Shown piece after piece: positions 1 through 64,000 of a stretch of 64,000 nt of DNA; positions within the stretch are counted from its first letter, which is position 1, and each line of letters opens with the position of its first letter. Source of the stretch: Zhongshania aliphaticivorans (GTDB taxonomy: Bacteria > Pseudomonadota > Gammaproteobacteria > Pseudomonadales > Spongiibacteraceae); NCBI RefSeq assembly GCF_902705875.1, contig NZ_CACSIK010000001.1:632742-696741 (forward strand). The letters are read 5' to 3'. The position numbers and the translations under genes are program-made. The notes beneath the pieces were generated by a model that had not been told where the DNA came from, did not search any database, and was given only the letters and a program-made list of their open reading frames with translations.

Positions 1-1
1 A

Positions 2-829
2 AAGCTGATAGTAGTGCTGCTAGCAATTTTGTATATGGCTTATATGTATTGGCAGCAAGATATCGAGTTGTGGAGGAAATCCGTGAAAGGGCGCCCTCCC
101 ATTTATAGGCACATTCGACACTTTAATTATGATCTTGCTTTATTGATTGGGTTGTCTGCTTGGTTGATTGTAAAGGATAGATTTAAGCCTTCACTTGTCG
201 TTGTTTTGTTTTTTTTATTTGGATTTTTGACATTTTGGTCTGGTGCTCGTGGCCAAATGTTATCACTTGGCGTGTTTTTGGGGTTGTTGATGTTATCGCC
301 TCATAGGGTGTTTTTTTATAAGAAGCTACGTGTTGCTGGTGTCGCTTTCCTTTGTGGAGCCATTGTATTGTTGATGAGTGGCGAAACGCATATGCTCTTA
401 TCATCGATGGTGAGGTCGGTTGAGCTAGAGAGTCTTAGAGCAGTAACGTCGAATAGAACAGTTATTTGGCTACAAACATTACCTTATGTAAATGAATCAT
501 GGTTGTTTGGATATGGGCCAGAGGCTTTTCTTCGGCTCAAGGTAAGAATGGGAGGGATTGTTCAGCCCCATAATTTTGTAGTTCAATTCTTACTGGAATT
601 TGGTGTTGTAGGTAGCTTTGGGGTGATGATTATGCTGCTATCAAGTTTCCGAATTTATATTACATCTATTCTAACTAAGCGATTGATGGCAGCGGGTTTA
701 TTGGGTGCATTTTTAATATCACAGTTTGTTTTTGCTTTGGTCGATGGGATTTTTTATCACATTGTGCCGCTTACAATGTACTTAATAATCGCTGCATATT
801 TGTATCAGTTAACGACTGATTGTGATTGA
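2..829 (+). CDS. O-antigen ligase/polymerase family membrane protein, 5'-truncated
   Basis: The reading frame is open to the left edge of the window, so the gene starts outside it. The GTG at 14 is only the first possible start inside. What is seen is about 275 residues of a polytopic membrane protein: several hydrophobic segments, a GYGPEAF motif and, shortly after it, QPHNFVVQFLLEFG. A large periplasmic loop followed by a conserved His (PHN) and a hydrophobic helix is typical of the Wzy_C/WaaL family, which polymerises or ligates O-antigen at the periplasmic face. Base composition is clearly more AT-rich than in the genes to the right, with many TTT, TTA and ATT codons, as is usual for polysaccharide islands. 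It converges on rnfE with a gap of only 13 bases. Ligase and polymerase cannot be separated on this fragment. Confidence 0.7.
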   Translation, partial: KLIVVLLAILYMAYMYWQQDIELWRKSVKGRPPIYRHIRHFNYDLALLIGLSAWLIVKDRFKPSLVVVLFFLFGFLTFWSGARGQMLSLGVFLGLLMLSPHRVFFYKKLRVAGVAFLCGAIVLLMSGETHMLLSSMVRSVELESLRAVTSNRTVIWLQTLPYVNESWLFGYGPEAFLRLKVRMGGIVQPHNFVVQFLLEFGVVGSFGVMIMLLSSFRIYITSILTKRLMAAGLLGAFLISQFVFALVDGIFYHIVPLTMYLIIAAYLYQLTTDCD

Positions 830-842
830 TTGCATGCCGACA

Positions 843-1556
843 TTAACTAATATTCCCTGTCACCCGAACGCGTCTACTCGTTGGCGCAACCTTTTCGGTC
901 TTAGTGGCTTCACGGTTTTTGATGCCGGTGTCGATGATGTTTTTCAGCGCGATGATCAAGCCAGTGAAGATGAAGGCGCCGGGTGGGAGTATGGCTACAA
1001 GGACGGCGGTGTAGTCGTCTACTAAAACTATCCTCCAGTGTTTGGCCGCTTCACCAAAGAGAAGGTCCATATTGGCGAAGATAGCGCCGGTGCCGATCAC
1101 TTCTCTGATGGCGCCTAGTAATATTAATATGACCGCGAAGCCGACACCCATGATGAAGCCGTCATACATGGCGGGCAAAACTTTGTTTTTACAGGCGAAA
1201 GCGTCAGCACGACCAAGAATAACGCAGTTGGTGGTAATCAGTGGCAGAAAAATGCCGAGGATTTGGAATAATTCGTAGGCGAATGCCTGCATAAGAAGCT
1301 CTATGCAGGTTACTGCGGCGGCTATGATCATAACAAAGGCTGGCAGCCGTATTGCGTCTGAGGCGAAGCTTCGGATCATGGATACCGCGGTGTTAGACAC
1401 TGTCAGTACTAGCATGGTGGCTATGCCCATGCCGATGGCATTGATGACCGAGCCGGTAACGGCCAGCAAGGGACAAAGTCCTAATAGTTGGACAATGGCC
1501 GGGTTGTTTTTCCATAACCCGTTTAGTGATATGTCGCGGTAGCTGATGTCACTCAT
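843..1556 (-). CDS. rnfE: Ion-translocating oxidoreductase complex subunit E (RnfE)
   Basis: This is an integral membrane subunit of the Rnf complex, which couples electron transfer between reduced ferredoxin and NAD to ion movement across the inner membrane. The 237-residue protein starts with the family's usual [22 protein letters not shown] segment and has about six hydrophobic helices. It is a paralogue of RnfA and shares the LGLCP and [13 protein letters not shown] motifs. It is the last gene of a six-gene minus-strand operon, and its ATG overlaps the rnfG stop by 4 bases. The C-terminal tail (about 20 residues, rich in Lys, Arg and Thr) is hydrophilic. An nth gene, which often follows rnfE in enterics, is not present here. 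Confidence 0.95.
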
Positions 1557-2203
1557 TGCTGGCTTCTCGCTGCTGTGGTTTTACTTTTAGCGCTGATTAC
1601 TAGGTAATTAGCGTCATAGTATTGTAGAGCTTTATGGACGGCTTGTGTGACAGCTCTTGGGGTTATGGTCGCGCCGGTAAATTGGTCAAATATGCCGCGA
1701 TCTTTTTTTACAGTCCATTTTGGGTCGCTTGGGTTATTTAAGCTTTTACCCACGAAGCCGTCTACCCACTGGCTTTTTTTGTAGTCCACTTGGTCGCCTA
1801 AACCTGGGGTTTCTCGGTGAGAAAGTACCCGCACACCAGAAATGGTTCCGTTTTGTCTTATACCCACAATCATGTCGATATCGCCGGTGTAGCCGTCACG
1901 GGCTGTGGCGGGGAGAATCGCGCCGACAAATTCACCCTCCATGGTTGCACGGTAGAGTTTTTTAGTTTCGCGCAGCCCTAGCAGGTCGTGATCATCGACG
2001 GTAATGGCGTCGTCTAGCATCGCGTTATCATGCTCAGACTTTGGGAATATTTCTAATAAAGCACGTTCTTCAGCGTGTCGAATATTGTCTTGGATCAGGC
2101 CGCGTGTTGAGAGATAGGTGCCAGCGATAACACCGGTCGTCACTATGGCGAAAAGACCGAGCAGTAAACCATTTTTGGTGATGGATTGGCCGAGGATATT
2201 CAT
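1553..2203 (-). CDS. rnfG: Ion-translocating oxidoreductase complex subunit G (RnfG)
   Basis: This is the FMN-carrying, mostly periplasmic subunit of Rnf. The 216-residue protein has one N-terminal membrane anchor (about residues 10-30, [17 protein letters not shown]). The C-terminal half carries [11 protein letters not shown], whose second Thr is the residue that receives covalently bound FMN by a phosphoester bond in this family. The preceding [10 protein letters not shown] segment is also diagnostic. It overlaps rnfD upstream and rnfE downstream by 4 bases each, so translational coupling is likely. The C-terminal tail after the FMN domain is short and rich in Ser, Thr and Lys. Confidence 0.95.
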
Positions 2204-3249
2204 GACTGCCCTCCCTGCCGGTCTTTTAGCTTGTGGCCATAGGTTCTGGGTTGAGTGTAATGATCAATAAAAGGGGCGGCAAAATTCATTAATAAGACTG
2301 AAAATGCCACGGCGTCTGGGTAGTTTCCCCAAGCTCGAATGATGTAAACCAATAAGCCAATTACGGCACCGTAAATAATGCGCCCTCGGTTTGAGACCGC
2401 AGATGTAACAGGATCGGTCACAATAAAGAAAGCTCCCAGCATTGTGCCGCCACTAAGTAAATGGAACAGCGGAGAGCCGCCGGAGGCTGAGCTGCCACCG
2501 TCGTAAAATAGGGCGGACATCAGGGTCAGTGAAGCCAACATGCTTACAGGAGCATGCCAAGTAAAAACACGACGATAGAGTAAGTAGAGGCCGCCCAGTA
2601 AAAAACCGATATTTACCCATTCCCAGCCAATCCCAGAGAGCTGACCAAACTGCGGGGACGCTTGCCATAAGTCTTTTATCAGTAAGGCATCATTTTGTTT
2701 AAGCACATCGAGGGGCGTAGCCATTGTGATGGCGTCAATGGTGTCGCGGCCAAAGCCAAAACAATAGCGTAAGGCATCGATAGGCCCCAAAAGGTTGCCG
2801 GCAAAGCTGCCTTGTGGCGCTAGCCATGTTGTCATTTGGACTGGGAATGAAATCAGCAACATTACGTAGGCCGCCATGGCGGGGTTAAATGGGTTGTAGC
2901 CCATACCGCCATAGAGTTGTTTGCAGATTAAAATTGCAAAGCCCGTACCGATCATAATTAGCCAGAACGGAGAGCCGGGTGGTAGGGCGATACCTAATAA
3001 AAATGCCGTTACCAGTGCGCTGTAGTCATTAAGGTAAAATGCCAGAGGGCGCTTGCGAAGTTTAAGTGCGATGGCTTCAAAGGTCAGTGCCGTGATACTC
3101 GCCCAAAGCACATTAATGATGCTTCCAAAACCGAAAAACCAAGTTAGAGAAAATAGGCCGGGAAGGGTAGCCAATAGCACCAAGCGCATGACCCTTGCGG
3201 TGCTCATTGGGCCGTGGGCGTGAGGTGAGCTGACTTTTAAAAATCCCAT
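2200..3249 (-). CDS. rnfD: Ion-translocating oxidoreductase complex subunit D (RnfD)
   Basis: This is a polytopic inner-membrane subunit of Rnf that binds FMN covalently. The 349-residue length is normal for the family. The sequence begins with SSPHAHGPMSTARVM, the usual N-terminal motif of RnfD/NqrB proteins. It contains the loop TMATPLDVLK, where the Thr of the TP motif is the expected FMN attachment site, and GGYNPFNPAM-like and FFIVTDPVTS segments typical of NqrB/RnfD. Nine or so hydrophobic segments can be counted. It lies 28 bases after rnfC and overlaps rnfG by 4 bases. Confidence 0.95.
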   Translation of the reverse strand: MGFLKVSSPHAHGPMSTARVMRLVLLATLPGLFSLTWFFGFGSIINVLWASITALTFEAIALKLRKRPLAFYLNDYSALVTAFLLGIALPPGSPFWLIMIGTGFAILICKQLYGGMGYNPFNPAMAAYVMLLISFPVQMTTWLAPQGSFAGNLLGPIDALRYCFGFGRDTIDAITMATPLDVLKQNDALLIKDLWQASPQFGQLSGIGWEWVNIGFLLGGLYLLYRRVFTWHAPVSMLASLTLMSALFYDGGSSASGGSPLFHLLSGGTMLGAFFIVTDPVTSAVSNRGRIIYGAVIGLLVYIIRAWGNYPDAVAFSVLLMNFAAPFIDHYTQPRTYGHKLKDRQGGQS

Positions 3250-3277
3250 AGTCTTGTTTCTACTCGTTTGGTCGGGT

Positions 3278-5662
3278 TTAACTCAGCTGCTGCTGAGCGG
3301 TGTCTAATTTTTCTTCGAGCTTTGCTAGTGAATCGGCGAGTATCTCGGCCTTGTCGTCATTGTTTGCGCGCGCGGTATCGAGCTTTTCTTGGGTGCGAGC
3401 AATTCGGTTTTCCAAAGATGTAATATTTTGTTTCAGTTTGTCTGTGTCGCTCATTGTTGCCTGAGCGTCGCGTGCGGCTTTGGCGCGCTCAATGGCTGCC
3501 TGAACTGGGTCGTTGACCTCTGGGGCGGATTCCTCGGGTGCTGAGCCTTCTGGTGTAAGGGCGGCCAGTTTATCTTGATGATCACGTAATTCCTTTTTAG
3601 CCGCATCCAGCTTGGCTTGGGTTTTATCTACCCCTGTGGTGAAGGCGGCAATATTTTCGTCACCTTGTTCTTGCGCCATGCTCAATTTTTGTTGGGCCGA
3701 GGCTAAGCGTTTTGTGATGCTGGCAACCGTGTTTTGCAGTCGAGTTGTTTTGTCGGCATCACTTTCTTCCGCACTGTTGCCGGCGCGTTTTGCTAGTGCG
3801 CGGGCAATTGCTGCTTGGGCTGGATCAGCGGAATCGGTCGCTATTTCTTGTTTCGGCTTATTTAGGCTGGCTTGGTGTTCTGCCAGTTCTTTTTGAATGT
3901 TGGTGAGCTTTTCTTCTGTTTTGCTCACTGCGGTTGCAAAAGCGTCGGCGTTATCACTTTGCTGCTCTTGGGCTAATGTGAGTTTTTCTTTGGCTGCGGC
4001 TAAACGTTTCTCTGCGCTGGCTAATAATTTTTGTAAGCGTTCGGTTTTTTGTTCTGGTGTTTCTTCTTCGGCATTGCCGTCTCGTTTTGCTTGGGCGCGT
4101 GCGATGGCGGCTTGGGCGGGGTCGACGGTTTGGGCTTTTTTCGCTTTGTTGCGCTCAATGGCTGCTTGTATCACATCTGATTTATTTGCATCCGTAAGCG
4201 TATTTGCGGCGGCCGCCGCTTTCGCTTTGGCGGCTTCCATTCGCGCTGTGCGGCGAGCTTCTTTTTCGGCGGCTTCTTGTTCTAGTCTCGCGGTGCGCGC
4301 CTCAAAACGTTCTTTTGAGCGTTCAGCTTTGATTTTGTCTTGCTGAGCTTGTCGAATTTCAGCTTTTGAGGCTCGGTAATATTGCACCAAGGGGATGTTG
4401 CTAGGGCAGACATAGGAGCAGGCGCCGCATTCAATGCAGTCAAATAGTTGGTGGTCCTCTAATTTCTCATGCTCTTGAGCACGAGAAAACCAGTACATTT
4501 GTTGTGGCAGCAAGCTTACCGGGCAAGCTTCAGCGCACATGCCGCAGCGAATACAGGCTTGTGCTGGTGGCGGTGGCGGGAGTTCGGCCACTGTTGGTGC
4601 AAGTACACAGTTACTAGTTTTGACAATAGGCACGGCGGTGTCTTGCAGGGTGTAGCCCATCATTGGCCCACCCATGATTAAACGAATGCAGTCGTTTTTC
4701 TGGAAGTCGCTTTTATCTAATAAATATTGGACGGGTGTGCCTAGTAACACCTCATAGTTTTGTGGTTGTTGACAGGCATTGCCGGTCACTGTGGTTATTC
4801 TTGATATTAATGGCTCACCAAACTGAATAGCGCGGTAAATTGCCGTGGCTGTGCCTATATTTTGACAAACAATACCGACATCTGAGGGGAGGCCGCCAGA
4901 GGGTACTTCTTTGCCGGTTAAAATTTGAATAAGCTGCTTTTCGCCGCCTGAGGGATATTTGGTCGGAAACACGACAATATCTATGCCTGTTCCTTCAGCG
5001 GCTTTTTTTAGCGCTGTTATGCCCTCAGGTTTGTTGTCTTCAACGCCAATGATAGTTTCTTTATTGGGCTTAATAATGTGACGTAGAATTTGAGCGCCGG
5101 CGATAATCTCCGCAGCGCGTTCACGCATCAGAATATCGTCAGCAGTTATATAGGGTTCGCATTCAGTGCCATTGAGGATCAGTGTTTCGATTGGTTTGTC
5201 GTCGCGGGTACTGAGTTTTACCGCTGAGGGAAAGCCTGCGCCGCCCATGCCGGCAATGCCAGCTTGTCTAATTCGGTCAACCAATTCTAGCTTGCTTAGC
5301 GCGGTGTAATCTTCGATACCTTGATGGTCTGCCCATTCATCCTGGCCGTCAGTGTCGATGATTATACAGTTCGCACTCATTCCTGAGGGGTGTGGAATAA
5401 CATGGGATGTTATTGCTGCAATAACACCTGATGTTGGTGCATGAACCGGTGCGCTCACAAAACCTTTGGCCTCGGCTACCATCTGGCCTTTTAGTACGCG
5501 ATCACCCACTTTTACAATGGGGCTGGCAGGTGCGCCAATGTGCTGGGCGAGGGGTAAAATAAGCTGGGCTGGAATACCCGCATTTGCGATTGGATTTTGC
5601 AGCGACTGGGTTTTGTTTTCTGCTGGATGAATGCCGCCGTGAATATCCCATATCTGTCTCAT
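3278..5662 (-). CDS. rnfC: Ion-translocating oxidoreductase complex subunit C (RnfC) with repeated C-terminal tail
   Basis: This is the peripheral cytoplasmic subunit of Rnf that binds NAD(H) and FMN and carries two [4Fe-4S] clusters. The first 440 or so residues are the conserved core: [12 protein letters not shown] and [11 protein letters not shown] near the nucleotide/FMN region, then two ferredoxin motifs, [12 protein letters not shown] and [12 protein letters not shown]. The rest, to residue 794, is a highly charged Ala/Lys/Glu-rich extension. It contains three imperfect copies, each about 95 residues, of a unit starting DPxQAAIxRAxAxR and followed by a predicted coiled coil. Enterobacterial RsxC has a comparable Ala-rich tail, so the extension is not unique, but the repeat is very regular here. 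The ATG overlaps the rnfB stop by 4 bases. The long antisense open frames in this region are composition artefacts. Confidence 0.95.
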
Positions 5663-6267
5663 ATTACAGCTCCACTTGGTGTGTGGGTGCTGCGGTCTGA
5701 CGCAATAAGGTCTTCGGGTGAGCTGGGCTTGTCCCAGTGCCAGGTTTGCAGGCTAGTTTCAATGGGGCGCATATCAATACAGTCTACCGGGCAGGGTTCT
5801 ACGCAGAGATCACATCCGGTGCATTCACTGGCAATGACTGTGTGCATGTGTTTTGCGGAACCGAGTATGGCGTCAACAGGGCAGGCTTGAATACATTTTG
5901 TACAGCCGATGCATTCCGCTTCGCGAATAAATGCGACCGATGGTACGGCTTCTTCTGCAGCATCTAATGGCTTGGCTTCTACCCCTAATAAGTCAGCTAG
6001 GGCCGCAATGGTCGCCTCGCCACCTGGTGGACATTTGTTGATGTCGTCACCGTCGGCAATTGCTTGGGCATAGGGACGGCAACCAGGGTAACCGCATTGA
6101 CCGCATTGGGTTTGAGGCAACATTGACTCAATTTGGTCGGCAATAGGGTCGCCTTCAGTTTTGAATTTCACAGCAGCAAAGCCGAGTAGGGCACCAAATA
6201 CGAGGCCTAGTCCTACAAGTGCCAAAAGTGAGGCTAAAAATGGGTTTTGCGCAATAAGTTCGATCAT
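5659..6267 (-). CDS. rnfB: Ion-translocating oxidoreductase complex subunit B (RnfB)
   Basis: This is the ferredoxin-like subunit that takes electrons into the Rnf complex. The 202-residue protein has an N-terminal membrane anchor (about residues 10-32). An Fe-S domain follows, with the motif CGQCGYPGC and a distal Cys in KCPPGG. After it come two classical [4Fe-4S] ferredoxin motifs, [12 protein letters not shown] and [12 protein letters not shown]. The order anchor, four-Cys domain, double ferredoxin is the RnfB signature. It lies 9 bases after rnfA and overlaps rnfC by 4 bases. Confidence 0.96.
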
Positions 6268-6276
6268 TGTTCTAGC

Positions 6277-6855
6277 CTATACCAACCCAGCAAAGCCCAT
6301 AAAGGCAAGTGACATTAAACCGGCGGTAATCATACCGACGGCTGGGCCTTTAAAGGGTTCGGGAACATCGGCGGCGGTGATTCGCTCGCGCATAGCGGCG
6401 AATAAAACCAATACCATGGAAAAGCCCGCAGCGGCACCAAAACCATACAGGGTTGATTCCACAAAGCTGTGATCTTTGTTGATATTGAGTAAGGCGACAC
6501 CGAGTACGGCGCAGTTGGTGGTGATGAGCGGCAAGAACACGCCCAATACTTTGTACAGCATTGGGCTGGTTTTACGGACAACCATTTCCGTAAATTGAAC
6601 GACGACGGCGATAACTAGAATAAAAGTGATAGTGCGCAGATATTCCAAGCCTAGTGGAATAAGCAACCATTCGTAGGTTAGCCAGCTGCATATTGAAGCA
6701 AGCGTGAGAACAAAAGTGGTTGCACTGGACATGCCGATTGCAGTTTCGAGCTTATTGGACACGCCCATGAAAGGGCACAGGCCAAGGAACTGCACCAGTA
6801 CGAAGTTGTTAACCAAAATGGCACTGATCAACAAGAGCGAATAATCTGCTAACAC
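6277..6855 (-). CDS. rnfA: Ion-translocating oxidoreductase complex subunit A (RnfA)
   Basis: This is an integral membrane subunit of Rnf and the first gene of the operon. It contains [20 protein letters not shown] and [16 protein letters not shown], both strongly conserved in RnfA. The frame is open further upstream to a GTG at 6870. I prefer the GTG at 6855 because AAGGTGAGG sits 9 bases before it, and because the resulting 192 residues match the family's usual length of about 193 with the normal start (M)LADYSLLL. The about 170 bases before it, up to metG, should hold the operon promoter; I did not find a convincing consensus promoter there. Confidence 0.95.
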
Positions 6856-6997
6856 AATTTTAAGCCTCACCTTGGTGTTGTAGTGCGATCACTATTCTGG
6901 CTTGGCAATACGGTGTAAAGCGGGCCAGATCGTCATTATCGGGCGATCTTAGTTTATTTCGATCAAGCGTTCAATTTAAAAAGTGGTAATGCTGTCA

Positions 6998-7018
6998 GGC
7001 CGCTATGGCTAAGCGGCC
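6998..7018. terminator. GC-rich hairpin downstream of metG
   Basis: Perfect 7-bp inverted repeat GGCCGCT/AGCGGCC with a 7-base loop, 9 bases past the metG stop. There is no clear run of T after it in the minus-strand direction, so it is a weak intrinsic terminator at best. Confidence 0.35.
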
Positions 7019-7026
7019 AGTAGTAA

Positions 7027-9051
7027 TTACTGAATTTTCATCCCTGCTTTTGCGCCACTATCAGGGCTGAGCAACCAGATTTCTTGGTCGCCGGGGCCGG
7101 CGGCAAGCACCATGCCCTCAGATAAGCCGAAGCGCATTTTTCGCGCTTCGAGATTTGCGACCATGACGGTAAGTTTGCCTACCAATTGCTCGGCATTATA
7201 CGCAGTTTTAATGCCCGCAAAGACTTGCCGGTTTCCTAACTCTCCCAAACTGAGGCTGAGCTTTAATAATTTATCTGCACCTTCTACCGCTTCTGCGGCG
7301 ACGATTTCGGCGACTCGAAGATCAATCTTAGCAAAGTCGGGGTAGGCTATTGTGTCGGCTATACCCGAATTTTTGTCTTTTGCCGCCTTTTTTGGTTTTG
7401 CGGCAACTTTGGGGGTATTGTCGCTACTTTCTTCAACCATAGCGGCAACTTTGTCACCGTCTACTCGGCTCATCATTGCCTTGAAGGGCTTAATGTCGTG
7501 GTTGTGCAGTGGTAAAAATTCACCCTGCCATGTGATGGGGTGGTTTAAGAAATGTTCGGCTTGCTTGGCTAGCTCGGGAAGTACTGGCGATAGGTATGTT
7601 ATGAGCACGCGGAACAGATCAATACACTGTGACGACACCGCTGCGGCTATCGCAATAGTATCGTCAGATTTTGCGAGTTTCCAAGGTTCACATGCATCAA
7701 AATATTCGTTGGTCGCATCGGCTAGGGCCATGATTTCGCGCACGGCCTTGCTGTATTCCCTTTGCTCATAAAAGGCTGCAATGGTGGCGCTTGCGCCGGT
7801 TACTTGCTGCCATAAGTCGGCGTTGTGCTGTGATTCACTGAGTTTTCCATCATTACCTTTGTGGACAAATTTAGCGCTGCGACTGGCGATGTTGACCAGC
7901 TTGCCAACTAGGTCAGAGTTCACCCGATTAACGAAATCCTCTAAATTAAGGTCAATATCGTCAACAGCCCCTGAGAGCTTAGCGGCGAAGTAATAGCGCA
8001 GGTATTCTGCCGGCAGATGTTTTAAGTACGTTTCTGCCTTAATGAAGGTGCCGCGAGATTTGGACATTTTTTTGCCGTTAACGGTTAAAAAACCGTGGGC
8101 ATAAATGGCTGTTGGTTGACGGAAGCCCGCTGAATCCAACATCGCAGGCCAAAATAGGCCATGGAAGTTGATGATGTCTTTACCGATAAAGTGGTAGAGC
8201 TCTGTTTTTGAATCGCGGCCCCAGTATTCATTAAAGTCACGGCCGTTACGTTCACACCAGTTTGCACAGCTCGCCATATAACCGATGGGGGCATCTAACC
8301 ATACATAGAAGAATTTCCCCGGTGCGTCTGGGATTTCAAACCCGAAGTACGGTGCATCGCGAGAAATATCCCAACTTTGTAAGCCCGCATCTAGCCATTC
8401 ACGCAGTTTGTTGGCGATTTGGGGCTGTAGCGAGCCGCTGCCGGTCCAGTTACGGAGTAGGTTTTCAAAGTCGCCAAGTTTAAAAAAGTAGTGTGTGGAG
8501 CTTTTTTCTATTGGTGTGGCGCCGGAGATGGCTGAGCGTGGATTTATCAACTCTGCGGGGGTGTAAGTGGCGCCACAAACCTCGCAGTTGTCGCCGTATT
8601 GATCATCGGCCTTGCACTTAGGGCATGTGCCCTTGATATAGCGATCGGCTAGAAATAGGTTTTTTTCAGGATCGAATAGTTGAGTAACATCGCGGCGCTC
8701 AATGTGGCCGTTGGCTTCTAGGCGGCGGTATATTTCTTCCGAATAATGTTTGCACTCCGGAGAATGGGTGGAGTGGTAGTTGTCAAACTGAATGTGGAAT
8801 CCAGCTAGGTCGCGTTCGTGCTCGGCTTTTACGCGGGCAATTTGCTCTTCTGGGGTAATGCCTAGCTTTTCTGCCGTTAGCATTATGGCTGTGCCATGGG
8901 CGTCATCTGCACATAAATAGATGCAATCATTGCCACGCAACTTCTGATAACGCACCCAAATATCGGTTTGGATGGACTCAAGTAAGTGACCAAGATGTAG
9001 AGGCCCGTTGGCATAGGGCAGGGCGCTGGTGACCAGAATCTTGCGCGACAT
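7027..9051 (-). CDS. metG: Methionyl-tRNA synthetase
   Basis: This cytoplasmic enzyme charges tRNA-Met with methionine using ATP. The 674-residue protein has the class I motif [14 protein letters not shown] near the N-terminus (HLGH replaces HIGH), a zinc-binding insert with CPKCKADD and CEVCGA, and [11 protein letters not shown] as the KMSKS loop. A C-terminal EMAP/Trbp-type tRNA-binding domain follows (about residues 570-674, [13 protein letters not shown] to the end), joined by a Lys/Ala-rich linker. This is the long dimeric form found in enterobacteria and pseudomonads. It is divergent from apbC/mrp with a 182-base intergenic region, a gene pair often seen in gammaproteobacteria. Confidence 0.97.
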
Positions 9052-9233
9052 GATGTTCCTTGTTTGAGCGTATTGGCTGCGGCGGTTGTTTCGCTGCGGC
9101 AGGTTGGATTCAAAGGCGCGAGATTATAGCGTTTTTGGCGCTCTGGCGCATCTGTCACGCGTTGTTCGATGTGAGTGTGGCGCGTATACTCGCCGGCTAA
9201 TTGAATATTTATTGATGATGAGGGTACAAGGAT

Positions 9234-10331
9234 ATGTCGCTTGGGCTGGAAACCAGAGTTCGTGAACAACTGCTGGCGGTGGTGCTGCCCGGTCTGTCTG
9301 CACCGCTGGTAGAGCTCGCAGATATTATTTCCTTAAATATTGACGGTGGCCGTATTGCGGCTGTGGTTGAGCTAAGTTTTCCCGCAAAAAGTGCCCAGCA
9401 AGCGTATGAGAATGCGCTCGTTGAGGTGCTGCAGAGTATGGCAGGCGTTGAATCAGTTAACGTACAGCTTAGTTGGAAAATAAAACCTTTTGCCGCACAA
9501 CAAAATATTAAGAGCATGGAAAATGTCCGCAATATTATTGCAGTGGCATCAGGTAAGGGCGGGGTGGGTAAATCAACCACCTCGGTGAACTTGGCCTTGG
9601 CCTTAGCGGCAGAAGGTGCTCGCGTGGGGCTCTTGGATGCGGATATCTATGGGCCCAGTGTTCAGATGATGCTGGGTGTCCCTCAGGGGCAGCGTCCAAA
9701 ACAGTATGGCACACACTATTTATTGCCCGTTGAGGCTCACGGTGTGCAGTCTATGTCTATGGGGTATTTGGTCACGGAAGAGACACCCATGGTGTGGCGC
9801 GGTCCGATGGCGACAGGTGCTTTGCAGCAGTTATTGAACCAAACATATTGGCAGGACTTGGATTATCTTATTATCGATATGCCACCGGGTACGGGGGATA
9901 TCCAGTTAACACTGTCGCAGAAAGTACCTGTGTCGGGAGCAGTCGTGGTGACCACGCCGCAAGACATTGCGCTTTTAGATGCCAAAAAAGGCGTAGAGAT
10001 GTTTCGCAAAGTGTCTGTGCCGGTGTTGGGTATTGTAGAAAACATGGCAGTGCATATCTGCAGTGAGTGTGGTCATCAGGAACATGTCTTTGGCCAGGGT
10101 GGTGGCGAGCGTATGGCGACAACATATAATGTGCCAATGTTGGGTGCGCTACCACTGTCTTTGCAGATTCGCGAACAAGCGGATTGTGGTCAGCCGGTTG
10201 TAGCTGCTGATCCTAACGGGAGTGCGGCTAGCTTATATCGAGATGTTGCGATAGGTATGACGGTTGAGCTTGCTAGGCGTCAGCGCTTACAAAGTAATAC
10301 TTTCCCGAATATCTCGATTAGTAATGATTAG
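9234..10331 (+). CDS. apbC: Iron-sulfur cluster carrier protein ApbC/Mrp
   Basis: This P-loop ATPase binds and transfers [4Fe-4S] clusters to apo-proteins in the cytoplasm. The 365-residue protein has an N-terminal MIP18/DUF59 domain (about residues 1-90). The deviant Walker A motif SGKGGVGKSTTSVNLA follows, then LLDADIYGPSVQMMLG and IIDMPPGTGDIQLTLSQ (Walker B region). A late Cys pair in CSECGHQEHVFGQGGG corresponds to the CxxC that bridges the cluster at the dimer interface. The ATG at 9234 follows AAGG. The gene is 54 bases upstream of dcd on the same strand and may be cotranscribed with it. Confidence 0.95.
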   Translation: MSLGLETRVREQLLAVVLPGLSAPLVELADIISLNIDGGRIAAVVELSFPAKSAQQAYENALVEVLQSMAGVESVNVQLSWKIKPFAAQQNIKSMENVRNIIAVASGKGGVGKSTTSVNLALALAAEGARVGLLDADIYGPSVQMMLGVPQGQRPKQYGTHYLLPVEAHGVQSMSMGYLVTEETPMVWRGPMATGALQQLLNQTYWQDLDYLIIDMPPGTGDIQLTLSQKVPVSGAVVVTTPQDIALLDAKKGVEMFRKVSVPVLGIVENMAVHICSECGHQEHVFGQGGGERMATTYNVPMLGALPLSLQIREQADCGQPVVAADPNGSAASLYRDVAIGMTVELARRQRLQSNTFPNISISND

Positions 10332-10385
10332 TGGGTTTTGTGATTGTTTAACATAATTTTATACGTTGCCGCATAAGGGGATGGA

Positions 10386-10952
10386 ATGAGTATTAAGGCC
10401 GATAAGTGGATTCGCCGTATGGCTGAGAGTGAGGGAATGATTGAGCCCTTTGAGCCAGGGCAGATTCGTACCCGCGACGACGCCAAAATTATTTCTTATG
10501 GCACCTCCAGTTACGGTTACGACGTAAGGTGTTCGAATGAGTTTAAGGTGTTTACGAATACGTATTCGGCAACGGTAGATCCTAAGGCTTTTGACGAAAG
10601 AAGTTTTGTTGATATTACGGCAGATTATTGCATTATTCCGCCTAACTCTTTTGCGCTAGCGCGTACCGTTGAGTATTTTCGCATTCCACGTAGTGTGCTT
10701 ACCATGTGCTTGGGGAAATCTACCTACGCCCGCTGTGGGATTATTGTGAATGTCACGCCTTTAGAGCCTGAGTGGGAGGGGCATGTGACATTAGAGTTTT
10801 CGAATACAACGACCTTGCCGGCAAAAATTTATGCTAATGAAGGTGTGGCACAAATGTTGTTTTTTGAGTCTGATGAAATATGCGATGTGAGCTATAAAGA
10901 TCGTGGTGGCAAGTACCAAGGGCAAACCGGTGTCACCCTGCCTAAAACTTAA
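10386..10952 (+). CDS. dcd: dCTP deaminase
   Basis: It deaminates dCTP to dUTP, the main source of dUMP for thymidylate synthesis in many proteobacteria. The 188-residue length is the family norm. Diagnostic segments are [15 protein letters not shown], the nucleotide-binding [10 protein letters not shown] and [18 protein letters not shown], which carries the catalytic Glu. The C-terminus ends in [15 protein letters not shown], the flexible lid that closes over the triphosphate. The start is supported by GGGGATGG just upstream of the ATG. The neighbouring apbC-dcd order is common in gammaproteobacteria. Confidence 0.97.
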
Positions 10953-10966
10953 GCAGTTTAGCGTAG

Positions 10967-11779
10967 CTATAGACCCTTGACGGTATTGCCGTCGAGGGTG
11001 GCTTTAATCAGATCTAGTTTGTAAACCTCGTCATCTTCTCGTTGTTCTAGTTTTACAATGATGTAATTCCAGTCTTTTGCTAACCAAATAGTGGTTTCAC
11101 TGCTGCTGCCTGCGCGGGAGCGTAGCAATTTCACGGTGCGCAGCTTCCCCGCTTCGCTGCTAATGGTTTCTTCACCCAATTCTTTTACGGTATAGGTTTT
11201 GTGTTTACCACGATTAACAACCGTCAGACTCATTTCATCTTTGAGGCGGTTGTTAATAATCGCTTCCCTCATTTTAAGTTGGCCGCTGAGCTGGTCAAAG
11301 GTGTCGTCACTAATGTCTGATGACCAAGGCTTACGATATTTACTGTCGCTGGCAGAATGGGTTGACCAGTCAAAATTAATAAACTGGTCCTGCTTACTGC
11401 TCATATTGTTCTCGTATTCGTAGTGCAGTGGGCGTATGCCCTCAGCGGAATTTTCTATAAGGCTTTCTTCTTTTACTTTAATGAACAAGAGTTTGGCGTG
11501 TTGGGATAGCAGCCAATTGTCACCTTGTTTGCTGAGTGTGCGGGTTGCATTGGTGCTTAAGCTATTGCTGCTGATTTTATATTCTGCACTGTAAGGGAGA
11601 ATCGCGGCAGTTTGTTCTGCGTGTTGATTGGGTGGTGGCGTAATTGCGGAGTTGTTTAAGTTGGTGTTAATGCTGTTATCAATAGCAAACGTTGGGCTGT
11701 GGAGGGCAAGCATGAGACAGGCAGACAGGCTAATCTTGCTGAAATAATACGCCACTTTCGGGTAGTTCTTTGTCATCAA
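10967..11779 (-). CDS. DUF3108 domain-containing exported protein
   Basis: A 270-residue protein of unknown function. It has an N-terminal hydrophobic stretch resembling a signal peptide (ISLSACLMLALHSPTFA). The mature part matches the DUF3108 pattern: an AEYKISSNSL start, repeated beta-strand-like segments, and the Lys/Arg-rich strand TVKLLRSRAGSSSETTIWLAKDWNYIIVKLEQRE near the end. DUF3108 proteins are periplasmic beta-rich proteins often found next to purN in gammaproteobacteria, as here. The start overlaps the end of purN by 50 bases in another frame. A shorter start would remove the signal peptide, so the overlap is probably real. No enzymatic motif is visible. Confidence 0.75.
   Translation of the reverse strand: MMTKNYPKVAYYFSKISLSACLMLALHSPTFAIDNSINTNLNNSAITPPPNQHAEQTAAILPYSAEYKISSNSLSTNATRTLSKQGDNWLLSQHAKLLFIKVKEESLIENSAEGIRPLHYEYENNMSSKQDQFINFDWSTHSASDSKYRKPWSSDISDDTFDQLSGQLKMREAIINNRLKDEMSLTVVNRGKHKTYTVKELGEETISSEAGKLRTVKLLRSRAGSSSETTIWLAKDWNYIIVKLEQREDDEVYKLDLIKATLDGNTVKGL
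10973..10999. terminator. Hairpin at the dcd/DUF3108 convergence
   Basis: An 11-bp stem with one G-U pair and a 5-base loop lies 20 bases past dcd, inside the last codons of the convergent DUF3108 gene. It could end the dcd transcript, but the T tract is poor. Confidence 0.35.
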
Positions 11780-12380
11780 GCACCGCCTTTGAATTTTGTA
11801 AACTCAAACGTCCTTCCGCGAACCATTGCGCGGCTAGGGGATAGATTGTGTGTTCTTTGGACAAGACCCGTGCTGAAAGGGTTGCAGTATCATCACCATT
11901 AAATATCGGTATTTTTGCCTGAATTATGGCGGGCCCGCCGTCTAGCTCCTCGGTAACAAAGTGAACAGTGGCTCCGGCTTCGCTGTCACCGGCGTCAAGG
12001 GCTCGCTGGTGTGTGTTTAGGCCGGGGTATTTTGGCAGGAGTGAGGGGTGGATGTTTATTAATCTGCCTAAATAGTGGCGGACAAACTCTGGAGTGAGGA
12101 TGCGCATAAATCCAGCAAGAATAATTAGGTCAGCATTGTAGCTGTCGATTTGATTTTGTAGGGCGGTATCAAATTCGTGTCGGCTGGCAAATTTTTTGTG
12201 GTCAATACAGGCAGTTGGAATGCCGGCTTGTTGGGCACGGACAAGACCAAAGGCATCGGCTTTGTTGCTGATAACGGCGCTAATTATTGTATTTGGTAGT
12301 GTCTTGTTATTGCAGGCATCAATAAATGCCTGCAAGTTGGAGCCACTACCAGATAGAAGGACTACCAGCTTGCAGGGCAT
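11730..12380 (-). CDS. purN: Phosphoribosylglycinamide formyltransferase
   Basis: This is the third step of de novo purine synthesis: it transfers a formyl group from 10-formyltetrahydrofolate to GAR. I chose the ATG at 12380 (MPCKLVVLLSGSGSNLQAF) because family members begin right before this nucleotide-binding segment. The frame is open 21 codons further upstream, but that part overlaps purM. Catalytic signatures are GFMRILTPEFV, INIHPSLLPKYPGLNTH with the active-site His, and the Asp-containing GATVHFVTEELDGGP. It lies 4 bases after the purM stop, so the two are one transcript. Confidence 0.95.
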   Translation of the reverse strand: MPCKLVVLLSGSGSNLQAFIDACNNKTLPNTIISAVISNKADAFGLVRAQQAGIPTACIDHKKFASRHEFDTALQNQIDSYNADLIILAGFMRILTPEFVRHYLGRLINIHPSLLPKYPGLNTHQRALDAGDSEAGATVHFVTEELDGGPAIIQAKIPIFNGDDTATLSARVLSKEHTIYPLAAQWFAEGRLSLQNSKAVLDDKELPESGVLFQQD

Positions 12381-12384
12381 AAAT

Positions 12385-13434
12385 TTATAGGCCTTCAATA
12401 ACGACTTTTGGTTCGTCTTCCCCTGCAGCCTCAATACTACCAATCAACATGGCGGTTTCGCCCTGCTGGTTAAGCATATCAATAACGCCTTCAGTGTCAT
12501 CGGCTGCGACGGCCAGTACCATGCCAATGCCGCAATTAAATGTGCGGTACATTTCTCGGGCTTCGACATTGCCTTGTTCTTGTAGCCAGTTGAATATGGC
12601 GGGGCGGTCCCAGCTGTTGCCGTCGATTACTGCTTTGGTATTACGGGGCAGTACTCGTGGGATGTTCTCTAACAGGCCGCCACCGGTAATGTGGGCAAGC
12701 GCATTGACCCGATATTGTTTAATCGCACGCAAGACTGGTTTAATGTAAATTTTTGTGGGTGCCAGCAATGTTTCGCCCAAGGTGCTGTCGCCAAAAACTT
12801 GGTCGAGCTTGGCACCGCTATGTTCAATGATTTTGCGAACCAATGAATAGCCGTTGGAGTGCGGGCCGGATGAGGTGACGCCGATAAGCTGGTCACCTAT
12901 GCGGACAGAGCTGCCATCGATGATATCGGCTTTTTCTACCACGCCCACGCAGAATCCGGCCAGATCGTAATCATCGCCTTCATACATGCCTGGCATTTCA
13001 GCAGTTTCGCCACCGACTAGGGCGCAGCCGGCTTGCTCACAGCCATTGCCAATACCGCTAACCACATTGGCGGCAATATCGACATTTAACGCGCCAGTAG
13101 CATAGTAATCGAGGAAAAATAAAGGCTCTGCACCGGTAACGAGTAGATCGTTGACGCACATGGCGACCAGGTCGATGCCGATGGTGTCGTGAATACCGAC
13201 TTCCATCGCCAGTTTTAGCTTGGTGCCGACACCATCGGTGCCAGAAACTAAAACAGGCTCTTTGTAGCCAGTGGGAATTTGGCAGAGTGCACCAAATCCA
13301 CCAAGGCCACTCATGACCTCGGCGCGACGTGTGCGTTTTGCCACATCTTTGATGCGTTCTACTAGGGCGTCACCGGCATCGATGTCTACGCCGGCGTCTT
13401 TGTAACTTAAGCTTGGCTTACTGGTGTCAGTCAT
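12385..13434 (-). CDS. purM: Phosphoribosylformylglycinamidine cyclo-ligase
   Basis: This is the fifth step of purine synthesis, closing FGAM to AIR with ATP. The 349-residue protein has the AIR synthase N-domain ([20 protein letters not shown], then [15 protein letters not shown]) and the C-domain ([18 protein letters not shown] and [16 protein letters not shown]). The order purM-purN is the usual proteobacterial operon. The upstream gap to the divergent DUF2066 gene is 152 bases and must contain both promoters. I see no clear PurR operator in it. Confidence 0.97.
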
Positions 13435-13586
13435 AATTGTTGGCTGTCCTCTAAGAGGGCGCTATTCTAGCTTGAATGAGAGTTTAATTCAGCAGCAAAA
13501 AGGTGACTTTTTGCCACTAGTCACGACGAGCACATGGTGGCTTGCTACAATAGCTGCTCGCAGCATGAAAAAAGGACGTATATAAA

Positions 13587-14660
13587 GTGAGGCAAATTAT
13601 TCGGGCGCTGGCATCAGTATTTGCTGTTCTGACGGCGTTGTCTGGTCAGGCAGCGGTTGTTAGTAATTTATATGATGAGCAGCTTCTGGTTGAATCCCAG
13701 TCTCGTACGGCACTGAAACAGGGTGCCGGATTGGCCTTGGAGCAGGTTTTTGTGCGGGTTTCTGGGCGTCGTCAAGTTGCTGATAACCCTGTTGTGGCTG
13801 AAGCTCTTGCCGCTCCAGAGCCATTTATGACCCAGTATCGCTACCAGCGAAGTAAAAATGATGAGGGTGAAGATGAGTTGATGTTGAAGCTGAGCTTTTC
13901 GCCGCGGCAGGTAAACGCCACATTGCAGTCTGCCGGTTTGCCAATTTGGTCAGCAAATCGTCCTGCGGTTTTAGTGTGGCTAGTGGCAGATACTATCGAG
14001 GGACGGAAGTTTGTGGGTGCCGATGCAGATGCCGAGCTTTTAACCGCTTTGCATAGTGAGGCTCAGCGGCGGGGTGTTGTCGTCCAAATGCCTTTATTTG
14101 ATTTGGCTGATTCTGCTAGCTTGAGTGTTAAGCAGGCTTGGGAAATGTCCGTCGATGATATACAGCAGGCTTCTAGCCGCTATTCCACGCCGTTTATTTT
14201 GATGGGAAGGGTTTCGCAATTTTCGACAGGACAGTGGATTGGGAGTTGGGTGTTGTTGCAGGGGGCTGAGTCGCTTCGCTTGGATAGTGAGGGCCTAACC
14301 GCGACAGATGTTTTGGCTGCGCCCATCGATTACCTGGCGGATATGCAGGCGGCAACCTATTCGGTTTCAGCTGGAGCGGGGAGTAGTGCCAATACGACTA
14401 TTCATGTGTCTGGTGTAAATAGTTTTGCAAGCTATGCGAGTTTAGTGACCTACCTTGAGGGTTTGGCGGTTATCCAGCACGCTAACACAGTCTGGTTAAA
14501 TAAAGATGAGCTGATCTTAGAGTTAGTACTCAATGATGACATGGAAAAAGTGCGTCGATTTTTAACCCTCGATGGGCGCTTACTTGAGAGTGCGAATGTA
14601 AGCCAAAGCTTGCCTGTGTCGGTGCGAGGTTATTATAAGTGGACAGGGCGAAATCAGTGA
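13587..14660 (+). CDS. DUF2066 domain-containing exported protein
   Basis: A 357-residue protein of unknown function with a GTG start and a signal peptide (ALASVFAVLTALSGQAA). The body matches the DUF2066 family: the LYDEQLLVESQSRTALKQGAGLALEQVFVRVSG opening and the LVWLVADTIEGRKFVGAD segment. These proteins are predicted to be periplasmic and are typically encoded between purM and perM/hda in gammaproteobacteria, exactly as here. The gene ends in a 4-base overlap (GTGA) with the next gene, which suggests translational coupling. Confidence 0.8.
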   Translation: MRQIIRALASVFAVLTALSGQAAVVSNLYDEQLLVESQSRTALKQGAGLALEQVFVRVSGRRQVADNPVVAEALAAPEPFMTQYRYQRSKNDEGEDELMLKLSFSPRQVNATLQSAGLPIWSANRPAVLVWLVADTIEGRKFVGADADAELLTALHSEAQRRGVVVQMPLFDLADSASLSVKQAWEMSVDDIQQASSRYSTPFILMGRVSQFSTGQWIGSWVLLQGAESLRLDSEGLTATDVLAAPIDYLADMQAATYSVSAGAGSSANTTIHVSGVNSFASYASLVTYLEGLAVIQHANTVWLNKDELILELVLNDDMEKVRRFLTLDGRLLESANVSQSLPVSVRGYYKWTGRNQ

Positions 14661-15745
14661 TTTCTATATCCAAGCCCGTATGGGGGCTACTTGCAGCGAT
14701 TGCTGTTATTTTAGTCCTACATTTATTGTCGCCAATACTGATGCCGTTTTTGTTGGCAGCGGTGCTAGCTTATATTGGCGACCCGCTGGCCGATCGGCTA
14801 GAAGCGCGAGGGATGGGTAGAACTGCAGCTGTTGTTACGGTGTTTGTGCTGCTAACGGTATTTGCTGTACTGGCGCTATTAATAACGGTACCTCTATTGA
14901 TTGAACAGATTCAATTATTAATTGAGCGAATTTATGATGGCCTGGCATGGATTCAAGAGACAGGTTTGCCCACCTTGAGGCAATATCTTGATTTGCCAGA
15001 GCAATCTAAGCCAATGGAGGCCGCGAAGGATGCCCTGAGTGAACACTGGGAAAGTGCAGGAGGGATTCTTTTTTATTTATGGGAAAAGGTCACTGGTTCC
15101 AGTTTGGCGTTATTAACTTGGGTGGCTAATGCGACATTGGTGCCTGTGGTCACATTTTATTTGCTGCGGGACTGGGATGTGCTTATGGCGGCGATTCGCA
15201 ATTTATTACCGCGTTCAGTAGAGGCGCAAACTGTTGTTATAGCACGGCAATGTGATGAAATCTTGGGAGCATTTGCGCGCGGGCAGTTGCTGGTAATGAT
15301 GGCGCTTGCATTAATATATACAGTGGGGCTCTGGTTTGTTGGGCTCGATCTCGCCTTGGTTTTAGGCTTGGTTGCCGGATTGGCGAGTATCGTCCCGTAT
15401 TTGGGGGTGATTGTCGGTATTTCTGCTGCTGGTTTAGCCGCATTTTTCCAGTTCGACAGCGTGTGGCTATTAGTTGGGGTGGCGGCGGTGTTTGGCGTTG
15501 GTCAGGCGCTTGAGTCAATGATATTAACGCCAATGTTGGTGGGTGAGAAAATTGGTTTACACCCGGTTGTGGTTATTTTTGCCATACTAGTTGGTGGGCA
15601 GCTGTTCGGCTTTGTTGGGATATTACTCGCATTGCCTGTTGCTGCAGTAATAAAAGTAATGATTAATCATCTACATGACTATTATAAACGTAGTGAGCTT
15701 TATGAGGATAAATGTGAAGCGGCTAAACCAGAAGCTCCTGAGTAA
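14657..15745 (+). CDS. AI-2E family transporter, PerM-like
   Basis: A polytopic membrane protein of the PerM/AI-2 exporter superfamily, about 362 residues. There are hydrophobic segments at the N-terminus (VWGLLAAIAVILVLHLLSPILMPFLLAAVLAYI, then a second pair). A long amphipathic region follows, and then a C-terminal bundle with the family motif LALVLGLVAGLASIVPYLGVIVG and LALPVAAVIKVMI. The frame is open to a GTG at 14639, but the GTG at 14657 gives the compact GTGA overlap with the previous stop. Transport substrate is not known for most members. The gene's stop overlaps the hda ATG by one base. Confidence 0.85.
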   Translation: MISISKPVWGLLAAIAVILVLHLLSPILMPFLLAAVLAYIGDPLADRLEARGMGRTAAVVTVFVLLTVFAVLALLITVPLLIEQIQLLIERIYDGLAWIQETGLPTLRQYLDLPEQSKPMEAAKDALSEHWESAGGILFYLWEKVTGSSLALLTWVANATLVPVVTFYLLRDWDVLMAAIRNLLPRSVEAQTVVIARQCDEILGAFARGQLLVMMALALIYTVGLWFVGLDLALVLGLVAGLASIVPYLGVIVGISAAGLAAFFQFDSVWLLVGVAAVFGVGQALESMILTPMLVGEKIGLHPVVVIFAILVGGQLFGFVGILLALPVAAVIKVMINHLHDYYKRSELYEDKCEAAKPEAPE

Positions 15746-16440
15746 TGATTAGCCCTCAATTGCCATTGGCCTTAAAACTTGATGCAGATGCGACCTTTAG
15801 TAATTTTTATACACCCGAACATCATGGTTTGCTAGTTTCTCAGCTTCAGCAGCAGGCAATTGGTGTGGGAGATAAGTGGGTTTATTTGCATGGTGTGGGT
15901 GGCCGAAGCCACCTGTTACAGGCGTGTTGCCATCTTGCTGAGGAAGCTGGTCGGTATGCTCGTTATATTCCCTTAGCAGAGTTGGTTGATTTTGACCCAG
16001 AGGCGATGTTGGAGGGGGCTGAGCATTTAGATTTGCTGTGCCTTGATGATATTCAGTTGATTGCTGGCCATGAGCAGTGGGAAAGAGCTATTTTTAATTG
16101 TTACAACAGAATGTTAAGTACTGATGCGCGCTTGCTGATTTCAGCTTCGGTAGCAGTTTCGCAATTAGACGTTAATTTGCGGGACTTACAGTCTCGTTTG
16201 CAGAGTTTAAGTAGTTATAGATTGTCGGAGTTAAGTGAGCCTGAGCGAATGGCAGCGTTGCAGTATAAGGCAAAAACACGGGGTATCATTATATCTGATG
16301 CCGTGGCTGAGTATATTTATACTCGTTGTAAGCGTGACGCAAAGAGTTTGTTTGATTTGTTAAATGTGTTGGATAGGCTGAGTCTTGTCGAACAGCGAAA
16401 ACTGACAATCCCGTTTGTAAAACAGGCGATGGATTGGTGA
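15745..16440 (+). CDS. hda: DnaA regulatory inactivator Hda
   Basis: Hda is a DnaA-like AAA+ protein that, with the DNA-loaded beta clamp, stimulates ATP hydrolysis by DnaA and so prevents re-initiation of replication. The 231-residue protein starts with SPQLPLALKL, which contains the clamp-binding QLPL-type motif. It has the reduced Walker A-like segment GVGGRSHLLQA, the Walker B segment LLCLDDIQLIAG, and the sensor region NLRDLQSRLQ. DnaA's DNA-binding domain is absent, as expected. The TAATG junction with the upstream transporter indicates one transcript, a conserved gammaproteobacterial arrangement. Confidence 0.93.
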   Translation: MISPQLPLALKLDADATFSNFYTPEHHGLLVSQLQQQAIGVGDKWVYLHGVGGRSHLLQACCHLAEEAGRYARYIPLAELVDFDPEAMLEGAEHLDLLCLDDIQLIAGHEQWERAIFNCYNRMLSTDARLLISASVAVSQLDVNLRDLQSRLQSLSSYRLSELSEPERMAALQYKAKTRGIIISDAVAEYIYTRCKRDAKSLFDLLNVLDRLSLVEQRKLTIPFVKQAMDW

Positions 16441-16699
16441 ATTTAGCGTAAATAATTGTGAATAAGGGTAATTACAGCTATTTTTAGGCTGAAGGAGGGA
16501 ACTCACTTGAGATTGCACCCTCTTAGCCGCTGAAATCATTGCTAAAACGTTTTTTTTAATTGCTCAGTGCAATTACTGATTGGCTTGGTAAAATTACACA
16601 AAATCAGACGTGCAAGCAGTGGTGCTCGTGTTATTCTGGTGTTATGACGTGCTCACACGGCATAGTTAAGGAAGTTTTAAAAAAATTAGGGGGAGAGTT

Positions 16700-17815
16700 A
16701 TGCGTAAAGTCCTATTAAGTGCTGCAATTACTGCAGCGATGTGTCCGTCATTGGCATCTGCTGCTGAAGATGGAAAATGGTATCTAAACCCAGCAATTGG
16801 TTACATGGTTTTCGATGGAGATCGTGACCTTGATCCTACTGCAGTTGGTATCGTTGGTGCTGAATACAAGCTTGATCAAGACTGGGGCGTCGAAGCCCGT
16901 GCTTTTTACAGCGATGCTGAGCATTACCGTGGCAACAGCAATCTAGATCAAGAAGTTCTTGGTGCTAGCCTTGATGTTCTGCGCTATTTTGGCGGAGAGT
17001 CAAAATTAACGCCATACATGGCTGGTGGTATCGGCTTGGTTGATGCCAATCCTGCTACTGGAGCATATAACGCACAAACCCAGTTAAATGCCGGTGGTGG
17101 TGTTCGTTATGCGTTGGATGATGCTTGGTCAGTACGTACTGATGCGCGTTATATCTATGGTACCGACAACGAAACAGCAGATGGTATTGTGTCTGTAGGT
17201 ATAAGCTATGCCTTTGGTGGTAGTGCTGCTGCTCCAGCTCCTATGCCTGCTCCTGCGCCAGTTACTGGTGATGCAGATGCTGATGGTGTTGAAGATGGTG
17301 TGGATCAATGCTCTGGTACACCAGCAGGTGTTGCGGTTGATGCGAAAGGTTGTGCGCTAGATAAAGACGGAGACGGCGTACCAAACTTCCGTGATAAATG
17401 CCCAAATACACCAGCGGGTCGTCAAGTAGACAAGTTTGGTTGTAAATTTGTGCTTAAGCACACTGAGAGCATCAAGTTAGAAATTAACTTTGCTAATAAC
17501 TCTGATGCGATTCCTGCGGCTTATGCTGCTGAGCTGAAAAAAGTTGCTGACTTTATGAATAAGTTTGGCAGCACAGCAACAGTGGTTGAAGGTCATGCGG
17601 ATAGCAATGGTGCTGCAGCTTATAACAAGCAGCTTTCTCAGCGTCGTGCTGATGCCGTTCGTAATGCATTGATCCGCGATTATGGTATCGCTGCAAATCG
17701 TTTGAGCGCAGTTGGCTACGGTGAAGAGCGTCCAATTGCTGATAACAAAACATCAGCTGGTCGTGCTGCAAACCGTCGTGTTATTGCGGTTGTACCGGTT
17801 GAAGTTGTTGAGTAA
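16700..17815 (+). CDS. OmpA/OprF-like outer membrane porin with thrombospondin type 3 repeats
   Basis: This is an outer-membrane protein that links the membrane to peptidoglycan. The 371-residue protein has a signal peptide (SAAITAAMCPSLASA), an eight-stranded beta-barrel to about residue 173 (ending VSVGISYAFGG), and a Pro/Ala linker. Calcium-binding TSP3 repeats follow (DADADGVEDGVDQC and DKDGDGVPNFRDKC). The C-terminal OmpA domain carries NNSDAIP and LSQRRADAVRNAL for diaminopimelate binding. The Shine-Dalgarno GGGGGAG is very strong and an excellent terminator follows, as expected for an abundant protein. The 259 bases upstream must hold the promoter; no operator was recognised. Confidence 0.93.
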   Translation: MRKVLLSAAITAAMCPSLASAAEDGKWYLNPAIGYMVFDGDRDLDPTAVGIVGAEYKLDQDWGVEARAFYSDAEHYRGNSNLDQEVLGASLDVLRYFGGESKLTPYMAGGIGLVDANPATGAYNAQTQLNAGGGVRYALDDAWSVRTDARYIYGTDNETADGIVSVGISYAFGGSAAAPAPMPAPAPVTGDADADGVEDGVDQCSGTPAGVAVDAKGCALDKDGDGVPNFRDKCPNTPAGRQVDKFGCKFVLKHTESIKLEINFANNSDAIPAAYAAELKKVADFMNKFGSTATVVEGHADSNGAAAYNKQLSQRRADAVRNALIRDYGIAANRLSAVGYGEERPIADNKTSAGRAANRRVIAVVPVEVVE

Positions 17816-17841
17816 CGTTTGATTCATATAGTGAATCTGTG

Positions 17842-17865
17842 AAGGGGCCTTATGGCCCCTTTTTT
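17842..17865 (+). terminator. Strong rho-independent terminator after the OmpA-like gene
   Basis: Perfect 8-bp stem AAGGGGCC/GGCCCCTT with a TTAT loop and a following T run, 26 bases after the stop codon. Confidence 0.9.
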
Positions 17866-18101
17866 GTTGTATTGAATGCTTGTTTTCTTCCTGCATTAAT
17901 TGCCTTGGCCTTCCCTCTTCTCCTACGTTTTAGCTTACTGTCGGCAGCTTTTCGGCATTAACTCCTTAGTGGCACGGTTCTTGTAGATTATCTCGTATTG
18001 GTGTCATAAATAGTGGTTTTTCACCATTATGGTGCGCTTGTTGACGGCTTTCTGGTGAGGGCTTGGTCCAGATTGGTGCGATCAGCAAAGGGGAGGAATA
18101 A

Positions 18102-20285
18102 ATGATATTTGGCCGTAAAAAACGTAAGCCAATTACGATTGTTGATAAAAAAGTAGTAGATTGGAAATACGCTGTGTGTGGCTATTGCTCTACTGGTTGC
18201 TCTATTGAAGTTGGCTTAAATTCAGAGGGAAAGCCGGTAGCAAGCAGAGGTAAAGGGAATGCCCCTGTTAACCAGGGGAAACTGTGCATCAAGGGTATTT
18301 TTGAGCACGAGTTAAGTGGAACCGCTGGTCGTGGCACGGAGCCGTTAGTTCGCAATAAAATTTACGATAGCTTTCAGCCTGCAAGCTGGGATGTGGCGCT
18401 TGATAAAACAGCCGCAGAATTCATGCGTATCCAAGAAAAATATGGGCGCGATAGCGTAGCGGTTGTTTCCACTGGACAGCTTCTTACGGAAGAGTTTTAT
18501 ACGCTAGGTAAGTTGGTGCGTGGCGTACTAGGCACCAATAATTATGACGGTAATACGACTCTGTGTATGGCGTCGGCGGTGTCTGGTTATAAGCGATCAT
18601 TTGGGGCTGATGGCCCGCCGGGTTGCTATGACGATTTTGAAAGTACTCACTGTCTTTTGGCATTTGGTTCAAACTTGCCAGAACAACACCCTATTATTTA
18701 CTGGCGACTTAAAGAAGCCTTAGAAAAACGTAAGTTTCCACTAATTGTCATTGACCCACGGGTCACCATGTTTGCGCAATTTGCAGACATACACCTTCCT
18801 ATTACGCCAGGTACTGATCTCGTACTTCTTAATGCTTTTGCTCATGTCATTTTGGCTGAGGGGCTGCAGGACGAATCATATATTGCGGCGCACTGTAACG
18901 GTTTTGATGAATTTAAGGCGACAGTGGCAAAATACGACCCCGTTACGGCGTCACGTATTTGTGGTATCGATGCCGATATGATTAAGAATGTAGCGCGAAT
19001 CTATGCTAAAGCCCCCTCTGCAATGAGTATTTGGACAATGGGGATTAATCAAAGTACGCATGGCACCGATGGTGTGTGTGGCATCAATAATTTAAATTTA
19101 ATTACCGGCAATATTGGCATACCCGGTGGCACCAGCCTGTCAATCACCGGACAGTGCAACGCCATGGGAACACGAGAGTGGTCTTCATGTTCTGGTTTGC
19201 CCGGCTACCGGATGCTTGAAAAGCAAGAGCACAGGGATGAGGTAGCTAAGTTTTGGGGTGTGGATGAGGCGTTTTTCCCTGCTAAGCGTGGATTACAGCA
19301 AACCGATATTTTCCCTGCCATTGAGTCTGGAGAGATCAAGGCACTTTGGATCGTGGCAACAAACCCATTAACGTCTATGCCTAATCAGCCACGCATAAAG
19401 AAAGCATTAGAAAAGCTGGAATTCATGGTTGTGCAAGACGGTTATAAAGATTGCGAAACGGTCAATTTTGCCCACGTTTACTTACCGGGCGCACTTTGGG
19501 GGGAGAAAGAAGGCGTACAAACCAATACCGAGCGCAGAGTGAATTTGGTACGCAAATTTGTTGAACCACCAGGGCAGGCTAAACCAGATCACTGGGTATT
19601 TAGCGAGCTTGCAAAACGGTTTGAGCGTGGCCGTGCAATGAGTTTCCCAGAAACCTCGTCAGACATTTTTGATGAAATGAAATCCCTTTCCAAAGGTGAT
19701 AAACGTAATTTAGATATATCAGGCATGAGTCACGATTTAATTGAGGCGCAACGTGGTATCCAGTGGCCCATGAGAGAGGGCGAAGAGACTGGTAATCCTC
19801 GATTATACAGTGATGGCGTATATCCAACGCCCAACGGCAAAGCTAATTTGCTGGCTATGGATTATATCGAAGATAACGAAGTGCCTAATAAGAGTTATCC
19901 GTTTTGGTTAAATAGTGGCCGTGTTGTTGAGCATTTTCATACCCGGACAAAAACAGGAAAAATTGGCAATTTAAATAAGTTTAGCCCCACGCCGTATATG
20001 GAGATGAACCCAGATTCAGCGCGTGAACAAGGTGTTAAACATCAAAGCTATGTGCGATTAGTCTCCAAGCGGGGTGATGCCGTGGTCATGGTGCAGCTCA
20101 CCCAGCGCGTACCTCACAATATGGTGTTTATTCCAATGCACTATCACGATTGTGTGAATCGCTTATCGCTGGGCTTGTTAGATCCATATTCGCGCCAGCC
20201 TGCATTTAAGCAGTGTGCGGTGCGAATTGAACAGATTGATCAACAAGAGGCGGCTCGGCTTAATGTGGAGCGCCGCGCGTTCTGA
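18102..20285 (+). CDS. Molybdopterin oxidoreductase, NapA/NasA-like catalytic subunit
   Basis: A 727-residue bis-MGD enzyme of the DMSO reductase superfamily. Residues 26-62 bind a [4Fe-4S] cluster (Cys26, Cys29, Cys33 and Cys62 in VCGYCSTGC...KLCIKG). Cys155 in TTLCMASAVSGY aligns with the Cys that ligates Mo in nitrate reductases of the NapA/NasA type, and GCYDDFESTHCLLAFGSN follows as in those enzymes. There is no twin-arginine signal, so the protein should be cytoplasmic. The next gene encodes its likely electron-transfer and membrane partner. The real substrate could be nitrate or another oxo-compound. The absence of nearby nitrite reductase or nitrate transport genes leaves this open. 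No maturation chaperone gene of the TorD/NarJ type is nearby. Confidence 0.8.
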   Translation: MIFGRKKRKPITIVDKKVVDWKYAVCGYCSTGCSIEVGLNSEGKPVASRGKGNAPVNQGKLCIKGIFEHELSGTAGRGTEPLVRNKIYDSFQPASWDVALDKTAAEFMRIQEKYGRDSVAVVSTGQLLTEEFYTLGKLVRGVLGTNNYDGNTTLCMASAVSGYKRSFGADGPPGCYDDFESTHCLLAFGSNLPEQHPIIYWRLKEALEKRKFPLIVIDPRVTMFAQFADIHLPITPGTDLVLLNAFAHVILAEGLQDESYIAAHCNGFDEFKATVAKYDPVTASRICGIDADMIKNVARIYAKAPSAMSIWTMGINQSTHGTDGVCGINNLNLITGNIGIPGGTSLSITGQCNAMGTREWSSCSGLPGYRMLEKQEHRDEVAKFWGVDEAFFPAKRGLQQTDIFPAIESGEIKALWIVATNPLTSMPNQPRIKKALEKLEFMVVQDGYKDCETVNFAHVYLPGALWGEKEGVQTNTERRVNLVRKFVEPPGQAKPDHWVFSELAKRFERGRAMSFPETSSDIFDEMKSLSKGDKRNLDISGMSHDLIEAQRGIQWPMREGEETGNPRLYSDGVYPTPNGKANLLAMDYIEDNEVPNKSYPFWLNSGRVVEHFHTRTKTGKIGNLNKFSPTPYMEMNPDSAREQGVKHQSYVRLVSKRGDAVVMVQLTQRVPHNMVFIPMHYHDCVNRLSLGLLDPYSRQPAFKQCAVRIEQIDQQEAARLNVERRAF

Positions 20286-20387
20286 GCCTTTATATCGCTG
20301 CCAGGGTCGGCAGCGCCTTAACTGAATATATTCGAATGAACCGGTGGCAAAACTGTTTGCCTTGTCACCCGATCAAGGGCGGTAAAT

Positions 20388-22241
20388 ATGTGGAAAGTAA
20401 GAGACGATGAACCAAGTTATGCCTTTCTTAAGGAGTCGACCGCACCCGAGGTAAACTACTATGAAGCACCGATAGATCTAATTGCGCGGACTGGGGGAGC
20501 GCATTCCTCTGATCGTGAAATGTTTATTAATGAAGAGCCAGGTGTTGGGGCAAACCCCAATCGAAATAAGCAGCATGCATTTCATTTTACGGCTGATAAT
20601 TGCATTGGCTGCCATGCCTGTGAGGCGGCATGTAGTGAAAAGAATGATAACCCTGCGCACATAAGTTTTCGTTCAGTGGGGTATGTTGAGGGTGGTACCT
20701 ACCCAGATTTTAAGCGCATGAATATCTCTATGGCGTGCAATCATTGTGATGACCCTGTCTGTCTTAAAGGCTGCCCCACACGAGCTTACACCAAGCATGT
20801 TGAATATGGTGCGGTTTTACAGGATCCAGAAACCTGTTTTGGCTGTGGTTACTGCACTTGGGTCTGTCCCTACAACGCACCACAGTTAGACCCCATTAAG
20901 GGTCAAGTTTCTAAATGTAATATGTGTGTTGATCGTCTCGAAGTGAATCTTAAACCTGCCTGTGTCTCTGCGTGTTTAGGTAATGCCTTGAACTTTGGCG
21001 TTGTGGATGATCTACCAGAAAACCGAGAGCAGGGTAAGACCAGTATTCCGGGGTTTCCTGATCCTGAAATTACACATCCAAATATTCGGTTTCAGCAAAT
21101 AAAAAACATGCCTGACGAAGTGACTCGTACTGACGGCATGGCTGTTAAATACCATAAAAGTGAAGATGGTCAATATCGTCCCGTAGTTGATCAGAAAAAA
21201 GGGGTAGAGAAAAAGTGGAGCTTCACGAAATTAAGCTCGCGCGAGAATCCCTTGGTGATTTTTACATTAGTTAGTCAGACCTCCTTGGGCGCATTCTTGA
21301 TTGCGTTCTTAGGGGCACAGCTCGGTGTAGAGAGCTTATTAGCAGTTCGTGACTCGGTGATGTATCTGCCACTGATGTTGGTAACGGTGGGGCTTGCCGG
21401 CTTGGGAATGCTGATGTCGGCAACACACTTGGGAAAACCTTGGCGCTTTTATCGCGGATTCAACAATCTTCGTCACTCTCCAGTTTGCCGTGAAGGCCTC
21501 GGTATGTTGTTGTATATGGTATTTGCAGGCTTACACTTATTAGCGATGCTACCTGCTAACGAGGTATTTATTACTTTTGCTGGGGAATGGGGGCGTTTTG
21601 ATGGTGTTGCTACCGTCAGTGGCTATTTGGCACTTATGGCCGGTTCGGTGGGCTTATATTATATGTACCGTTGTTACCGTATTCCAGCACGACCATTTTG
21701 GAATCATTGGCAAACAGCGACCTCATTTTTAGGCACCGCATTTTCCTTGGGCAGTGTGTTAATTGCCCTGGTGGGTATTCCAACGCTTATGCTACTAGGT
21801 GCAGAGGCAAGTTCTGCAGAGCTGTTTTCTATCGTGCTAGGTGGGGTTGTGCTTGGTGGTGTATTAGAAGGTGTGGGTTTGTTGGGCCATGGCATGGCGA
21901 TGAACACAGCAAATAATGAAGGCGGTGTATCACACTATATTCAATGCACTTTATTTGGTAAAAGCTATACCTTGCGAAATATTCTGATTGCGGTAAATAT
22001 TGGCGCAGCAACTGCCTTGTTGATCGCTGGACCAAGTATGCTGAGTCTTGGCGCTTCATTGTTAATTTGCTTATCAGTTTTGGTGACTGCTTTAATAGGC
22101 CGAGCTCTGTTCTATGTTTTGGTTATTCCAACTACGATGCCGGGTGCTTTCTTTTGGAAGAATAAAGACTTTGAAGAGCATGCACGTGAAATTGGCTTAG
22201 CGAATATGCCTCAAGTTGGGGTGGTCGCCCACGCTCATTAG
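20388..22241 (+). CDS. Fused four-cluster ferredoxin and DmsC-like membrane anchor subunit
   Basis: A 617-residue protein combining two subunits that are usually separate. The N-terminal half (about residues 60-210) is a DmsB-type protein with four Cys motifs: CIGCHACEAAC, CNHCDDPVCLKGCP, CFGCGYCTWVCP and CNMCVDRLEV...ACVSACLG. The C-terminal half (about residues 290-600) has about eight hydrophobic helices and resembles DmsC/YnfH quinol-oxidising anchors. It lies 102 bases after the molybdoenzyme gene on the same strand. The expected role is electron transfer between the quinone pool and the molybdenum site. Fusion of the B and C subunits is less common than separate genes. The frame is unbroken and continuous. 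Confidence 0.82.
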   Translation: MWKVRDDEPSYAFLKESTAPEVNYYEAPIDLIARTGGAHSSDREMFINEEPGVGANPNRNKQHAFHFTADNCIGCHACEAACSEKNDNPAHISFRSVGYVEGGTYPDFKRMNISMACNHCDDPVCLKGCPTRAYTKHVEYGAVLQDPETCFGCGYCTWVCPYNAPQLDPIKGQVSKCNMCVDRLEVNLKPACVSACLGNALNFGVVDDLPENREQGKTSIPGFPDPEITHPNIRFQQIKNMPDEVTRTDGMAVKYHKSEDGQYRPVVDQKKGVEKKWSFTKLSSRENPLVIFTLVSQTSLGAFLIAFLGAQLGVESLLAVRDSVMYLPLMLVTVGLAGLGMLMSATHLGKPWRFYRGFNNLRHSPVCREGLGMLLYMVFAGLHLLAMLPANEVFITFAGEWGRFDGVATVSGYLALMAGSVGLYYMYRCYRIPARPFWNHWQTATSFLGTAFSLGSVLIALVGIPTLMLLGAEASSAELFSIVLGGVVLGGVLEGVGLLGHGMAMNTANNEGGVSHYIQCTLFGKSYTLRNILIAVNIGAATALLIAGPSMLSLGASLLICLSVLVTALIGRALFYVLVIPTTMPGAFFWKNKDFEEHAREIGLANMPQVGVVAHAH

Positions 22242-22259
22242 GGTGGGATAGAGGCCGCC

Positions 22260-22286
22260 GGCCTTGCTTACTCCTTAAGCAGGGCC
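22260..22286. terminator. Hairpin between convergent molybdoenzyme and glycosylase genes
   Basis: An 11-bp stem with one G-T pair and a 5-base loop overlaps the last codon of the minus-strand gene. There is no strong T tract on either side; possible bidirectional terminator. Confidence 0.4.
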
Positions 22287-22985
22287 AATAGAAAGCGCTA
22301 ATATCATGCTTAATTCTGATAATGAGCGGCCACTTTCTTCTCGCATTTGATTAAAAGCTGTTTGCACGGCTTTCAGGTCGCGCTGGCTGGTAATTTGGGG
22401 TTTATTAACAATGCCCTCGGCCCGTAATGCCGTGCATACATCTCGACTTAATATAAACGTATCTTTACCTGAAAAACGTAAAAAATACTGACCAGAGTTT
22501 CCTCCCAAACGGTTGCCATGTTTTTTTAAATAGGCCCACAAACCGACAATATCATTTTCAGGCCAACTTGCTAAAAACTTGCCAAAAGACCCAAATTCAC
22601 GCTGTATATCTAAAATAAATAGAGCATTTTCTTGCACCGATTTTACTTTGGTAAGATTGCGAACAATGCGTGTGTCGCTGGCCATGTTCTCAATTTCTTC
22701 CGGCGAACGCGATGCCACCCAAATGGGGAGAAAGTGATTAAACACGGTTTCAAAGCCTTCCCATTTCAACGTAATGATTCGCCAAACGAAGCCAGCACGA
22801 AACACGCAGGCTGCCATTTCAGCTAAATATCGATCGTCGCTAATAGCAGTAAGGGCTTTATTACTGGCAGGTGTGGGTAATTTTTCTTCGATCGCATCCA
22901 TAGAGCCATGTTGGATTATGGCGCGTTCTAAAAAACGCTGGTATAGCGATGGGGAAAGCGAAGAATTCTTGTCAGCTGGTGTCAT
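22275..22985 (-). CDS. DNA-3-methyladenine glycosylase I family protein
   Basis: A 236-residue protein of the Tag/Adenine_glyco family, which removes alkylated adenine from DNA in base-excision repair. Family-like features are the helical core FRAGFVWRIITLKWEGFETVFNHFLP and a central helix-hairpin region RNLTKVKSVQENALFIL followed by GSFGKFLASWP. The C-terminal helix is SGRSLSELSMILALSIG. The N-terminal and C-terminal Cys/His zinc-snap residues of E. coli Tag are not evident, so it belongs to a more distant branch and activity is inferred. It faces the preceding molybdoenzyme operon and is transcribed from its own promoter. Confidence 0.65.
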   Translation of the reverse strand: MTPADKNSSLSPSLYQRFLERAIIQHGSMDAIEEKLPTPASNKALTAISDDRYLAEMAACVFRAGFVWRIITLKWEGFETVFNHFLPIWVASRSPEEIENMASDTRIVRNLTKVKSVQENALFILDIQREFGSFGKFLASWPENDIVGLWAYLKKHGNRLGGNSGQYFLRFSGKDTFILSRDVCTALRAEGIVNKPQITSQRDLKAVQTAFNQMREESGRSLSELSMILALSIGPA

Positions 22986-23192
22986 TGTTTAACTCATAAG
23001 CTAGTTAAAATGGGAGTATCTAGGGCTAGTTATATCTGGGTATTCTACCTAGCTAATACAGACGGATGATAGGGATTACGTGATGTGGCGTTTATGATAG
23101 TTTGCTCAATATCGGTTTGTAGCTTTTAAATACCAATATTGGCTAATGGTCGAGAGTTAATGTTTGCGACCTTTGAGGTTGTGGGAATAATA

Positions 23193-24905
23193 ATGATAGA
23201 AAAAAATTGGGATCATAGTGTCGATGTTCTTGTGGTGGGTAGCGGCAATGGCGCCTTAACGGCGGCTTTAAGTTGTTACGAGATGGGGGTGGAAGACGTT
23301 CTTGTCATTGAAAAAGCTGCACAAATTGGCGGTACGAGTGCCACCTCGGGTGGTGGGGTTTGGATACCCTGTAATCGCTATGCAAAGGCTGCTGGTGCGC
23401 AGGATAGTTTTGAAGATGCTAAACAATATCTATTAAGTACAACCCCAGAAGGCGCGGTGCCCGAAGAAATGGTTGATGCTTATTTGCGTAATGGGCCGAA
23501 AATGATTGATTTTCTCCATGAACGCAGCGATGTACGTTATGAAACATTAGAGCATTATCCCGATTATTACACCAATGTTGAAGGATCACGTACGGGCCAT
23601 CGATCAATGGAGCCTCAGCGTTTTGATTCGTCGTTATTGGGCCAGGATATTAAACGCCTACGCCCTAGTCATCACATGATGCGAATGTTCAGCAAAATAT
23701 ATTTTACTCAAGTAGAGGCTGCTTTATTGGTGCTGCAGGGGCCAGGCTGGATAAAACTCACCATGAAGTTACTTGCACAATGGCTGTTTGATTTAACGTG
23801 GTGGATACGAGGCAATGGTTTAAGCCGTCAAATTTGTACCGGTGCGGCGGGCGTGGCGCGCTTGTGGTATTCACTTAAAAAACGTGAAATGCCGATATGG
23901 GCAAGCTCACCCATGGAGGAATTGATTGAAGAAAACGGCTGCGTGGTTGGGGCTGTTGTAAGACGTGACGGTAAAAAATTACGTGTACAGGCCCGAAAAG
24001 GAGTCATCCTCGCAGCGGGAGGTTTTGAGCGTAATCAAGCAATGCGCGAGCAATATTTACCGGCACCAACGAGTACAGATTGGAGCGGTGGGGTAGAGAG
24101 TAATACCGGTGATGCTATACAGCAGGGTTTGGCATTGGGAGCCGCAACAAGGCTTATGGATGGTGCCTGGTGGTGTACTACGGTATCAGTACCAGGGGAG
24201 CCGGCGCCGCGCTTAAGTGTTATGGAAAAATCTTATCCAGGGTCCTGTATTGTGAATTTACGTGGCGAGCGTTTCGCCAATGAGTCACAAAATTATATGG
24301 CTTTTCAAAAAGATCTTTATAAGCAACATAGTGAAGCGTCACCGTGTTCACCGATGTATCAAATATTTGATGCCCGTTTTCGCCGAGATTATATTGTTGG
24401 TCCGCTAATGACAGCATCCTTAAAGCCCGATTGGACTATTCCTAAATCTTGGTTTGAGACAAAGTTAGTTGGCAAGGCAGCAACAGTGCGCGAGCTAGCA
24501 GACCAGCTCGGCATTGATGCAAATAATCTTGAGCAGACCGTTAGTAAAATGAACGCCTACGCCAAGACAGGCAAGGATGAGGATTTTCAACGTGGGGACT
24601 CAGCATACGATAGATACTATGGTGACCCCCGCTTTGAGCCCAACCCTTGTTTAGGCGCCATTGATGAAGCACCTTTTTATGCAATGCGTTTAGAGGCGGG
24701 TGATTTTGGAACCCAGGGAGGCCTAGCGACGAATACTCATGCACAGGTGTTGAAAGAGGATGGCTCCCCGATCACAGGGCTTTATGCGATTGGTAATTGC
24801 AGCGCGGCAGTACTACCTACTTACCCTGGGCCGGGTTCTACACTTGGGCCGGCGATGACCTTTGCCTATCAAGCTGCTAAACACATTAGTGGTTACCAAG
24901 ACTAG
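23193..24905 (+). CDS. FAD-dependent 3-ketosteroid delta1-dehydrogenase-like protein
   Basis: A 570-residue flavoprotein of the KstD/fumarate reductase superfamily. It begins with the Rossmann motif VDVLVVGSGNGALTAAL and the FAD contact GGTSATSGGGVWIP. A second FAD segment ARKGVILAAGGFERN is central, and the end has EAGDFGTQGGLATN and YPGPGSTLGPAMTFAYQAA, all arranged as in 3-oxosteroid 1-dehydrogenases. Such enzymes insert the 1,2 double bond into ring A of 3-ketosteroids and pass electrons to quinones. The frame extends 18 codons upstream to 23139. The ATG at 23193 is preferred because the FAD-binding fold starts soon after it. It is monocistronic, with a strong hairpin after the stop. The distant steroid cluster at 49-64 kb supports a steroid role, but other ketone substrates are possible. 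Confidence 0.78.
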   Translation: MIEKNWDHSVDVLVVGSGNGALTAALSCYEMGVEDVLVIEKAAQIGGTSATSGGGVWIPCNRYAKAAGAQDSFEDAKQYLLSTTPEGAVPEEMVDAYLRNGPKMIDFLHERSDVRYETLEHYPDYYTNVEGSRTGHRSMEPQRFDSSLLGQDIKRLRPSHHMMRMFSKIYFTQVEAALLVLQGPGWIKLTMKLLAQWLFDLTWWIRGNGLSRQICTGAAGVARLWYSLKKREMPIWASSPMEELIEENGCVVGAVVRRDGKKLRVQARKGVILAAGGFERNQAMREQYLPAPTSTDWSGGVESNTGDAIQQGLALGAATRLMDGAWWCTTVSVPGEPAPRLSVMEKSYPGSCIVNLRGERFANESQNYMAFQKDLYKQHSEASPCSPMYQIFDARFRRDYIVGPLMTASLKPDWTIPKSWFETKLVGKAATVRELADQLGIDANNLEQTVSKMNAYAKTGKDEDFQRGDSAYDRYYGDPRFEPNPCLGAIDEAPFYAMRLEAGDFGTQGGLATNTHAQVLKEDGSPITGLYAIGNCSAAVLPTYPGPGSTLGPAMTFAYQAAKHISGYQD

Positions 24906-24909
24906 TATT

Positions 24910-24943
24910 CAACTGCTTTGATGCATCTACATCAAAGCAGTTG
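24910..24943 (+). terminator. Long perfect hairpin after the KstD-like gene
   Basis: A 14-bp perfect stem (CAACTGCTTTGATG and its complement) with a 6-base loop lies 5 bases after the stop codon. A T-rich stretch follows a few bases later. Confidence 0.65.
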
Positions 24944-24979
24944 TCTCAATTATTTTCTTCGCGGATAAACATTCTGCGG

Positions 24980-25046
24980 CTGTCATATAAAATCCATTTA
25001 ACTGACATATAACTGTCAGTATATTGTCGTAATCCATCGCTATGAT
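24980..25046 (+). promoter_or_regulatory. Tandem Pho-box array with -10 element
   Basis: Five 7-base PhoB half-sites occur at exact 11-base intervals: CTGTCAT (24980), AATCCAT (24991, weak), CTGACAT (25002), CTGTCAG (25013) and TTGTCGT (25024). They are separated by 4-base AT spacers such as ATAA. A good -10, TATGAT, is at 25041, exactly 10 bases after the last half-site. That is the spacing known for PhoB-activated promoters, where the box replaces the -35. The consensus is two CTGTCAT repeats 11 bases apart. Confidence 0.82.
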
Positions 25047-25085
25047 CACTCGACTATAAATTCGCGTGTGATTATTGGAGGAAGG

Positions 25086-27578
25086 ATGGAATTTAAAAGG
25101 ACAGCTTTGGCATGGGGTATCGCATTGGCGACGCCGTTATTTTTAGCCGCGTGTGGCGGTGATGATGGCCGTAATGGTACTGATGGCAGCAATGGCGTAG
25201 CTGGTGCTGACGGTAGCAATGGCACTGATGGTGCTAACGGTGCAGATGGTGCTAACGGTGCAGATGGCAGCAACGGCTTAAATAGCTTGATTCGTCAAAC
25301 GTCGTTATTGGCTGGTGATGAGCAATGTTTCAGCGGTGGTGTAAAAGTCGAATCAGGTATTGATACTGATGCTGATGACAGTTTATCAGACAGCGAAGTA
25401 ACGGATACATCTTACGTTTGTGCGCCTACAGTAATAAATGAAGCGAAAAACTTTAACCGTATTGCTGCATTACCTGTTTGTTTACAAGATGATGCGAATT
25501 GCGATTCTGACGATACCACAGCAGCAGAAATTGTTGCGGCAAGCACAGATGGAATGACGTTAATTTATACTGACAGCCCATCGAACCGTGTTGGCTTTGC
25601 AGACATTACGGATCCATCAAAACCGTCTGTCATTGGTACTCTCGACTTGGCTGGTGAACCTACTTCTGTCGCCATTAAAGGCGATTTTGCACTGGTAGGT
25701 GTTAATACTTCTGCCGACTATATCAATGTTTCTGGCAGCCTAGATGTGATCGACATTGCTAGTCGTAGCAATGTACATAGCATTGACGTTGGTGGCCAAC
25801 CAGATTCAGTCGCGGTGAGCCCAGACGGTAGTTACGCGGTTGTAGTTATTGAAAATGAGCGTGACGAAGACCTAGGTGACGGTGCTCCACCACAGCTTCC
25901 AGCGGGTAATGTTGTAATCGTAACGCTAAGCGGTGCGCCAGCAGATTGGACAACGCAAACGGTAGCAATGACTGGCTTGGCTGATTTGTATGCCAACGAT
26001 CCAGAGCCAGAATATGTCGATATTAATAGCGACAATATTGCACTAATTTCCATGCAGGAAAATAATCATCTCGTATTGCTAGACTTGAGTGACGGAAGCA
26101 TCGTCAATCACTTTACTGCGGGCGCGGTAGATCTAGAAGGCGTTGACGCAACTGAAGATGACACCATTACTCAAAATGAAACACTAGCTGGCGTTTTACG
26201 TGAGCCTGATGGTGTAACGTGGTTGTCTACTGAGTATTTTGTAACTGCCAACGAAGGTGATTTAGACGGCGGTAGCCGCGGTTTCAGCGTGTTTAACACA
26301 GCGGGTGACGTTGTATATGAAGCAGGTAGCAGCTTAGACCACATGACAGCTCGCTTTGGTCATTACCCAGAATCTCGTTCTGAGAATAAAGGTAATGAGC
26401 CAGAAAATGCTGAATACGGTGTATACGGAAGTGAGCGCTATTTGTTTGTCAATTCAGAGCGTTCTAGCGTTGTCTTTGTCTATGATGTTGCCGATTTCAC
26501 CAAGCCTGTATTTAAGCAAGTATTGCCTGCGGCAGTGGGTCCAGAAGGTGCCTTAGCTATTCCTTCGCGCAACTTGTTGGTTGTGGCAAGTGAAGAAGAT
26601 AGCCGTGACGACGTAATGCGCTCGTCATTAAATATCTATCAATACGGTTCAGCATCTGCGAGCTACCCAACGATCGTCTCTAATGATCGCTTAGATGGTT
26701 CGCCAATTTCATGGAGTGCGCTGTCTGGTTTGTCAGCGGATCCAATGAATAGCAACCTTATTTATGCGGTAGATGATAGCTATTATCAAAAGAACCGTAT
26801 CTTCACTTTGGACGTTAGCGCTACACCTGCGGTGATTACCCATGAGACCCGTATTACCGATCCTAGCGGTCTATTACCGGCTGAAGCGATCAATGATGAC
26901 AATACGGTTAATATCGATCCTGAAGGTGTTGTGAAACTAGCAGATGGAAGCTTCTGGGTAGCGTCTGAAGGGGCCGGTCATGAGGTTGATGACTCGGTTG
27001 AGAGTCTGAACATGTTGGTTGAAACAGATGCTAGTGGTGTTGTGACTAAAGTAGTAACACTACCAGATGCAGTGAACGCACTTCAGCGCAATAACGGCTT
27101 TGAAGGTGTGACTGAATACCAAGGTAAGCTATATGTTGCTTTCCAGCGTGCTTGGGAAGGTGAAGCTAATGTACGCATTGGTATTTATGACATCGCTACT
27201 GAAGCTTGGTCATTCCTGTTCTACACCTTGGATGCGCCTGAGTCACAGAATGGTGGCTGGGTAGGCTTGTCAGAAATTACTTCTATCGGTAATGGCGAGT
27301 TCCTAGTTATTGAACGTGATAACCAAGGTGGACCAGATGCTGCACTCAAGCGTTTGTATAAGTTTGATACGACAGGCTTGGCAGATGGTACAACGGTGGC
27401 TAAATCATTGGTTCGCGATGTATTGCCAGACATGATCGCTACCGGTGGTATGGTAACTGAAAAGATCGAAGGTACTGCATTATTGAAAAATGGTGATGTA
27501 CTTATGGTTAACGACAATGATGGTGTAGAAGATAGCAACGGTGAAACACAGTTGCTTAACCTAGGTAATATTCTGTAA
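25086..27578 (+). CDS. Collagen-repeat lipoprotein with phytase-type esterase domain
   Basis: An 830-residue predicted lipoprotein. I use the ATG at 25086, directly after GGAGGAAGG, instead of the upstream GTG at 25068. The signal peptide ends in the lipobox LAAC. Gly-Xaa-Xaa collagen-like triplets follow (about residues 30-65), then a short Cys-containing domain (DDSLSDSEVTDTSYVC). A beta-propeller-like choice-of-anchor region comes next (about 110-500, with PDSVAVSPDGSYAVVVIENERDE). The C-terminal domain of COG4222 type, 'esterase-like activity of phytase', carries SWSALSGLSADP, DPEGVVKLADGSFWVASEG and FEGVTEYQGKLYVAFQ. The likely role is release of phosphate from organic phosphate esters at the cell surface. 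The Pho-box array just upstream supports this. Confidence 0.82.
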   Translation: MEFKRTALAWGIALATPLFLAACGGDDGRNGTDGSNGVAGADGSNGTDGANGADGANGADGSNGLNSLIRQTSLLAGDEQCFSGGVKVESGIDTDADDSLSDSEVTDTSYVCAPTVINEAKNFNRIAALPVCLQDDANCDSDDTTAAEIVAASTDGMTLIYTDSPSNRVGFADITDPSKPSVIGTLDLAGEPTSVAIKGDFALVGVNTSADYINVSGSLDVIDIASRSNVHSIDVGGQPDSVAVSPDGSYAVVVIENERDEDLGDGAPPQLPAGNVVIVTLSGAPADWTTQTVAMTGLADLYANDPEPEYVDINSDNIALISMQENNHLVLLDLSDGSIVNHFTAGAVDLEGVDATEDDTITQNETLAGVLREPDGVTWLSTEYFVTANEGDLDGGSRGFSVFNTAGDVVYEAGSSLDHMTARFGHYPESRSENKGNEPENAEYGVYGSERYLFVNSERSSVVFVYDVADFTKPVFKQVLPAAVGPEGALAIPSRNLLVVASEEDSRDDVMRSSLNIYQYGSASASYPTIVSNDRLDGSPISWSALSGLSADPMNSNLIYAVDDSYYQKNRIFTLDVSATPAVITHETRITDPSGLLPAEAINDDNTVNIDPEGVVKLADGSFWVASEGAGHEVDDSVESLNMLVETDASGVVTKVVTLPDAVNALQRNNGFEGVTEYQGKLYVAFQRAWEGEANVRIGIYDIATEAWSFLFYTLDAPESQNGGWVGLSEITSIGNGEFLVIERDNQGGPDAALKRLYKFDTTGLADGTTVAKSLVRDVLPDMIATGGMVTEKIEGTALLKNGDVLMVNDNDGVEDSNGETQLLNLGNIL
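25227..25262 (+). repeat. 18-bp tandem repeat in the collagen-like segment
   Basis: Two perfect adjacent copies of an 18-base unit encoding DGANGA lie inside a longer stretch of imperfect Gly-Xaa-Xaa codons. Such repeats can change copy number by slippage in multiples of 18 without shifting the frame. Confidence 0.8.
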
Positions 27579-27640
27579 TAGAACTTGCCAAGGTTGAGCT
27601 AGCGCAGATTGAGGTAGCGATACTTTAATCTGTCGTTAGC

Positions 27641-27674
27641 AAAAAAAGGGCTTCCATTTTGGAGGCCCTTTTTT
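27641..27674. terminator. Bidirectional terminator between phytase-like gene and yqhD
   Basis: Stem GGGCTTCC/GGAGGCCC (one G-T pair) with a 5-base loop is flanked by an A run on the left and a T run on the right. It can therefore terminate both convergent transcripts. Confidence 0.85.
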
Positions 27675-27701
27675 ATTGGTCAGCGTTTTATGCCTAAGTC
27701 A

Positions 27702-28859
27702 TTAAAGCGCAGTGCTTAGAATTTTACGGCTTACATCCGGCGTGATGTTTCTGTGCTCGCCTAGTTTAACCATGCCATGCTGGGTTAGCTTTTCGATGAG
27801 ATGGTCAATGTCGGTTTTGGCTAAATCGACATGCGATAAGCGGGTCGGCACCTGCATTTTTTCAAAAAATTGCTCAGTTAATTCTATCGCTTTTTGAATG
27901 CGAGTCGTCTCGTCGCCTTCGGTAACATTCCATACCCGTTCTGCGTATTGCAAAATTTTGTCGCGTTTCGCTTCGGCACATACCTTCATAACCGCGGGTA
28001 AGACAATAGACAGGGTTCGAGCATGATCAATACCATGGCTGCCGGTGAGTTCATGGGCAATCATATGGGTCGACCAATCTTGTGGAACACCGGCACCAAT
28101 AAGGCCATTTAGAGCCATGGTGGCAGCCCACATGATGTTGCCGCGCACCGAAATATCATTTTTAGTTTTTTCATTGAGTGCTTTAGGGCCTTCTTCGATA
28201 AGGGTGAGTAATAAACCCTCTGCAAAACGGTCTTGTACTTTGCCATTTACGTTATAAGTCAGATATTGCTCCATGGTATGAGCAAAGGCGTCGACAACAC
28301 CGTTGCTAATCTGACGGTCTGACAGCGATAGGGTGACGGCGGGATCTAATACGGCAAATAAAGGCCTTACCAGCGGGCTGCTGAAGGGTAATTTATTACC
28401 GTCGCGAGTCACTACTGCACCGGTGTTTGATTCAGAGCCGGTGGCGGGTAAAGTCAGGATGCAGCCTAGGGGCAGCGCGCGTTTGATTGGCTTGCCTGCA
28501 GCCACAAAGTCCCATGGATCGTCACCTTCAAACAAGGCTGCCGCGGCAATAAATTTTGTGCCGTCGACTACAGAACCGCCACCAACAGCGAGTAGATAAT
28601 CAATATCATGCTCCTGTATGGAGGCAAGCGCTTTCATTAATTGCTCATAACTTGGGTTGGGTTCAATGCCAGAAAATTCAAACCAAGTATGTTCGCTTAA
28701 AGCCGCGGTAAGTTGGTCGTAAACACCATTTTTTTTTATGGAGCCACCACCATAAGTCACTAATATTCTTGCGTCAGCTGGAATGGCCTTGCTGATAGCT
28801 TTAATTTGGCCTTCACCAAACAGAATTTTGGTCGTGTTTTGAAAACTAAAATTTAACAT
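27702..28859 (-). CDS. yqhD: Iron-containing alcohol dehydrogenase, YqhD-type aldehyde reductase
   Basis: An NADPH-dependent reductase of short-chain and reactive aldehydes. I chose the ATG at 28859 (MLNFSFQNTTKILFGEGQI), because family members start there; the frame is open for 22 more codons. The 385 residues compare with 387 in E. coli YqhD. Motifs are VTYGGGSIKKNGVYDQL, LLAVGGGSVVDGTKFIAAAA, LTLPATGSESN, the metal-ligand segment GVVDAFAHTMEQY, and HMIAHELTGSHGIDHARTLSI with the His ligands. The divergent LysR gene 155 bases away is a candidate regulator; in E. coli yqhD is controlled by the AraC-type YqhC instead. Confidence 0.92.
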   Translation of the reverse strand: MLNFSFQNTTKILFGEGQIKAISKAIPADARILVTYGGGSIKKNGVYDQLTAALSEHTWFEFSGIEPNPSYEQLMKALASIQEHDIDYLLAVGGGSVVDGTKFIAAAALFEGDDPWDFVAAGKPIKRALPLGCILTLPATGSESNTGAVVTRDGNKLPFSSPLVRPLFAVLDPAVTLSLSDRQISNGVVDAFAHTMEQYLTYNVNGKVQDRFAEGLLLTLIEEGPKALNEKTKNDISVRGNIMWAATMALNGLIGAGVPQDWSTHMIAHELTGSHGIDHARTLSIVLPAVMKVCAEAKRDKILQYAERVWNVTEGDETTRIQKAIELTEQFFEKMQVPTRLSHVDLAKTDIDHLIEKLTQHGMVKLGEHRNITPDVSRKILSTAL

Positions 28860-28990
28860 TGAGGTATCCACGTTCAAGTGAGGGTGACAATTTAACAAAT
28901 AGCACCGCGTGTTGGGTTTGATCATTATAGCTGGCTAAAGTGTATCGCTCTCAAAATCTCTTAACAATGAAGAGTATTCTGACTACACTG

Positions 28991-29004
28991 TTCAAAAAAT
29001 TGAA
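28991..29004. promoter_or_regulatory. Inverted repeat before the LysR gene
   Basis: TTCAA-AAAA-TTGAA lies 10 bases before the LysR start codon, in the yqhD/LysR intergenic region. Possible autoregulatory site; the arms are only 5 bases and AT-rich. Confidence 0.3.
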
Positions 29005-29014
29005 ACAATAAGCT

Positions 29015-29941
29015 ATGAACCTATCATTTGAACAACTTAAAAGCATGGTTGTGTTCTCTCAAGTCGTTGAGCAGGGCAATTTAAGCGCAGCCGCCAAGCA
29101 GATAGGTTTATCTCGTGCCTCTGTTAGCTACCATCTAAAGAAACTTGAGACCCAGCTAAATGTGACGCTGTTAAAACGCTCTACGCGTGCTATCGCATTA
29201 ACCGAAGAGGGCATGGCCTATTACCAATCCTGCCGTATTATTGCTGAGCAGGCTGCAACAGCTAATTTGCAAATAGAAAATCTAAAGAGAGAGCCCCAGG
29301 GCTTATTAAAAATAAGCTGCCCTGTAAATGTTGGTTTACAAATGGTTGTACCAGCCTTGAGTGAATTTCGTCGGCTTTATCCTAAAATTGAGTTAGATGT
29401 TATGTTGAGCGATGAGGTTATTAACATCATTCAAGAGGGCATCGACTTAGCGATACGGGGGGCGCCTTTACCCGACTCAGGGTTACAGGCAACAAAGTTA
29501 TCCATGCTGCCAACCTGCCTATGTGGTTCACCGGATTATTTTGCTAAGTACGGCCGGCCAACAACACCAGCAGAGTTGGAACAACACCATTGGGTTATTT
29601 ATAAACTGACTTCAGGCCCTATTAAATTAAGTAAAGGTAGCCGTGAATATAATGTCACGGTGACGGGAGATATTAGTACGAACAATGCCGCTGCCCGCAC
29701 GGCCTTTATTCTAGATGGACATGGTATCGGCAGAATTCCTGTTTATGATGCCCGGCCCAAGCTAGAGGCTGGGCTCTTAGAAACCGTACTTGATGATTAC
29801 CAACTCAAGAATATCGATGTATACGGCGTCTTTCCGCCAGGTAGTGCTAACTCTAAAAAGTTGCGTGTATTAATTGATTTTCTGAAAGATTATTTTGAGA
29901 AGTTCGACCGTCATACATCGAATATTCTTCCCTCGTCATAA
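29015..29941 (+). CDS. LysR family transcriptional regulator
   Basis: A 308-residue DNA-binding regulator. Residues 5-65 form the winged helix-turn-helix (FSQVVEQGNLSAAAKQIGLSRASVSYHLKKLETQL). The rest is the periplasmic-binding-protein-like effector domain starting GLLKISCPVNVGLQMV. It belongs to the CrgA/DsdC-like subgroup (PBP2 with DGIDLAIR-type segment, here EGIDLAIRGAPLPDSGL). It is transcribed divergently from yqhD, the usual layout for a LysR regulator and its target, so control of yqhD is likely but unproven. It converges on the hydrolase gene with a 29-base gap. Confidence 0.88.
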   Translation: MNLSFEQLKSMVVFSQVVEQGNLSAAAKQIGLSRASVSYHLKKLETQLNVTLLKRSTRAIALTEEGMAYYQSCRIIAEQAATANLQIENLKREPQGLLKISCPVNVGLQMVVPALSEFRRLYPKIELDVMLSDEVINIIQEGIDLAIRGAPLPDSGLQATKLSMLPTCLCGSPDYFAKYGRPTTPAELEQHHWVIYKLTSGPIKLSKGSREYNVTVTGDISTNNAAARTAFILDGHGIGRIPVYDARPKLEAGLLETVLDDYQLKNIDVYGVFPPGSANSKKLRVLIDFLKDYFEKFDRHTSNILPSS

Positions 29942-29970
29942 AATAATTAGCCTTGGGTAATTTAATATTG

Positions 29971-30837
29971 CTAGGTGGAAGTAATGTTGTAGATTAAGAA
30001 ATTATCAATCGCGTTTAATGCTTCTGTTTCGCTGAGAAGTGGGGCGTGTCCACAGTGGGGGATTTCTACAAATTGCATATCAGGTTTGAGGGTTTGCATT
30101 TTTCTGACACATTGTTGGTTGAGAATATCTGATAATTCGCCACGAAATAATAACAAAGGTATATTCTGCATTGCCGTAAATAAAGGCCATAGGTCGGAAG
30201 TGGTGTCGTCGTTTTGCTGGTTTAACAAATGGCTAATAGCAAAATCATAAGCCAGTTCAGGTTGTCCTAGGGCGTTTTCTCGGTAAAGATTTTTACTAAA
30301 AATAAGCCAGTCTTCATCGCTGAAGTTAGGGTACTCTTGAGCCTGAATAGATTTCGTTTTTTCAACGGCTTCTGACCAGTTTTTGACAGTGCTTTTGTTG
30401 CCAACGTAGCGCTTAATACGGTCTAGGCCTGCTTTGTCGGGTTCGGGGCCAATGTCATTCATTACAATTGCTTGGATGCGTTCAGGGGCTGTCGCGGCCA
30501 GTACCATAGACACAATCCCACCTAAAGAGGTGCCAATAAAGATCGCTGAGGGTAATGCCAAACTGCCCATCAAGCTCAAAATATCATTTGCGTAACACCC
30601 AGGATGGTAGTTTTCAGGATTGGTGTCGTAATCAGATTGGCCTCTTCCGCGTAAGTCCACTGCCAAAATACGGTAGCGGGGGGCTAAATGTTCACACAAA
30701 GCAGTAAAGTCCGAGGAGTTACGTGTCAAGCCGGGTATACAGATGATGGTCTGCTCAGCTGTTGTGTTGCCATATTGCCGGGCATAAAGGCGTAAACCAT
30801 CGCTGCTTTGATACCAGTAATCGCTATAGTTTTGCAT
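29971..30837 (-). CDS. Alpha/beta hydrolase
   Basis: A 288-residue alpha/beta-hydrolase-fold enzyme. The nucleophile elbow is GTSLGG with Ser104. The oxyanion region is IPGLTRNSSDF, with the strand VDLRGRGQSDY upstream as in many esterases and lipases. The candidate acid lies in the segment FRGELSDIL, and the His in PHCGHAPLL. No signal peptide is seen, so it should act in the cytoplasm. It is encoded downstream of the TonB-dependent receptor on the same strand, 121 bases apart with a hairpin between. The substrate is unknown. In context, an ester brought in by the neighbouring uptake genes and giving a 3-hydroxy acid would fit. Confidence 0.83.
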   Translation of the reverse strand: MQNYSDYWYQSSDGLRLYARQYGNTTAEQTIICIPGLTRNSSDFTALCEHLAPRYRILAVDLRGRGQSDYDTNPENYHPGCYANDILSLMGSLALPSAIFIGTSLGGIVSMVLAATAPERIQAIVMNDIGPEPDKAGLDRIKRYVGNKSTVKNWSEAVEKTKSIQAQEYPNFSDEDWLIFSKNLYRENALGQPELAYDFAISHLLNQQNDDTTSDLWPLFTAMQNIPLLLFRGELSDILNQQCVRKMQTLKPDMQFVEIPHCGHAPLLSETEALNAIDNFLIYNITST

Positions 30838-30873
30838 TGGCGAAGGCTCTATAAAGGGTTGCGGATCGGTGTG

Positions 30874-30890
30874 AACTCAACGTATGAGTT
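30874..30890. promoter_or_regulatory. Inverted repeat upstream of the hydrolase gene
   Basis: AACTCA-ACGTA-TGAGTT has perfect 6-base arms and lies about 40 bases upstream of the hydrolase ATG. It could be an operator; it differs from the TTCAAC palindromes nearby. Confidence 0.3.
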
Positions 30891-30894
30891 TCTA

Positions 30895-30923
30895 TGAGCC
30901 TTGCCTTTATCGGTCAAGGCTCA
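30895..30923. terminator. Hairpin between TonB receptor and hydrolase genes
   Basis: Perfect 9-bp stem TGAGCCTTG/CAAGGCTCA with an 11-base loop, just after the receptor stop codon in the direction of transcription. T-rich sequence is better on the plus-strand side, so termination on the minus strand may be partial. Confidence 0.5.
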
Positions 30924-30958
30924 CTTTTATATTGATAATATTAAGAAACTAATTTCGC

Positions 30959-33265
30959 TTAAAATGCATACGCTACGCTCGCCGTCCAAGTTCGAGGCGC
31001 CCCGTAGAAAGCCAGTTCCCCCGACCCTAAATTGTAACCGCCAGTCTTATATTCTTTGTCGGTAATATTCTTTAAGTAAACGCTAACGGTCCAATGTTCA
31101 TCGGCGGAGTACCAGTTAGCGCTGGCATCCAATAAGGTATAAGCCTTATCTTGATCACAGCTACATAAAACGTTGTTAAAGTTTCTGGAAGCGTCACGAT
31201 AAGATGCCGCGGTATTTACCATAATGCTGCCGGCATTCCCTAAATCGCGCTCAAAATTCACACCGAGCTGGCCAGTCCAATCTGGGGCGTTGAGCATTTC
31301 CCAGCTGTCAGAAACATCGACTCCAGCCGAGATGACTTCGGTCAGTTCAGCGTTCATGTGACCAATGGCCACCGAGGTACTGATTCCGCTAGTCACTTGG
31401 AGTAAGGCTTCTAATTCAGCGCCTTGAATTTCTGCAGTACCGGCGTTAACGACATCTGAGGAGAAAAAGACCGGTGCTGGTTGTGCTGTTTGCACGGTTA
31501 GCTGCATATCGGTGTAATCCATATCGAAAACTGTAAAGTTTAAACGAAGCCGGTCATCCCATAGCTGTGATTTGATACCCGCCTCGATAGTATCAACGGT
31601 TTCAGGATCATAGCCTTTAGCAACGTCGGGATTGGTTGAGGCATTGCCCCGCATATCAAACCCGCCAGATTTAAAACCTTCTGCGTAGCTAACGTAGAGC
31701 ATGACATTGTCATTCATTTGCCAGTCGAGCTTGATTGACGGGCTTAATTCGCTCCAGTCTTTGTCGGCTTCTTTGTCGCTAATATCGGTGGCGATTGAGA
31801 GTAAGGTATCGTCGTTAGGGTCGCCATAGGTGAAGCCGGAGCCTTGGTTTTGTGTGTAAGGGAAAGAGTTAGTTGTGTTATAGGCGTAACGTTGAATATT
31901 GGAGTTTTTGTCGTCTTTAGTGAGGCGCAAACCAGTAGTAAGGGTCAGGTTGGCAGTAAGGTCAATACTGGCATTTATGTAAGCGGACGTGCTTTCGGTA
32001 TCGACATCACCGCCAATGGCCAAATCATAATGCTCACCATCCATGTATGGCGTGCCGCCCAAGCCGTTTAACACGACATCAAAAGCGCCAGCTGAGTTAC
32101 CCGTAAAATAATATAAGCCAGCTACGATAGCTAGGCGATCTACAGTGTAGTTAAATTGTAATTCATGCGACTTTTGATCGTCGGAATACTTGGCTGGGAC
32201 ATCGAAAGCGTCGAGTGGGGTGCCATCAAAATCAATAAATTGTTGAGTTTCACCTTCGCGTTTGGCAAACACATATTTTACGGTAGTCGTTTCACTCAAA
32301 TCATACTGTGCTGTTAATGAGAAGCCGCTGTTCTCAACATTGGAAACATGGCTGGTACCGCAAGCGCCATCGTAAGGGCTGCTTGAGGTGGTGAATGCTT
32401 GGCCCGTCGAAGGATGGGTGAGTAAGCTTTGGTTAGATTGTGAACCGCAAGGCTGATTAGAGTTGTCATCAGTACGATCCCCAGAAAGGCGAATGAATAA
32501 CTGATCGTTCGGTGTATATTCTGCGCTAACTCTCGCTACCAATACGTCTTTATTATAATTTTCTTCACTACTACTGTAGGTGCCGGTATTAATATCATAG
32601 CCGGTATCAACATCACCGTAGCCGTCACGCGTCATTTTGGCTATGGCACCACCGAGATATAGTTCATTATCGATAACGGGAAGTTGACCAGAAATACTGA
32701 CATCTCGTTGCCCGTATGCTCCCGTTGCTGCAGTAATTTTCGCTTCAGCGTCTCCGGTCATTTTGCGAGTAATGTATTTGATTGCGCCACCAACGGTATT
32801 TTTTCCGTACAGCGTACCTTGGGGGCCGCGTAAAACTTCAATGCGTTCAACATCAAATACATCCATAACAGCAGCCTGAGGACGGGCGTAGTAAACGTCA
32901 TCCACATATACCCCGACGCCGGGTTCAAATCCCCACAATGGGTCTTGTTGGCCAACCCCACGAATGTAAGCAGTAAGTGTGGAGTTGGTTGCTCGACTAG
33001 CGCGGAACTGGGTGTTAGGAACACTTTTTTCCAGTTCAGTAATTGTAGTAATACCTTTAGTTTCGAGCTCCGTGGCATTGAATGAGGTAATAGAGACAGG
33101 AACTTCTTGGAGATTCTGTTCGCGTTTTTGCGCAGTTACCAAAACTTCCTCAAGGACTACAGAGATATCTTGCTGTGACCAAGCAGTGTTGTGGTTAAGT
33201 GCAGAGGCGCTACCTATTGCGACTAACATGGCCAGGCGTTTCTTGTTGCTTGTTATATTTATCAT
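30959..33265 (-). CDS. TonB-dependent receptor
   Basis: A 768-residue outer-membrane active transporter energised by TonB. It has a signal peptide, then a TonB-box-like segment (LEEVLVTAQKREQNLQEVP). The plug domain includes VYVDDVYYARPQAAVMDVFDVERIEVLRGPQGTLYGKNTVGGAI, and a beta-barrel follows that ends in the aromatic WTASVAYAF as required for insertion. It is of the catecholate/steroid-type 'LRGPQGTLYGKNT' class common in marine degraders; the substrate cannot be read from sequence. Two copies of the TTCAAC-N4-GTTGAA palindrome lie 59-106 bases before its start. This suggests regulation by the nearby TetR protein. Confidence 0.93.
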   Translation of the reverse strand: MINITSNKKRLAMLVAIGSASALNHNTAWSQQDISVVLEEVLVTAQKREQNLQEVPVSITSFNATELETKGITTITELEKSVPNTQFRASRATNSTLTAYIRGVGQQDPLWGFEPGVGVYVDDVYYARPQAAVMDVFDVERIEVLRGPQGTLYGKNTVGGAIKYITRKMTGDAEAKITAATGAYGQRDVSISGQLPVIDNELYLGGAIAKMTRDGYGDVDTGYDINTGTYSSSEENYNKDVLVARVSAEYTPNDQLFIRLSGDRTDDNSNQPCGSQSNQSLLTHPSTGQAFTTSSSPYDGACGTSHVSNVENSGFSLTAQYDLSETTTVKYVFAKREGETQQFIDFDGTPLDAFDVPAKYSDDQKSHELQFNYTVDRLAIVAGLYYFTGNSAGAFDVVLNGLGGTPYMDGEHYDLAIGGDVDTESTSAYINASIDLTANLTLTTGLRLTKDDKNSNIQRYAYNTTNSFPYTQNQGSGFTYGDPNDDTLLSIATDISDKEADKDWSELSPSIKLDWQMNDNVMLYVSYAEGFKSGGFDMRGNASTNPDVAKGYDPETVDTIEAGIKSQLWDDRLRLNFTVFDMDYTDMQLTVQTAQPAPVFFSSDVVNAGTAEIQGAELEALLQVTSGISTSVAIGHMNAELTEVISAGVDVSDSWEMLNAPDWTGQLGVNFERDLGNAGSIMVNTAASYRDASRNFNNVLCSCDQDKAYTLLDASANWYSADEHWTVSVYLKNITDKEYKTGGYNLGSGELAFYGAPRTWTASVAYAF

Positions 33266-33323
33266 GGGGCACCTTGGTTAAGTTTATTAGTAGTTTATAT
33301 AAGTGCTAGCTTGTAAAGCCAAA

Positions 33324-33339
33324 TTCAACATCCGTTGAA
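33324..33339. promoter_or_regulatory. Palindromic operator copy 1, upstream of TonB receptor
   Basis: TTCAACATCCGTTGAA is a perfect 6+6 palindrome with a 4-base spacer. It directly abuts a weak -35-like TTTGGC, with a -10-like TATAAA 18 bases further on, both read on the minus strand. Confidence 0.72.
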
Positions 33340-33355
33340 GTTAATGCTGAGGTTA

Positions 33356-33371
33356 TTCAACGATTGTTGAA
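33356..33371. promoter_or_regulatory. Palindromic operator copy 2, upstream of TonB receptor
   Basis: TTCAACGATTGTTGAA has the same arms as copy 1 and begins 32 bases further from the receptor gene, close to three helical turns, so two dimers could bind on one face of the DNA. Confidence 0.72.
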
Positions 33372-33416
33372 ATGTCAATAAAAGTTAGCTTAAATTATTT
33401 AATATCATCGTTGTTG

Positions 33417-34850
33417 TTAACGTGCTGTACGAAAGTTGATCCATGCCATTCCTAGCAGCGTGTATGCGCAAGAGGCAATAATGGCGTAGCTGGCGGATAC
33501 GGCTGGATTGGCAACTCCCGCAAATAAATTGAGATAAAAATGCATTAAAAGTGCTAAGACAGAGGCGCTGGCAACCAGTAGTAATGGCAAAGGTTTAGGA
33601 ATAATTACGCCAAACAGCATAGGCACTAGTGAGGCGGCGGCCAAACCATAGACGCCTTTTTGTGCAAATATTCCGATTAACGGTGGTGGGTTCCATGCGA
33701 GCGCTAAGCCAATCAGTCCAACAGCAATTAATACCCATCTGGACCACGCCAGGCCATTACTTTGATGCTTGCTTAGGGGCGTTACAATGTCATTGACGAC
33801 CATGGCTGATAGTGACACGAGGATGCCATCCAATGTGCTCATGCCGGCGGCAAGTAAGGTAATAAAAATAAAGGTGAGAGTTAGCTGGCCAAGGGCACTG
33901 CCGCTGAATTCGTGGAGTAAGTATTCTCTGACCACAGTGTCTTGAATAGGAATATCTAACCCGGCAAGGCGGGCGTAAAAACCAACCATTAAAATCAGTG
34001 TAAAGAGCGTACCGACAACAACCGTTGTGCCAATGAATTTACCAATATCCGCTTCACTGCGTAAATATAAAACCTTGGTTAATATGTGTGGCTGTAGCAT
34101 TAGAGCAAAGGTGACAATAAACCCCCCGCCAAACACCGAGAAAAAATCGTAGTAAAGATTACTTTCTGAATTGAAAACAGCACCATAACCAGGGCTGATC
34201 GACTTTAAAGATTGAATGATGTTGCCATCAAAATACTTAAAACCTTGCACGAATAGCAGTAGCGTTACCAATAACATCATAATACCTTGTAAGGTATTGG
34301 TGTAAGCGTGTGCGTAGGTGCCGCCCATTAGTACGTAGGAAAAAACAAATAATAAGATACCAACCAATGCGGTTTTTTGCTCTATTGGAAAAATCCCTGT
34401 CATTAGTAAACTGCAGCCAACCAAAATTAAAACGACAAAACTGATAGATAACAGGTTGATAAAAGCAAAAAACAAACTAAAGCCGCGATGATGGTAGCGA
34501 TGGTAAATCCACTGCGGGATAGTCAGTGATTTATTTTCTTCCCCGAGGCGCAAAAAACCGCGAGATAACACTAAAAAAGCAGTAAGAATACCCGCCGACC
34601 CCGCAACACCGTAGTGGACATAAGCTGAGAGGCCGTGAGCATAAACAAAGCCTGGGTTAATAACAAAGGTAGCCGTGGAGGCAATGGAAGCGGCGAGTGT
34701 AATACCAATTAAGTAGGGGCTCATATCTTTATTGCCAATCGCAAAGCCGCCCATGTCCTTGGTTCTACGCATCCCTATCCATGACAGTCCGTAAACAAGG
34801 ACCACATATGTGCCGCTGAGCACATATTTAAATATTTCTGCCGATGTCAT
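33417..34850 (-). CDS. Sodium:solute symporter family protein
   Basis: A 477-residue inner-membrane transporter with about 13 hydrophobic segments, of the SSS family. Typical segments are GGFAIGNKDMSPYLIGITLAASIASTATFVINPGF near the N-terminus and LAAGMSTLDGILVSLSAMVVNDI in the region that helps form the Na+ site. It resembles the acetate/propionate/panthothenate branch, which carries small carboxylates, but the substrate is not certain. It is divergent from tetR-bdhA, with a 159-base control region that contains the same palindrome as the TonB receptor promoter. It would take the compound from periplasm to cytoplasm after outer-membrane uptake. Confidence 0.87.
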   Translation of the reverse strand: MTSAEIFKYVLSGTYVVLVYGLSWIGMRRTKDMGGFAIGNKDMSPYLIGITLAASIASTATFVINPGFVYAHGLSAYVHYGVAGSAGILTAFLVLSRGFLRLGEENKSLTIPQWIYHRYHHRGFSLFFAFINLLSISFVVLILVGCSLLMTGIFPIEQKTALVGILLFVFSYVLMGGTYAHAYTNTLQGIMMLLVTLLLFVQGFKYFDGNIIQSLKSISPGYGAVFNSESNLYYDFFSVFGGGFIVTFALMLQPHILTKVLYLRSEADIGKFIGTTVVVGTLFTLILMVGFYARLAGLDIPIQDTVVREYLLHEFSGSALGQLTLTFIFITLLAAGMSTLDGILVSLSAMVVNDIVTPLSKHQSNGLAWSRWVLIAVGLIGLALAWNPPPLIGIFAQKGVYGLAAASLVPMLFGVIIPKPLPLLLVASASVLALLMHFYLNLFAGVANPAVSASYAIIASCAYTLLGMAWINFRTAR

Positions 34851-34892
34851 GTACTATTCGCCTTGTATTTTAATTATTGGTAAGCCACTATA

Positions 34893-34908
34893 TTCAACGC
34901 TTGTTGAA
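34893..34908. promoter_or_regulatory. Palindromic operator copy 3, between symporter and tetR
   Basis: TTCAACGCTTGTTGAA lies 43 bases upstream of the symporter start and 101 bases upstream of the tetR start. Its position allows control of both divergent transcripts. Confidence 0.75.
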
Positions 34909-35009
34909 AAGACAAGGGTCGATGATCAATCGGCAGAGGATTACCCAAGCGTGATTTTGATAGGGATTGCTGTGATAACGGCATTGCTGGGCGTAAGGAT
35001 AGAAGTTTG

Positions 35010-35654
35010 ATGAGTAAAAAAGATAATGGCCTTAAAAGTGAGCGAATTCTTGATGTGGCAGAAGAGTTGTTTGCCATGCATGGCTTTGATGGCGTGACAA
35101 TGCGCCAGATTTCAAGTGGTGCCAATGTGGATGTAGCGCTAGCCAGTTACCATTTTGGTAAAAAACTGGATGTTTTTTACGCGGTTTTTAATCGGCGTGC
35201 GGAGTTGTTGGGTAATACTCGCAGAGAAGTGCTACGTAGCAGTTTGCAAGCAGCCAGCGGTGAGCCACAAACATTGGAGCAGATTATAGAAGCGTTTTTA
35301 CTGCCCTTAAAATTTGCGCAAGAAAGCGGTGATCCTGGCTGGAAAAATTATATGGCATTGCTGGCTTATGTCATGACATCGCCAGTTTGGAGCAAAACAT
35401 TAATGGAAAATAACTTTGATAAGCATGTGGCGGAGTTTATCAAAGCGCTTAAAGTTATTTTTCCAAAATCTAAAGAAGAAGATTTACATTGGTGTTATCA
35501 CTATGTGTCTGGTGCGCTCGCATTAACCTTAGCGCAGACCGGGCGTATAGATAGGTTGTCTGGCGGAAAATGTCATTCTTCTGATTTCGAAACAGCTTAT
35601 CAGCGGATGATTCCCTTTATGGCGGCAGGATTTAGAGCCGTGTGTGAAAAATAG
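35010..35654 (+). CDS. TetR/AcrR family transcriptional regulator
   Basis: A 214-residue regulator. The N-terminal helix-turn-helix is classical: ERILDVAEELFAMHGFDGVTMRQISSGANVDVALASYHFGKK. The C-terminal ligand domain resembles the DUF1956/CerR-like group (LPLKFAQESGDPGWKNYMALLAYV). The ATG at 35010 has AAGGAT about 10 bases upstream; a TTG directly before it could extend the protein by one residue. It is followed after 22 bases by the bdhA-like gene, so the two are probably cotranscribed. It is the obvious candidate to bind the three TTCAAC-N4-GTTGAA palindromes in this locus, probably as a repressor released by a substrate or its CoA ester. Confidence 0.88.
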   Translation: MSKKDNGLKSERILDVAEELFAMHGFDGVTMRQISSGANVDVALASYHFGKKLDVFYAVFNRRAELLGNTRREVLRSSLQAASGEPQTLEQIIEAFLLPLKFAQESGDPGWKNYMALLAYVMTSPVWSKTLMENNFDKHVAEFIKALKVIFPKSKEEDLHWCYHYVSGALALTLAQTGRIDRLSGGKCHSSDFETAYQRMIPFMAAGFRAVCEK

Positions 35655-35676
35655 TAATAATAAATAGGACGAAGAA

Positions 35677-36450
35677 ATGAGAAGTAAAACGGCGTTAGTA
35701 ACGGGAGCGGCTAGTGGTATAGGATTGGCTATAGGTAATGATTTGTGTCGACAAGGTTTTACTGTTTGGTATAGCGACATCAGCTTACAAGACGCAGAAA
35801 GCGCAGCAAGTGTGTCCATCGCCAAAGGTTTCAATGCGCATGCAATAAAGCTTGATGTGACCAGTGAAAGCGATATAAATTATGTCGTTGAACAGCTAGT
35901 CGAACATGGTGGTTATTTAGATATTCTGATCAACAATGCGGGTATTCAACATGTTGCTAGGCTGGAAGATTTTCCCGTTGATCGCTGGAAGTTAATCACC
36001 GAGATATTGCTGATTGGGCCGGCTATGCTTTGTCGAGCATTGCTGCCTTTAATGCGCCAACAAAACTTTGGTCGAATTATTAATGTTGGCTCCATTCATT
36101 CTCTTATCGCATCCCCCCATAAAAGTGCTTATGTAGCCGCCAAGCATGGTTTGCTAGGCTTTTCTAAAGTGGTGGCGCTAGAAACGTCGGATCAAAATAT
36201 TACCATCAATACCCTGTGCCCGTCTTATGTGAAGACACCGCTGGTGGAGCAGCAGATTGCCAGTCAGGCCAAGGTGCATGGTATTTCAGAAGAAGACGTT
36301 ATTAATAAGATCATGTTGGAGCCAATGCCTAAAAAGAGCTTTATTGACATGGATGAGCTAAGCGCTGCCGTGAATTATTTAGTGAGCGACGCGGCGCGAA
36401 ATATGACCGGGCAGGAGCTGGTTATTGATGGTGGTTGGACCATAAAATAA
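35677..36450 (+). CDS. 3-hydroxybutyrate dehydrogenase-like short-chain dehydrogenase
   Basis: A 257-residue NAD-dependent SDR. It has the cofactor motif VTGAASGIGLAI, the structural NNAGIQHVARLEDFP, and the catalytic Ser/Tyr/Lys in NVGSIHSLIASPHKSAYVAAKHG. The IQHVA signature, the HGLLGFSKVVALET segment and the C-terminal MTGQELVIDGGW are characteristic of D-3-hydroxybutyrate dehydrogenases (BdhA), which give acetoacetate. Cotranscription with tetR and proximity to a carboxylate-type symporter support oxidation of an imported 3-hydroxy acid. Closely related SDRs use other hydroxy compounds, so the substrate is a good inference, not a certainty. Confidence 0.82.
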   Translation: MRSKTALVTGAASGIGLAIGNDLCRQGFTVWYSDISLQDAESAASVSIAKGFNAHAIKLDVTSESDINYVVEQLVEHGGYLDILINNAGIQHVARLEDFPVDRWKLITEILLIGPAMLCRALLPLMRQQNFGRIINVGSIHSLIASPHKSAYVAAKHGLLGFSKVVALETSDQNITINTLCPSYVKTPLVEQQIASQAKVHGISEEDVINKIMLEPMPKKSFIDMDELSAAVNYLVSDAARNMTGQELVIDGGWTIK

Positions 36451-36483
36451 GCTGAAATCATTGAGTTTGGTGTGTATAAAGGA

Positions 36484-38319
36484 CTAAGGGTTTATTATTT
36501 TAGGGATAGTAAAGAAAAATCGACTGCCCTTATTTTCTGCAGATTCTAACCAGATTTTTCCACCGTGTAACATCACCACTTTCTTACATTTAGCTAGCCC
36601 TATACCGCTGCCTGGATAATCGTGTTGGGCGTGAAGGCGTTTGAAAATAAGGAATATGTGTTTGAATTGCTGTGGGTCGATACCGATGCCTTCGTCACTT
36701 ACTGAAAAAAGCCAGTGATCATTATTGTCTTCACACGTGATTGAAATGGCGGGGGGGATATCGGATTTTGTAAACTTAATGGCATTGCTAATTAAGTTTT
36801 GAAATAAGATATGTAACTCTGTTGAATAAGCTGTAATTGTGGGTAAGTGGGCTCTGCTAATTTTTGCATTGCATTGACTGATACTTGCACTTAAATCAGT
36901 TAAAACGTCATCTATCAATTGTTCGCTATCGACTGATGTTAATTCAGGTGTGCGACCAATTCTGCTATATGACATTAGACCGAGAACGAGCTTGCGCATT
37001 CGCTCCGCTGCTTCGTTAATGTATTGGACTGAAGCTTGCACCTGAGGATTCGTTGTTTTGTTGTCGAGTTCAGACTGCAATAATTCTGAAAAGCTTGTCA
37101 GTGTGCGTAGAGGTTCCTGCAAGTCGTGGGAGGCGGCAAAGGCGAATTGCTCAAGTTCTTTGTTACTTTCTTCCAGTCTTTCAATATTGCGTTGTAGCTC
37201 TAGAGATTTCGACCTATACCCCTCTGCCATTTGATTGGCTAGTAGGGTAGCTTTGCGATTTGCATTACTTAAAGTGATAAATAGCAGCAATAAGATGGCA
37301 TCAATGAATATGCCACCTAGAAGAATAAAGGTGGGTTGTGAGTTTCGTGCTTCGCTTCTGAAATCTAGGGCGCTTCTAATTGTGACATTCCAAAGTCTTC
37401 CGTAGACCTCAATGGGAAAGGTTTGGATAAATAGAGGCTTGCTGTCGAAGCTTTGATCGTCACTATGGTTTTCGTCATAGAGAGTGAAATCATCGTCCAC
37501 AATTGTTATTCCAACATGACGGCGGGCTTGTTCAAGCGTGCCGAGCATGAGGTTGTTAACGATAAAGGGCGCGTAAACCATACCTGCGAATGACGCTTTG
37601 CGTTCGCTTAGGCTTAAATTGGCGCCTTGTATTTCGTTGCTACGCTTATTGCTGGCGTCAGGTTTGTAAAATGGAGCGTAAAATAAAAAACCGGGTGTGC
37701 GCTCTTTAGACTGTACTAAATAAATGGGGCCGGTAATTTGTGCCAAGCCACTATCTCGCGCTTTAAGAGCAGCCTGTAAACGGTTTTGTTCATGTGCGAC
37801 ATCCAGGCCAACAGCATTGGCATTGCCGGCTACCGGCTCAATATACGTGATTGGCAAACGGTAGTTATTCTGATGTACGGGGTGAACTTGGTAATCAGGA
37901 CGTTGTTGACGTTGATCGAGTAAATAGCTTGGAAGTGCGTTGTCAGAGACATTGAAGATAACGCCAATGCCATTTATTCCCCGATACTTTTCCGGCAAAC
38001 GTAAGGTCGTGGCAAAGGCATTCCACTGCGAAGACGTCATGGTGTCATCGTGAGAGTGAATAGACGCTACACCTGACCACAGGGCGTCTTCGTATTTTTG
38101 AAGTCGCTCTTTGATTAAGGTTATGACTTGATCAGCTTCACGGTGAAAGCGGTTTTCGTTTTTTTCTTGAATTTGTAGTTTTGAATATTGCCAGACCGCG
38201 ATCGTCATTAACAAGGATAGGGCGACAATAGTCCAATGTACCCAGTGTAGATTACCCACTCTGGATATTTGGTTTTGCTCAACTAATGTAGAAATTGTCT
38301 GTTCGTCTGAGCTGCTCAT
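36484..38319 (-). CDS. CHASE-domain sensor histidine kinase
   Basis: A 611-residue membrane sensor kinase. A first membrane segment (about residues 30-47) is followed by a periplasmic CHASE domain that senses a small ligand (SGVASIHSHDDTMTSSQWNAF and FLFYAPFYKP are CHASE-like). A second membrane segment lies near 320-345, with a coiled coil after it. The HisKA dimerisation domain has His398 in FAASHDLQEPLR, and the ATPase domain has NAIKF, DEGIGID and GSGIGLAKCKKV. The kinase subtype is phytochrome-like (HisKA of the 'SHDLQEPLR' group). No response regulator or receiver domain is adjacent, so it is an orphan kinase and its output is unknown. Confidence 0.9.
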   Translation of the reverse strand: MSSSDEQTISTLVEQNQISRVGNLHWVHWTIVALSLLMTIAVWQYSKLQIQEKNENRFHREADQVITLIKERLQKYEDALWSGVASIHSHDDTMTSSQWNAFATTLRLPEKYRGINGIGVIFNVSDNALPSYLLDQRQQRPDYQVHPVHQNNYRLPITYIEPVAGNANAVGLDVAHEQNRLQAALKARDSGLAQITGPIYLVQSKERTPGFLFYAPFYKPDASNKRSNEIQGANLSLSERKASFAGMVYAPFIVNNLMLGTLEQARRHVGITIVDDDFTLYDENHSDDQSFDSKPLFIQTFPIEVYGRLWNVTIRSALDFRSEARNSQPTFILLGGIFIDAILLLLFITLSNANRKATLLANQMAEGYRSKSLELQRNIERLEESNKELEQFAFAASHDLQEPLRTLTSFSELLQSELDNKTTNPQVQASVQYINEAAERMRKLVLGLMSYSRIGRTPELTSVDSEQLIDDVLTDLSASISQCNAKISRAHLPTITAYSTELHILFQNLISNAIKFTKSDIPPAISITCEDNNDHWLFSVSDEGIGIDPQQFKHIFLIFKRLHAQHDYPGSGIGLAKCKKVVMLHGGKIWLESAENKGSRFFFTIPKIINP

Positions 38320-38500
38320 TTACCTAAAGACCACGTTGTGGCATTTTTATTAATGGATAAAGTAGCCAGTAGTAAAAGGTGTAGACCTCAGCTTTAAATT
38401 GGCATCTGGCGGTCGCTGTGTGGCAGAGCAATCTGCAGCATAGCAAGCGTATTGTTGCTGCTTTTAGTAGAGGAGGCTATTGATAGTTGTACCTATTGAG

Positions 38501-38533
38501 GCGGGCTAGAACTTTCTTCTTGAGCTAGCCCGC
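38501..38533. terminator. Hairpin downstream of the Kst4D-like gene
   Basis: Perfect 9-bp stem GCGGGCTAG/CTAGCCCGC with a 15-base loop, 26 bases past the stop of the minus-strand gene. No T tract follows in that direction. Confidence 0.45.
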
Positions 38534-38559
38534 TTAAATAAAATTGAGGGTATTTCGGC

Positions 38560-40044
38560 TTAGTTGCCTGCCGCACTTTTTCCTGCAAGCCGACCAAAAT
38601 AGGTTACGTCACCTACCGACATGCCACTGGCATAGCCTGAGGCTGTGCGCGGAATACCCGCGGTAGTGCGGCCGGCAGCAAATAATCCTTTGATGATATT
38701 GCGCTCTGGGGTAAGTACTTGGCCATCTACCGTGGTGTCTAAGCCACCTAGGGTGAAGAAGGGGTAGAAGGTGCCCCGCCCCAATGTGCAATCTAGTGCA
38801 ACAAAGGGTGGGGTGAGCGGGCGTAACCAAGCCTCGCTTTTATGAAAATAAGGGTCTTCGCCGCTGGCGGCATGGCGGTTATACGTTTCGAGGGTGTGCT
38901 GTAAGCTCGATTCGGGTAGGGCTAGTTCTTGCTCAAGTTCGGCAATGGTGTCACCTGTGCCTGCCACTGTAGCGCCTAGGTAGCTCATTTTCTCGTAATC
39001 ACCGTAGCCCTCAAGGTCGGTAATAAAGTAAATGCGGGATGAGTTTCGTTGCGCAATAAGTGCGTTATAGCCCACACGGCCGTGATAGCAGTCTTCGTTT
39101 ATGAAGCGCTGAGCTTTATCGTTAATCAAAATGCCATAGGTCAGCGATGACGGAGGATAGTAGGGCAGGCTGACAAAGCATTCGTGCATATTGGTGGTTC
39201 CGGCACCCACACCCATACCCATCAGAATGCCACTGCCCGTGTCGCCAGAATTGCCAATGGGGATAAGGCCGCAGTCAAACGTGGGAGCATATTTCTTTAG
39301 CATCTCTTCGTTCATGCAGAATCCACCAGCACATAAAATCACACCTTTGCGTGCTCGAATGCATTTTTCCTGCTGATCAATTCTAACAATTACCCCTTCT
39401 ACTTCACCGTTATCGTTTACGATTAAACTTAAGGCGCGACTGTCGTAGTGAATATCTACGCCTCGCTGCTCAACCGCCTCGGTCAGTATTTTCATTAGCA
39501 AGGGGCCGCCGTTATCACCTTCTACTTGCAGATTGTGGCCACGGGGAACGGGGCTAGCGTGCTCAGTAAATGGGTGCGCCTTTTCGTTGCCAGTAAAGAG
39601 CAGGCAATCGTCGGTAAGCGCCATGATGGCGCGTTCCTTGAGTTCGCTTAATTTGAAAGGAACCCCTAAGCCAGTGAGCCAGTGATAGTGGCCCACACTG
39701 TTTTCGCAGTAGTGACCAATTTTTTCATCATCAGCCTGATTTCCAAAGCAGGCTTTTAAGTAGTTGACCATATTTTGGGTATCATCGTGATAGCCACAGG
39801 CCTGTTGTACCGGTGTGCCACCATTGCCACCCATATAGATTTCAGCACTAGAGAGGGCGGTAGAGCCGCCGCTGGCACTTGCCAATTCAAAAATACAGAC
39901 TTTACTGCCAGCATCAGCAGCCTCAATTGCGGCAGAGGCTCCTGCGCCCCCAAAGCCAATAATGGCAACGTCGGTTTCGATGTCCCAATGTGTAATGTCT
40001 TTGCTGTTACGGGGCTTGGTTGCGGCGGTTTTGTCGGTAGCCAT
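38560..40044 (-). CDS. FAD-dependent oxidoreductase, 3-ketosteroid delta4-dehydrogenase/fumarate reductase type
   Basis: A 494-residue soluble flavoprotein. The FAD-binding motif is TDVAIIGFGGAGASAAIEA, with ELASASGGSTALSSAEIYMG next. The second FAD segment is RARKGVILCAGGFCMNEEML. The C-terminal part FTLGGLDTTVDGQVLTP...GLFAAGRTTAGIPRTASGYASGMSVGDVTYFGRLAG resembles 3-oxo-5alpha-steroid 4-dehydrogenases (Kst4D/TesI) more than KstD. Such enzymes desaturate the 4,5 position of ring A. It is monocistronic; no operon partner supports the assignment. Other alpha,beta-desaturases or reductases of the same family use non-steroid substrates, so I give the broad name. Confidence 0.7.
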   Translation of the reverse strand: MATDKTAATKPRNSKDITHWDIETDVAIIGFGGAGASAAIEAADAGSKVCIFELASASGGSTALSSAEIYMGGNGGTPVQQACGYHDDTQNMVNYLKACFGNQADDEKIGHYCENSVGHYHWLTGLGVPFKLSELKERAIMALTDDCLLFTGNEKAHPFTEHASPVPRGHNLQVEGDNGGPLLMKILTEAVEQRGVDIHYDSRALSLIVNDNGEVEGVIVRIDQQEKCIRARKGVILCAGGFCMNEEMLKKYAPTFDCGLIPIGNSGDTGSGILMGMGVGAGTTNMHECFVSLPYYPPSSLTYGILINDKAQRFINEDCYHGRVGYNALIAQRNSSRIYFITDLEGYGDYEKMSYLGATVAGTGDTIAELEQELALPESSLQHTLETYNRHAASGEDPYFHKSEAWLRPLTPPFVALDCTLGRGTFYPFFTLGGLDTTVDGQVLTPERNIIKGLFAAGRTTAGIPRTASGYASGMSVGDVTYFGRLAGKSAAGN

Positions 40045-40205
40045 GATAAATCCTATTTGTTATATGTTTCTTTCTGATGTGGCTGCTTATTGTCGCAGGC
40101 GCTATATCGCCTTTGGGCGAAGTCTCACCAAGGGCGTGGGAGGGGTTAGGCGGCTGATTTTGATCTTATTTCGGTAGATTTTATTTGAATTAAAAACCTC
40201 ACAGC

Positions 40206-40220
40206 ATCCGTTAAACGGAT
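40206..40220. promoter_or_regulatory. Short perfect inverted repeat in the fabV/Kst4D-like intergenic region
   Basis: ATCCGT-TAA-ACGGAT lies about 160 bases upstream of the minus-strand flavoprotein gene and 182 bases upstream of fabV. It could be an operator for either; no regulator gene is adjacent. Confidence 0.35.
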
Positions 40221-40347
40221 TATGTTGTATAAGGAATGAAATTTGCTCCGAGCATGCTGTAACATCGGCGGAATAAACAAACACAGCGATAGCCTATCGT
40301 GTTTACAATGTTGACGCTGAATATTAGTGCCGGCAGGCAAGGCTGGT

Positions 40348-40353
40348 TATAAT
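40348..40353 (+). promoter_or_regulatory. Putative -10 element of the fabV promoter
   Basis: Perfect TATAAT with a TGG just upstream. The hexamer TTAGTG, 18 bases further upstream, is a poor -35. Transcription would begin near 40360, so the upstream start at 40352 in the fabV frame cannot be used from this promoter. Confidence 0.45.
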
Positions 40354-40402
40354 GCCCGCCACGCAAAAAATACTCTTAATTTATTCGGAGCAGGAATTCC
40401 CT

Positions 40403-41593
40403 ATGATCATCAAGCCTCGTGTGCGCGGATTTATGTGTGTTACAACTCATCCAGTGGGCTGTGAGGCCAACGTCAGCCAGCAAATTGACTACGTCAAAGC
40501 GCAGGGTGCTATCCCCAATGGCCCCAAGAGAGTGCTGGTGATTGGCGCCTCTACGGGATATGGCTTGGCCTCTCGGATTAGTGCTGCCTTTGGTGCCGGT
40601 GCATCAACACTAGGTATTTTCTTTGAAAAAGAAGGTAGCGAGAAAAAGCCTGGCACAGCGGGTTGGTATAACTCGGCTGCGTTCCACAAGTTTGCAGACG
40701 CGGAAGGGATTTACGCAAAAAGCATCAATGGTGACGCCTTCTCAGATGCGATTAAAGAAAAAACCATTGCAGAAATTAAAGCCGATTTAGGACAGGTAGA
40801 CTTGGTTGTTTACAGCCTGGCCTCGCCTCGTCGTCAACATCCTAAGACCGGTGAAGTGTTTAATTCAACGTTAAAGCCCATCGGTAAAGACGTAACCCAG
40901 CGCGGTGTGAATACTGATAAAGAGACCATTGAAAATTTCACCTTAACGGCGGCCAGCGACGAAGAGATTAACAACACGGTTGCGGTCATGGGGGGTGAAG
41001 ATTGGCAGATGTGGATTGACGCCCTTGATAGTGCTGGGGTATTGGCAGATGGCGCTAAGACGACAGCCTATACTTACCTTGGTGACAAACTCACTTGGGA
41101 TATTTACTGGCACGGTACCATTGGTGCGGCCAAAAAAGATTTAGATAAGCGAGTAATTAGTATTCGTGAGAAGCTAGCGGCTACCGGCGGCGATGCACGT
41201 GTGTCGGTGTTAAAGGCGGTGGTAACACAGGCAAGCTCTGCGATTCCCGTCATGCCGCTGTATTTGGCTTTGTTATTTAAAGCCATGAAGGCAGATGGCA
41301 GTCATGAAGGTTGTATAGAACAGGTGTACGGCTTGTTTAAAAATAGTCTTTATGGTGATGAGCCAATTAAAGATGAGGAAGGTCGTTTACGCGCCGATGG
41401 TTTAGAAATGCGGCCAGAAATTCAGGCTGCGGTTGCGCAAATGTGGGATGATGTCACCACTGAAAACCTACTGGCAAGCACCGATTTTGCGGGCTATAAA
41501 CGCGAGTTTCTGCGCTTGTTCGGTTTTGAAATTGACGGTGTTGACTACGAGGCAGACGTTAACCCTGTTGTTGAAATTAAGAATATGGCCTAA
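40403..41593 (+). CDS. fabV: Trans-2-enoyl-ACP reductase FabV
   Basis: It reduces trans-2-enoyl-ACP with NADH in the last step of each fatty acid elongation cycle; FabV enzymes are insensitive to triclosan. The 396-residue length and the start [24 protein letters not shown] are exactly those of the family. The frame runs 17 codons further upstream, but the ATG at 40403 follows GGAGCAGGA and fits homologues. Cofactor and catalytic segments are [19 protein letters not shown] and the Tyr-(8)-Lys region [25 protein letters not shown]. It is a single-gene unit with its own terminator. No FabI-type reductase is seen in this window. Confidence 0.96.
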
Positions 41594-41625
41594 GTCTATT
41601 TTGGCTTAGCGGTCTGTTCGGTTTT

Positions 41626-41653
41626 AAAAAGGAAGCAGTTGCTTCCTTTTTTT
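41626..41653 (+). terminator. Rho-independent terminator after fabV
   Basis: Stem AAAAAGGAAGC/GCTTCCTTTTT with a 4-base loop AGTT and a T run, 32 bases after the stop codon. Confidence 0.9.
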
Positions 41654-41821
41654 ATTACTCCTCAATGGTGATTTTCTAGCTGATTAGACCTTCGCTTGAT
41701 AGTGACGTGCAGGCAGTGGCGAGATCTTTCAGGGCTTGTGGGGAACCGTGGCTATCGCTAAATATTTGCGACATGGGCTGGGCTAAGCTAGAGTGTGGCG
41801 GTTTTTTACATCGGTAATTTC

Positions 41822-43171
41822 ATGTCTGTTACACCCCGTCAGGAACTGCGACACCAGCTTCAGTTAGCGCTGCCAATATTTGGTGGCCAATTGGCGCAGT
41901 CTGCCAATGGCTTTGTAGACACAGTGATGGCAGGCAGGGTGTCGGCGCTAGACTTAGCCGCAGTGGCCGTCGGTGCCAGTATCTGGGTGCCGGTGTTTCT
42001 GTTTATGACCGGCATGTTAATGAGTGCCACCTCGGTATTAGCGCGGCATGTGGGTGGCAATCAGTTAGAACGCATAAATCCTCTGATGCACCAAGTGATA
42101 ATGGTTGCCTTGGTCGTTGGCTCTTTGTCTGTTGTGGTGCTCTGCAATACTGCGCCACTGCTCGCTTGGATGGATGTCGATCCCACCATGCGACCGATGG
42201 TTGTCGATTACTTGTTTGGCCTGAGTTGGGGTATGCCGGCTATTGCGATTGTGCTGGCACTGCGCAGTTATACTGAAGCCATGAGCCACACCCGACCAGT
42301 TTTGATCATTAGCGTTGTCGGCTTACTGGCCAATATTCCAATTAACTACGTCCTAATTTACGGAAAACTCGGTATTCCCGCGATGGGTGGGGTTGGCTGT
42401 GGCTGGGCAACGGCCATTGTGATGTGGATTATGGCGATACTCATGTTGCTTTATGTGCATCGTCATCGTGCGTATCGCCAGGCACGCTTATCTCTGCGGC
42501 CATGGCATTGGGAGCCGAAAACAACGTTCTATTTAGTTAGGCTTGGATTGCCTGTTGGCTTAACCATTTTCTTTGAAGTCAGTGTGTTTTGCATCATCGC
42601 ATTATTGATTAGTCAATCTGGCGCAGAGATCGTGGCTGGCCACCAACTTGCCCTTAATTTTACCTCTTTGGTGTTTATGTTGCCGTTGAGTTTTGCGCTA
42701 GCCGCGACAGCTCGTGTCGGTCACGCCCGGGGTAGAAAAGATGAGCCAGGGTTGCGTACAGCGATTGCGGTTGCCTTTAAAATGACCCTCGTCATTGGCG
42801 TTTTAATGGTGACTTTGCTTGTTACGGGGCGTCATTGGATTCCGTTGATTTACACCGACAATGTCGAAGTCATCGCATTAGCGAGTTATTTGTTGCTGTT
42901 TGCGGCTTTGTATCAAATATCTGATGCAATACAGGTCACTGCCAACGGTTGTCTGCGCGGATTTGAAGACACAACTGTTCCTATGCTGCTGACGCTATTT
43001 GCCTACTGGGGAGTGGGTTTGCCCTTGGGGTATGTGCTGGCAACGACGAATTCACTGGTCACCGCAATGGGCCCCAGCGGGTTTTGGTTGGGTTTATTTG
43101 CCGGCCTCAGCTCTGCGGCCCTGTTACTGGCTTGGCGGCTACGCTGGCGATTGCGTCAGCCGGTGCACTAA
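41822..43171 (+). CDS. MATE family multidrug/Na+ antiporter
   Basis: A 449-residue inner-membrane exporter of the MATE family with about 12 hydrophobic helices. It is NorM-like: LALPIFGGQLAQSANGFVDTVMAGRVSALDLAAVAVG at the N-terminus and LLFAALYQISDAIQVTANGCLRGFEDTTVPM in the second half, both hallmarks of the family. I use the ATG at 41822; the frame extends nine codons upstream to a GTG. Such pumps expel cationic drugs or metabolites in exchange for Na+ or H+. The substrate is unknown. The end of the gene overlaps the convergent hydroxylase gene by 65 bases. Confidence 0.92.
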   Translation: MSVTPRQELRHQLQLALPIFGGQLAQSANGFVDTVMAGRVSALDLAAVAVGASIWVPVFLFMTGMLMSATSVLARHVGGNQLERINPLMHQVIMVALVVGSLSVVVLCNTAPLLAWMDVDPTMRPMVVDYLFGLSWGMPAIAIVLALRSYTEAMSHTRPVLIISVVGLLANIPINYVLIYGKLGIPAMGGVGCGWATAIVMWIMAILMLLYVHRHRAYRQARLSLRPWHWEPKTTFYLVRLGLPVGLTIFFEVSVFCIIALLISQSGAEIVAGHQLALNFTSLVFMLPLSFALAATARVGHARGRKDEPGLRTAIAVAFKMTLVIGVLMVTLLVTGRHWIPLIYTDNVEVIALASYLLLFAALYQISDAIQVTANGCLRGFEDTTVPMLLTLFAYWGVGLPLGYVLATTNSLVTAMGPSGFWLGLFAGLSSAALLLAWRLRWRLRQPVH

Positions 43172-44453
43172 ACGTAAAGTTTTTAATCGTGGCAGGGTTA
43201 GGGGTGGCTTGTTCCTGCCGAATTTTATTAGATTTAATGGCAAAATCAGTACTGAGTGTTGGCGTATAGGACGATGAGCCAATAACAATACGCCATTTTT
43301 CTCGCCAGCTCGGATTGCGATAAAGTTCATTACAAATTTGGGCAAGGCCGGCCAGTGTTAGCCTTATTGGGTTCATATGTAATTCGGGTTGGCCGCTTAG
43401 ACCAGCTCGTGGTGTTTTTGCGCTAAGCGGGCAGTAGGTGCCAAAGACTATATCCCAAATAAACAGAGGCCCGCCGCCGATGTTAACGAGGTTCACCGCG
43501 CCGCTACGCCCACAGTGCTCTGGTTCTGAGGAGTGGTGCATATAGTGATATACGCCGCCGCCCGAGATAAAGCTAGCTAGGCGAATGAGCTGGTTGCGAG
43601 AGGCTATTTGATAGAGTGCCGTGTGATGACCGAAAATTTCCGGTATCAAAATCAGGCAATTGAAAATAATGACCTCGGTGTAAAGTGGCTCACTGCTAAA
43701 CAGCTTGGTACAGGCACCAAATATCAAATTGTAAGGCAGAATAATAAAGAAAAATAACGGCAGTGCGGTGAACACGGCCATGGTTGTCGACTGCATTAGC
43801 GCCGGTGTCATATGGTGAGGGCGATGAAACAGAAGCCATAATATACGCTGGGTGTGGCCTAGACGGTGAAACCAATAATGAAAAAAACCACTGATAATGG
43901 CAATCATCAACACGGCAATTGGCGCCGGTGCGTTAATCAGGGTAGGTACGTGGTTCACTACTAGCTGGTTGGCAAGTCGTACATTGTGGTCAATCCACTG
44001 CCAGCCAAGATTGAAATCTAAGCCGGATACCCAGAATAGTGTCGCCAAGGCAAACAACAATAAGGGGATGGTAAGGGTGCTAAATAAATTGCACAGGAAA
44101 AAAACGATAATCCATTTTATTGGATAGGCGCTGCCTTCTTCACGTTCAAATAGAAAATACCCCGCCAGCATGACCAGCAGGCGAAAGCTAACGGTGACGC
44201 ATAATAGTGCTATTAGGGCATACCACAGCGAAGGGTTTTGTGAATGCAGAGCCTGTAAACTAGTTATTAGCGGTTGAAAGCTGACGTTGTCGCCAAGACC
44301 TGGGCCTAGATAGGGGCCAAGATGTAATAGCTGTAAAAAACCTATGCTATAACCAATGATGAATATCACTACAAAAGCACTGGTGACCTTTCGGTAGCGC
44401 TCGTTAATATCGGGCACTTCAGAGTGAAAGAGAAAATGTAAAAGTTTCTTCAT
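43107..44453 (-). CDS. Sterol desaturase/fatty acid hydroxylase family membrane protein
   Basis: A 448-residue integral membrane di-iron enzyme. The histidine clusters are HYWFHRLGH, HRPHH and YHYMHHSSEPEHCG, together with HH in GHHTALYQ; this is the pattern of the C-5 sterol desaturase/C-4 methyl oxidase/fatty acid hydroxylase superfamily. About six hydrophobic segments precede and surround it. I chose the ATG at 44453 (MKKLLHFLF), which is 11 codons inside the longest frame. The tail after residue 420 lies in the region shared antisense with the MATE gene and is poorly conserved in character. The substrate could be a sterol, hopanoid or fatty acid. Confidence 0.86.
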   Translation of the reverse strand: MKKLLHFLFHSEVPDINERYRKVTSAFVVIFIIGYSIGFLQLLHLGPYLGPGLGDNVSFQPLITSLQALHSQNPSLWYALIALLCVTVSFRLLVMLAGYFLFEREEGSAYPIKWIIVFFLCNLFSTLTIPLLLFALATLFWVSGLDFNLGWQWIDHNVRLANQLVVNHVPTLINAPAPIAVLMIAIISGFFHYWFHRLGHTQRILWLLFHRPHHMTPALMQSTTMAVFTALPLFFFIILPYNLIFGACTKLFSSEPLYTEVIIFNCLILIPEIFGHHTALYQIASRNQLIRLASFISGGGVYHYMHHSSEPEHCGRSGAVNLVNIGGGPLFIWDIVFGTYCPLSAKTPRAGLSGQPELHMNPIRLTLAGLAQICNELYRNPSWREKWRIVIGSSSYTPTLSTDFAIKSNKIRQEQATPNPATIKNFTFSAPADAIASVAAKPVTGPQS

Positions 44454-44660
44454 CGCCTTGTCCGCGTTTTTAGTGTTTCCCTGCACTAATAAAATGGTTA
44501 TGGATTACATTGATGTCACAATACAGTATTTTTGAGTAATAGTGGAGGGCTTCTTTCCCGTTATGCGAACTGCCGCAAGCCAAGGGTTTTCTGCCTAGCT
44601 ACTTGCTTCCCTGAGTCTGCGCTTTTACTCTGGCAACATTTTATTAATGAGAATGACGTT

Positions 44661-45497
44661 ATGTTGGTCGCTGGAGTTTTAGATACCCTCTTGGCGGGGG
44701 TGCATCGTATTGTTGCCCCTAATCCCAGTGTGATGACGGGACCGGGCACAAATACTTATTTATTGGGTAATAAACGGATTACCGTACTCGACCCTGGGCC
44801 GGCTATTCCTGTACATATTGAGGCTATAGAAGCGGGGGTGGCGCAATTGGGTGGTGTGATTGAGCGCATAGTAACCACTCACACACATCCAGATCACTCT
44901 CCGGGGGCAGCGGCCTTACAGGCGCGTTTCAAGGTGCCTGTAATCGGAGCTGAAATAGCGGATGATGGGCATCAAGATACTAGCTTTGCACCAACTCACG
45001 GACTGAGCCACGACGACTGTTTTGATGTTGACGGTGGCGTGTTACGTGCCATCCATACACCGGGTCATGTTGGCAATCACTTCTGTTTTTTTCATGAGCC
45101 CAGCGGCACGATGTTTACCGGTGATCATATAATGCAGGGGTCCACTGTGGTCATTATTCCGCCGGCAGGGGATATGGCTGACTACATTGCGTCATTACGC
45201 TTATTATTAAATTATCCTCTGAAGTTTCTCGCTCCCGGCCACGGCACCTTAATTGAGACACCGGTTGAGGAGGTGGAGGGCTTAATTGCCCATCGGCAAT
45301 CTAGAGAAGATAAGGTGTGGGCCGCGCTTAAAGACGTTCAGCGCGGCGACCTTGATGCACTTGTGCGGGTGGCCTATCAAGATGTTGATGAGGCTATTCA
45401 CCCCATTGCCAAGTTATCGCTGTGGGCGCATTTACTAAAGTTAGAGAAAGAGTCCTCTGCAAAGCAAGACAATGGTCAGTGGGAGTTGATCTCTTAA
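44661..45497 (+). CDS. Metallo-beta-lactamase-fold hydrolase, LACTB2-like
   Basis: A 278-residue enzyme of the metallo-beta-lactamase superfamily. Zinc-binding motifs are THTHPDHSPGA, the HTPGHVGNHF segment, FTGDHIMQGSTVV and the late His in LAPGHGTLIE. The N-terminus VAPNPSVMTGPGTNTYLLG is typical of the LACTB2/GloB-like branch, and the C-terminal winged-helix-like part (VWAALKDVQRGD to HLLKLEKES) also matches it. The frame is open upstream to 44532, but the ATG at 44661 gives the conserved start. LACTB2-type proteins are described as endoribonucleases or thioesterase-like hydrolases, so the substrate is open. Confidence 0.85.
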   Translation: MLVAGVLDTLLAGVHRIVAPNPSVMTGPGTNTYLLGNKRITVLDPGPAIPVHIEAIEAGVAQLGGVIERIVTTHTHPDHSPGAAALQARFKVPVIGAEIADDGHQDTSFAPTHGLSHDDCFDVDGGVLRAIHTPGHVGNHFCFFHEPSGTMFTGDHIMQGSTVVIIPPAGDMADYIASLRLLLNYPLKFLAPGHGTLIETPVEEVEGLIAHRQSREDKVWAALKDVQRGDLDALVRVAYQDVDEAIHPIAKLSLWAHLLKLEKESSAKQDNGQWELIS

Positions 45498-45567
45498 GGT
45501 TCGTACTGTTTTAGCTTGCAGATATGGGCGGCGCGAGGCCGCCCAGCTACGTTGTGTTAAGGCAGAA

Positions 45568-47949
45568 TTATTTATTAAAAAATTGATTGAATAGCTGTTT
45601 GGCTGCCTCGCCGTTTTCACCCCCCATTTTTTTATCAATGAGTTCTTTTGCCTTTTCGTTGATTTTCTCTTTCGCTTTTTCTTTGGCAATATCTTCAATC
45701 ACCCGAAAATCTGGCAGACAACTCGTTGCGCCAACGCTGTCGAAAGCGGCTTTGCAACGAATGGGGATGTCGCGGTTGAGTAGTTTTTCGTTGTTGATTT
45801 TACAGGCCATCTCATTTTGATCAGCCTGAGCAAGGCGTGTGCTTATAACCACGTCAAAACTGTCGTCATTCAAATTGATCTTACCGTTGCCGCTTAATAC
45901 GAGCTTGGTAACGCCGGAGCTTAATGTTTCAATTTTGGCGACGCCATCTTTAATAGTGATTTTTGTTGTGGTGTCTTTTAAATCACTAAACATCGGCCAG
46001 TCTGTCGCGTCAAAGGTTTCCTGCTGAAACTTAGCTACCAACTGACAAAAGGCTTTTTCAATATTCATATTACTAAGGCGAAGCTCCTGTGCGCTTAGCT
46101 CTATATTGCCATTGAGTTGTTTTTTTAAGCCGGCCACGGTATTGCCGCTCGTGTTTAAATTAAAACTAACATCGCTAATCCCTGATAGCTGCTCAATTGC
46201 CGCCGCGTCTTTGAGTACTTTTCCAAGGGGGAGTTGTTTGCTGCTGCCCTTCATTAACATCCGCGCTTCTGTTGGTCTGCTGTCGAGCTGGGCATCAAGG
46301 GTAAACGGGCTGTCGTACACCGAGCCGCTGAGAGGGCTGATTGAGCTAACACCATTTTTAGTATTCAGTTGCAGTAATAGGTCTGTAAAGGGAAGCTGAT
46401 TTGCGGTTAGCGCGCCAATTTGTACTTTGGCATCTACATCTAAACTGTTTAAAAGTTCTCTAGGTATTGGGACTTCTGTGTCTCCCGCTGGTGAAGGAGT
46501 TTCAGCTTGTTTAGTTGTAGTCTCTTGTTTGCTTTCTTCTACAGGGGGCAGGTAGTGATCAAGATTGATGTTGTCGATGTTCAACGCCAGTTTGATTGCT
46601 TGGCTATCTCCTAAGCCGACACTTGCATTACCGCTAATGATGCTGCTATCTAGTGTTGTTCGCAGCTTGGAGACGTTGATGCGCTTGTCATCGCCACTAA
46701 TCGTGACCTCAGCACCTACTTTACTCAGGGCGTTGGGCTCGGCCATAGCAGGTAATTCTACACCAAGGGTATTCGCCACTTTTTTAAGATTGCTTGGCAG
46801 CAGCGTTAATGTGGTTTGGTAGCCAAGCGGACTCAAGGTGGCATTGGCGCCGCCGTTTAGGGTCATTGTTTCATTGCCCACTTGGGCTGTTAGTTTTAGA
46901 TCGCTGACGTTAACGGCATTTAAATCCTCATCAATGCGTAAACCACTGTTTAGCTTAAGCTGGGTGTCGATGGGAGCTTGTGTGGTGGCGCTATAACGGA
47001 TGCCGGTACTTAAGGTGATGGTGCTGACTTCGCCACCAGGAATGACACTGCCATTCAGACTCAAAGCGCTAATCTCAATGTCACTTCCATCGCTACCTGC
47101 ATAGCGAATGTCGGTGTCAATCAAGCTCAGCTTTGGTAGGCGCCATACGACGGTGTCGCCCAGTTTTAGTTCGGCGCCCACGTTTAATTCGCTATTTACC
47201 GATAGCGTGGCGAGTTCATTTTTTTGCTCAAGGCTTAGGTTTAGCGTGCTGTCATCAATAACAATATCGTTGAAATCGCTATTGACGGTAATGAGACTGT
47301 TGAGGTGAATACTCGCCTCGACGGATTGCTGTGAGTCAGTAAACCGTATGTCGCTTTCTAGCTCTAGGGGAAAGGCCTGGCTATTAAGTTGAATATCTGA
47401 GCCGCTAAGCGACAAACCGTCTAGTTCGATGTGCTGTCCAGTTTGCTTGTTTGAGTAAATAATTTGGCTGTTGCTTAGGGCTAATTTGGCAATGGCTAGC
47501 TGCAGGGGTTGGCTGCCGGTGTCAGCCGGCGTTGGTGTTTCTGGTGTGTTGCTGTCTTGCTTGCCAATACTTGTCCAGTTTCCTTTTCCGTTCTCGTCGA
47601 CGCTGAGTGAGGCCTTAACGCCCACCAGACTAATACCCTGAACAATAATATCCTTGTTCAGTAACGGCATTAATGCGACTGATAATTGGGCTTGTTCAAA
47701 GCGCATAATCTCAGCGTCGTCTTTGGGTGCGACACTGGCGCCGTTAATGACTATTTGAATATTGGGCCAGACTTGCCATGCTAGGTCGCCCTCGAGTTTC
47801 AGCGTAAGTCCTTGCTCGGCGGCAAGTGCCTCAATGTCATCTTTAAAAATATTGGGGTCTATCCAAAATGCCAGTGATGCCGCAGCGAGTACGGCAACAA
47901 GAACAACGCTGACAATAGTAATGATGGCGTATTTTAAGGCGCGGCCCAT
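45568..47949 (-). CDS. AsmA family protein
   Basis: A 793-residue protein with one N-terminal membrane anchor (YAIITIVSVVLVAVLAAASLAFWI) and a long periplasmic beta-rich body. The start IDPNIFKDDIEALAAEQGLTLKLEGDLAWQVWPNIQI is the AsmA signature. The C-terminal part NMNIEKAFCQLVAKFQQETFDATDWPMFSDLKDTTTKITIKDGVAKIE is the conserved AsmA C-domain. The family belongs to the bridge-like lipid-transfer proteins that affect outer-membrane lipid balance. The ATG at 47949 has GGAG 8 bases before it; the frame runs four codons further to a TTG. The last 40 residues are Lys/Glu-rich. Confidence 0.9.
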   Translation of the reverse strand: MGRALKYAIITIVSVVLVAVLAAASLAFWIDPNIFKDDIEALAAEQGLTLKLEGDLAWQVWPNIQIVINGASVAPKDDAEIMRFEQAQLSVALMPLLNKDIIVQGISLVGVKASLSVDENGKGNWTSIGKQDSNTPETPTPADTGSQPLQLAIAKLALSNSQIIYSNKQTGQHIELDGLSLSGSDIQLNSQAFPLELESDIRFTDSQQSVEASIHLNSLITVNSDFNDIVIDDSTLNLSLEQKNELATLSVNSELNVGAELKLGDTVVWRLPKLSLIDTDIRYAGSDGSDIEISALSLNGSVIPGGEVSTITLSTGIRYSATTQAPIDTQLKLNSGLRIDEDLNAVNVSDLKLTAQVGNETMTLNGGANATLSPLGYQTTLTLLPSNLKKVANTLGVELPAMAEPNALSKVGAEVTISGDDKRINVSKLRTTLDSSIISGNASVGLGDSQAIKLALNIDNINLDHYLPPVEESKQETTTKQAETPSPAGDTEVPIPRELLNSLDVDAKVQIGALTANQLPFTDLLLQLNTKNGVSSISPLSGSVYDSPFTLDAQLDSRPTEARMLMKGSSKQLPLGKVLKDAAAIEQLSGISDVSFNLNTSGNTVAGLKKQLNGNIELSAQELRLSNMNIEKAFCQLVAKFQQETFDATDWPMFSDLKDTTTKITIKDGVAKIETLSSGVTKLVLSGNGKINLNDDSFDVVISTRLAQADQNEMACKINNEKLLNRDIPIRCKAAFDSVGATSCLPDFRVIEDIAKEKAKEKINEKAKELIDKKMGGENGEAAKQLFNQFFNK

Positions 47950-48163
47950 TGTCTTCTCCAATAATTGAGTGGTATTTCTTTACTGCAAATGCAATGTTAA
48001 AGGTAGCTATGCGACGGAAAATTCACGTTAATGTGACTGTGTGTTTAAACTTACTCCGCCCAGCGCTTGTGAGCAAGAATCGGGTGGTATTGAAGAAGAA
48101 CGAACGGCACAATTCTAGCCAAGCCACTACTCTAGCCAAACCACTACATTAGTTTGAAGGTTT

Positions 48164-49021
48164 ATGAACTCGACAATAGAACAACAACATAATTATCAGC
48201 GAGTCGCTAGTGCTATTGCTTTTTTGAGTGAGCATCAGCAAGCCCAGCCCAGTTTGTCGGCGTTAGCTGCCCATGTTGGGGTGAGTGAAAGCCATTTGCA
48301 GCGCATATTTACTGAATGGGCCGGGGTGTCGCCAAAACAGTTTTTGCAGTTTCTCACTAAACAAAGTGCGAAACGCTTGTTGCGAACGAGTACAGTGATG
48401 GACAGCGCACTTGCGTGTGGTCTGAGCGGTAGCGGCCGACTGCACGATTTAATGATTAAGACTGAGCGAGTTACCCCCGGCGAATATCGCAATAGGGGTG
48501 AGGGCTTGCAGATCTATTATGGGTGTTGCCCATCCGCTTTTGGTGGCTGTTTCATTGCTGTAAATAAGCGTGGCGTGTGTAAATTAGCTTTCTTTGATAC
48601 TGCAGAAGATGAGGCAGGCTTACTTACCGAGCTGGCGAGCGAATGGTCAGCAGCAGAGTTAGTCAGGGATAACGAAAAAGCGGCGCAGTGGTATCAAGCT
48701 ATGTTTGCGCCAAAACCAGATAAAGAGCGTCAAGAAATCACCGTGCTGCTCAAGGGCAGCGAATTTCAAATGAAGGTCTGGGAGGCCTTATTGGCTATTC
48801 CGGTAGGCGAGGTTTGCTCGTATCAACAGCTGGCTGGGGCGATGGGTTCACCCTCGTCAACGCGGGCAGTCGCCTCTGCCATTGCGCGTAATAATATCGC
48901 GTACTTGATTCCCTGCCATCGCGTCATACGAGGTACGGGTGAGTTTAGTCAGTATCGTTGGGGGGCGAGGCGAAAGCAGGCGATGCTTTTGTGGGAGAGT
49001 GGGGATGGTTATCGCACTTAA
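48164..49021 (+). CDS. AraC-type HTH/methylated-DNA-protein-cysteine methyltransferase fusion
   Basis: A 285-residue Ada-like repair protein. Residues 10-105 form an AraC-family DNA-binding domain (LSALAAHVGVSESHLQRIFTEWAGVSPKQFLQFL). Residues 115-285 are an MGMT/Ogt domain with FQMKVWEALLAIPVGEVCSYQQLA and the active site IPCHRVIRGTGEF, whose Cys accepts the alkyl group from O6-alkylguanine. The N-terminal zinc domain of E. coli Ada, with its methyl-phosphotriester-accepting Cys, is missing. The protein may be a repair enzyme that also binds DNA as a regulator; whether it responds to alkylation is unknown. Confidence 0.9.
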   Translation: MNSTIEQQHNYQRVASAIAFLSEHQQAQPSLSALAAHVGVSESHLQRIFTEWAGVSPKQFLQFLTKQSAKRLLRTSTVMDSALACGLSGSGRLHDLMIKTERVTPGEYRNRGEGLQIYYGCCPSAFGGCFIAVNKRGVCKLAFFDTAEDEAGLLTELASEWSAAELVRDNEKAAQWYQAMFAPKPDKERQEITVLLKGSEFQMKVWEALLAIPVGEVCSYQQLAGAMGSPSSTRAVASAIARNNIAYLIPCHRVIRGTGEFSQYRWGARRKQAMLLWESGDGYRT

Positions 49022-49026
49022 TCTTG

Positions 49027-49038
49027 ATTACGCGTAAT
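49027..49038. promoter_or_regulatory. Perfect 12-base palindrome upstream of fadD3
   Basis: ATTACGCGTAAT lies 57 bases before the earliest fadD3 start. The half-site TTACG/CGTAA also occurs, with a 5-base spacer, upstream of ipdA at 55431-55445. Confidence 0.45.
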
Positions 49039-49094
49039 TAAATACACAAAAAAATACGCATTTCACTTGTTGTGCTGAAGGTGAGCTTCTAAAC

Positions 49095-50747
49095 TTGGCG
49101 TTACTAATGCCAGTTGTCCCTAGGAACTTGCTTGATATGTTATTGGAACCAGCCACTTCATTTCCTGATATGCCCCTCACGTTACCGCGTTTGTTTGGTT
49201 GGGCTGCCCAGCAATTTGGCGATAAGGCCGCAATTGGTGAGCAGACTGGAAATATCTCGTATACCGAATTAAATGATGCCCGACGGCAGGCCGCCAAGGC
49301 ATTTTATGCCATTGGTGTACGTCACGGTGATCGTGTTGCTATCTGGGCGCCAAATAGCGCCGAGTGGATCGTCGCGGCGGCAGGGTTGCAATCGGTGGGT
49401 GCCATACTGGTTCCCTTAAATACCCGATTACAAGAAAGCGAAGCAGCGGATATTTTGCATAGAGCGGGCGTCACTGTGTTAGTGACCACCGCTGAGTTTA
49501 GGCGTGCAGCGCCAAAATTGGTTGATAAGCTGACATCTGTGAATCACTGTATTTTGTTACCGGCATCATCCGAGCCAAGCGCTATTAAAGAGGAAATAAG
49601 CTGGGCGGATTTTCTTGCGCTGGCTGAGCAAACTGACAATGCTCAGTTCATTGCCATCGAGCGGGCAGTAAACCCCCATGATAGTGCCGATATGTTGTTT
49701 ACCTCAGGTACGACGGGCAAAGCCAAGGGCGTGTTATGCAGTCACGAGCAAAATATACGGGTATTTCAAACTTGGAGCGCGACGGTGGGGCTGCGCAGCG
49801 ACGACAATTATTTAATCATTAATCCTTTTTTCCACTCATTTGGTTACAAAGCGGGTTGGCTGGCGGCCATTATTTGTGGCGCCACTATTCTGCCTATGGC
49901 GAAATTCGACAAGCAATCAGTGATGGAGGCCATTCAGCGCGACAAAGTCACCATGCTGCCGGGTGCGCCGTCTTTGTATGAGATGTTGTTGGCTGATGAC
50001 AGCCGCCATAATTATGACTTGTCCAGTTTGCGTTTAGGTGTGACCGGTGCCGCATCGGTGCCGGTACAGTTGGTGCGCGATATGCGCAGTGAACTTGGTT
50101 TTGAAACGGTTGTGACCGCCTATGGCCTTACTGAATCTACCGGCGTGGTGACAATATGTCGGCCTGATGACGATGCAGAAATTATTGCCTCTACCTCTGG
50201 TCGTGCTATCGATGGCGTAGACGTAAAATGCGCCGACCCCAACACCGGCATCGAAGTTGAACGTGGCTGCGAAGGCGAAGTTTGGGTGCGGGGTTACAAT
50301 GTCATGCAAGCTTATTTTGATATGCCCGAAGCCACCGCAGACGCTATTACCGCCGATGGCTGGTTAAAAACGGGTGACATCGGCGTGATGGATGCGCAAG
50401 GATATTTGCGCATCACTGATCGCTTAAAAGATATGTACATTATGAATGGCGAAAATGTGTATCCCGCCGAAGTTGAAAAAGTCCTTTACGGTTTATCGGG
50501 GGTGGCACAAGTCGCGGTGATTGGGGTGCCCAAAGTACCACAGGGCGAGGTGGGCATGGCCTTTGTTGTGCGTAAGCCAGATAGCAAGTTAGACGTTGAT
50601 AGCGTAAGAACATTTTGTGGTAGTCAGCTTGCCTCATATAAAGTGCCTTATTACGTCGAGTTTGTTGACGCTCTACCTTTAAACGCGTCTGGCAAAGTCG
50701 TAAAAACCGAGCTTAAGACAATCGCGGCAGACCGCTTAAACAGTTAA
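49095..50747 (+). CDS. fadD3: HIP-CoA ligase FadD3-like acyl-CoA synthetase
   Basis: An AMP-forming acyl-CoA ligase of 550 residues if the TTG at 49095 is used. Motifs are the P-loop FTSGTTGKAKG, YGLTESTG, the adenylation segment TGDIGVMDAQGYLRITDRLKDMYI, and NASGKVVKTEL with the catalytic Lys. The central stretch INPFFHSFGYKAGWLAA and the surrounding sequence closely resemble mycobacterial FadD3, which activates HIP, the bicyclic propanoate left after steroid rings A and B are removed. The start is uncertain: the TTG has GAAGGTGAG 9 bases upstream, while ATGs at 49107, 49137 and 49170 also fit. Ipd, EchA20 and FadA6 genes downstream support the steroid role. Confidence 0.87.
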   Translation: MALLMPVVPRNLLDMLLEPATSFPDMPLTLPRLFGWAAQQFGDKAAIGEQTGNISYTELNDARRQAAKAFYAIGVRHGDRVAIWAPNSAEWIVAAAGLQSVGAILVPLNTRLQESEAADILHRAGVTVLVTTAEFRRAAPKLVDKLTSVNHCILLPASSEPSAIKEEISWADFLALAEQTDNAQFIAIERAVNPHDSADMLFTSGTTGKAKGVLCSHEQNIRVFQTWSATVGLRSDDNYLIINPFFHSFGYKAGWLAAIICGATILPMAKFDKQSVMEAIQRDKVTMLPGAPSLYEMLLADDSRHNYDLSSLRLGVTGAASVPVQLVRDMRSELGFETVVTAYGLTESTGVVTICRPDDDAEIIASTSGRAIDGVDVKCADPNTGIEVERGCEGEVWVRGYNVMQAYFDMPEATADAITADGWLKTGDIGVMDAQGYLRITDRLKDMYIMNGENVYPAEVEKVLYGLSGVAQVAVIGVPKVPQGEVGMAFVVRKPDSKLDVDSVRTFCGSQLASYKVPYYVEFVDALPLNASGKVVKTELKTIAADRLNS

Positions 50748-50778
50748 TTCCTAGGCATATAAAAAGCCGGAGCAAGAG

Positions 50779-51282
50779 ATGACAGTATTTAGTGACGGTG
50801 ACCATTTACGTCCCGCACCCTCCCAGCATATGGATGAAGTAGATCATCGCATTGTGGCGCATTTACGTCGCGACGGTCGTATGCCCTATAAAACCTTGGC
50901 CAATGAATTAAACCTCACTGAAGCGACGGTGCGATCGCGAGTGAAACGGCTTGAAGAGGGCGACAGCCTGCGCGTGGTTGCCGTGACAGATTATGAGGCC
51001 GTGGGTTATACCATGATGTTGGCAGTGGGTATTCAGGTAGAGGGCAGGGCTGCCGATGTGGTGGCTGAAGACTTAGCTCAATTCGACGAGGTATTCTCGG
51101 TATGCCAGGTGATTGGCACCCTAGATATTGAAACCCTCGCCGTGGCCCGTGATCAAGAGCATTTATCTGAATTACTGCTGCGCCTTGGCGAGGTGCCGGG
51201 GGTAAGAAAATTAGAGCCTTCTATCGCCTTAGACGTGTTAAAAAATCAATCCAATTGGGTGCCATTTGGGCATGCCGTATAA
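50779..51282 (+). CDS. Lrp/AsnC family transcriptional regulator (first of two)
   Basis: A 167-residue regulator. The N-terminal helix-turn-helix is DHRIVAHLRRDGRMPYKTLANELNLTEATVRSRVKRLEEGD and the C-terminal half is the RAM ligand-binding domain (VGIQVEGRAADVVAEDLAQFDEVFSVCQVIGTLDI). It starts 31 bases after fadD3 on the same strand, with GGAGCAAGAG upstream of the ATG. Its closeness to fadD3, and the absence of a KstR2-type gene, make it a candidate regulator of the HIP pathway, possibly sensing a CoA thioester. That role is inference. Confidence 0.88.
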   Translation: MTVFSDGDHLRPAPSQHMDEVDHRIVAHLRRDGRMPYKTLANELNLTEATVRSRVKRLEEGDSLRVVAVTDYEAVGYTMMLAVGIQVEGRAADVVAEDLAQFDEVFSVCQVIGTLDIETLAVARDQEHLSELLLRLGEVPGVRKLEPSIALDVLKNQSNWVPFGHAV

Positions 51283-51321
51283 GGCAGTGTTTTCAAGAAA
51301 CCGAGAGAAGGAAAATGCCCA

Positions 51322-51792
51322 GTGGCAAAAAAACTATTAGATGAGCAAGACCGCAATATTTTAGATGGCTTGGCCAAAGACGCCCGCATCAGTAATCGCA
51401 AAATTGCCGCCGATTTAGGTATTACCGAAGGCACCGTGCGCAGCCGAATCAAGCGTATGGAAAATGAAGGTCAGGTGCGTATTACCGCCATGACCAATAT
51501 TGCTCGCCTGCGCAATCCCACGCTGGCGTATATTTGGGTTGAAGTAGAGCGCAGCGCTCAATGCGACGACGTTGCCAAGCAGCTAGCCGAGGTGCCAGAA
51601 ATTGGCTTTGTGGGCAAAATGCTGGGCCGTTTTGACATATTGGCCATCACCCTAGTGCAGGATAATGCGGAATTAGCGCGGTTTTTACACAGTAAAATTA
51701 CTGGTTTGAGCGGTGTGCGTCGTACTGAGTGTTCACTGGGCGTGAATTTTGTAAAACATGATTACCGAATGAGTCGTATTGTTGATGCTTAA
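51322..51792 (+). CDS. Lrp/AsnC family transcriptional regulator (second of two)
   Basis: A 156-residue paralogue of the preceding gene, with the helix-turn-helix DRNILDGLAKDARISNRKIAADLGITEGTVRSRIKRMENEG and a RAM domain. The GTG start at 51322 is required by frame; AAGGA lies upstream, and a nearby ATG at 51314 is in a different frame. The two paralogues share the T(E)xTVRSRxKR recognition helix, so they could bind related sites and form hetero-oligomers. It is probably cotranscribed with fadD3 and the first regulator. Confidence 0.88.
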   Translation: MAKKLLDEQDRNILDGLAKDARISNRKIAADLGITEGTVRSRIKRMENEGQVRITAMTNIARLRNPTLAYIWVEVERSAQCDDVAKQLAEVPEIGFVGKMLGRFDILAITLVQDNAELARFLHSKITGLSGVRRTECSLGVNFVKHDYRMSRIVDA

Positions 51793-51815
51793 GCCCTAAG
51801 CTTTAAGCATCGTAT

Positions 51816-53030
51816 TTAAAAGACCATCCACAGCGGATTATTCTCGTCGCCTAATGCCCCTAAATACTGGCGTTCAACAAACTTGCCCTCGGCATTTTTT
51901 AAGGGATCGGTTTCAATTTCTGCGTAAAGCGTGAAGGGCGCGTCGCGGTGCAGGCCAGCCTCGGCCAATAAAATTGCCGCCTCATATTGGCGATGACCGC
52001 TACGCATAGACGACGTGCCGTAGGCGTGTCGGTATAGCCCCCAATCGTTAATCGCGTATTTTTTCCAGCGTTCTTCATTATTTTGTGGCGGCTTGCCTTG
52101 CCAGCGGAACGTCGTTTGCCTAATGCTGGTGACGCCGCTGCTGCGGCCAATGTGAATGCGTTCATTCACTAAATTCGGCGTTAATCCAGCATGAAAATAG
52201 ACCCGCAGCTGGTCGTAGCCCTTAGCGCTTTTTTCTTGAGGAGCGTCACAGGCAATAAAAAGCCACTGTCCGTCGGTTTTAAAGTAGAGCACTGTTTGTG
52301 ATGCCTCATCGACGACCAAGGCTGTGGCGTCGTCCCATTCGCCTTTGTCGATTACGCCATCTAAGTTGGCTTGATGTTCGCTGAATTGGATACGATTTGG
52401 TGTAATGCCAGCGTCAGCGATACGACTTTGGGCAAGATTGCTGCGCGCCGTTTTAATTTTGCGTTCAATACCGCTGCTGTCGTAACTACTGCTTTTAGAG
52501 GAGCTTTTGCGGCGAATATACGATGTTTTGCTCAGCTTGGTTTGGTAAAGGCTGTCAAAACTGTCACCGGCAGCCAAGATGTCGGTATTTATACTGGGCT
52601 TAATATCACGGGGCAGTGAAATAGATTTGGGCCTACCTTGAGTGCTTGCTGTATTTTGAGTTGGTTGCGCGACTTGTGTGGTTTGCACTTTTTGTCGCGG
52701 CGATGACGCAGGGCTATCTCGAAGAACAAAATAATAAATGATCCCTGCAAAGATTAAGGTATCTACCAAAAAAAACATCGCCAGAAACGATTTGTTAAAA
52801 CCGAATGTTTTGGGTTTTGAGTTAGGTAAAACCCCTGTGTCTTGTGGTAAGTCATCATTAAAATACCAAGGCTTTTGCTTTTTGAGGGTGACAAGTATTT
52901 TTTCGACCTCGGCCTTGGCGTGACTTAAATCGCAGCTGGTCGCTTCGCGATACAGCTTAATCGCCTCTATTTTCTGACCCTTGGTCAGTGCTTTTTCAAT
53001 GTCGTAGGCTTGTAGCGCAGTTAATGCCAT
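51816..53030 (-). CDS. Membrane protein with L7/L12 C-terminal-like domain and CBM9/DOMON-like domain
   Basis: A 404-residue protein with an unusual domain order. Residues 8-50 (IEKALTKGQKIEAIKLYREATSCDLSHAKAEVEKIL) resemble the C-terminal domain of ribosomal protein L7/L12. One membrane helix follows (about 80-103, FLAMFFLVDTLIFAGIIYYFVL). A Ser/Lys-rich low-complexity linker comes next, and then a beta-rich domain (about 225-404, NLDGVIDKGEWDDATALVV...) that looks like the CBM9-like sugar/haem-binding fold. The L12-like part would be cytoplasmic and the CBM9-like part periplasmic. Function is not known. It is divergent from the RDD gene. Confidence 0.68.
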   Translation of the reverse strand: MALTALQAYDIEKALTKGQKIEAIKLYREATSCDLSHAKAEVEKILVTLKKQKPWYFNDDLPQDTGVLPNSKPKTFGFNKSFLAMFFLVDTLIFAGIIYYFVLRDSPASSPRQKVQTTQVAQPTQNTASTQGRPKSISLPRDIKPSINTDILAAGDSFDSLYQTKLSKTSYIRRKSSSKSSSYDSSGIERKIKTARSNLAQSRIADAGITPNRIQFSEHQANLDGVIDKGEWDDATALVVDEASQTVLYFKTDGQWLFIACDAPQEKSAKGYDQLRVYFHAGLTPNLVNERIHIGRSSGVTSIRQTTFRWQGKPPQNNEERWKKYAINDWGLYRHAYGTSSMRSGHRQYEAAILLAEAGLHRDAPFTLYAEIETDPLKNAEGKFVERQYLGALGDENNPLWMVF

Positions 53031-53189
53031 TATAACGTTCCCTATTGTATGGGCTTATTGCCTAAGCTTACTTTGGTCGTACTGCGTTTGGCTTGTGAAA
53101 CTTGCAGTGCAAGGCCGTTGTCTTTAGCGTGACGAACACTTTAAAGCAGTGTATTGGCCAATAGTATATAAAACCATCATGGAGTCATC

Positions 53190-53705
53190 ATGGAAAGCAC
53201 CACGCAGAGCACCGTACAGCCAGTTGAATACGCCGGATTTTGGATCAGGGTACTGGCGTCTATCATCGATACTTTTCTATTTGGCTTGATCCTGATCCCC
53301 ATCATTGCCCTGAGCTTTGGTGATGCCCAGTGGACCAGTGTCGAGGGCAACGGCATGCACATGTCCACCATGTCATTTGAAACCCTGCAAGTTCCCGGCA
53401 ATATCAACCTGTTGCTCAACTACATCTTACCCGCCATCGCGGTACTGGTGTTTTGGATATATAAATCCGCAACCCCCGGGAAAATGGTGCTAAAACTCCG
53501 CATTGTCAACGCTAAAACCGGCGAAAAACCCAGCGTCGCCCAGTGGTTAATTCGTTACATTGCCTACTACTTGTCGGCAATGGTATTTATGCTCGGCTTT
53601 ATCTGGGTAGGGCTAGATCGCCGCAAACAAGGCTGGCATGACAAACTGGCGAATACCGTTGTGATCAGCACCAAAGATAAAGAGCCAGTGCACTTTGGTG
53701 GGTGA
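53190..53705 (+). CDS. RDD family membrane protein
   Basis: A 171-residue protein with three or four hydrophobic segments. The family name-giving pattern is present: the Arg in AGFWIRVLASIIDTFLFGLILIP, then Asp residues, and WIYKSATPGKMVLKLRIVNAKTGEKPSVAQWLIRYIAYY, which is highly characteristic. RDD proteins are small integral membrane proteins of mostly unknown function; some are linked to Na+/H+ antiport. It has its own upstream region of 159 bases shared with the divergent L12-domain gene, and a hairpin after the stop. Confidence 0.88.
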   Translation: MESTTQSTVQPVEYAGFWIRVLASIIDTFLFGLILIPIIALSFGDAQWTSVEGNGMHMSTMSFETLQVPGNINLLLNYILPAIAVLVFWIYKSATPGKMVLKLRIVNAKTGEKPSVAQWLIRYIAYYLSAMVFMLGFIWVGLDRRKQGWHDKLANTVVISTKDKEPVHFGG

Positions 53706-53760
53706 AATAGCTTAAAGAATGCGTATGTATTAAAGTGACCAAGCTATACGTTCGCATATA

Positions 53761-53793
53761 AAAGCGCTGTGCTCATATAGTCGACAGCGCTTT
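53761..53793 (+). terminator. Hairpin after the RDD gene
   Basis: Perfect 10-bp stem AAAGCGCTGT/ACAGCGCTTT with a 13-base loop, 55 bases after the stop codon. The T run is only three bases, so it may act as a terminator or a transcript-end stabiliser. Confidence 0.5.
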
Positions 53794-54004
53794 GGAGAAT
53801 GGATTTTAAAACAGAAACATGGGGATATGCGGCAGTGCAGATGACCTCCACCAAAATTACAGCTTCGCATGCTCGTCATGTTGTGATGCGACTGTGTACT
53901 AGTACTTGATTTTTCCTTTTTAAATTAATTTTTTCTAGCTATGGTGAATCAGTTTCACTGAGAAAACTGGAATTTTCATATTTTTTAATGTTAGGTAATA
54001 CGAA

Positions 54005-54595
54005 ATGTATTCACTTGAACAAAGTATTGAGTTTGAATCACAAGCCAATCCACATTCATGGTTTTTGGTGGCTAGCGAACTTCACGAGCAGGCAGAGCTC
54101 TTAAAAGAGGAGTGCACATCTAAAATTATACGGCATGACAGAATAAGTGGAAGCTCATTTTCATGGGGTACCTCCAATCGAACCGTGATACTGCTAGCAG
54201 GATTTGCATTGGAGAATCTCTTGAAAGGCTTCTTAATTTATGAACATCCAAGCTACGTGAAAAATGGATTTCTTTCAAAGAAACTTCAAACACATAAGCT
54301 TACAAAACTTGCCAAAGAATCAACTTATTTGCCTTATAAATCTCAAAGTTATAACACGCTTAAATACTTTGAAGATGGTCTTGAATCTTGGGCTAGGTAT
54401 CCTTGTGGGTTAAATTGGGCGCAAACTAAAGATCCAAATTTACTCACTAAAAAGGTCTGGAATAACTATCTTTGGTTGGTAGGTGTATACGAAGCACGCT
54501 TTAAAAAAATTATGTTAAATGGATGGGAAGGACCACATCATTTTGAGGGCTCATTTGAGATTACGGGAGATTGGTTGCAGAAAAGAAGAAGTTAA
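54005..54595 (+). CDS. HEPN-like hypothetical protein
   Basis: A 196-residue protein of unknown function, not recognised as a named family. The middle part (VILLAGFALENLLKGFLIYEHP...LQTHKLTKLAKES) resembles HEPN-type helical proteins, in which a helix with a conserved Glu-Asn-Xaa-Xaa-Lys precedes a His-containing loop. HEPN proteins are often RNases in toxin-antitoxin, abortive-infection or CRISPR-linked systems, or partners of nucleotidyltransferases. The R-X4-H motif of nuclease HEPNs is not clearly present. The gene is distinctly AT-rich and is followed after 61 bases by a 57-codon ORF, so acquisition by transfer is likely. Confidence 0.6.
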   Translation: MYSLEQSIEFESQANPHSWFLVASELHEQAELLKEECTSKIIRHDRISGSSFSWGTSNRTVILLAGFALENLLKGFLIYEHPSYVKNGFLSKKLQTHKLTKLAKESTYLPYKSQSYNTLKYFEDGLESWARYPCGLNWAQTKDPNLLTKKVWNNYLWLVGVYEARFKKIMLNGWEGPHHFEGSFEITGDWLQKRRS

Positions 54596-54656
54596 TGAGG
54601 GCAGAGGTATTGATTAATAAGTAATCAGGTTTTAGAGAGATTTTCGAGGTTTTAAA

Positions 54657-54830
54657 GTGACCATCATAAAATTTCAAACACGAGAAGAGCGTGCATTTGC
54701 TGAACTTGTGGCTGAGGCGGAGAAGCTCCAATATCGTACAATGAGTATTGCCGATGATGACGAATTTGGTGATATACCTAATAACGTGGTGACCTTTCCG
54801 AACATGAGCAAGGATAAAAATCCGAAGTAA
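54657..54830 (+). CDS. Small 57-residue hypothetical protein next to the HEPN-like gene
   Basis: A short frame with a GTG start. CGAGG lies 7 bases upstream and the stop is at 54828-54830. The product is charged and mainly helical at the start (IIKFQTREERAFAELVAEAEKL) with an acidic middle (SIADDDEFGD). The good ribosome-binding site and the amphipathic pattern favour a real gene. It may be cotranscribed with the HEPN-like gene 61 bases upstream and could be its small partner, but there is no recognised antitoxin motif. Confidence 0.45.
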   Translation: MTIIKFQTREERAFAELVAEAEKLQYRTMSIADDDEFGDIPNNVVTFPNMSKDKNPK

Positions 54831-55175
54831 CTAGTCGTCGTACCAGATACTGGACTGTGCTTGGCTTCCTAGTAAAAGAGCGATAGATGTATATGTTTTA
54901 GCGTGATTAAAGACTCTGCCGCTCGTGATTTCTGACCTCATTAGCTTTATTTCATACAACGTTTTAATCCCAAAACTACAAGTTGGCAGCAAATTCCCTT
55001 CAGCGTCGCCGAGCACTGCAGTAAGTAAGGGGTTGAGCTGGAAACTGTTTGAGCCGAAGGCGAGTTTTTCCCGCGCCCTTACTTGTGAAGCGTGGAGGGT
55101 ATCGATGGCGTTGTTTGCCATCGACGGTGATGAGGGTGCCTTTTTTCTTTGCTGACTTTCTTTTTGGGTAGGCAA
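54831..55175 (-). repeat. Probable dispersed intergenic repeat with a doubtful 114-codon frame
   Basis: This stretch has a minus-strand frame starting MPTQKESQQRKK and rich in Lys, Gln and Ser. Its sequence has the look of the repeat-encoded hypothetical proteins found many times in marine gammaproteobacterial genomes. Near 55149-55184 it contains a long A/T-rich hairpin (GACTTTC-T-run facing an A-run-GTC). I treat it as a repeat remnant and not as a gene; the frame converges directly on the 57-codon ORF with no gap. Confidence 0.4.
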
Positions 55176-55531
55176 AAAAAGTCAGTCGCCCAGCAAGGCG
55201 AAAACAAATCTAGCAGCTAGCTACCATAATAATTAATAAAGCCTCGATCCAAGACGCTGACCCCATTGATTCAAACCTGCATAGGCTGTTACTCCTCAGG
55301 CCGAAATGACTGTGCCGGCTAGGTTTTTACCTTGTGGCTAACTTTAGGGTTGGGAGCCTAGTCCAAACGGCTTAGTACGCAGCGGAATACGATAATAATT
55401 AATGTTTTGCGTTATATTGTGATGATATATTTACGTATATCGTAATTTCGATGTGCTGGTGACCGCGTTTTATACGCGGTCTTTTTCCATAGCCAGTTCA
55501 TCGCTTTGTTGTGAAAGCCCAAGGAGCGCTC
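55176..55531. other. Upstream region of ipdA
   Basis: About 356 bases with no credible gene. The last 150 bases are AT-rich and contain the inverted repeat TTACG-TATAT-CGTAA at 55431-55445, probably part of the ipdA control region. The first 150 bases look like the end of the neighbouring repeat. Confidence 0.5.
55431..55445. promoter_or_regulatory. Inverted repeat upstream of ipdA
   Basis: TTACG-TATAT-CGTAA is a perfect 5+5 inverted repeat 87 bases upstream of the preferred ipdA start. It has the same half-site as the palindrome in front of fadD3 (49027-49038) but different spacing. Confidence 0.4.
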
Positions 55532-56407
55532 GTGAATAAACAGATGAGTTTGCAGGAGATTGTTGGCCAACTCCGCGACGGTATGACCATTGGTATCGGT
55601 GGCTGGGGTCCGCGTCGCAAGCCGATGGCTTTGATTCGTGCGATTCTTAATTCCGATCTAAAGGATTTGACTATCGTCGCTTATGGCGGGGCCGATGTTG
55701 GCATGCTGTGCGCGGCCGGTAAGGTGCGCAAACTGGTGTTTGCCTTTGTGTCTTTAGACTTTATTCCGCTAGAGCCGTATTTCCGCGCGGCGCGCCAGAG
55801 CGGGTCTTTAGAGGTAATGGAAATAGACGAAGGCATGATGCTGCTGGGCTTACGCGCCGCGGCTTGGGGCTGCCCGTTTATTCCCACCAAAATTGGTCTG
55901 GGCACCGACGTGATTAAGTTCAACCCTGATATTAAGGTGATTGACAGCCCCTATGACGAAAAAGAGTGGGTGGCCATGCCGGCACTGAAACTCGATGCGG
56001 CCTTGGTGCATGTTGATCGCGCCGATGAGCGCGGGGTTTGCCAAATTAAGGCCCCAGATCATCACATGGACGACTGGTTTGTACGCGCGGCGGACAAAAC
56101 CTATGTCAGCTGTGAAGAAATAGTCGACGCGTCGGCGTTTGCTGAACCCGCCGAGGCGCGTTCGGTATTTTGGGAGCGCAACTTCACCACCGGCGTGGCC
56201 TTGGTGCCCGGCGGCGCACATCCTTCGTCGTGCAGCCCCAATTACGGTTTTGATATTCCCCATTTTCAGGAATACAACGCCTCTGCTAAAGAGGGCGGCT
56301 TTGCGGCTTACTTCGATAAATACATAAAAGACAGCAGTGAAGATGAGTACCAAGCCAAAGTGGGTGGCCTGGATGCGATTCGTCAGTTGCCGCAGCCCGT
56401 TTATTAA
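55532..56407 (+). CDS. ipdA: Steroid ring-cleaving CoA transferase-like hydrolase, subunit IpdA
   Basis: Alpha subunit of IpdAB. It has a family I CoA-transferase fold, but in actinobacteria it hydrolyses the last steroid ring (COCHEA-CoA) rather than moving CoA. The start at the GTG 55532 is chosen because AAGGAG lies 5 bases before it; the frame extends seven codons upstream. The protein has the glycine-rich DGMTIGIGGWGPRRKPMALIRA, then VAYGGADVGMLCAAGKVRKLVFAFVSLD and DEGMMLLGLRAAAWGCPF. The Glu of that DEG motif (residue 100) is a plausible counterpart of the catalytic Glu of IpdA, not verified by alignment. It is followed by ipdB after 23 bases. Confidence 0.92.
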   Translation: MNKQMSLQEIVGQLRDGMTIGIGGWGPRRKPMALIRAILNSDLKDLTIVAYGGADVGMLCAAGKVRKLVFAFVSLDFIPLEPYFRAARQSGSLEVMEIDEGMMLLGLRAAAWGCPFIPTKIGLGTDVIKFNPDIKVIDSPYDEKEWVAMPALKLDAALVHVDRADERGVCQIKAPDHHMDDWFVRAADKTYVSCEEIVDASAFAEPAEARSVFWERNFTTGVALVPGGAHPSSCSPNYGFDIPHFQEYNASAKEGGFAAYFDKYIKDSSEDEYQAKVGGLDAIRQLPQPVY

Positions 56408-56430
56408 TCGGCTAACAGGAGAGAGATGAG

Positions 56431-57234
56431 ATGAGCACACCTGCAAGCGATTACAGTTTGGCAGAATTAATGATTTGCGCGAATGCGGCTGCGTATGAAC
56501 ACGACGGTGAAGTATTGGTCACCGGTATTGGGGTTTTACAGCGCTTGGCCGCGAGCTTGGCCATGCTGACCACTAATCCCGGCATTATGATGACCGATTC
56601 TGAAGCGTGGATCTTGTCGACGCCAAATCCCGTGGGCAAACGTCCAGCTGATTTTGTGCAAATGAATGAAAACTGGATGGGCTTCAGTCGTATCTTTGAC
56701 AATGTCTGGAGTGGCCGCCGTCACCTGACTGGCGGGCCAACGCAAATTGACCGCTTTGGTCAGGCGAATATTTCAGCCATGGGCGGTGACTACAACAAAC
56801 CCAAGGTACAAATGCTGGGTGTGCGGGGCTTCCCTGGCAACTCTATTTGTCACGCTAATAGTTATATGGTGCCAGCGCATGGCCCGCGGGTGTTTATTTC
56901 TGGCGAGTGCGACGTGGTTTGTACCATTGGTTATAACCCTGAGCGTCTGCCAAAGGGTTACAGCTTTGATGAAGTAGATTTGCGCTGCGTGTACACCAAT
57001 CTGGGCGTGTTTGATTTTAACGGCCCAAATCGCCAAATGCAGATAGTGAGCTTGCATCCAGGCGTCGCTGTGGAAGAAGTGTTGGAGAACACCGGCTTTG
57101 AGGTGCATGTGCCAGACAGCATTGCGACCACTGCTGCGCCGACGGAAGAACAGCTGGCCATTATTCGGCAGCTGGACCCACACAATCTGCGTAGCAAGCA
57201 GATAAAAGATAATCCACCGGGTGTGCGCGGCTAA
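56431..57234 (+). CDS. ipdB: Steroid ring-cleaving CoA transferase-like hydrolase, subunit IpdB
   Basis: Beta subunit of IpdAB, 267 residues. It has the LMICANAAAYEHDGEVLVTGIGVLQRLAASLAM opening, FVQMNENWMGFSRIFDNVWSGRRHLTGGPTQIDRFGQANISAMG in the middle and RVFISGECDVVCTIGYNPERLPKGYSFDEVDLRCVYTNLGVFDF in the second half. These are like other CoA-transferase beta subunits in fold but lack their usual catalytic Glu motif (SENG). The ATG is preceded by AGGAGAG. With IpdA it opens ring C of the degraded steroid; the pair is diagnostic for complete aerobic steroid catabolism. Confidence 0.92.
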   Translation: MSTPASDYSLAELMICANAAAYEHDGEVLVTGIGVLQRLAASLAMLTTNPGIMMTDSEAWILSTPNPVGKRPADFVQMNENWMGFSRIFDNVWSGRRHLTGGPTQIDRFGQANISAMGGDYNKPKVQMLGVRGFPGNSICHANSYMVPAHGPRVFISGECDVVCTIGYNPERLPKGYSFDEVDLRCVYTNLGVFDFNGPNRQMQIVSLHPGVAVEEVLENTGFEVHVPDSIATTAAPTEEQLAIIRQLDPHNLRSKQIKDNPPGVRG

Positions 57235-57246
57235 GGGCTGTAAGCT

Positions 57247-58326
57247 ATGTCGAATCTTTTAGAAACACGCATTACCCACCTTTTAGGCTGCCGCTATCCG
57301 GTAATTCAAACCGCGATGGGCTGGGTGGCCGATCCGCACTTGGTGGCGGGTACGAGTAATGCCGGTGGCTTCGGGTTTTTGGCGGGGGCGACGATTCCAC
57401 CCGCGCAAATGGAAGCCGATATTCTTAAAGTAAAGTCGATGACCGAGGCCAATTTTGGCGTCAACTTTCATATGTATCAGCCTAATGCCGCTGAGATTGT
57501 TGATCTGGTGATTAAGCATAAGGTTAAAGCGGTGAGCTATTCGCGCTCGCCAGGCAAAGACATGGTTGCCAAATTAAAAGACGCCGGCGTGGTGTGTATG
57601 CCGACCATTGGCTTGCCCAAGCACGCAGTTAAGGCTGTGGAAATGGGCGCAGATGCGGTCACGGTTCAGGGCGGTGAGGGCGGCGGTCATACCGGCTCGG
57701 TGCCGACCACTTTGTTGTTGCCCCAAGTGGTGGACGCGGTCGGCGCGCAAGTGCCGGTATTGGGGGCGGGCGGTTTTAAAGACGGCCGTGGTCTTGTTGC
57801 CGCCATGGCGTTTGGCGCAGATGGCATAGCCATGGGTACCCGGTTTTTGCTGACCAAAGAAAGTCCGGTGCCAGAGGCGACCAAACAGCGCTATTTAGCC
57901 TGTAAAAATCCTGCTGACATTATAGTTTCCCAAGCGTTAGATGGTATTCAACAGCGCATGATTTTAAATCGCTTTTTAACTGAGCTGGAGCGTGCTGGCG
58001 GTCTAAAGAAATTAGTCATCGCTCTGCGCAATGGCTTGGCGTTTCGCAAGTTCACCGGCGCCAGTATTTTGGGTTTGTTGAAGTCAGCCTTGGCCATGAG
58101 CAAGGACGGCGAGCTGACTCCCGCTCAGGCCATTATGTCGGCCAATGCACCAATGATAATTCAAAAAGCGATGGTCGATGGCCGTCCCGATGACGGCGTA
58201 TTACCCTCTGGTCAAGTCGCCGGGGTGATCGACAGTTTATTAAGTTGTGAAGAATTGATTAGCGGCCTAGTGGCAGAAGCCGAGGCCCAATTGCAGCGTC
58301 TGTGTACGCAGGGGACAAATCCATGA
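57247..58326 (+). CDS. ipdC: FMN-dependent oxidoreductase IpdC (nitronate monooxygenase-like)
   Basis: A 359-residue TIM-barrel flavoprotein of the 2-nitropropane dioxygenase/nitronate monooxygenase family. It shows HLLGCRYPVIQTAMGWVADPHLVAGTSNAGGFGFLAG at the start, VTVQGGEGGGHTGSVPTTLLLPQVV (phosphate-binding and active-site His region) and VPVLGAGGFKDGRGLVAAMAFGADGIAMGTRFL for FMN binding. In the known pathway IpdC carries out the flavin-dependent step that yields the ring-D substrate of EchA20. It starts 12 bases after ipdB, and its stop overlaps the echA20 ATG (ATGA), so the set is one operon. Confidence 0.9.
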   Translation: MSNLLETRITHLLGCRYPVIQTAMGWVADPHLVAGTSNAGGFGFLAGATIPPAQMEADILKVKSMTEANFGVNFHMYQPNAAEIVDLVIKHKVKAVSYSRSPGKDMVAKLKDAGVVCMPTIGLPKHAVKAVEMGADAVTVQGGEGGGHTGSVPTTLLLPQVVDAVGAQVPVLGAGGFKDGRGLVAAMAFGADGIAMGTRFLLTKESPVPEATKQRYLACKNPADIIVSQALDGIQQRMILNRFLTELERAGGLKKLVIALRNGLAFRKFTGASILGLLKSALAMSKDGELTPAQAIMSANAPMIIQKAMVDGRPDDGVLPSGQVAGVIDSLLSCEELISGLVAEAEAQLQRLCTQGTNP

Positions 58327-59075
58327 GTCTGCCATTTACTAGCCGCATTGAGAGCGGTATTGCTGAACTGATTTTTAATCACCCGCCGGTTAATGCCTTT
58401 AATAGCGCAGGCTGGTTGGCGATAGCCGCCGAATTGACCGCGCTGGGCGAAAACCCCGAGGTGCGCGCCATTATTATTGCGGCCGAGGGCCGTGGCTTTT
58501 GCGCGGGTGTTGATATTAAAGAATTGGCTGCCAATAGCGCGATGATCACCCGAGTGAACAAGGGTAATTACGATACATTTAAAGCGATTCACCGCAACCC
58601 TAAGCCGGTTGTGGTGGCGGTGCACGGCTTTGTGCTTGGCGGCGGTATTGGTATCAGCGGCGCAGCGGACGTGTTGGTGGCATCTGAGTGCGCGACCTTT
58701 GCGGTACCAGAAGTTGATCGCGGCGCCATGGGTGGCGGTGCTCACCTGCAGCGCATGTTCCCTGTGCAAAAGGTTCGCTATATGTATTTTACCGGTGAGC
58801 CAATTGACGCCCAAGAAGCTTACCGTCTTGGCGCAATCGAAAAAGTGGTGCCGCGTGATCAGCTTCTCGATACCGCCCGTGATATCGCCCGCAAAATTGC
58901 CGCTAAGTCGCCGCGTATGGTGCAGCTTGCTAAAGAAGCCCTGAACGGTATTGAAGACGGCAATCTAGAAGACAAATACCGCTGGGAGCAAGGCTTCACC
59001 CAAGAGGCCTATGCCGATCCCGATTCGCAAGAAGCGAAAGATGCCTTTGTTGAAAAACGCGACGCTAAATTTTAA
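58323..59075 (+). CDS. echA20: Enoyl-CoA hydratase-family ring D hydrolase EchA20
   Basis: A 250-residue crotonase-fold protein that in the HIP pathway hydrolyses ring D of the bicyclic CoA ester. I use the ATG at 58323, which overlaps the ipdC stop as ATGA; the frame runs seven codons upstream. Crotonase motifs are NHPPVNAFNSAGWLAI, IIAAEGRGFCAGVDIKEL and AVHGFVLGGGIGISGAADVLVASECATFAVPEVDRGAMGGGAHLQRMFP. The second Gly-rich oxyanion-hole region and the usual C-terminal helix (MVQLAKEALNGIED) are present. The position between ipdC and fadE genes makes the EchA20 assignment much firmer than similarity alone. Confidence 0.9.
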   Translation: MSLPFTSRIESGIAELIFNHPPVNAFNSAGWLAIAAELTALGENPEVRAIIIAAEGRGFCAGVDIKELAANSAMITRVNKGNYDTFKAIHRNPKPVVVAVHGFVLGGGIGISGAADVLVASECATFAVPEVDRGAMGGGAHLQRMFPVQKVRYMYFTGEPIDAQEAYRLGAIEKVVPRDQLLDTARDIARKIAAKSPRMVQLAKEALNGIEDGNLEDKYRWEQGFTQEAYADPDSQEAKDAFVEKRDAKF

Positions 59076-59098
59076 AAAATAGAAATTCGGATTCGATC

Positions 59099-60271
59099 AT
59101 GCAGCTAGAGTACACCGAACAACAAACCGCGTTCCGTGCCGAAGTGCGCAGCTGGTTAGCCGCAAATGTGCCTGCCGAGCCCCTGCAAAGTTTTGATACT
59201 GAGATTGGCTTTCAGCAACACCGGGAGTGGGAAGCCAAACTTTACGAAGGGCGCTGGGGAATGATTACCTGGCCGGAAGAAATGGGTGGGCGCGGCGCTA
59301 ATTTGCTGCAGTGGCTTATTTTTGAAGAAGAGTATTACGCCGCGCGAGCGCCACTGCGGGTAAACCAAAACGGTATTTTCTTACTCGGCCCGACCTTAAT
59401 GGAATACGGTAGTGACGAGCAAAAAAAGCGTTTTTTAAACGGCATGGCAACCGGTAAAGATATCTGGTGCCAAGGTTGGTCAGAGCCCAATGCCGGCTCA
59501 GACATGGCAGCGATACGCTCCATGGCAACACTGAGTGACGACGGCAGTCATTACATTATCAACGGTCAAAAGACCTGGTCGACACGGGCGGTTTGGGCCG
59601 ACTGGTGTTTTGGTATGTTTCGTACCGATCCCGCCTCTGAACGTCATAAAGGCCTTACGTTTATCTTGGTGCCGCTGGAATCCGAAGGTATAACCGTGCG
59701 GCCAATCCCTCAGCTCGATGGCTTACCGGGCTTTGCTGAAATCTTTTTTGATAACGTGAAAGTGCCCGTTGATTGCCGACTGGGTGGCGAAGGTGAGGGC
59801 TGGAACGTGGCCATGGCCACCGCCGGCTTTGAGCGCGGTTTAATGCTGCGTTCACCAGCACGTTTTCAAGAAACAGCCAAGCGCCTAGTTAATTTATACA
59901 AAGAAAATCAAGAGAGCGCAGATCAAGACCCCGCGGTACGCGACGCTGTATTGCGCGCGTATATGGATGCCGAAGCCTACGCCTTAACCACCTACCAAAC
60001 TGCTTGCCGCTTAATGCAGGGCGGAAAAATAGGCGCAGAAGCGTCGACCAATAAAATATTTTGGTCCGAGTTAGACCAACAAATGCACGGACTGGGATTA
60101 AAAATACTAGGCGCGCGCGCCGAACTTCTACCCCACGCGCCAGATGCAAGCGGTGTAGGCAGCTGGTTAGACGGCTGGCTATTTGCGCAGTCGGGGCTGA
60201 TATACGCCGGCACCAATGAGATACAAAGAAACATCATTGCAGAACGCTTACTTGGTATGCCCAGGAAATGA
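59099..60271 (+). CDS. Acyl-CoA dehydrogenase, FadE30-like
   Basis: A 390-residue FAD acyl-CoA dehydrogenase. Family segments are EVRSWLAANVP, GRWGMITWPEEMGGRGANLLQWLIFEEEYY, the FAD/substrate stretch WCQGWSEPNAGSDMAAIRS...INGQKTWSTRA and the end IYAGTNEIQRNIIAERLLG. In the HIP pathway FadE30 dehydrogenates the propanoyl-CoA side chain. The residue before GTNEIQ, where many acyl-CoA dehydrogenases have the catalytic Glu (YEGT), is Ala here. The catalytic base could therefore come from elsewhere in the protein or from a partner subunit. The stop codon lies inside the left arm of a 120-base inverted-repeat element. Confidence 0.88.
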   Translation: MQLEYTEQQTAFRAEVRSWLAANVPAEPLQSFDTEIGFQQHREWEAKLYEGRWGMITWPEEMGGRGANLLQWLIFEEEYYAARAPLRVNQNGIFLLGPTLMEYGSDEQKKRFLNGMATGKDIWCQGWSEPNAGSDMAAIRSMATLSDDGSHYIINGQKTWSTRAVWADWCFGMFRTDPASERHKGLTFILVPLESEGITVRPIPQLDGLPGFAEIFFDNVKVPVDCRLGGEGEGWNVAMATAGFERGLMLRSPARFQETAKRLVNLYKENQESADQDPAVRDAVLRAYMDAEAYALTTYQTACRLMQGGKIGAEASTNKIFWSELDQQMHGLGLKILGARAELLPHAPDASGVGSWLDGWLFAQSGLIYAGTNEIQRNIIAERLLGMPRK

Positions 60272-60383
60272 TCTTTTCGCCGCAGTGCTGCGTTGAAGTC
60301 GTGCTCAGTTGGTCACGTATTAACTATACGCTCCCGCCTTGCGCGCGATTTCGCCTTGCTCTGCAGCGAAAATCTTCATTTCC
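60264..60383. mobile_element. 120-base MITE-like element with 22/23-base terminal inverted repeats
   Basis: The left end GGAAATGATCTTTTCGCCGCAG (60264-60285) and the complement of the right end (60361-60383) match over 22-23 bases with one gap and about three mismatches. There is no open frame. The left arm includes the stop codon of the upstream fadE gene. Target-site duplication was not recognised. It could be a miniature transposable element or a REP-like transcript-end hairpin. Confidence 0.55.
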
Positions 60384-60852
60384 AAAACGGTGGTATTAAT
60401 AAAGGTTTACTAGCAGTGAGTCATCCCCGTGAAAATGGGGGGCTATGTAAAGCAGATTATATATAGGAATGTATTTTGAATAATGGAAGGGCATTCGCTG
60501 CGCTCACATGGATACCCGATCAAGCCGGGTATGACGAAAGTGGAGATTAGCAGGGCTCCATCAGTCGTCATCCCTGTGAAGACCTGGATCTACGTGCGGA
60601 GGCTTTGGATGTAAATGGATTCCCGCCTACGCGGGAATGACGTTGGGTTTTAGCGGGAACTACGCGAGGTATCACAGGAGTGATGTGGGGTATGACGGGA
60701 ATGGGGCGGGACTGTAGCGCGACTGACGAAGGTGGAGAGCCACTGTGTTCCATCAGCCGTCATCCCCGAGAAATCGGGGATCCATATGCCACTGGTTTTG
60801 TTAGTGCGACATAAATAACGGCCAAATATATAAAGGCCCAAAAGGTGAGTGA
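60384..60852. repeat. Cluster of short inverted and direct repeats between two fadE genes
   Basis: Intergenic. It contains hairpins ATACCCG/CGGGTAT (60512-60532), ATTCCCGC/GCGGGAAT (60619-60638) and ATCCCCGA/TCGGGGAT (60762-60781). Related degenerate pieces lie at 60420-60441 and 60567-60590. A 43-base direct repeat (60532-60574 and 60724-60766) differs at about a quarter of its positions. Each hairpin is next to the motif TGACG or CGTCA. This is a nested dispersed-repeat array without coding capacity. Confidence 0.75.
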
Positions 60853-61908
60853 ATGGATTTTACATTTAGCGAAGACCAGTTGTTATTTCAGGACTCGGTG
60901 CGGGACTTTCTGATTAATGAAGTTACGCCTGAAACCATTCGTGCTGGTTGGAAAGCAGAGTCAGGGCGCAGTGATGCGCTGTGGCAGCAGTTTGTTGACA
61001 TGGGCTTAACAGGAATCACCGTGCCGGAAGAGTTTGGCGGTCTTGGCATGAACGAACTGGATTTTGTTCTGTTAGCGCAAGAGGCTGGTTACGTCGCTCT
61101 TTCTGAACCCTTGGTGCATAGCGCCTTGGTGGCGGTGCCAACAATATTGAATTGTGGCAACACGGCATTTGCTGAGCAGTGGCTTCCTAAAATTGCGGCG
61201 GGCGAGGCCAAGGTCGCGGTCGGTTTGGCAATAAATGGATTGGTGGAAGATGCCCATATTGCCAGCCTATTGATTCTTGAAAAGGCGGGATCTGTGTACG
61301 TCGTTGATCCGAGTAAGGCAGATTTACGTCACAACGAATCTGTCGATCTCGGTCGCAAATTATTTGCCGTTGAGTTTGATGTCAGCGCGGCGCTGAAACT
61401 TGCCGAAGGCCAAGAAGCGCAAACATTAATTGAATTTGCTTTGAATCGCGGTGCCCTCGCCGTGGCGGCACAGGCCTTGGGTGTGGCGCAGCGGATGATT
61501 GATATTTCAGTTCAGTACACCTCTGAGCGCAAGCAGTTTGGCGTGGCGATTGGCAGTTTTCAGGCGGTAAAACACCACATGGCAAATATTGCCTACAAAC
61601 TTGAATACGCGAAAACGCCGGTGTATCGCGCGGCGTACGCCTTGGCGAATGGTTTGCCTAGTGCCTCCCACAATGTCAGCCATGCCAAAGTGGTGGCCTG
61701 TGAGGTGGCTGATCTGGCGGCTAAAAACAGTATTCAGGTTCACGGCGCCATGGGTTACACCTGGGAAGTGGATTTACATATTTTTATGAAGCGCGCCTGG
61801 GCCTTGAATAATAGTTACGGCACCGCTGGTTTTCACAAGCAGCGCCTTGCGGAGTATGTGTTCTCCGGCAGTGCTTTATTGGGCGCGGGGAACACGTTCG
61901 CAGCGTAA
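60853..61908 (+). CDS. Acyl-CoA dehydrogenase, small type
   Basis: A 351-residue acyl-CoA dehydrogenase, shorter than the usual 380 or so. It starts MDFTFSEDQLLFQDSVRDFLINEV, has LTGITVPEEFGGLGMNELDF and EAGYVALSEPLVHSALVAVP, and ends with the C-domain helices GALAVAAQALGVAQRMIDISVQYTSERKQFGVAIGSFQAVKHHMA. The Arg in TSERKQFG is the conserved FAD-binding residue. The YEGT-type segment with the catalytic Glu is not seen (NSYGTAGFHKQRL instead). Together with the neighbouring FadE it could form an alpha2-beta2 enzyme, as known for steroid-degrading actinobacteria; pairing is inferred. Confidence 0.87.
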   Translation: MDFTFSEDQLLFQDSVRDFLINEVTPETIRAGWKAESGRSDALWQQFVDMGLTGITVPEEFGGLGMNELDFVLLAQEAGYVALSEPLVHSALVAVPTILNCGNTAFAEQWLPKIAAGEAKVAVGLAINGLVEDAHIASLLILEKAGSVYVVDPSKADLRHNESVDLGRKLFAVEFDVSAALKLAEGQEAQTLIEFALNRGALAVAAQALGVAQRMIDISVQYTSERKQFGVAIGSFQAVKHHMANIAYKLEYAKTPVYRAAYALANGLPSASHNVSHAKVVACEVADLAAKNSIQVHGAMGYTWEVDLHIFMKRAWALNNSYGTAGFHKQRLAEYVFSGSALLGAGNTFAA

Positions 61909-61949
61909 TGATCGCTGAGTATACATTTTAGGAAACAAGAGACAGAGTC

Positions 61950-63098
61950 ATGGCAGAAGCATATATCGTAGACGCAGTTCGCAGCCCGACCGGGCGTCGC
62001 AAGGGTGGTTTGTCCCAGGTACATGGCGCGGATTTAGGCGCACATGTTCTCAAGGCGATTGTTGAGCGCAACGGGATACCGGACCGTGAATACGATGATG
62101 TCATCTTTGGCTGTGTTGACACGGTGGGCCCATTGGCTGGGGATATCGCGCGCAGCGCTTGGCTGGCGGCAGGGTTGTCGCAAGAAGTGCCGGGCACCAC
62201 CATAGATCGGCAGTGCGGTTCTTCACAGCAGTCGGTGCATTTTGCGGCTCAGGCAATTATGTCCGGTTGTATGGATGTCGTGGTCGCTGGCGGCGTCCAG
62301 ACCATGACCCAAATTCCGATTTCTTCTGCCATGACCCTAGCCGGGTCCCTTGGTTTTACTGATCCCTTCTCTGGTTCTAAAGGCTGGGTTGAGCGCTATG
62401 GTGTCGAGCCACCAACACAATTTAATTCCGCCCAGATGATTGCCGAGAAATGGAATTTATCTCGTAAAGACTTGGAATTATTTTCTTATGAGTCGCACCA
62501 GCGCGCCTTGAAGGCGATTGCCGAGGGTCGCTTCGATAAGGAAATCATTCCCTATGGCGATGTAACAATGGATGAAACGCCGCGCAACTCTAGTTTAGAA
62601 AAAATGGCAGAGTTAGATTTTCTTTTTGGATGCGAAAAAGTAACTGCTGCGGTGTCGAGCCAAACCTGTGACGCCTCAAGTGCAGTGTTAGTTGTGAGTG
62701 AGGCGGCATTAAAACGCTATAGCTTAACGCCGCGAGCAAGAATCCACCACATGAGCGTGCGCGCCGATGATCCAGTTTGGATGTTAACCGCGCCGATCTC
62801 AGCAACGGAATACGCCTTGAAAAAGTCTGGTATGTCCATGCAAGACATTGATCTTGTAGAGATCAATGAAGCATTCGCCTCAGTAGTCATGGCGTGGCTG
62901 CATGAAACTGGTTATGACCACGCCAAAACTAATGTGAATGGCGGTGCCATCGCGCTGGGTCATCCGCTGGGTGCCACCGGCACTAAATTAATGACGACCT
63001 TGCTCCATGAGCTTGAACGTACTGGCGGCCGCTACGGCCTGCAAACCATGTGCGAAGGTGGTGGTCAGGCAAACGTAACGATTCTTGAGCGACTGTAA
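61950..63098 (+). CDS. fadA6: Acetyl-CoA C-acyltransferase, FadA6-like thiolase
   Basis: A 382-residue thiolase. The nucleophilic Cys is in TIDRQCGSSQQSVHFAAQAI. The active-site motifs VEINEAFASVV, NVNGGAIALGHPLGATGTKL and the second Cys in MCEGGGQANVTI are all intact. In the ring C/D pathway FadA6 removes acetyl-CoA from the opened ring product MeDODA-CoA. The ATG at 61950 follows AGGAAACAAGAGAC. It lies 41 bases after the acyl-CoA dehydrogenase gene. Assignment to FadA6 rests on motif integrity plus location within the ipd cluster. Confidence 0.86.
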   Translation: MAEAYIVDAVRSPTGRRKGGLSQVHGADLGAHVLKAIVERNGIPDREYDDVIFGCVDTVGPLAGDIARSAWLAAGLSQEVPGTTIDRQCGSSQQSVHFAAQAIMSGCMDVVVAGGVQTMTQIPISSAMTLAGSLGFTDPFSGSKGWVERYGVEPPTQFNSAQMIAEKWNLSRKDLELFSYESHQRALKAIAEGRFDKEIIPYGDVTMDETPRNSSLEKMAELDFLFGCEKVTAAVSSQTCDASSAVLVVSEAALKRYSLTPRARIHHMSVRADDPVWMLTAPISATEYALKKSGMSMQDIDLVEINEAFASVVMAWLHETGYDHAKTNVNGGAIALGHPLGATGTKLMTTLLHELERTGGRYGLQTMCEGGGQANVTILERL

Positions 63099-63133
63099 TT
63101 GTTTCTAAAAAAATAATAGTGGGGAGTAGCTGA

Positions 63134-64000
63134 ATGGGTATTTGTGATAACAGAGTGGTGATTATTACCGGTGCTGGTGGCGGCCTAGGTGCCGCGCACG
63201 CCAAGGTATTTGCCGCGGAAGGCGCCTCGGTGGTGGTCAACGATATTAACCAAGCTGCTGCGCAAGCCGTTGTGGACGAGATTACCGCGGCAGGTGGCAA
63301 AGCGGTGGTGAATACTTCTGATATTACGAACTATGACGACAGTTTACATGCAGTAAAGCAGGCCATTGATACCTTTGGCGATCTGCATATTGTCTTAAAT
63401 AACGCGGGTGTGAATCGCGACCGGATGTTTGCCTCTATGACCGAAGCCGAATGGGACACCATTATGGCGGTGCATTTAAAAGGCCATTTCTGCATTACCT
63501 CACACGCAGTGCACTACTGGCGCGGCAAATCCAAAGAGGGTAAGCCGGTGGACGCGCGCATCATTAACACCACCTCGGGTGCGGGCCTGCAAGGCTCTGT
63601 CGGCCAGTCCAACTATGCGGCGGCCAAAGCCGGCATTGCGGCCTTAACCTTGAATCAGGCTGCTGAGCTGGCGCGCTATGGTATTACCGCTAATGCGGTG
63701 GCGCCTGCGGCGCGAACCAATATGACCACCGCCGTGGAGTCCATGGCAACGCGCATGGCCAAGCCCGATGACGGCAGCTTTGACTTTTGGGCGCCAGAGA
63801 ATGTGTCCTCGCTGCTGGTTTGGCTGGGTAGCGCTGAGTCTGCCGATGTCAGCGGCTGTGTGTTTGAGGCCGAGGGCGGAAAAATTTCACTGGCCGATGG
63901 TTGGCGCAAAGGCCCAGAAGTTGATAAGGGCGCGCGTTGGGAGCCGACGGAAGTTGGCGGGGTAGTAAAAACACTTTTGACAGAGGCAGTTCCCGCTCAG
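63134..64000 (+). CDS. SDR family oxidoreductase, 3'-truncated by the window
   Basis: The frame starts with ATG at 63134 after GGGGAGTAGC and is open for 289 codons to the right edge, so the end lies outside. It has the cofactor motif ITGAGGGLGAAHAKVFAAEGA and NNAGVNRDRMF. The catalytic Ser/Tyr/Lys lie in INTTSGAGLQGSVGQSNYAAAKAGIAALT. The longer C-terminus, with WLGSAESADVSGCVFEAEGGKISLADGW, resembles the SDR of the mycobacterial KstR2 regulon (Rv3548c-like), which lies near echA20 there too. The likely role is dehydrogenation of a hydroxyacyl-CoA intermediate; the exact step is unknown. Confidence 0.85.
   Translation, partial: MGICDNRVVIITGAGGGLGAAHAKVFAAEGASVVVNDINQAAAQAVVDEITAAGGKAVVNTSDITNYDDSLHAVKQAIDTFGDLHIVLNNAGVNRDRMFASMTEAEWDTIMAVHLKGHFCITSHAVHYWRGKSKEGKPVDARIINTTSGAGLQGSVGQSNYAAAKAGIAALTLNQAAELARYGITANAVAPAARTNMTTAVESMATRMAKPDDGSFDFWAPENVSSLLVWLGSAESADVSGCVFEAEGGKISLADGWRKGPEVDKGARWEPTEVGGVVKTLLTEAVPAQ

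Follow-up and report, generated by a model that had tools for sequence, protein, structure and literature searches.

Local repressors of the TetR family, with a divergent regulator gene and a palindromic operator that overlaps the promoter, are a well-known kind of regulator, and NicR is the repressor of nicotinate degradation. NicR and PsrA are, by sequence, the closest characterized relatives of the TetR-family regulator encoded in the DNA analyzed here, a 64,000-nucleotide stretch of the Zhongshania aliphaticivorans genome hereafter called the window. Its best PDB sequence match was NicR (5fhp and 5fgl, E 7.9e-17), whose pathway differs from that of the present TetR, and 2fbq, which we take to be PsrA of P. 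aeruginosa, was also retrieved at E ~1e-16. According to the accessible part of PMC13104628, PsrA binds C/GAAAC-N2-4-GTTTG/C, with TTCAAAC-N4-GTTTGAA at P. putida rpoS; going by that text, its operator is similar in outline to the site described below, whose half-site, TTCAAC, is one base shorter per arm. PsrA targets fatty-acid degradation and rpoS, whereas the predicted targets of this TetR form a local uptake and 3-hydroxybutyrate set. Identification of the protein as PsrA itself was rejected (97.5 bits against NF053516, cut-off 300), and the PsrA-type pattern CAAAC-N4-GTTTG, searched in this N4 form, occurred 10 times in the window genome versus 6 for its control, with none at this locus.

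The PHB-granule-associated regulator PhaR/AniA is a regulator of storage that also controls PHB metabolism (PMC12542648, from the portion available). Compared with that portion's account, the regulator here is a TetR protein adjoining genes for the use of extracellular polymer or oligomers. P. aeruginosa PA3973 was discarded as a namesake, its 13-bp motif, as given in the source text available, being the different SAAGRNMTGAACG. PsrA is also treated in a survey of Proteobacteria regulons (PMC5343134), and a term search of the main text of that survey returned no instance of hydroxybutyrate, polyhydroxy, or depolymerase. In the literature searched, with subscription papers mostly outside its scope, there was no account of this operator, nor of a TetR controlling a PHB depolymerase together with a TonB receptor. 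The locus is the same in principle as the classic local repressors, but neither its targets nor its operator sequence turned up in that literature; the design is familiar, while regulator, site, and gene set all seem to be without an earlier description.

The features of the locus were read as follows, with gene occurrence given for the 80 related loci introduced below.

29971..30837, minus strand: alpha/beta hydrolase, present in 55/80 related loci
30959..33265, minus strand: TonB-dependent receptor, present in 58/80 related loci
33324..33339, minus strand: predicted operator O2, located 32 bp downstream of O1 and presumably within the early transcribed portion of the receptor gene
33350..33355, minus strand: putative receptor -10 box TAACCT (3/6), immediately after O1, giving a 17-bp spacer
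33356..33371, minus strand: predicted operator O1 of the receptor promoter, TTCAACAATCGTTGAA, filling the -35/-10 spacer
33373..33378, minus strand: putative receptor -35 box TTGACA, 1 base before O1, from consensus reading and alignment
33417..34850, minus strand: sodium:solute symporter (PF00474), present in 63/80 related loci
34887..34892, minus strand: putative symporter -10 box TATAGT (5/6), 17-bp spacer filled by O3
34893..34908, minus strand: predicted operator O3, in the symporter promoter and at the same time within the upstream region of the divergent tetR
34910..34915, minus strand: putative symporter -35 box TTGTCT (4/6)
35010..35654, plus strand: TetR-family regulator, presumed repressor (PF17939, TetR_C_30), a remote PsrA relative
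35677..36450, plus strand: 3-hydroxybutyrate dehydrogenase (TIGR01963, 344.5 bits, cut-off 307.05)

Both domains of the regulator scored above their cut-offs (PF00440, the TetR_N helix-turn-helix, 41.7 bits; PF17939, 116 bits). The dehydrogenase gene begins 22 bp after tetR and is probably cotranscribed with it, and the alpha/beta hydrolase probably serves this set by hydrolyzing esters (oligomers). Our main reading, to which we assign a probability of roughly 0.88, is that the three palindromes are the operators of the TetR at 35010-35654, with O1 and O3 lying within the promoters of its target genes.

The initial annotation of this DNA had described three TTCAAC-N4-GTTGAA palindromes with identical arms, differing spacers, and a receptor-side pair starting 32 bases apart, and all of this was confirmed in the sequence, with 12/12 arm bases in each copy and ATCC, GATT, and GCTT as spacers. 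The same annotation held that occurrence at random frequency across the genome would speak against a regulon. In a search of the whole assembly (3,979,381 bases, or 3.98 Mb, on 7 contigs; completeness 100), the exact pattern was found three times, each time at this locus and all within 1.6 kb, with zero exact matches to the reversed control pattern. Copies with one mismatch numbered 7 elsewhere in the genome versus 6 for the control, which is chance level, and hence no additional regulon member can be claimed in the window genome. The four-base spacer is itself constrained: all three window palindromes follow the pattern R-N-N-Y, as do 162/164 oriented sites from related loci.

Orthologues of the regulator were sought across the order, where 15/145 genomes (window included) encoded one at >=53% identity, the next match being at 37%. 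By hand tally, the 15 TetR-bearing genomes held 36 exact sites versus 6 for the reversed control, with 13 of the 15 carrying them, and the 130 TetR-free genomes held 50 versus 39, a control total that includes 7 from the single genome G072. The palindrome is thus near its control rate where the regulator is missing, and retention of the motif in relatives lacking tetR, which had been named as a second ground for doubt, was not seen. The exact form was absent from two orthologue-bearing genomes, G043 and G080, which instead carried TTCATC-N4-GATGAA (the T variant) upstream of a PHB depolymerase gene adjoining tetR.

Scanning named genomes yielded 118 confirmed relatives, and the counts given here cover 80 of these 118 loci (L081-L160). 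TTCAWC-N4-GWTGAA was present in 78 of the 80 TetR-orthologue loci, and the exact form in 68; conservation of the palindrome had been proposed for comparison with that of the regulator, and the two go together to this extent. In the remaining two loci, L094 and L154, the TetR match is separated from a contig end by 5 and 171 bases, respectively. For most sites (169/178), the distance to the start of a gene for a receptor, symporter, TetR, depolymerase, or ligase was between -160 and 400 bp. The nine outside this assignment were L099:18875, whose spacer is atypical and which may be a chance site, together with the L092 pair and six sites on short contigs (L093, L119, L123, and L159) that appear to be placed like receptor sites. 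A reading of the palindromes as chance occurrences or a general repeat can draw on the frequency of single exact matches, since 35/130 TetR-free genomes had one or more. With three copies in 1.6 kb, none elsewhere in the genome, and the exact or T-variant form in nearly all orthologue loci, it is already contradicted and its probability is negligible.

The symporter (E up to 1e-60) was encoded in 10/145 order genomes, all 10 of which were also TetR-bearing, so the set offers no cases for a symporter-without-TetR control. In the stretches read around the distant TetR relatives of G355 (45% identity), G455 (42%; 66 bases of contig precede the reading frame), and G160 (35%), no exact or T-variant operator was found, and only weak receptor and ligase homologues (28-30%) lay near the G160 relative. 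At L073 and L126, the usual gene order is altered by inversion of the receptor gene, and both this gene and a divergent CoA ligase gene are preceded by operators.

Cross-locus alignment of the sites, oriented toward their target genes, revealed a recurrent arrangement of TTGACA, one base, the 16-bp operator, and then often TATNNT. One base plus the 16-bp operator between the two boxes means that the operator constitutes the 17-bp promoter spacer. The window sequences are TTGACA-T-O1-TAACCT for the receptor promoter and TTGTCT-T-O3-TATAGT for the symporter promoter; operator and promoter overlap at both as judged by consensus, with the receptor -10 box matching at 3/6. A -35 box of 5/6 or better ended exactly 1 base before the operator in 46/55 TonB-receptor loci with assigned sites, versus 0-2 of 95 receptor sites at 12 other offsets. 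Similarly, a -10 box of 4/6 or better was flush with the operator at 31/95 receptor sites versus 1-13 at other offsets, and at 31/60 symporter sites versus 0-8 elsewhere. Only 26/60 symporter sites had a -35 box with TTG and >=4/6, many in Halieaceae being without one. Among 32 exact sites from the order-genome loci, a -35 box of 5/6 or better at the 1-base offset occurred at just two, both in TetR-bearing genomes. Receptor operators were frequently paired, with a spacing of 29-34 bp in 34/40 pairs and a mode of 32, or about three helical turns. A generic promoter scan of the window yielded 3 promoters versus a shuffle mean of 4.6, and listed the symporter promoter but not the receptor promoter, whose -10 box is the 3/6 one noted above. 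Given that the scan total did not exceed the shuffles, the promoter geometry rests on the cross-locus comparison and not on that scan.

An operator in the -35/-10 spacer blocks polymerase. It is accordingly very improbable that this TetR is an activator at these sites, as some TetR-family proteins are (PMC13104628, in the part accessible), when the operator fills the spacer of promoters with good boxes. Repression fits the geometry better, and tetR may be autoregulated.

The composite operator-promoter pattern TTGACNNTTCAWCRNNYGWTGAA was used as a blind predictor of the regulator. It occurred in 2/369 class genomes, the window genome and G398, both TetR-bearing, and in 25/390 order genomes, with zero control matches among the matches listed. 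Across the class and order sets, 26 genomes were composite-positive and 25 of them encoded the TetR, G669 being the one that did not. Of 15 composite-positive genomes new to the TetR search, 14 encoded it, at 54-93% identity and 168-1676 bp from the site. No full-length orthologue at >=50% identity was encoded in 25 composite-negative genomes, which were chosen by us from the same groups and searched alongside the positives; one of these, G742, encoded a 40% relative. The strict composite is dispensable for the presence of the TetR, being absent from 5/15 TetR-bearing order genomes (G043, G080, G096, G119, and G127) and from the TetR-bearing class genome G493.

Two genomes from this survey had unusual loci. 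In the composite-negative G663 (L237:7313-7693), a C-terminal tetR remnant adjoins a gene for an alpha/beta hydrolase homologue; the 14 kb read contained no operator, and the locus seems to be a degenerate version of the system. G669 (L236:8560) lacks this TetR (searched at E up to 1e-30) but carries a perfect composite site, surrounded by reading frames unrelated to the query set; the site may be due to chance, a relic, or another regulator.

The half-sites also varied with the regulator. In a table of 79 rows (the window and 78 loci), half-sites carrying A or T were set against the residue at the position of K51, which by analogy with the general layout of TetR proteins would lie directly after the recognition helix. 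Lysine or arginine at this position was accompanied by A half-sites only in 59 loci and by a T half-site in two (L085 and L095), versus none and 18, respectively, for proline, valine, or asparagine. Although 15 of these 18 T loci fall in one clade, the half-site label requires >=5 changes on the TetR tree, and the variation is hence not a single inherited event. G099, which is outside the table, combines K51 with mixed (variant) half-sites. On balance, this covariation argues that this TetR is the reader of the site.

Further regulators are encoded near the palindromes, including a LysR at 29015-29941, and one of these could bind them while the TetR is a bystander, as the TetR-free composite site of G669 might suggest. 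We consider this highly unlikely. A homologue of this LysR at >=40% identity was encoded in 0/80 loci, although these were fetched by means of the TetR and its own presence there proves nothing; in addition, the composite predicted the TetR in all but one of the unseen genomes, and the half-site covaries with a TetR residue. The earlier proposal that the TetR binds all three palindromes is thus strongly supported, by comparison only, through the conserved loci, the blind test, and the covariation.

Comparison of gene content among relatives points to PHB or 3-hydroxybutyrate as the object of the regulon, an assignment that we regard as likely; in these marine bacteria, the TetR appears to govern the import and metabolism of degradation products of PHB, a natural polyester. 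In G398 and G493, a single cluster comprises genes for a PHB depolymerase homologue, the TetR, a short-chain dehydrogenase, the symporter, the receptor, a CoA ligase, and a hydrolase. The depolymerase homologues are 58-61% identical to the depolymerase of G134, and exact operators lie at the depolymerase and symporter genes of both genomes and at the receptor gene in G398. A remote operator pair precedes a depolymerase gene in G134, and in seven Alcanivorax/Alloalcanivorax loci a T-variant operator is followed by a depolymerase gene and then tetR. Two depolymerases that were tested matched the extracellular family NF050058 at 174.4 and 186.4 bits (cut-off 150), and depolymerase homologues were present in 13/80 named loci.

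We also scrutinized the order for operators near depolymerase genes. Matches to the NF050058 family (E up to 1e-20) occurred in 37 order genomes, of which 30 had scanned loci; the second G134 copy and the TetR-positive genomes G047 and G137, whose matches fell below the cut-off, were outside the scan. An exact or T-variant operator lay near a depolymerase-family gene in 3/5 TetR-positive genomes (G043, G080, and G134) versus 0/25 TetR-negative genomes; allowing one mismatch, these figures rose to 4/5, with the addition of G099, and 1/25 (G081, where the site is 1.2 kb off). In the TetR-positive G003, which has a sub-cut-off depolymerase homologue, no operator was found near that gene.

A 3-hydroxybutyrate dehydrogenase homologue was present in 12/80 loci and an AMP-binding CoA ligase in 34/80, yet both in 0/80, as if CoA activation and oxidation were alternatives near this tetR. 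The chance of no overlap is 0.0006 if the loci are assumed to be independent and complete, and these loci are neither. The window genome had no match to the two depolymerase families searched, PF10503 and NF050058; encoding the dehydrogenase without such a depolymerase, it may live on oligomers that others release.

It is unlikely, though less so than the other alternatives, that the TetR binds these operators but serves another pathway, for an ester other than PHB or a short fatty acid, with the PHB link being lineage-specific. This alternative shares the regulator-operator part with our main reading. It gains from the remote relationship of the TetR to the fatty-acid sensor PsrA, from the lack of a PF10503/NF050058 depolymerase in the window genome, and from the match of the relatives' CoA ligase to generic fatty-acyl ligase models, below cut-off. 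Against it stand the 3-hydroxybutyrate dehydrogenase encoded directly after tetR, which scores above its family cut-off, the exact or T-variant operators upstream of above-cut-off NF050058 depolymerases in G043, G080, and G134 (with one mismatch in G099), and the recurrence of depolymerase homologues among the named loci. Receptor identity falls to 31-40% in many related loci, and the receptor substrate may therefore vary.

On the preferred assignment to PHB or 3-hydroxybutyrate, TetR dimers on O1 and O3 would occupy the -35/-10 spacers of the receptor and symporter promoters and exclude RNA polymerase, while O2, approximately three helical turns downstream of O1, could bind a second dimer or act as a roadblock, strengthening repression. 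Binding of a ligand, probably 3-hydroxybutyrate, a short oligomer thereof, or a CoA derivative, would cause the repressor to leave. The TonB receptor would then import oligomers of 3-hydroxybutyrate or related esters. Their transport across the inner membrane would fall to the symporter, cleavage of the esters to the alpha/beta hydrolase, and oxidation of the monomer to the dehydrogenase. In relatives, PHB depolymerases would be controlled via the same operator. With about even odds, the locus may be a polyester-utilization locus, a PHB counterpart of the polysaccharide-utilization loci, in which the receptor imports 3-hydroxybutyrate oligomers and a dedicated TetR also commands a secreted depolymerase where one is present. 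Lineages of the window type would then have retained uptake but no depolymerase, scavenging from the PHB digestion of others.

The regulator, its operator, and the promoter geometry together offer a candidate marker of genes for extracellular PHB use in Gammaproteobacteria, with Halieaceae, Spongiibacteraceae, Microbulbifer, and Alloalcanivorax as named members. Searching genomes for the composite site could reveal genes of PHB degradation and single out a candidate TonB receptor for oligomers of the polyester, a step of which no account was found in the literature searched; the TetR would be a natural start for a biosensor of 3-hydroxybutyrate or PHB digests. Elsewhere in the window, the ORF at 25068-27578 has, from its translation, a lipoprotein-like start followed by collagen-like glycine-rich repeats (NGTDGSNG...).
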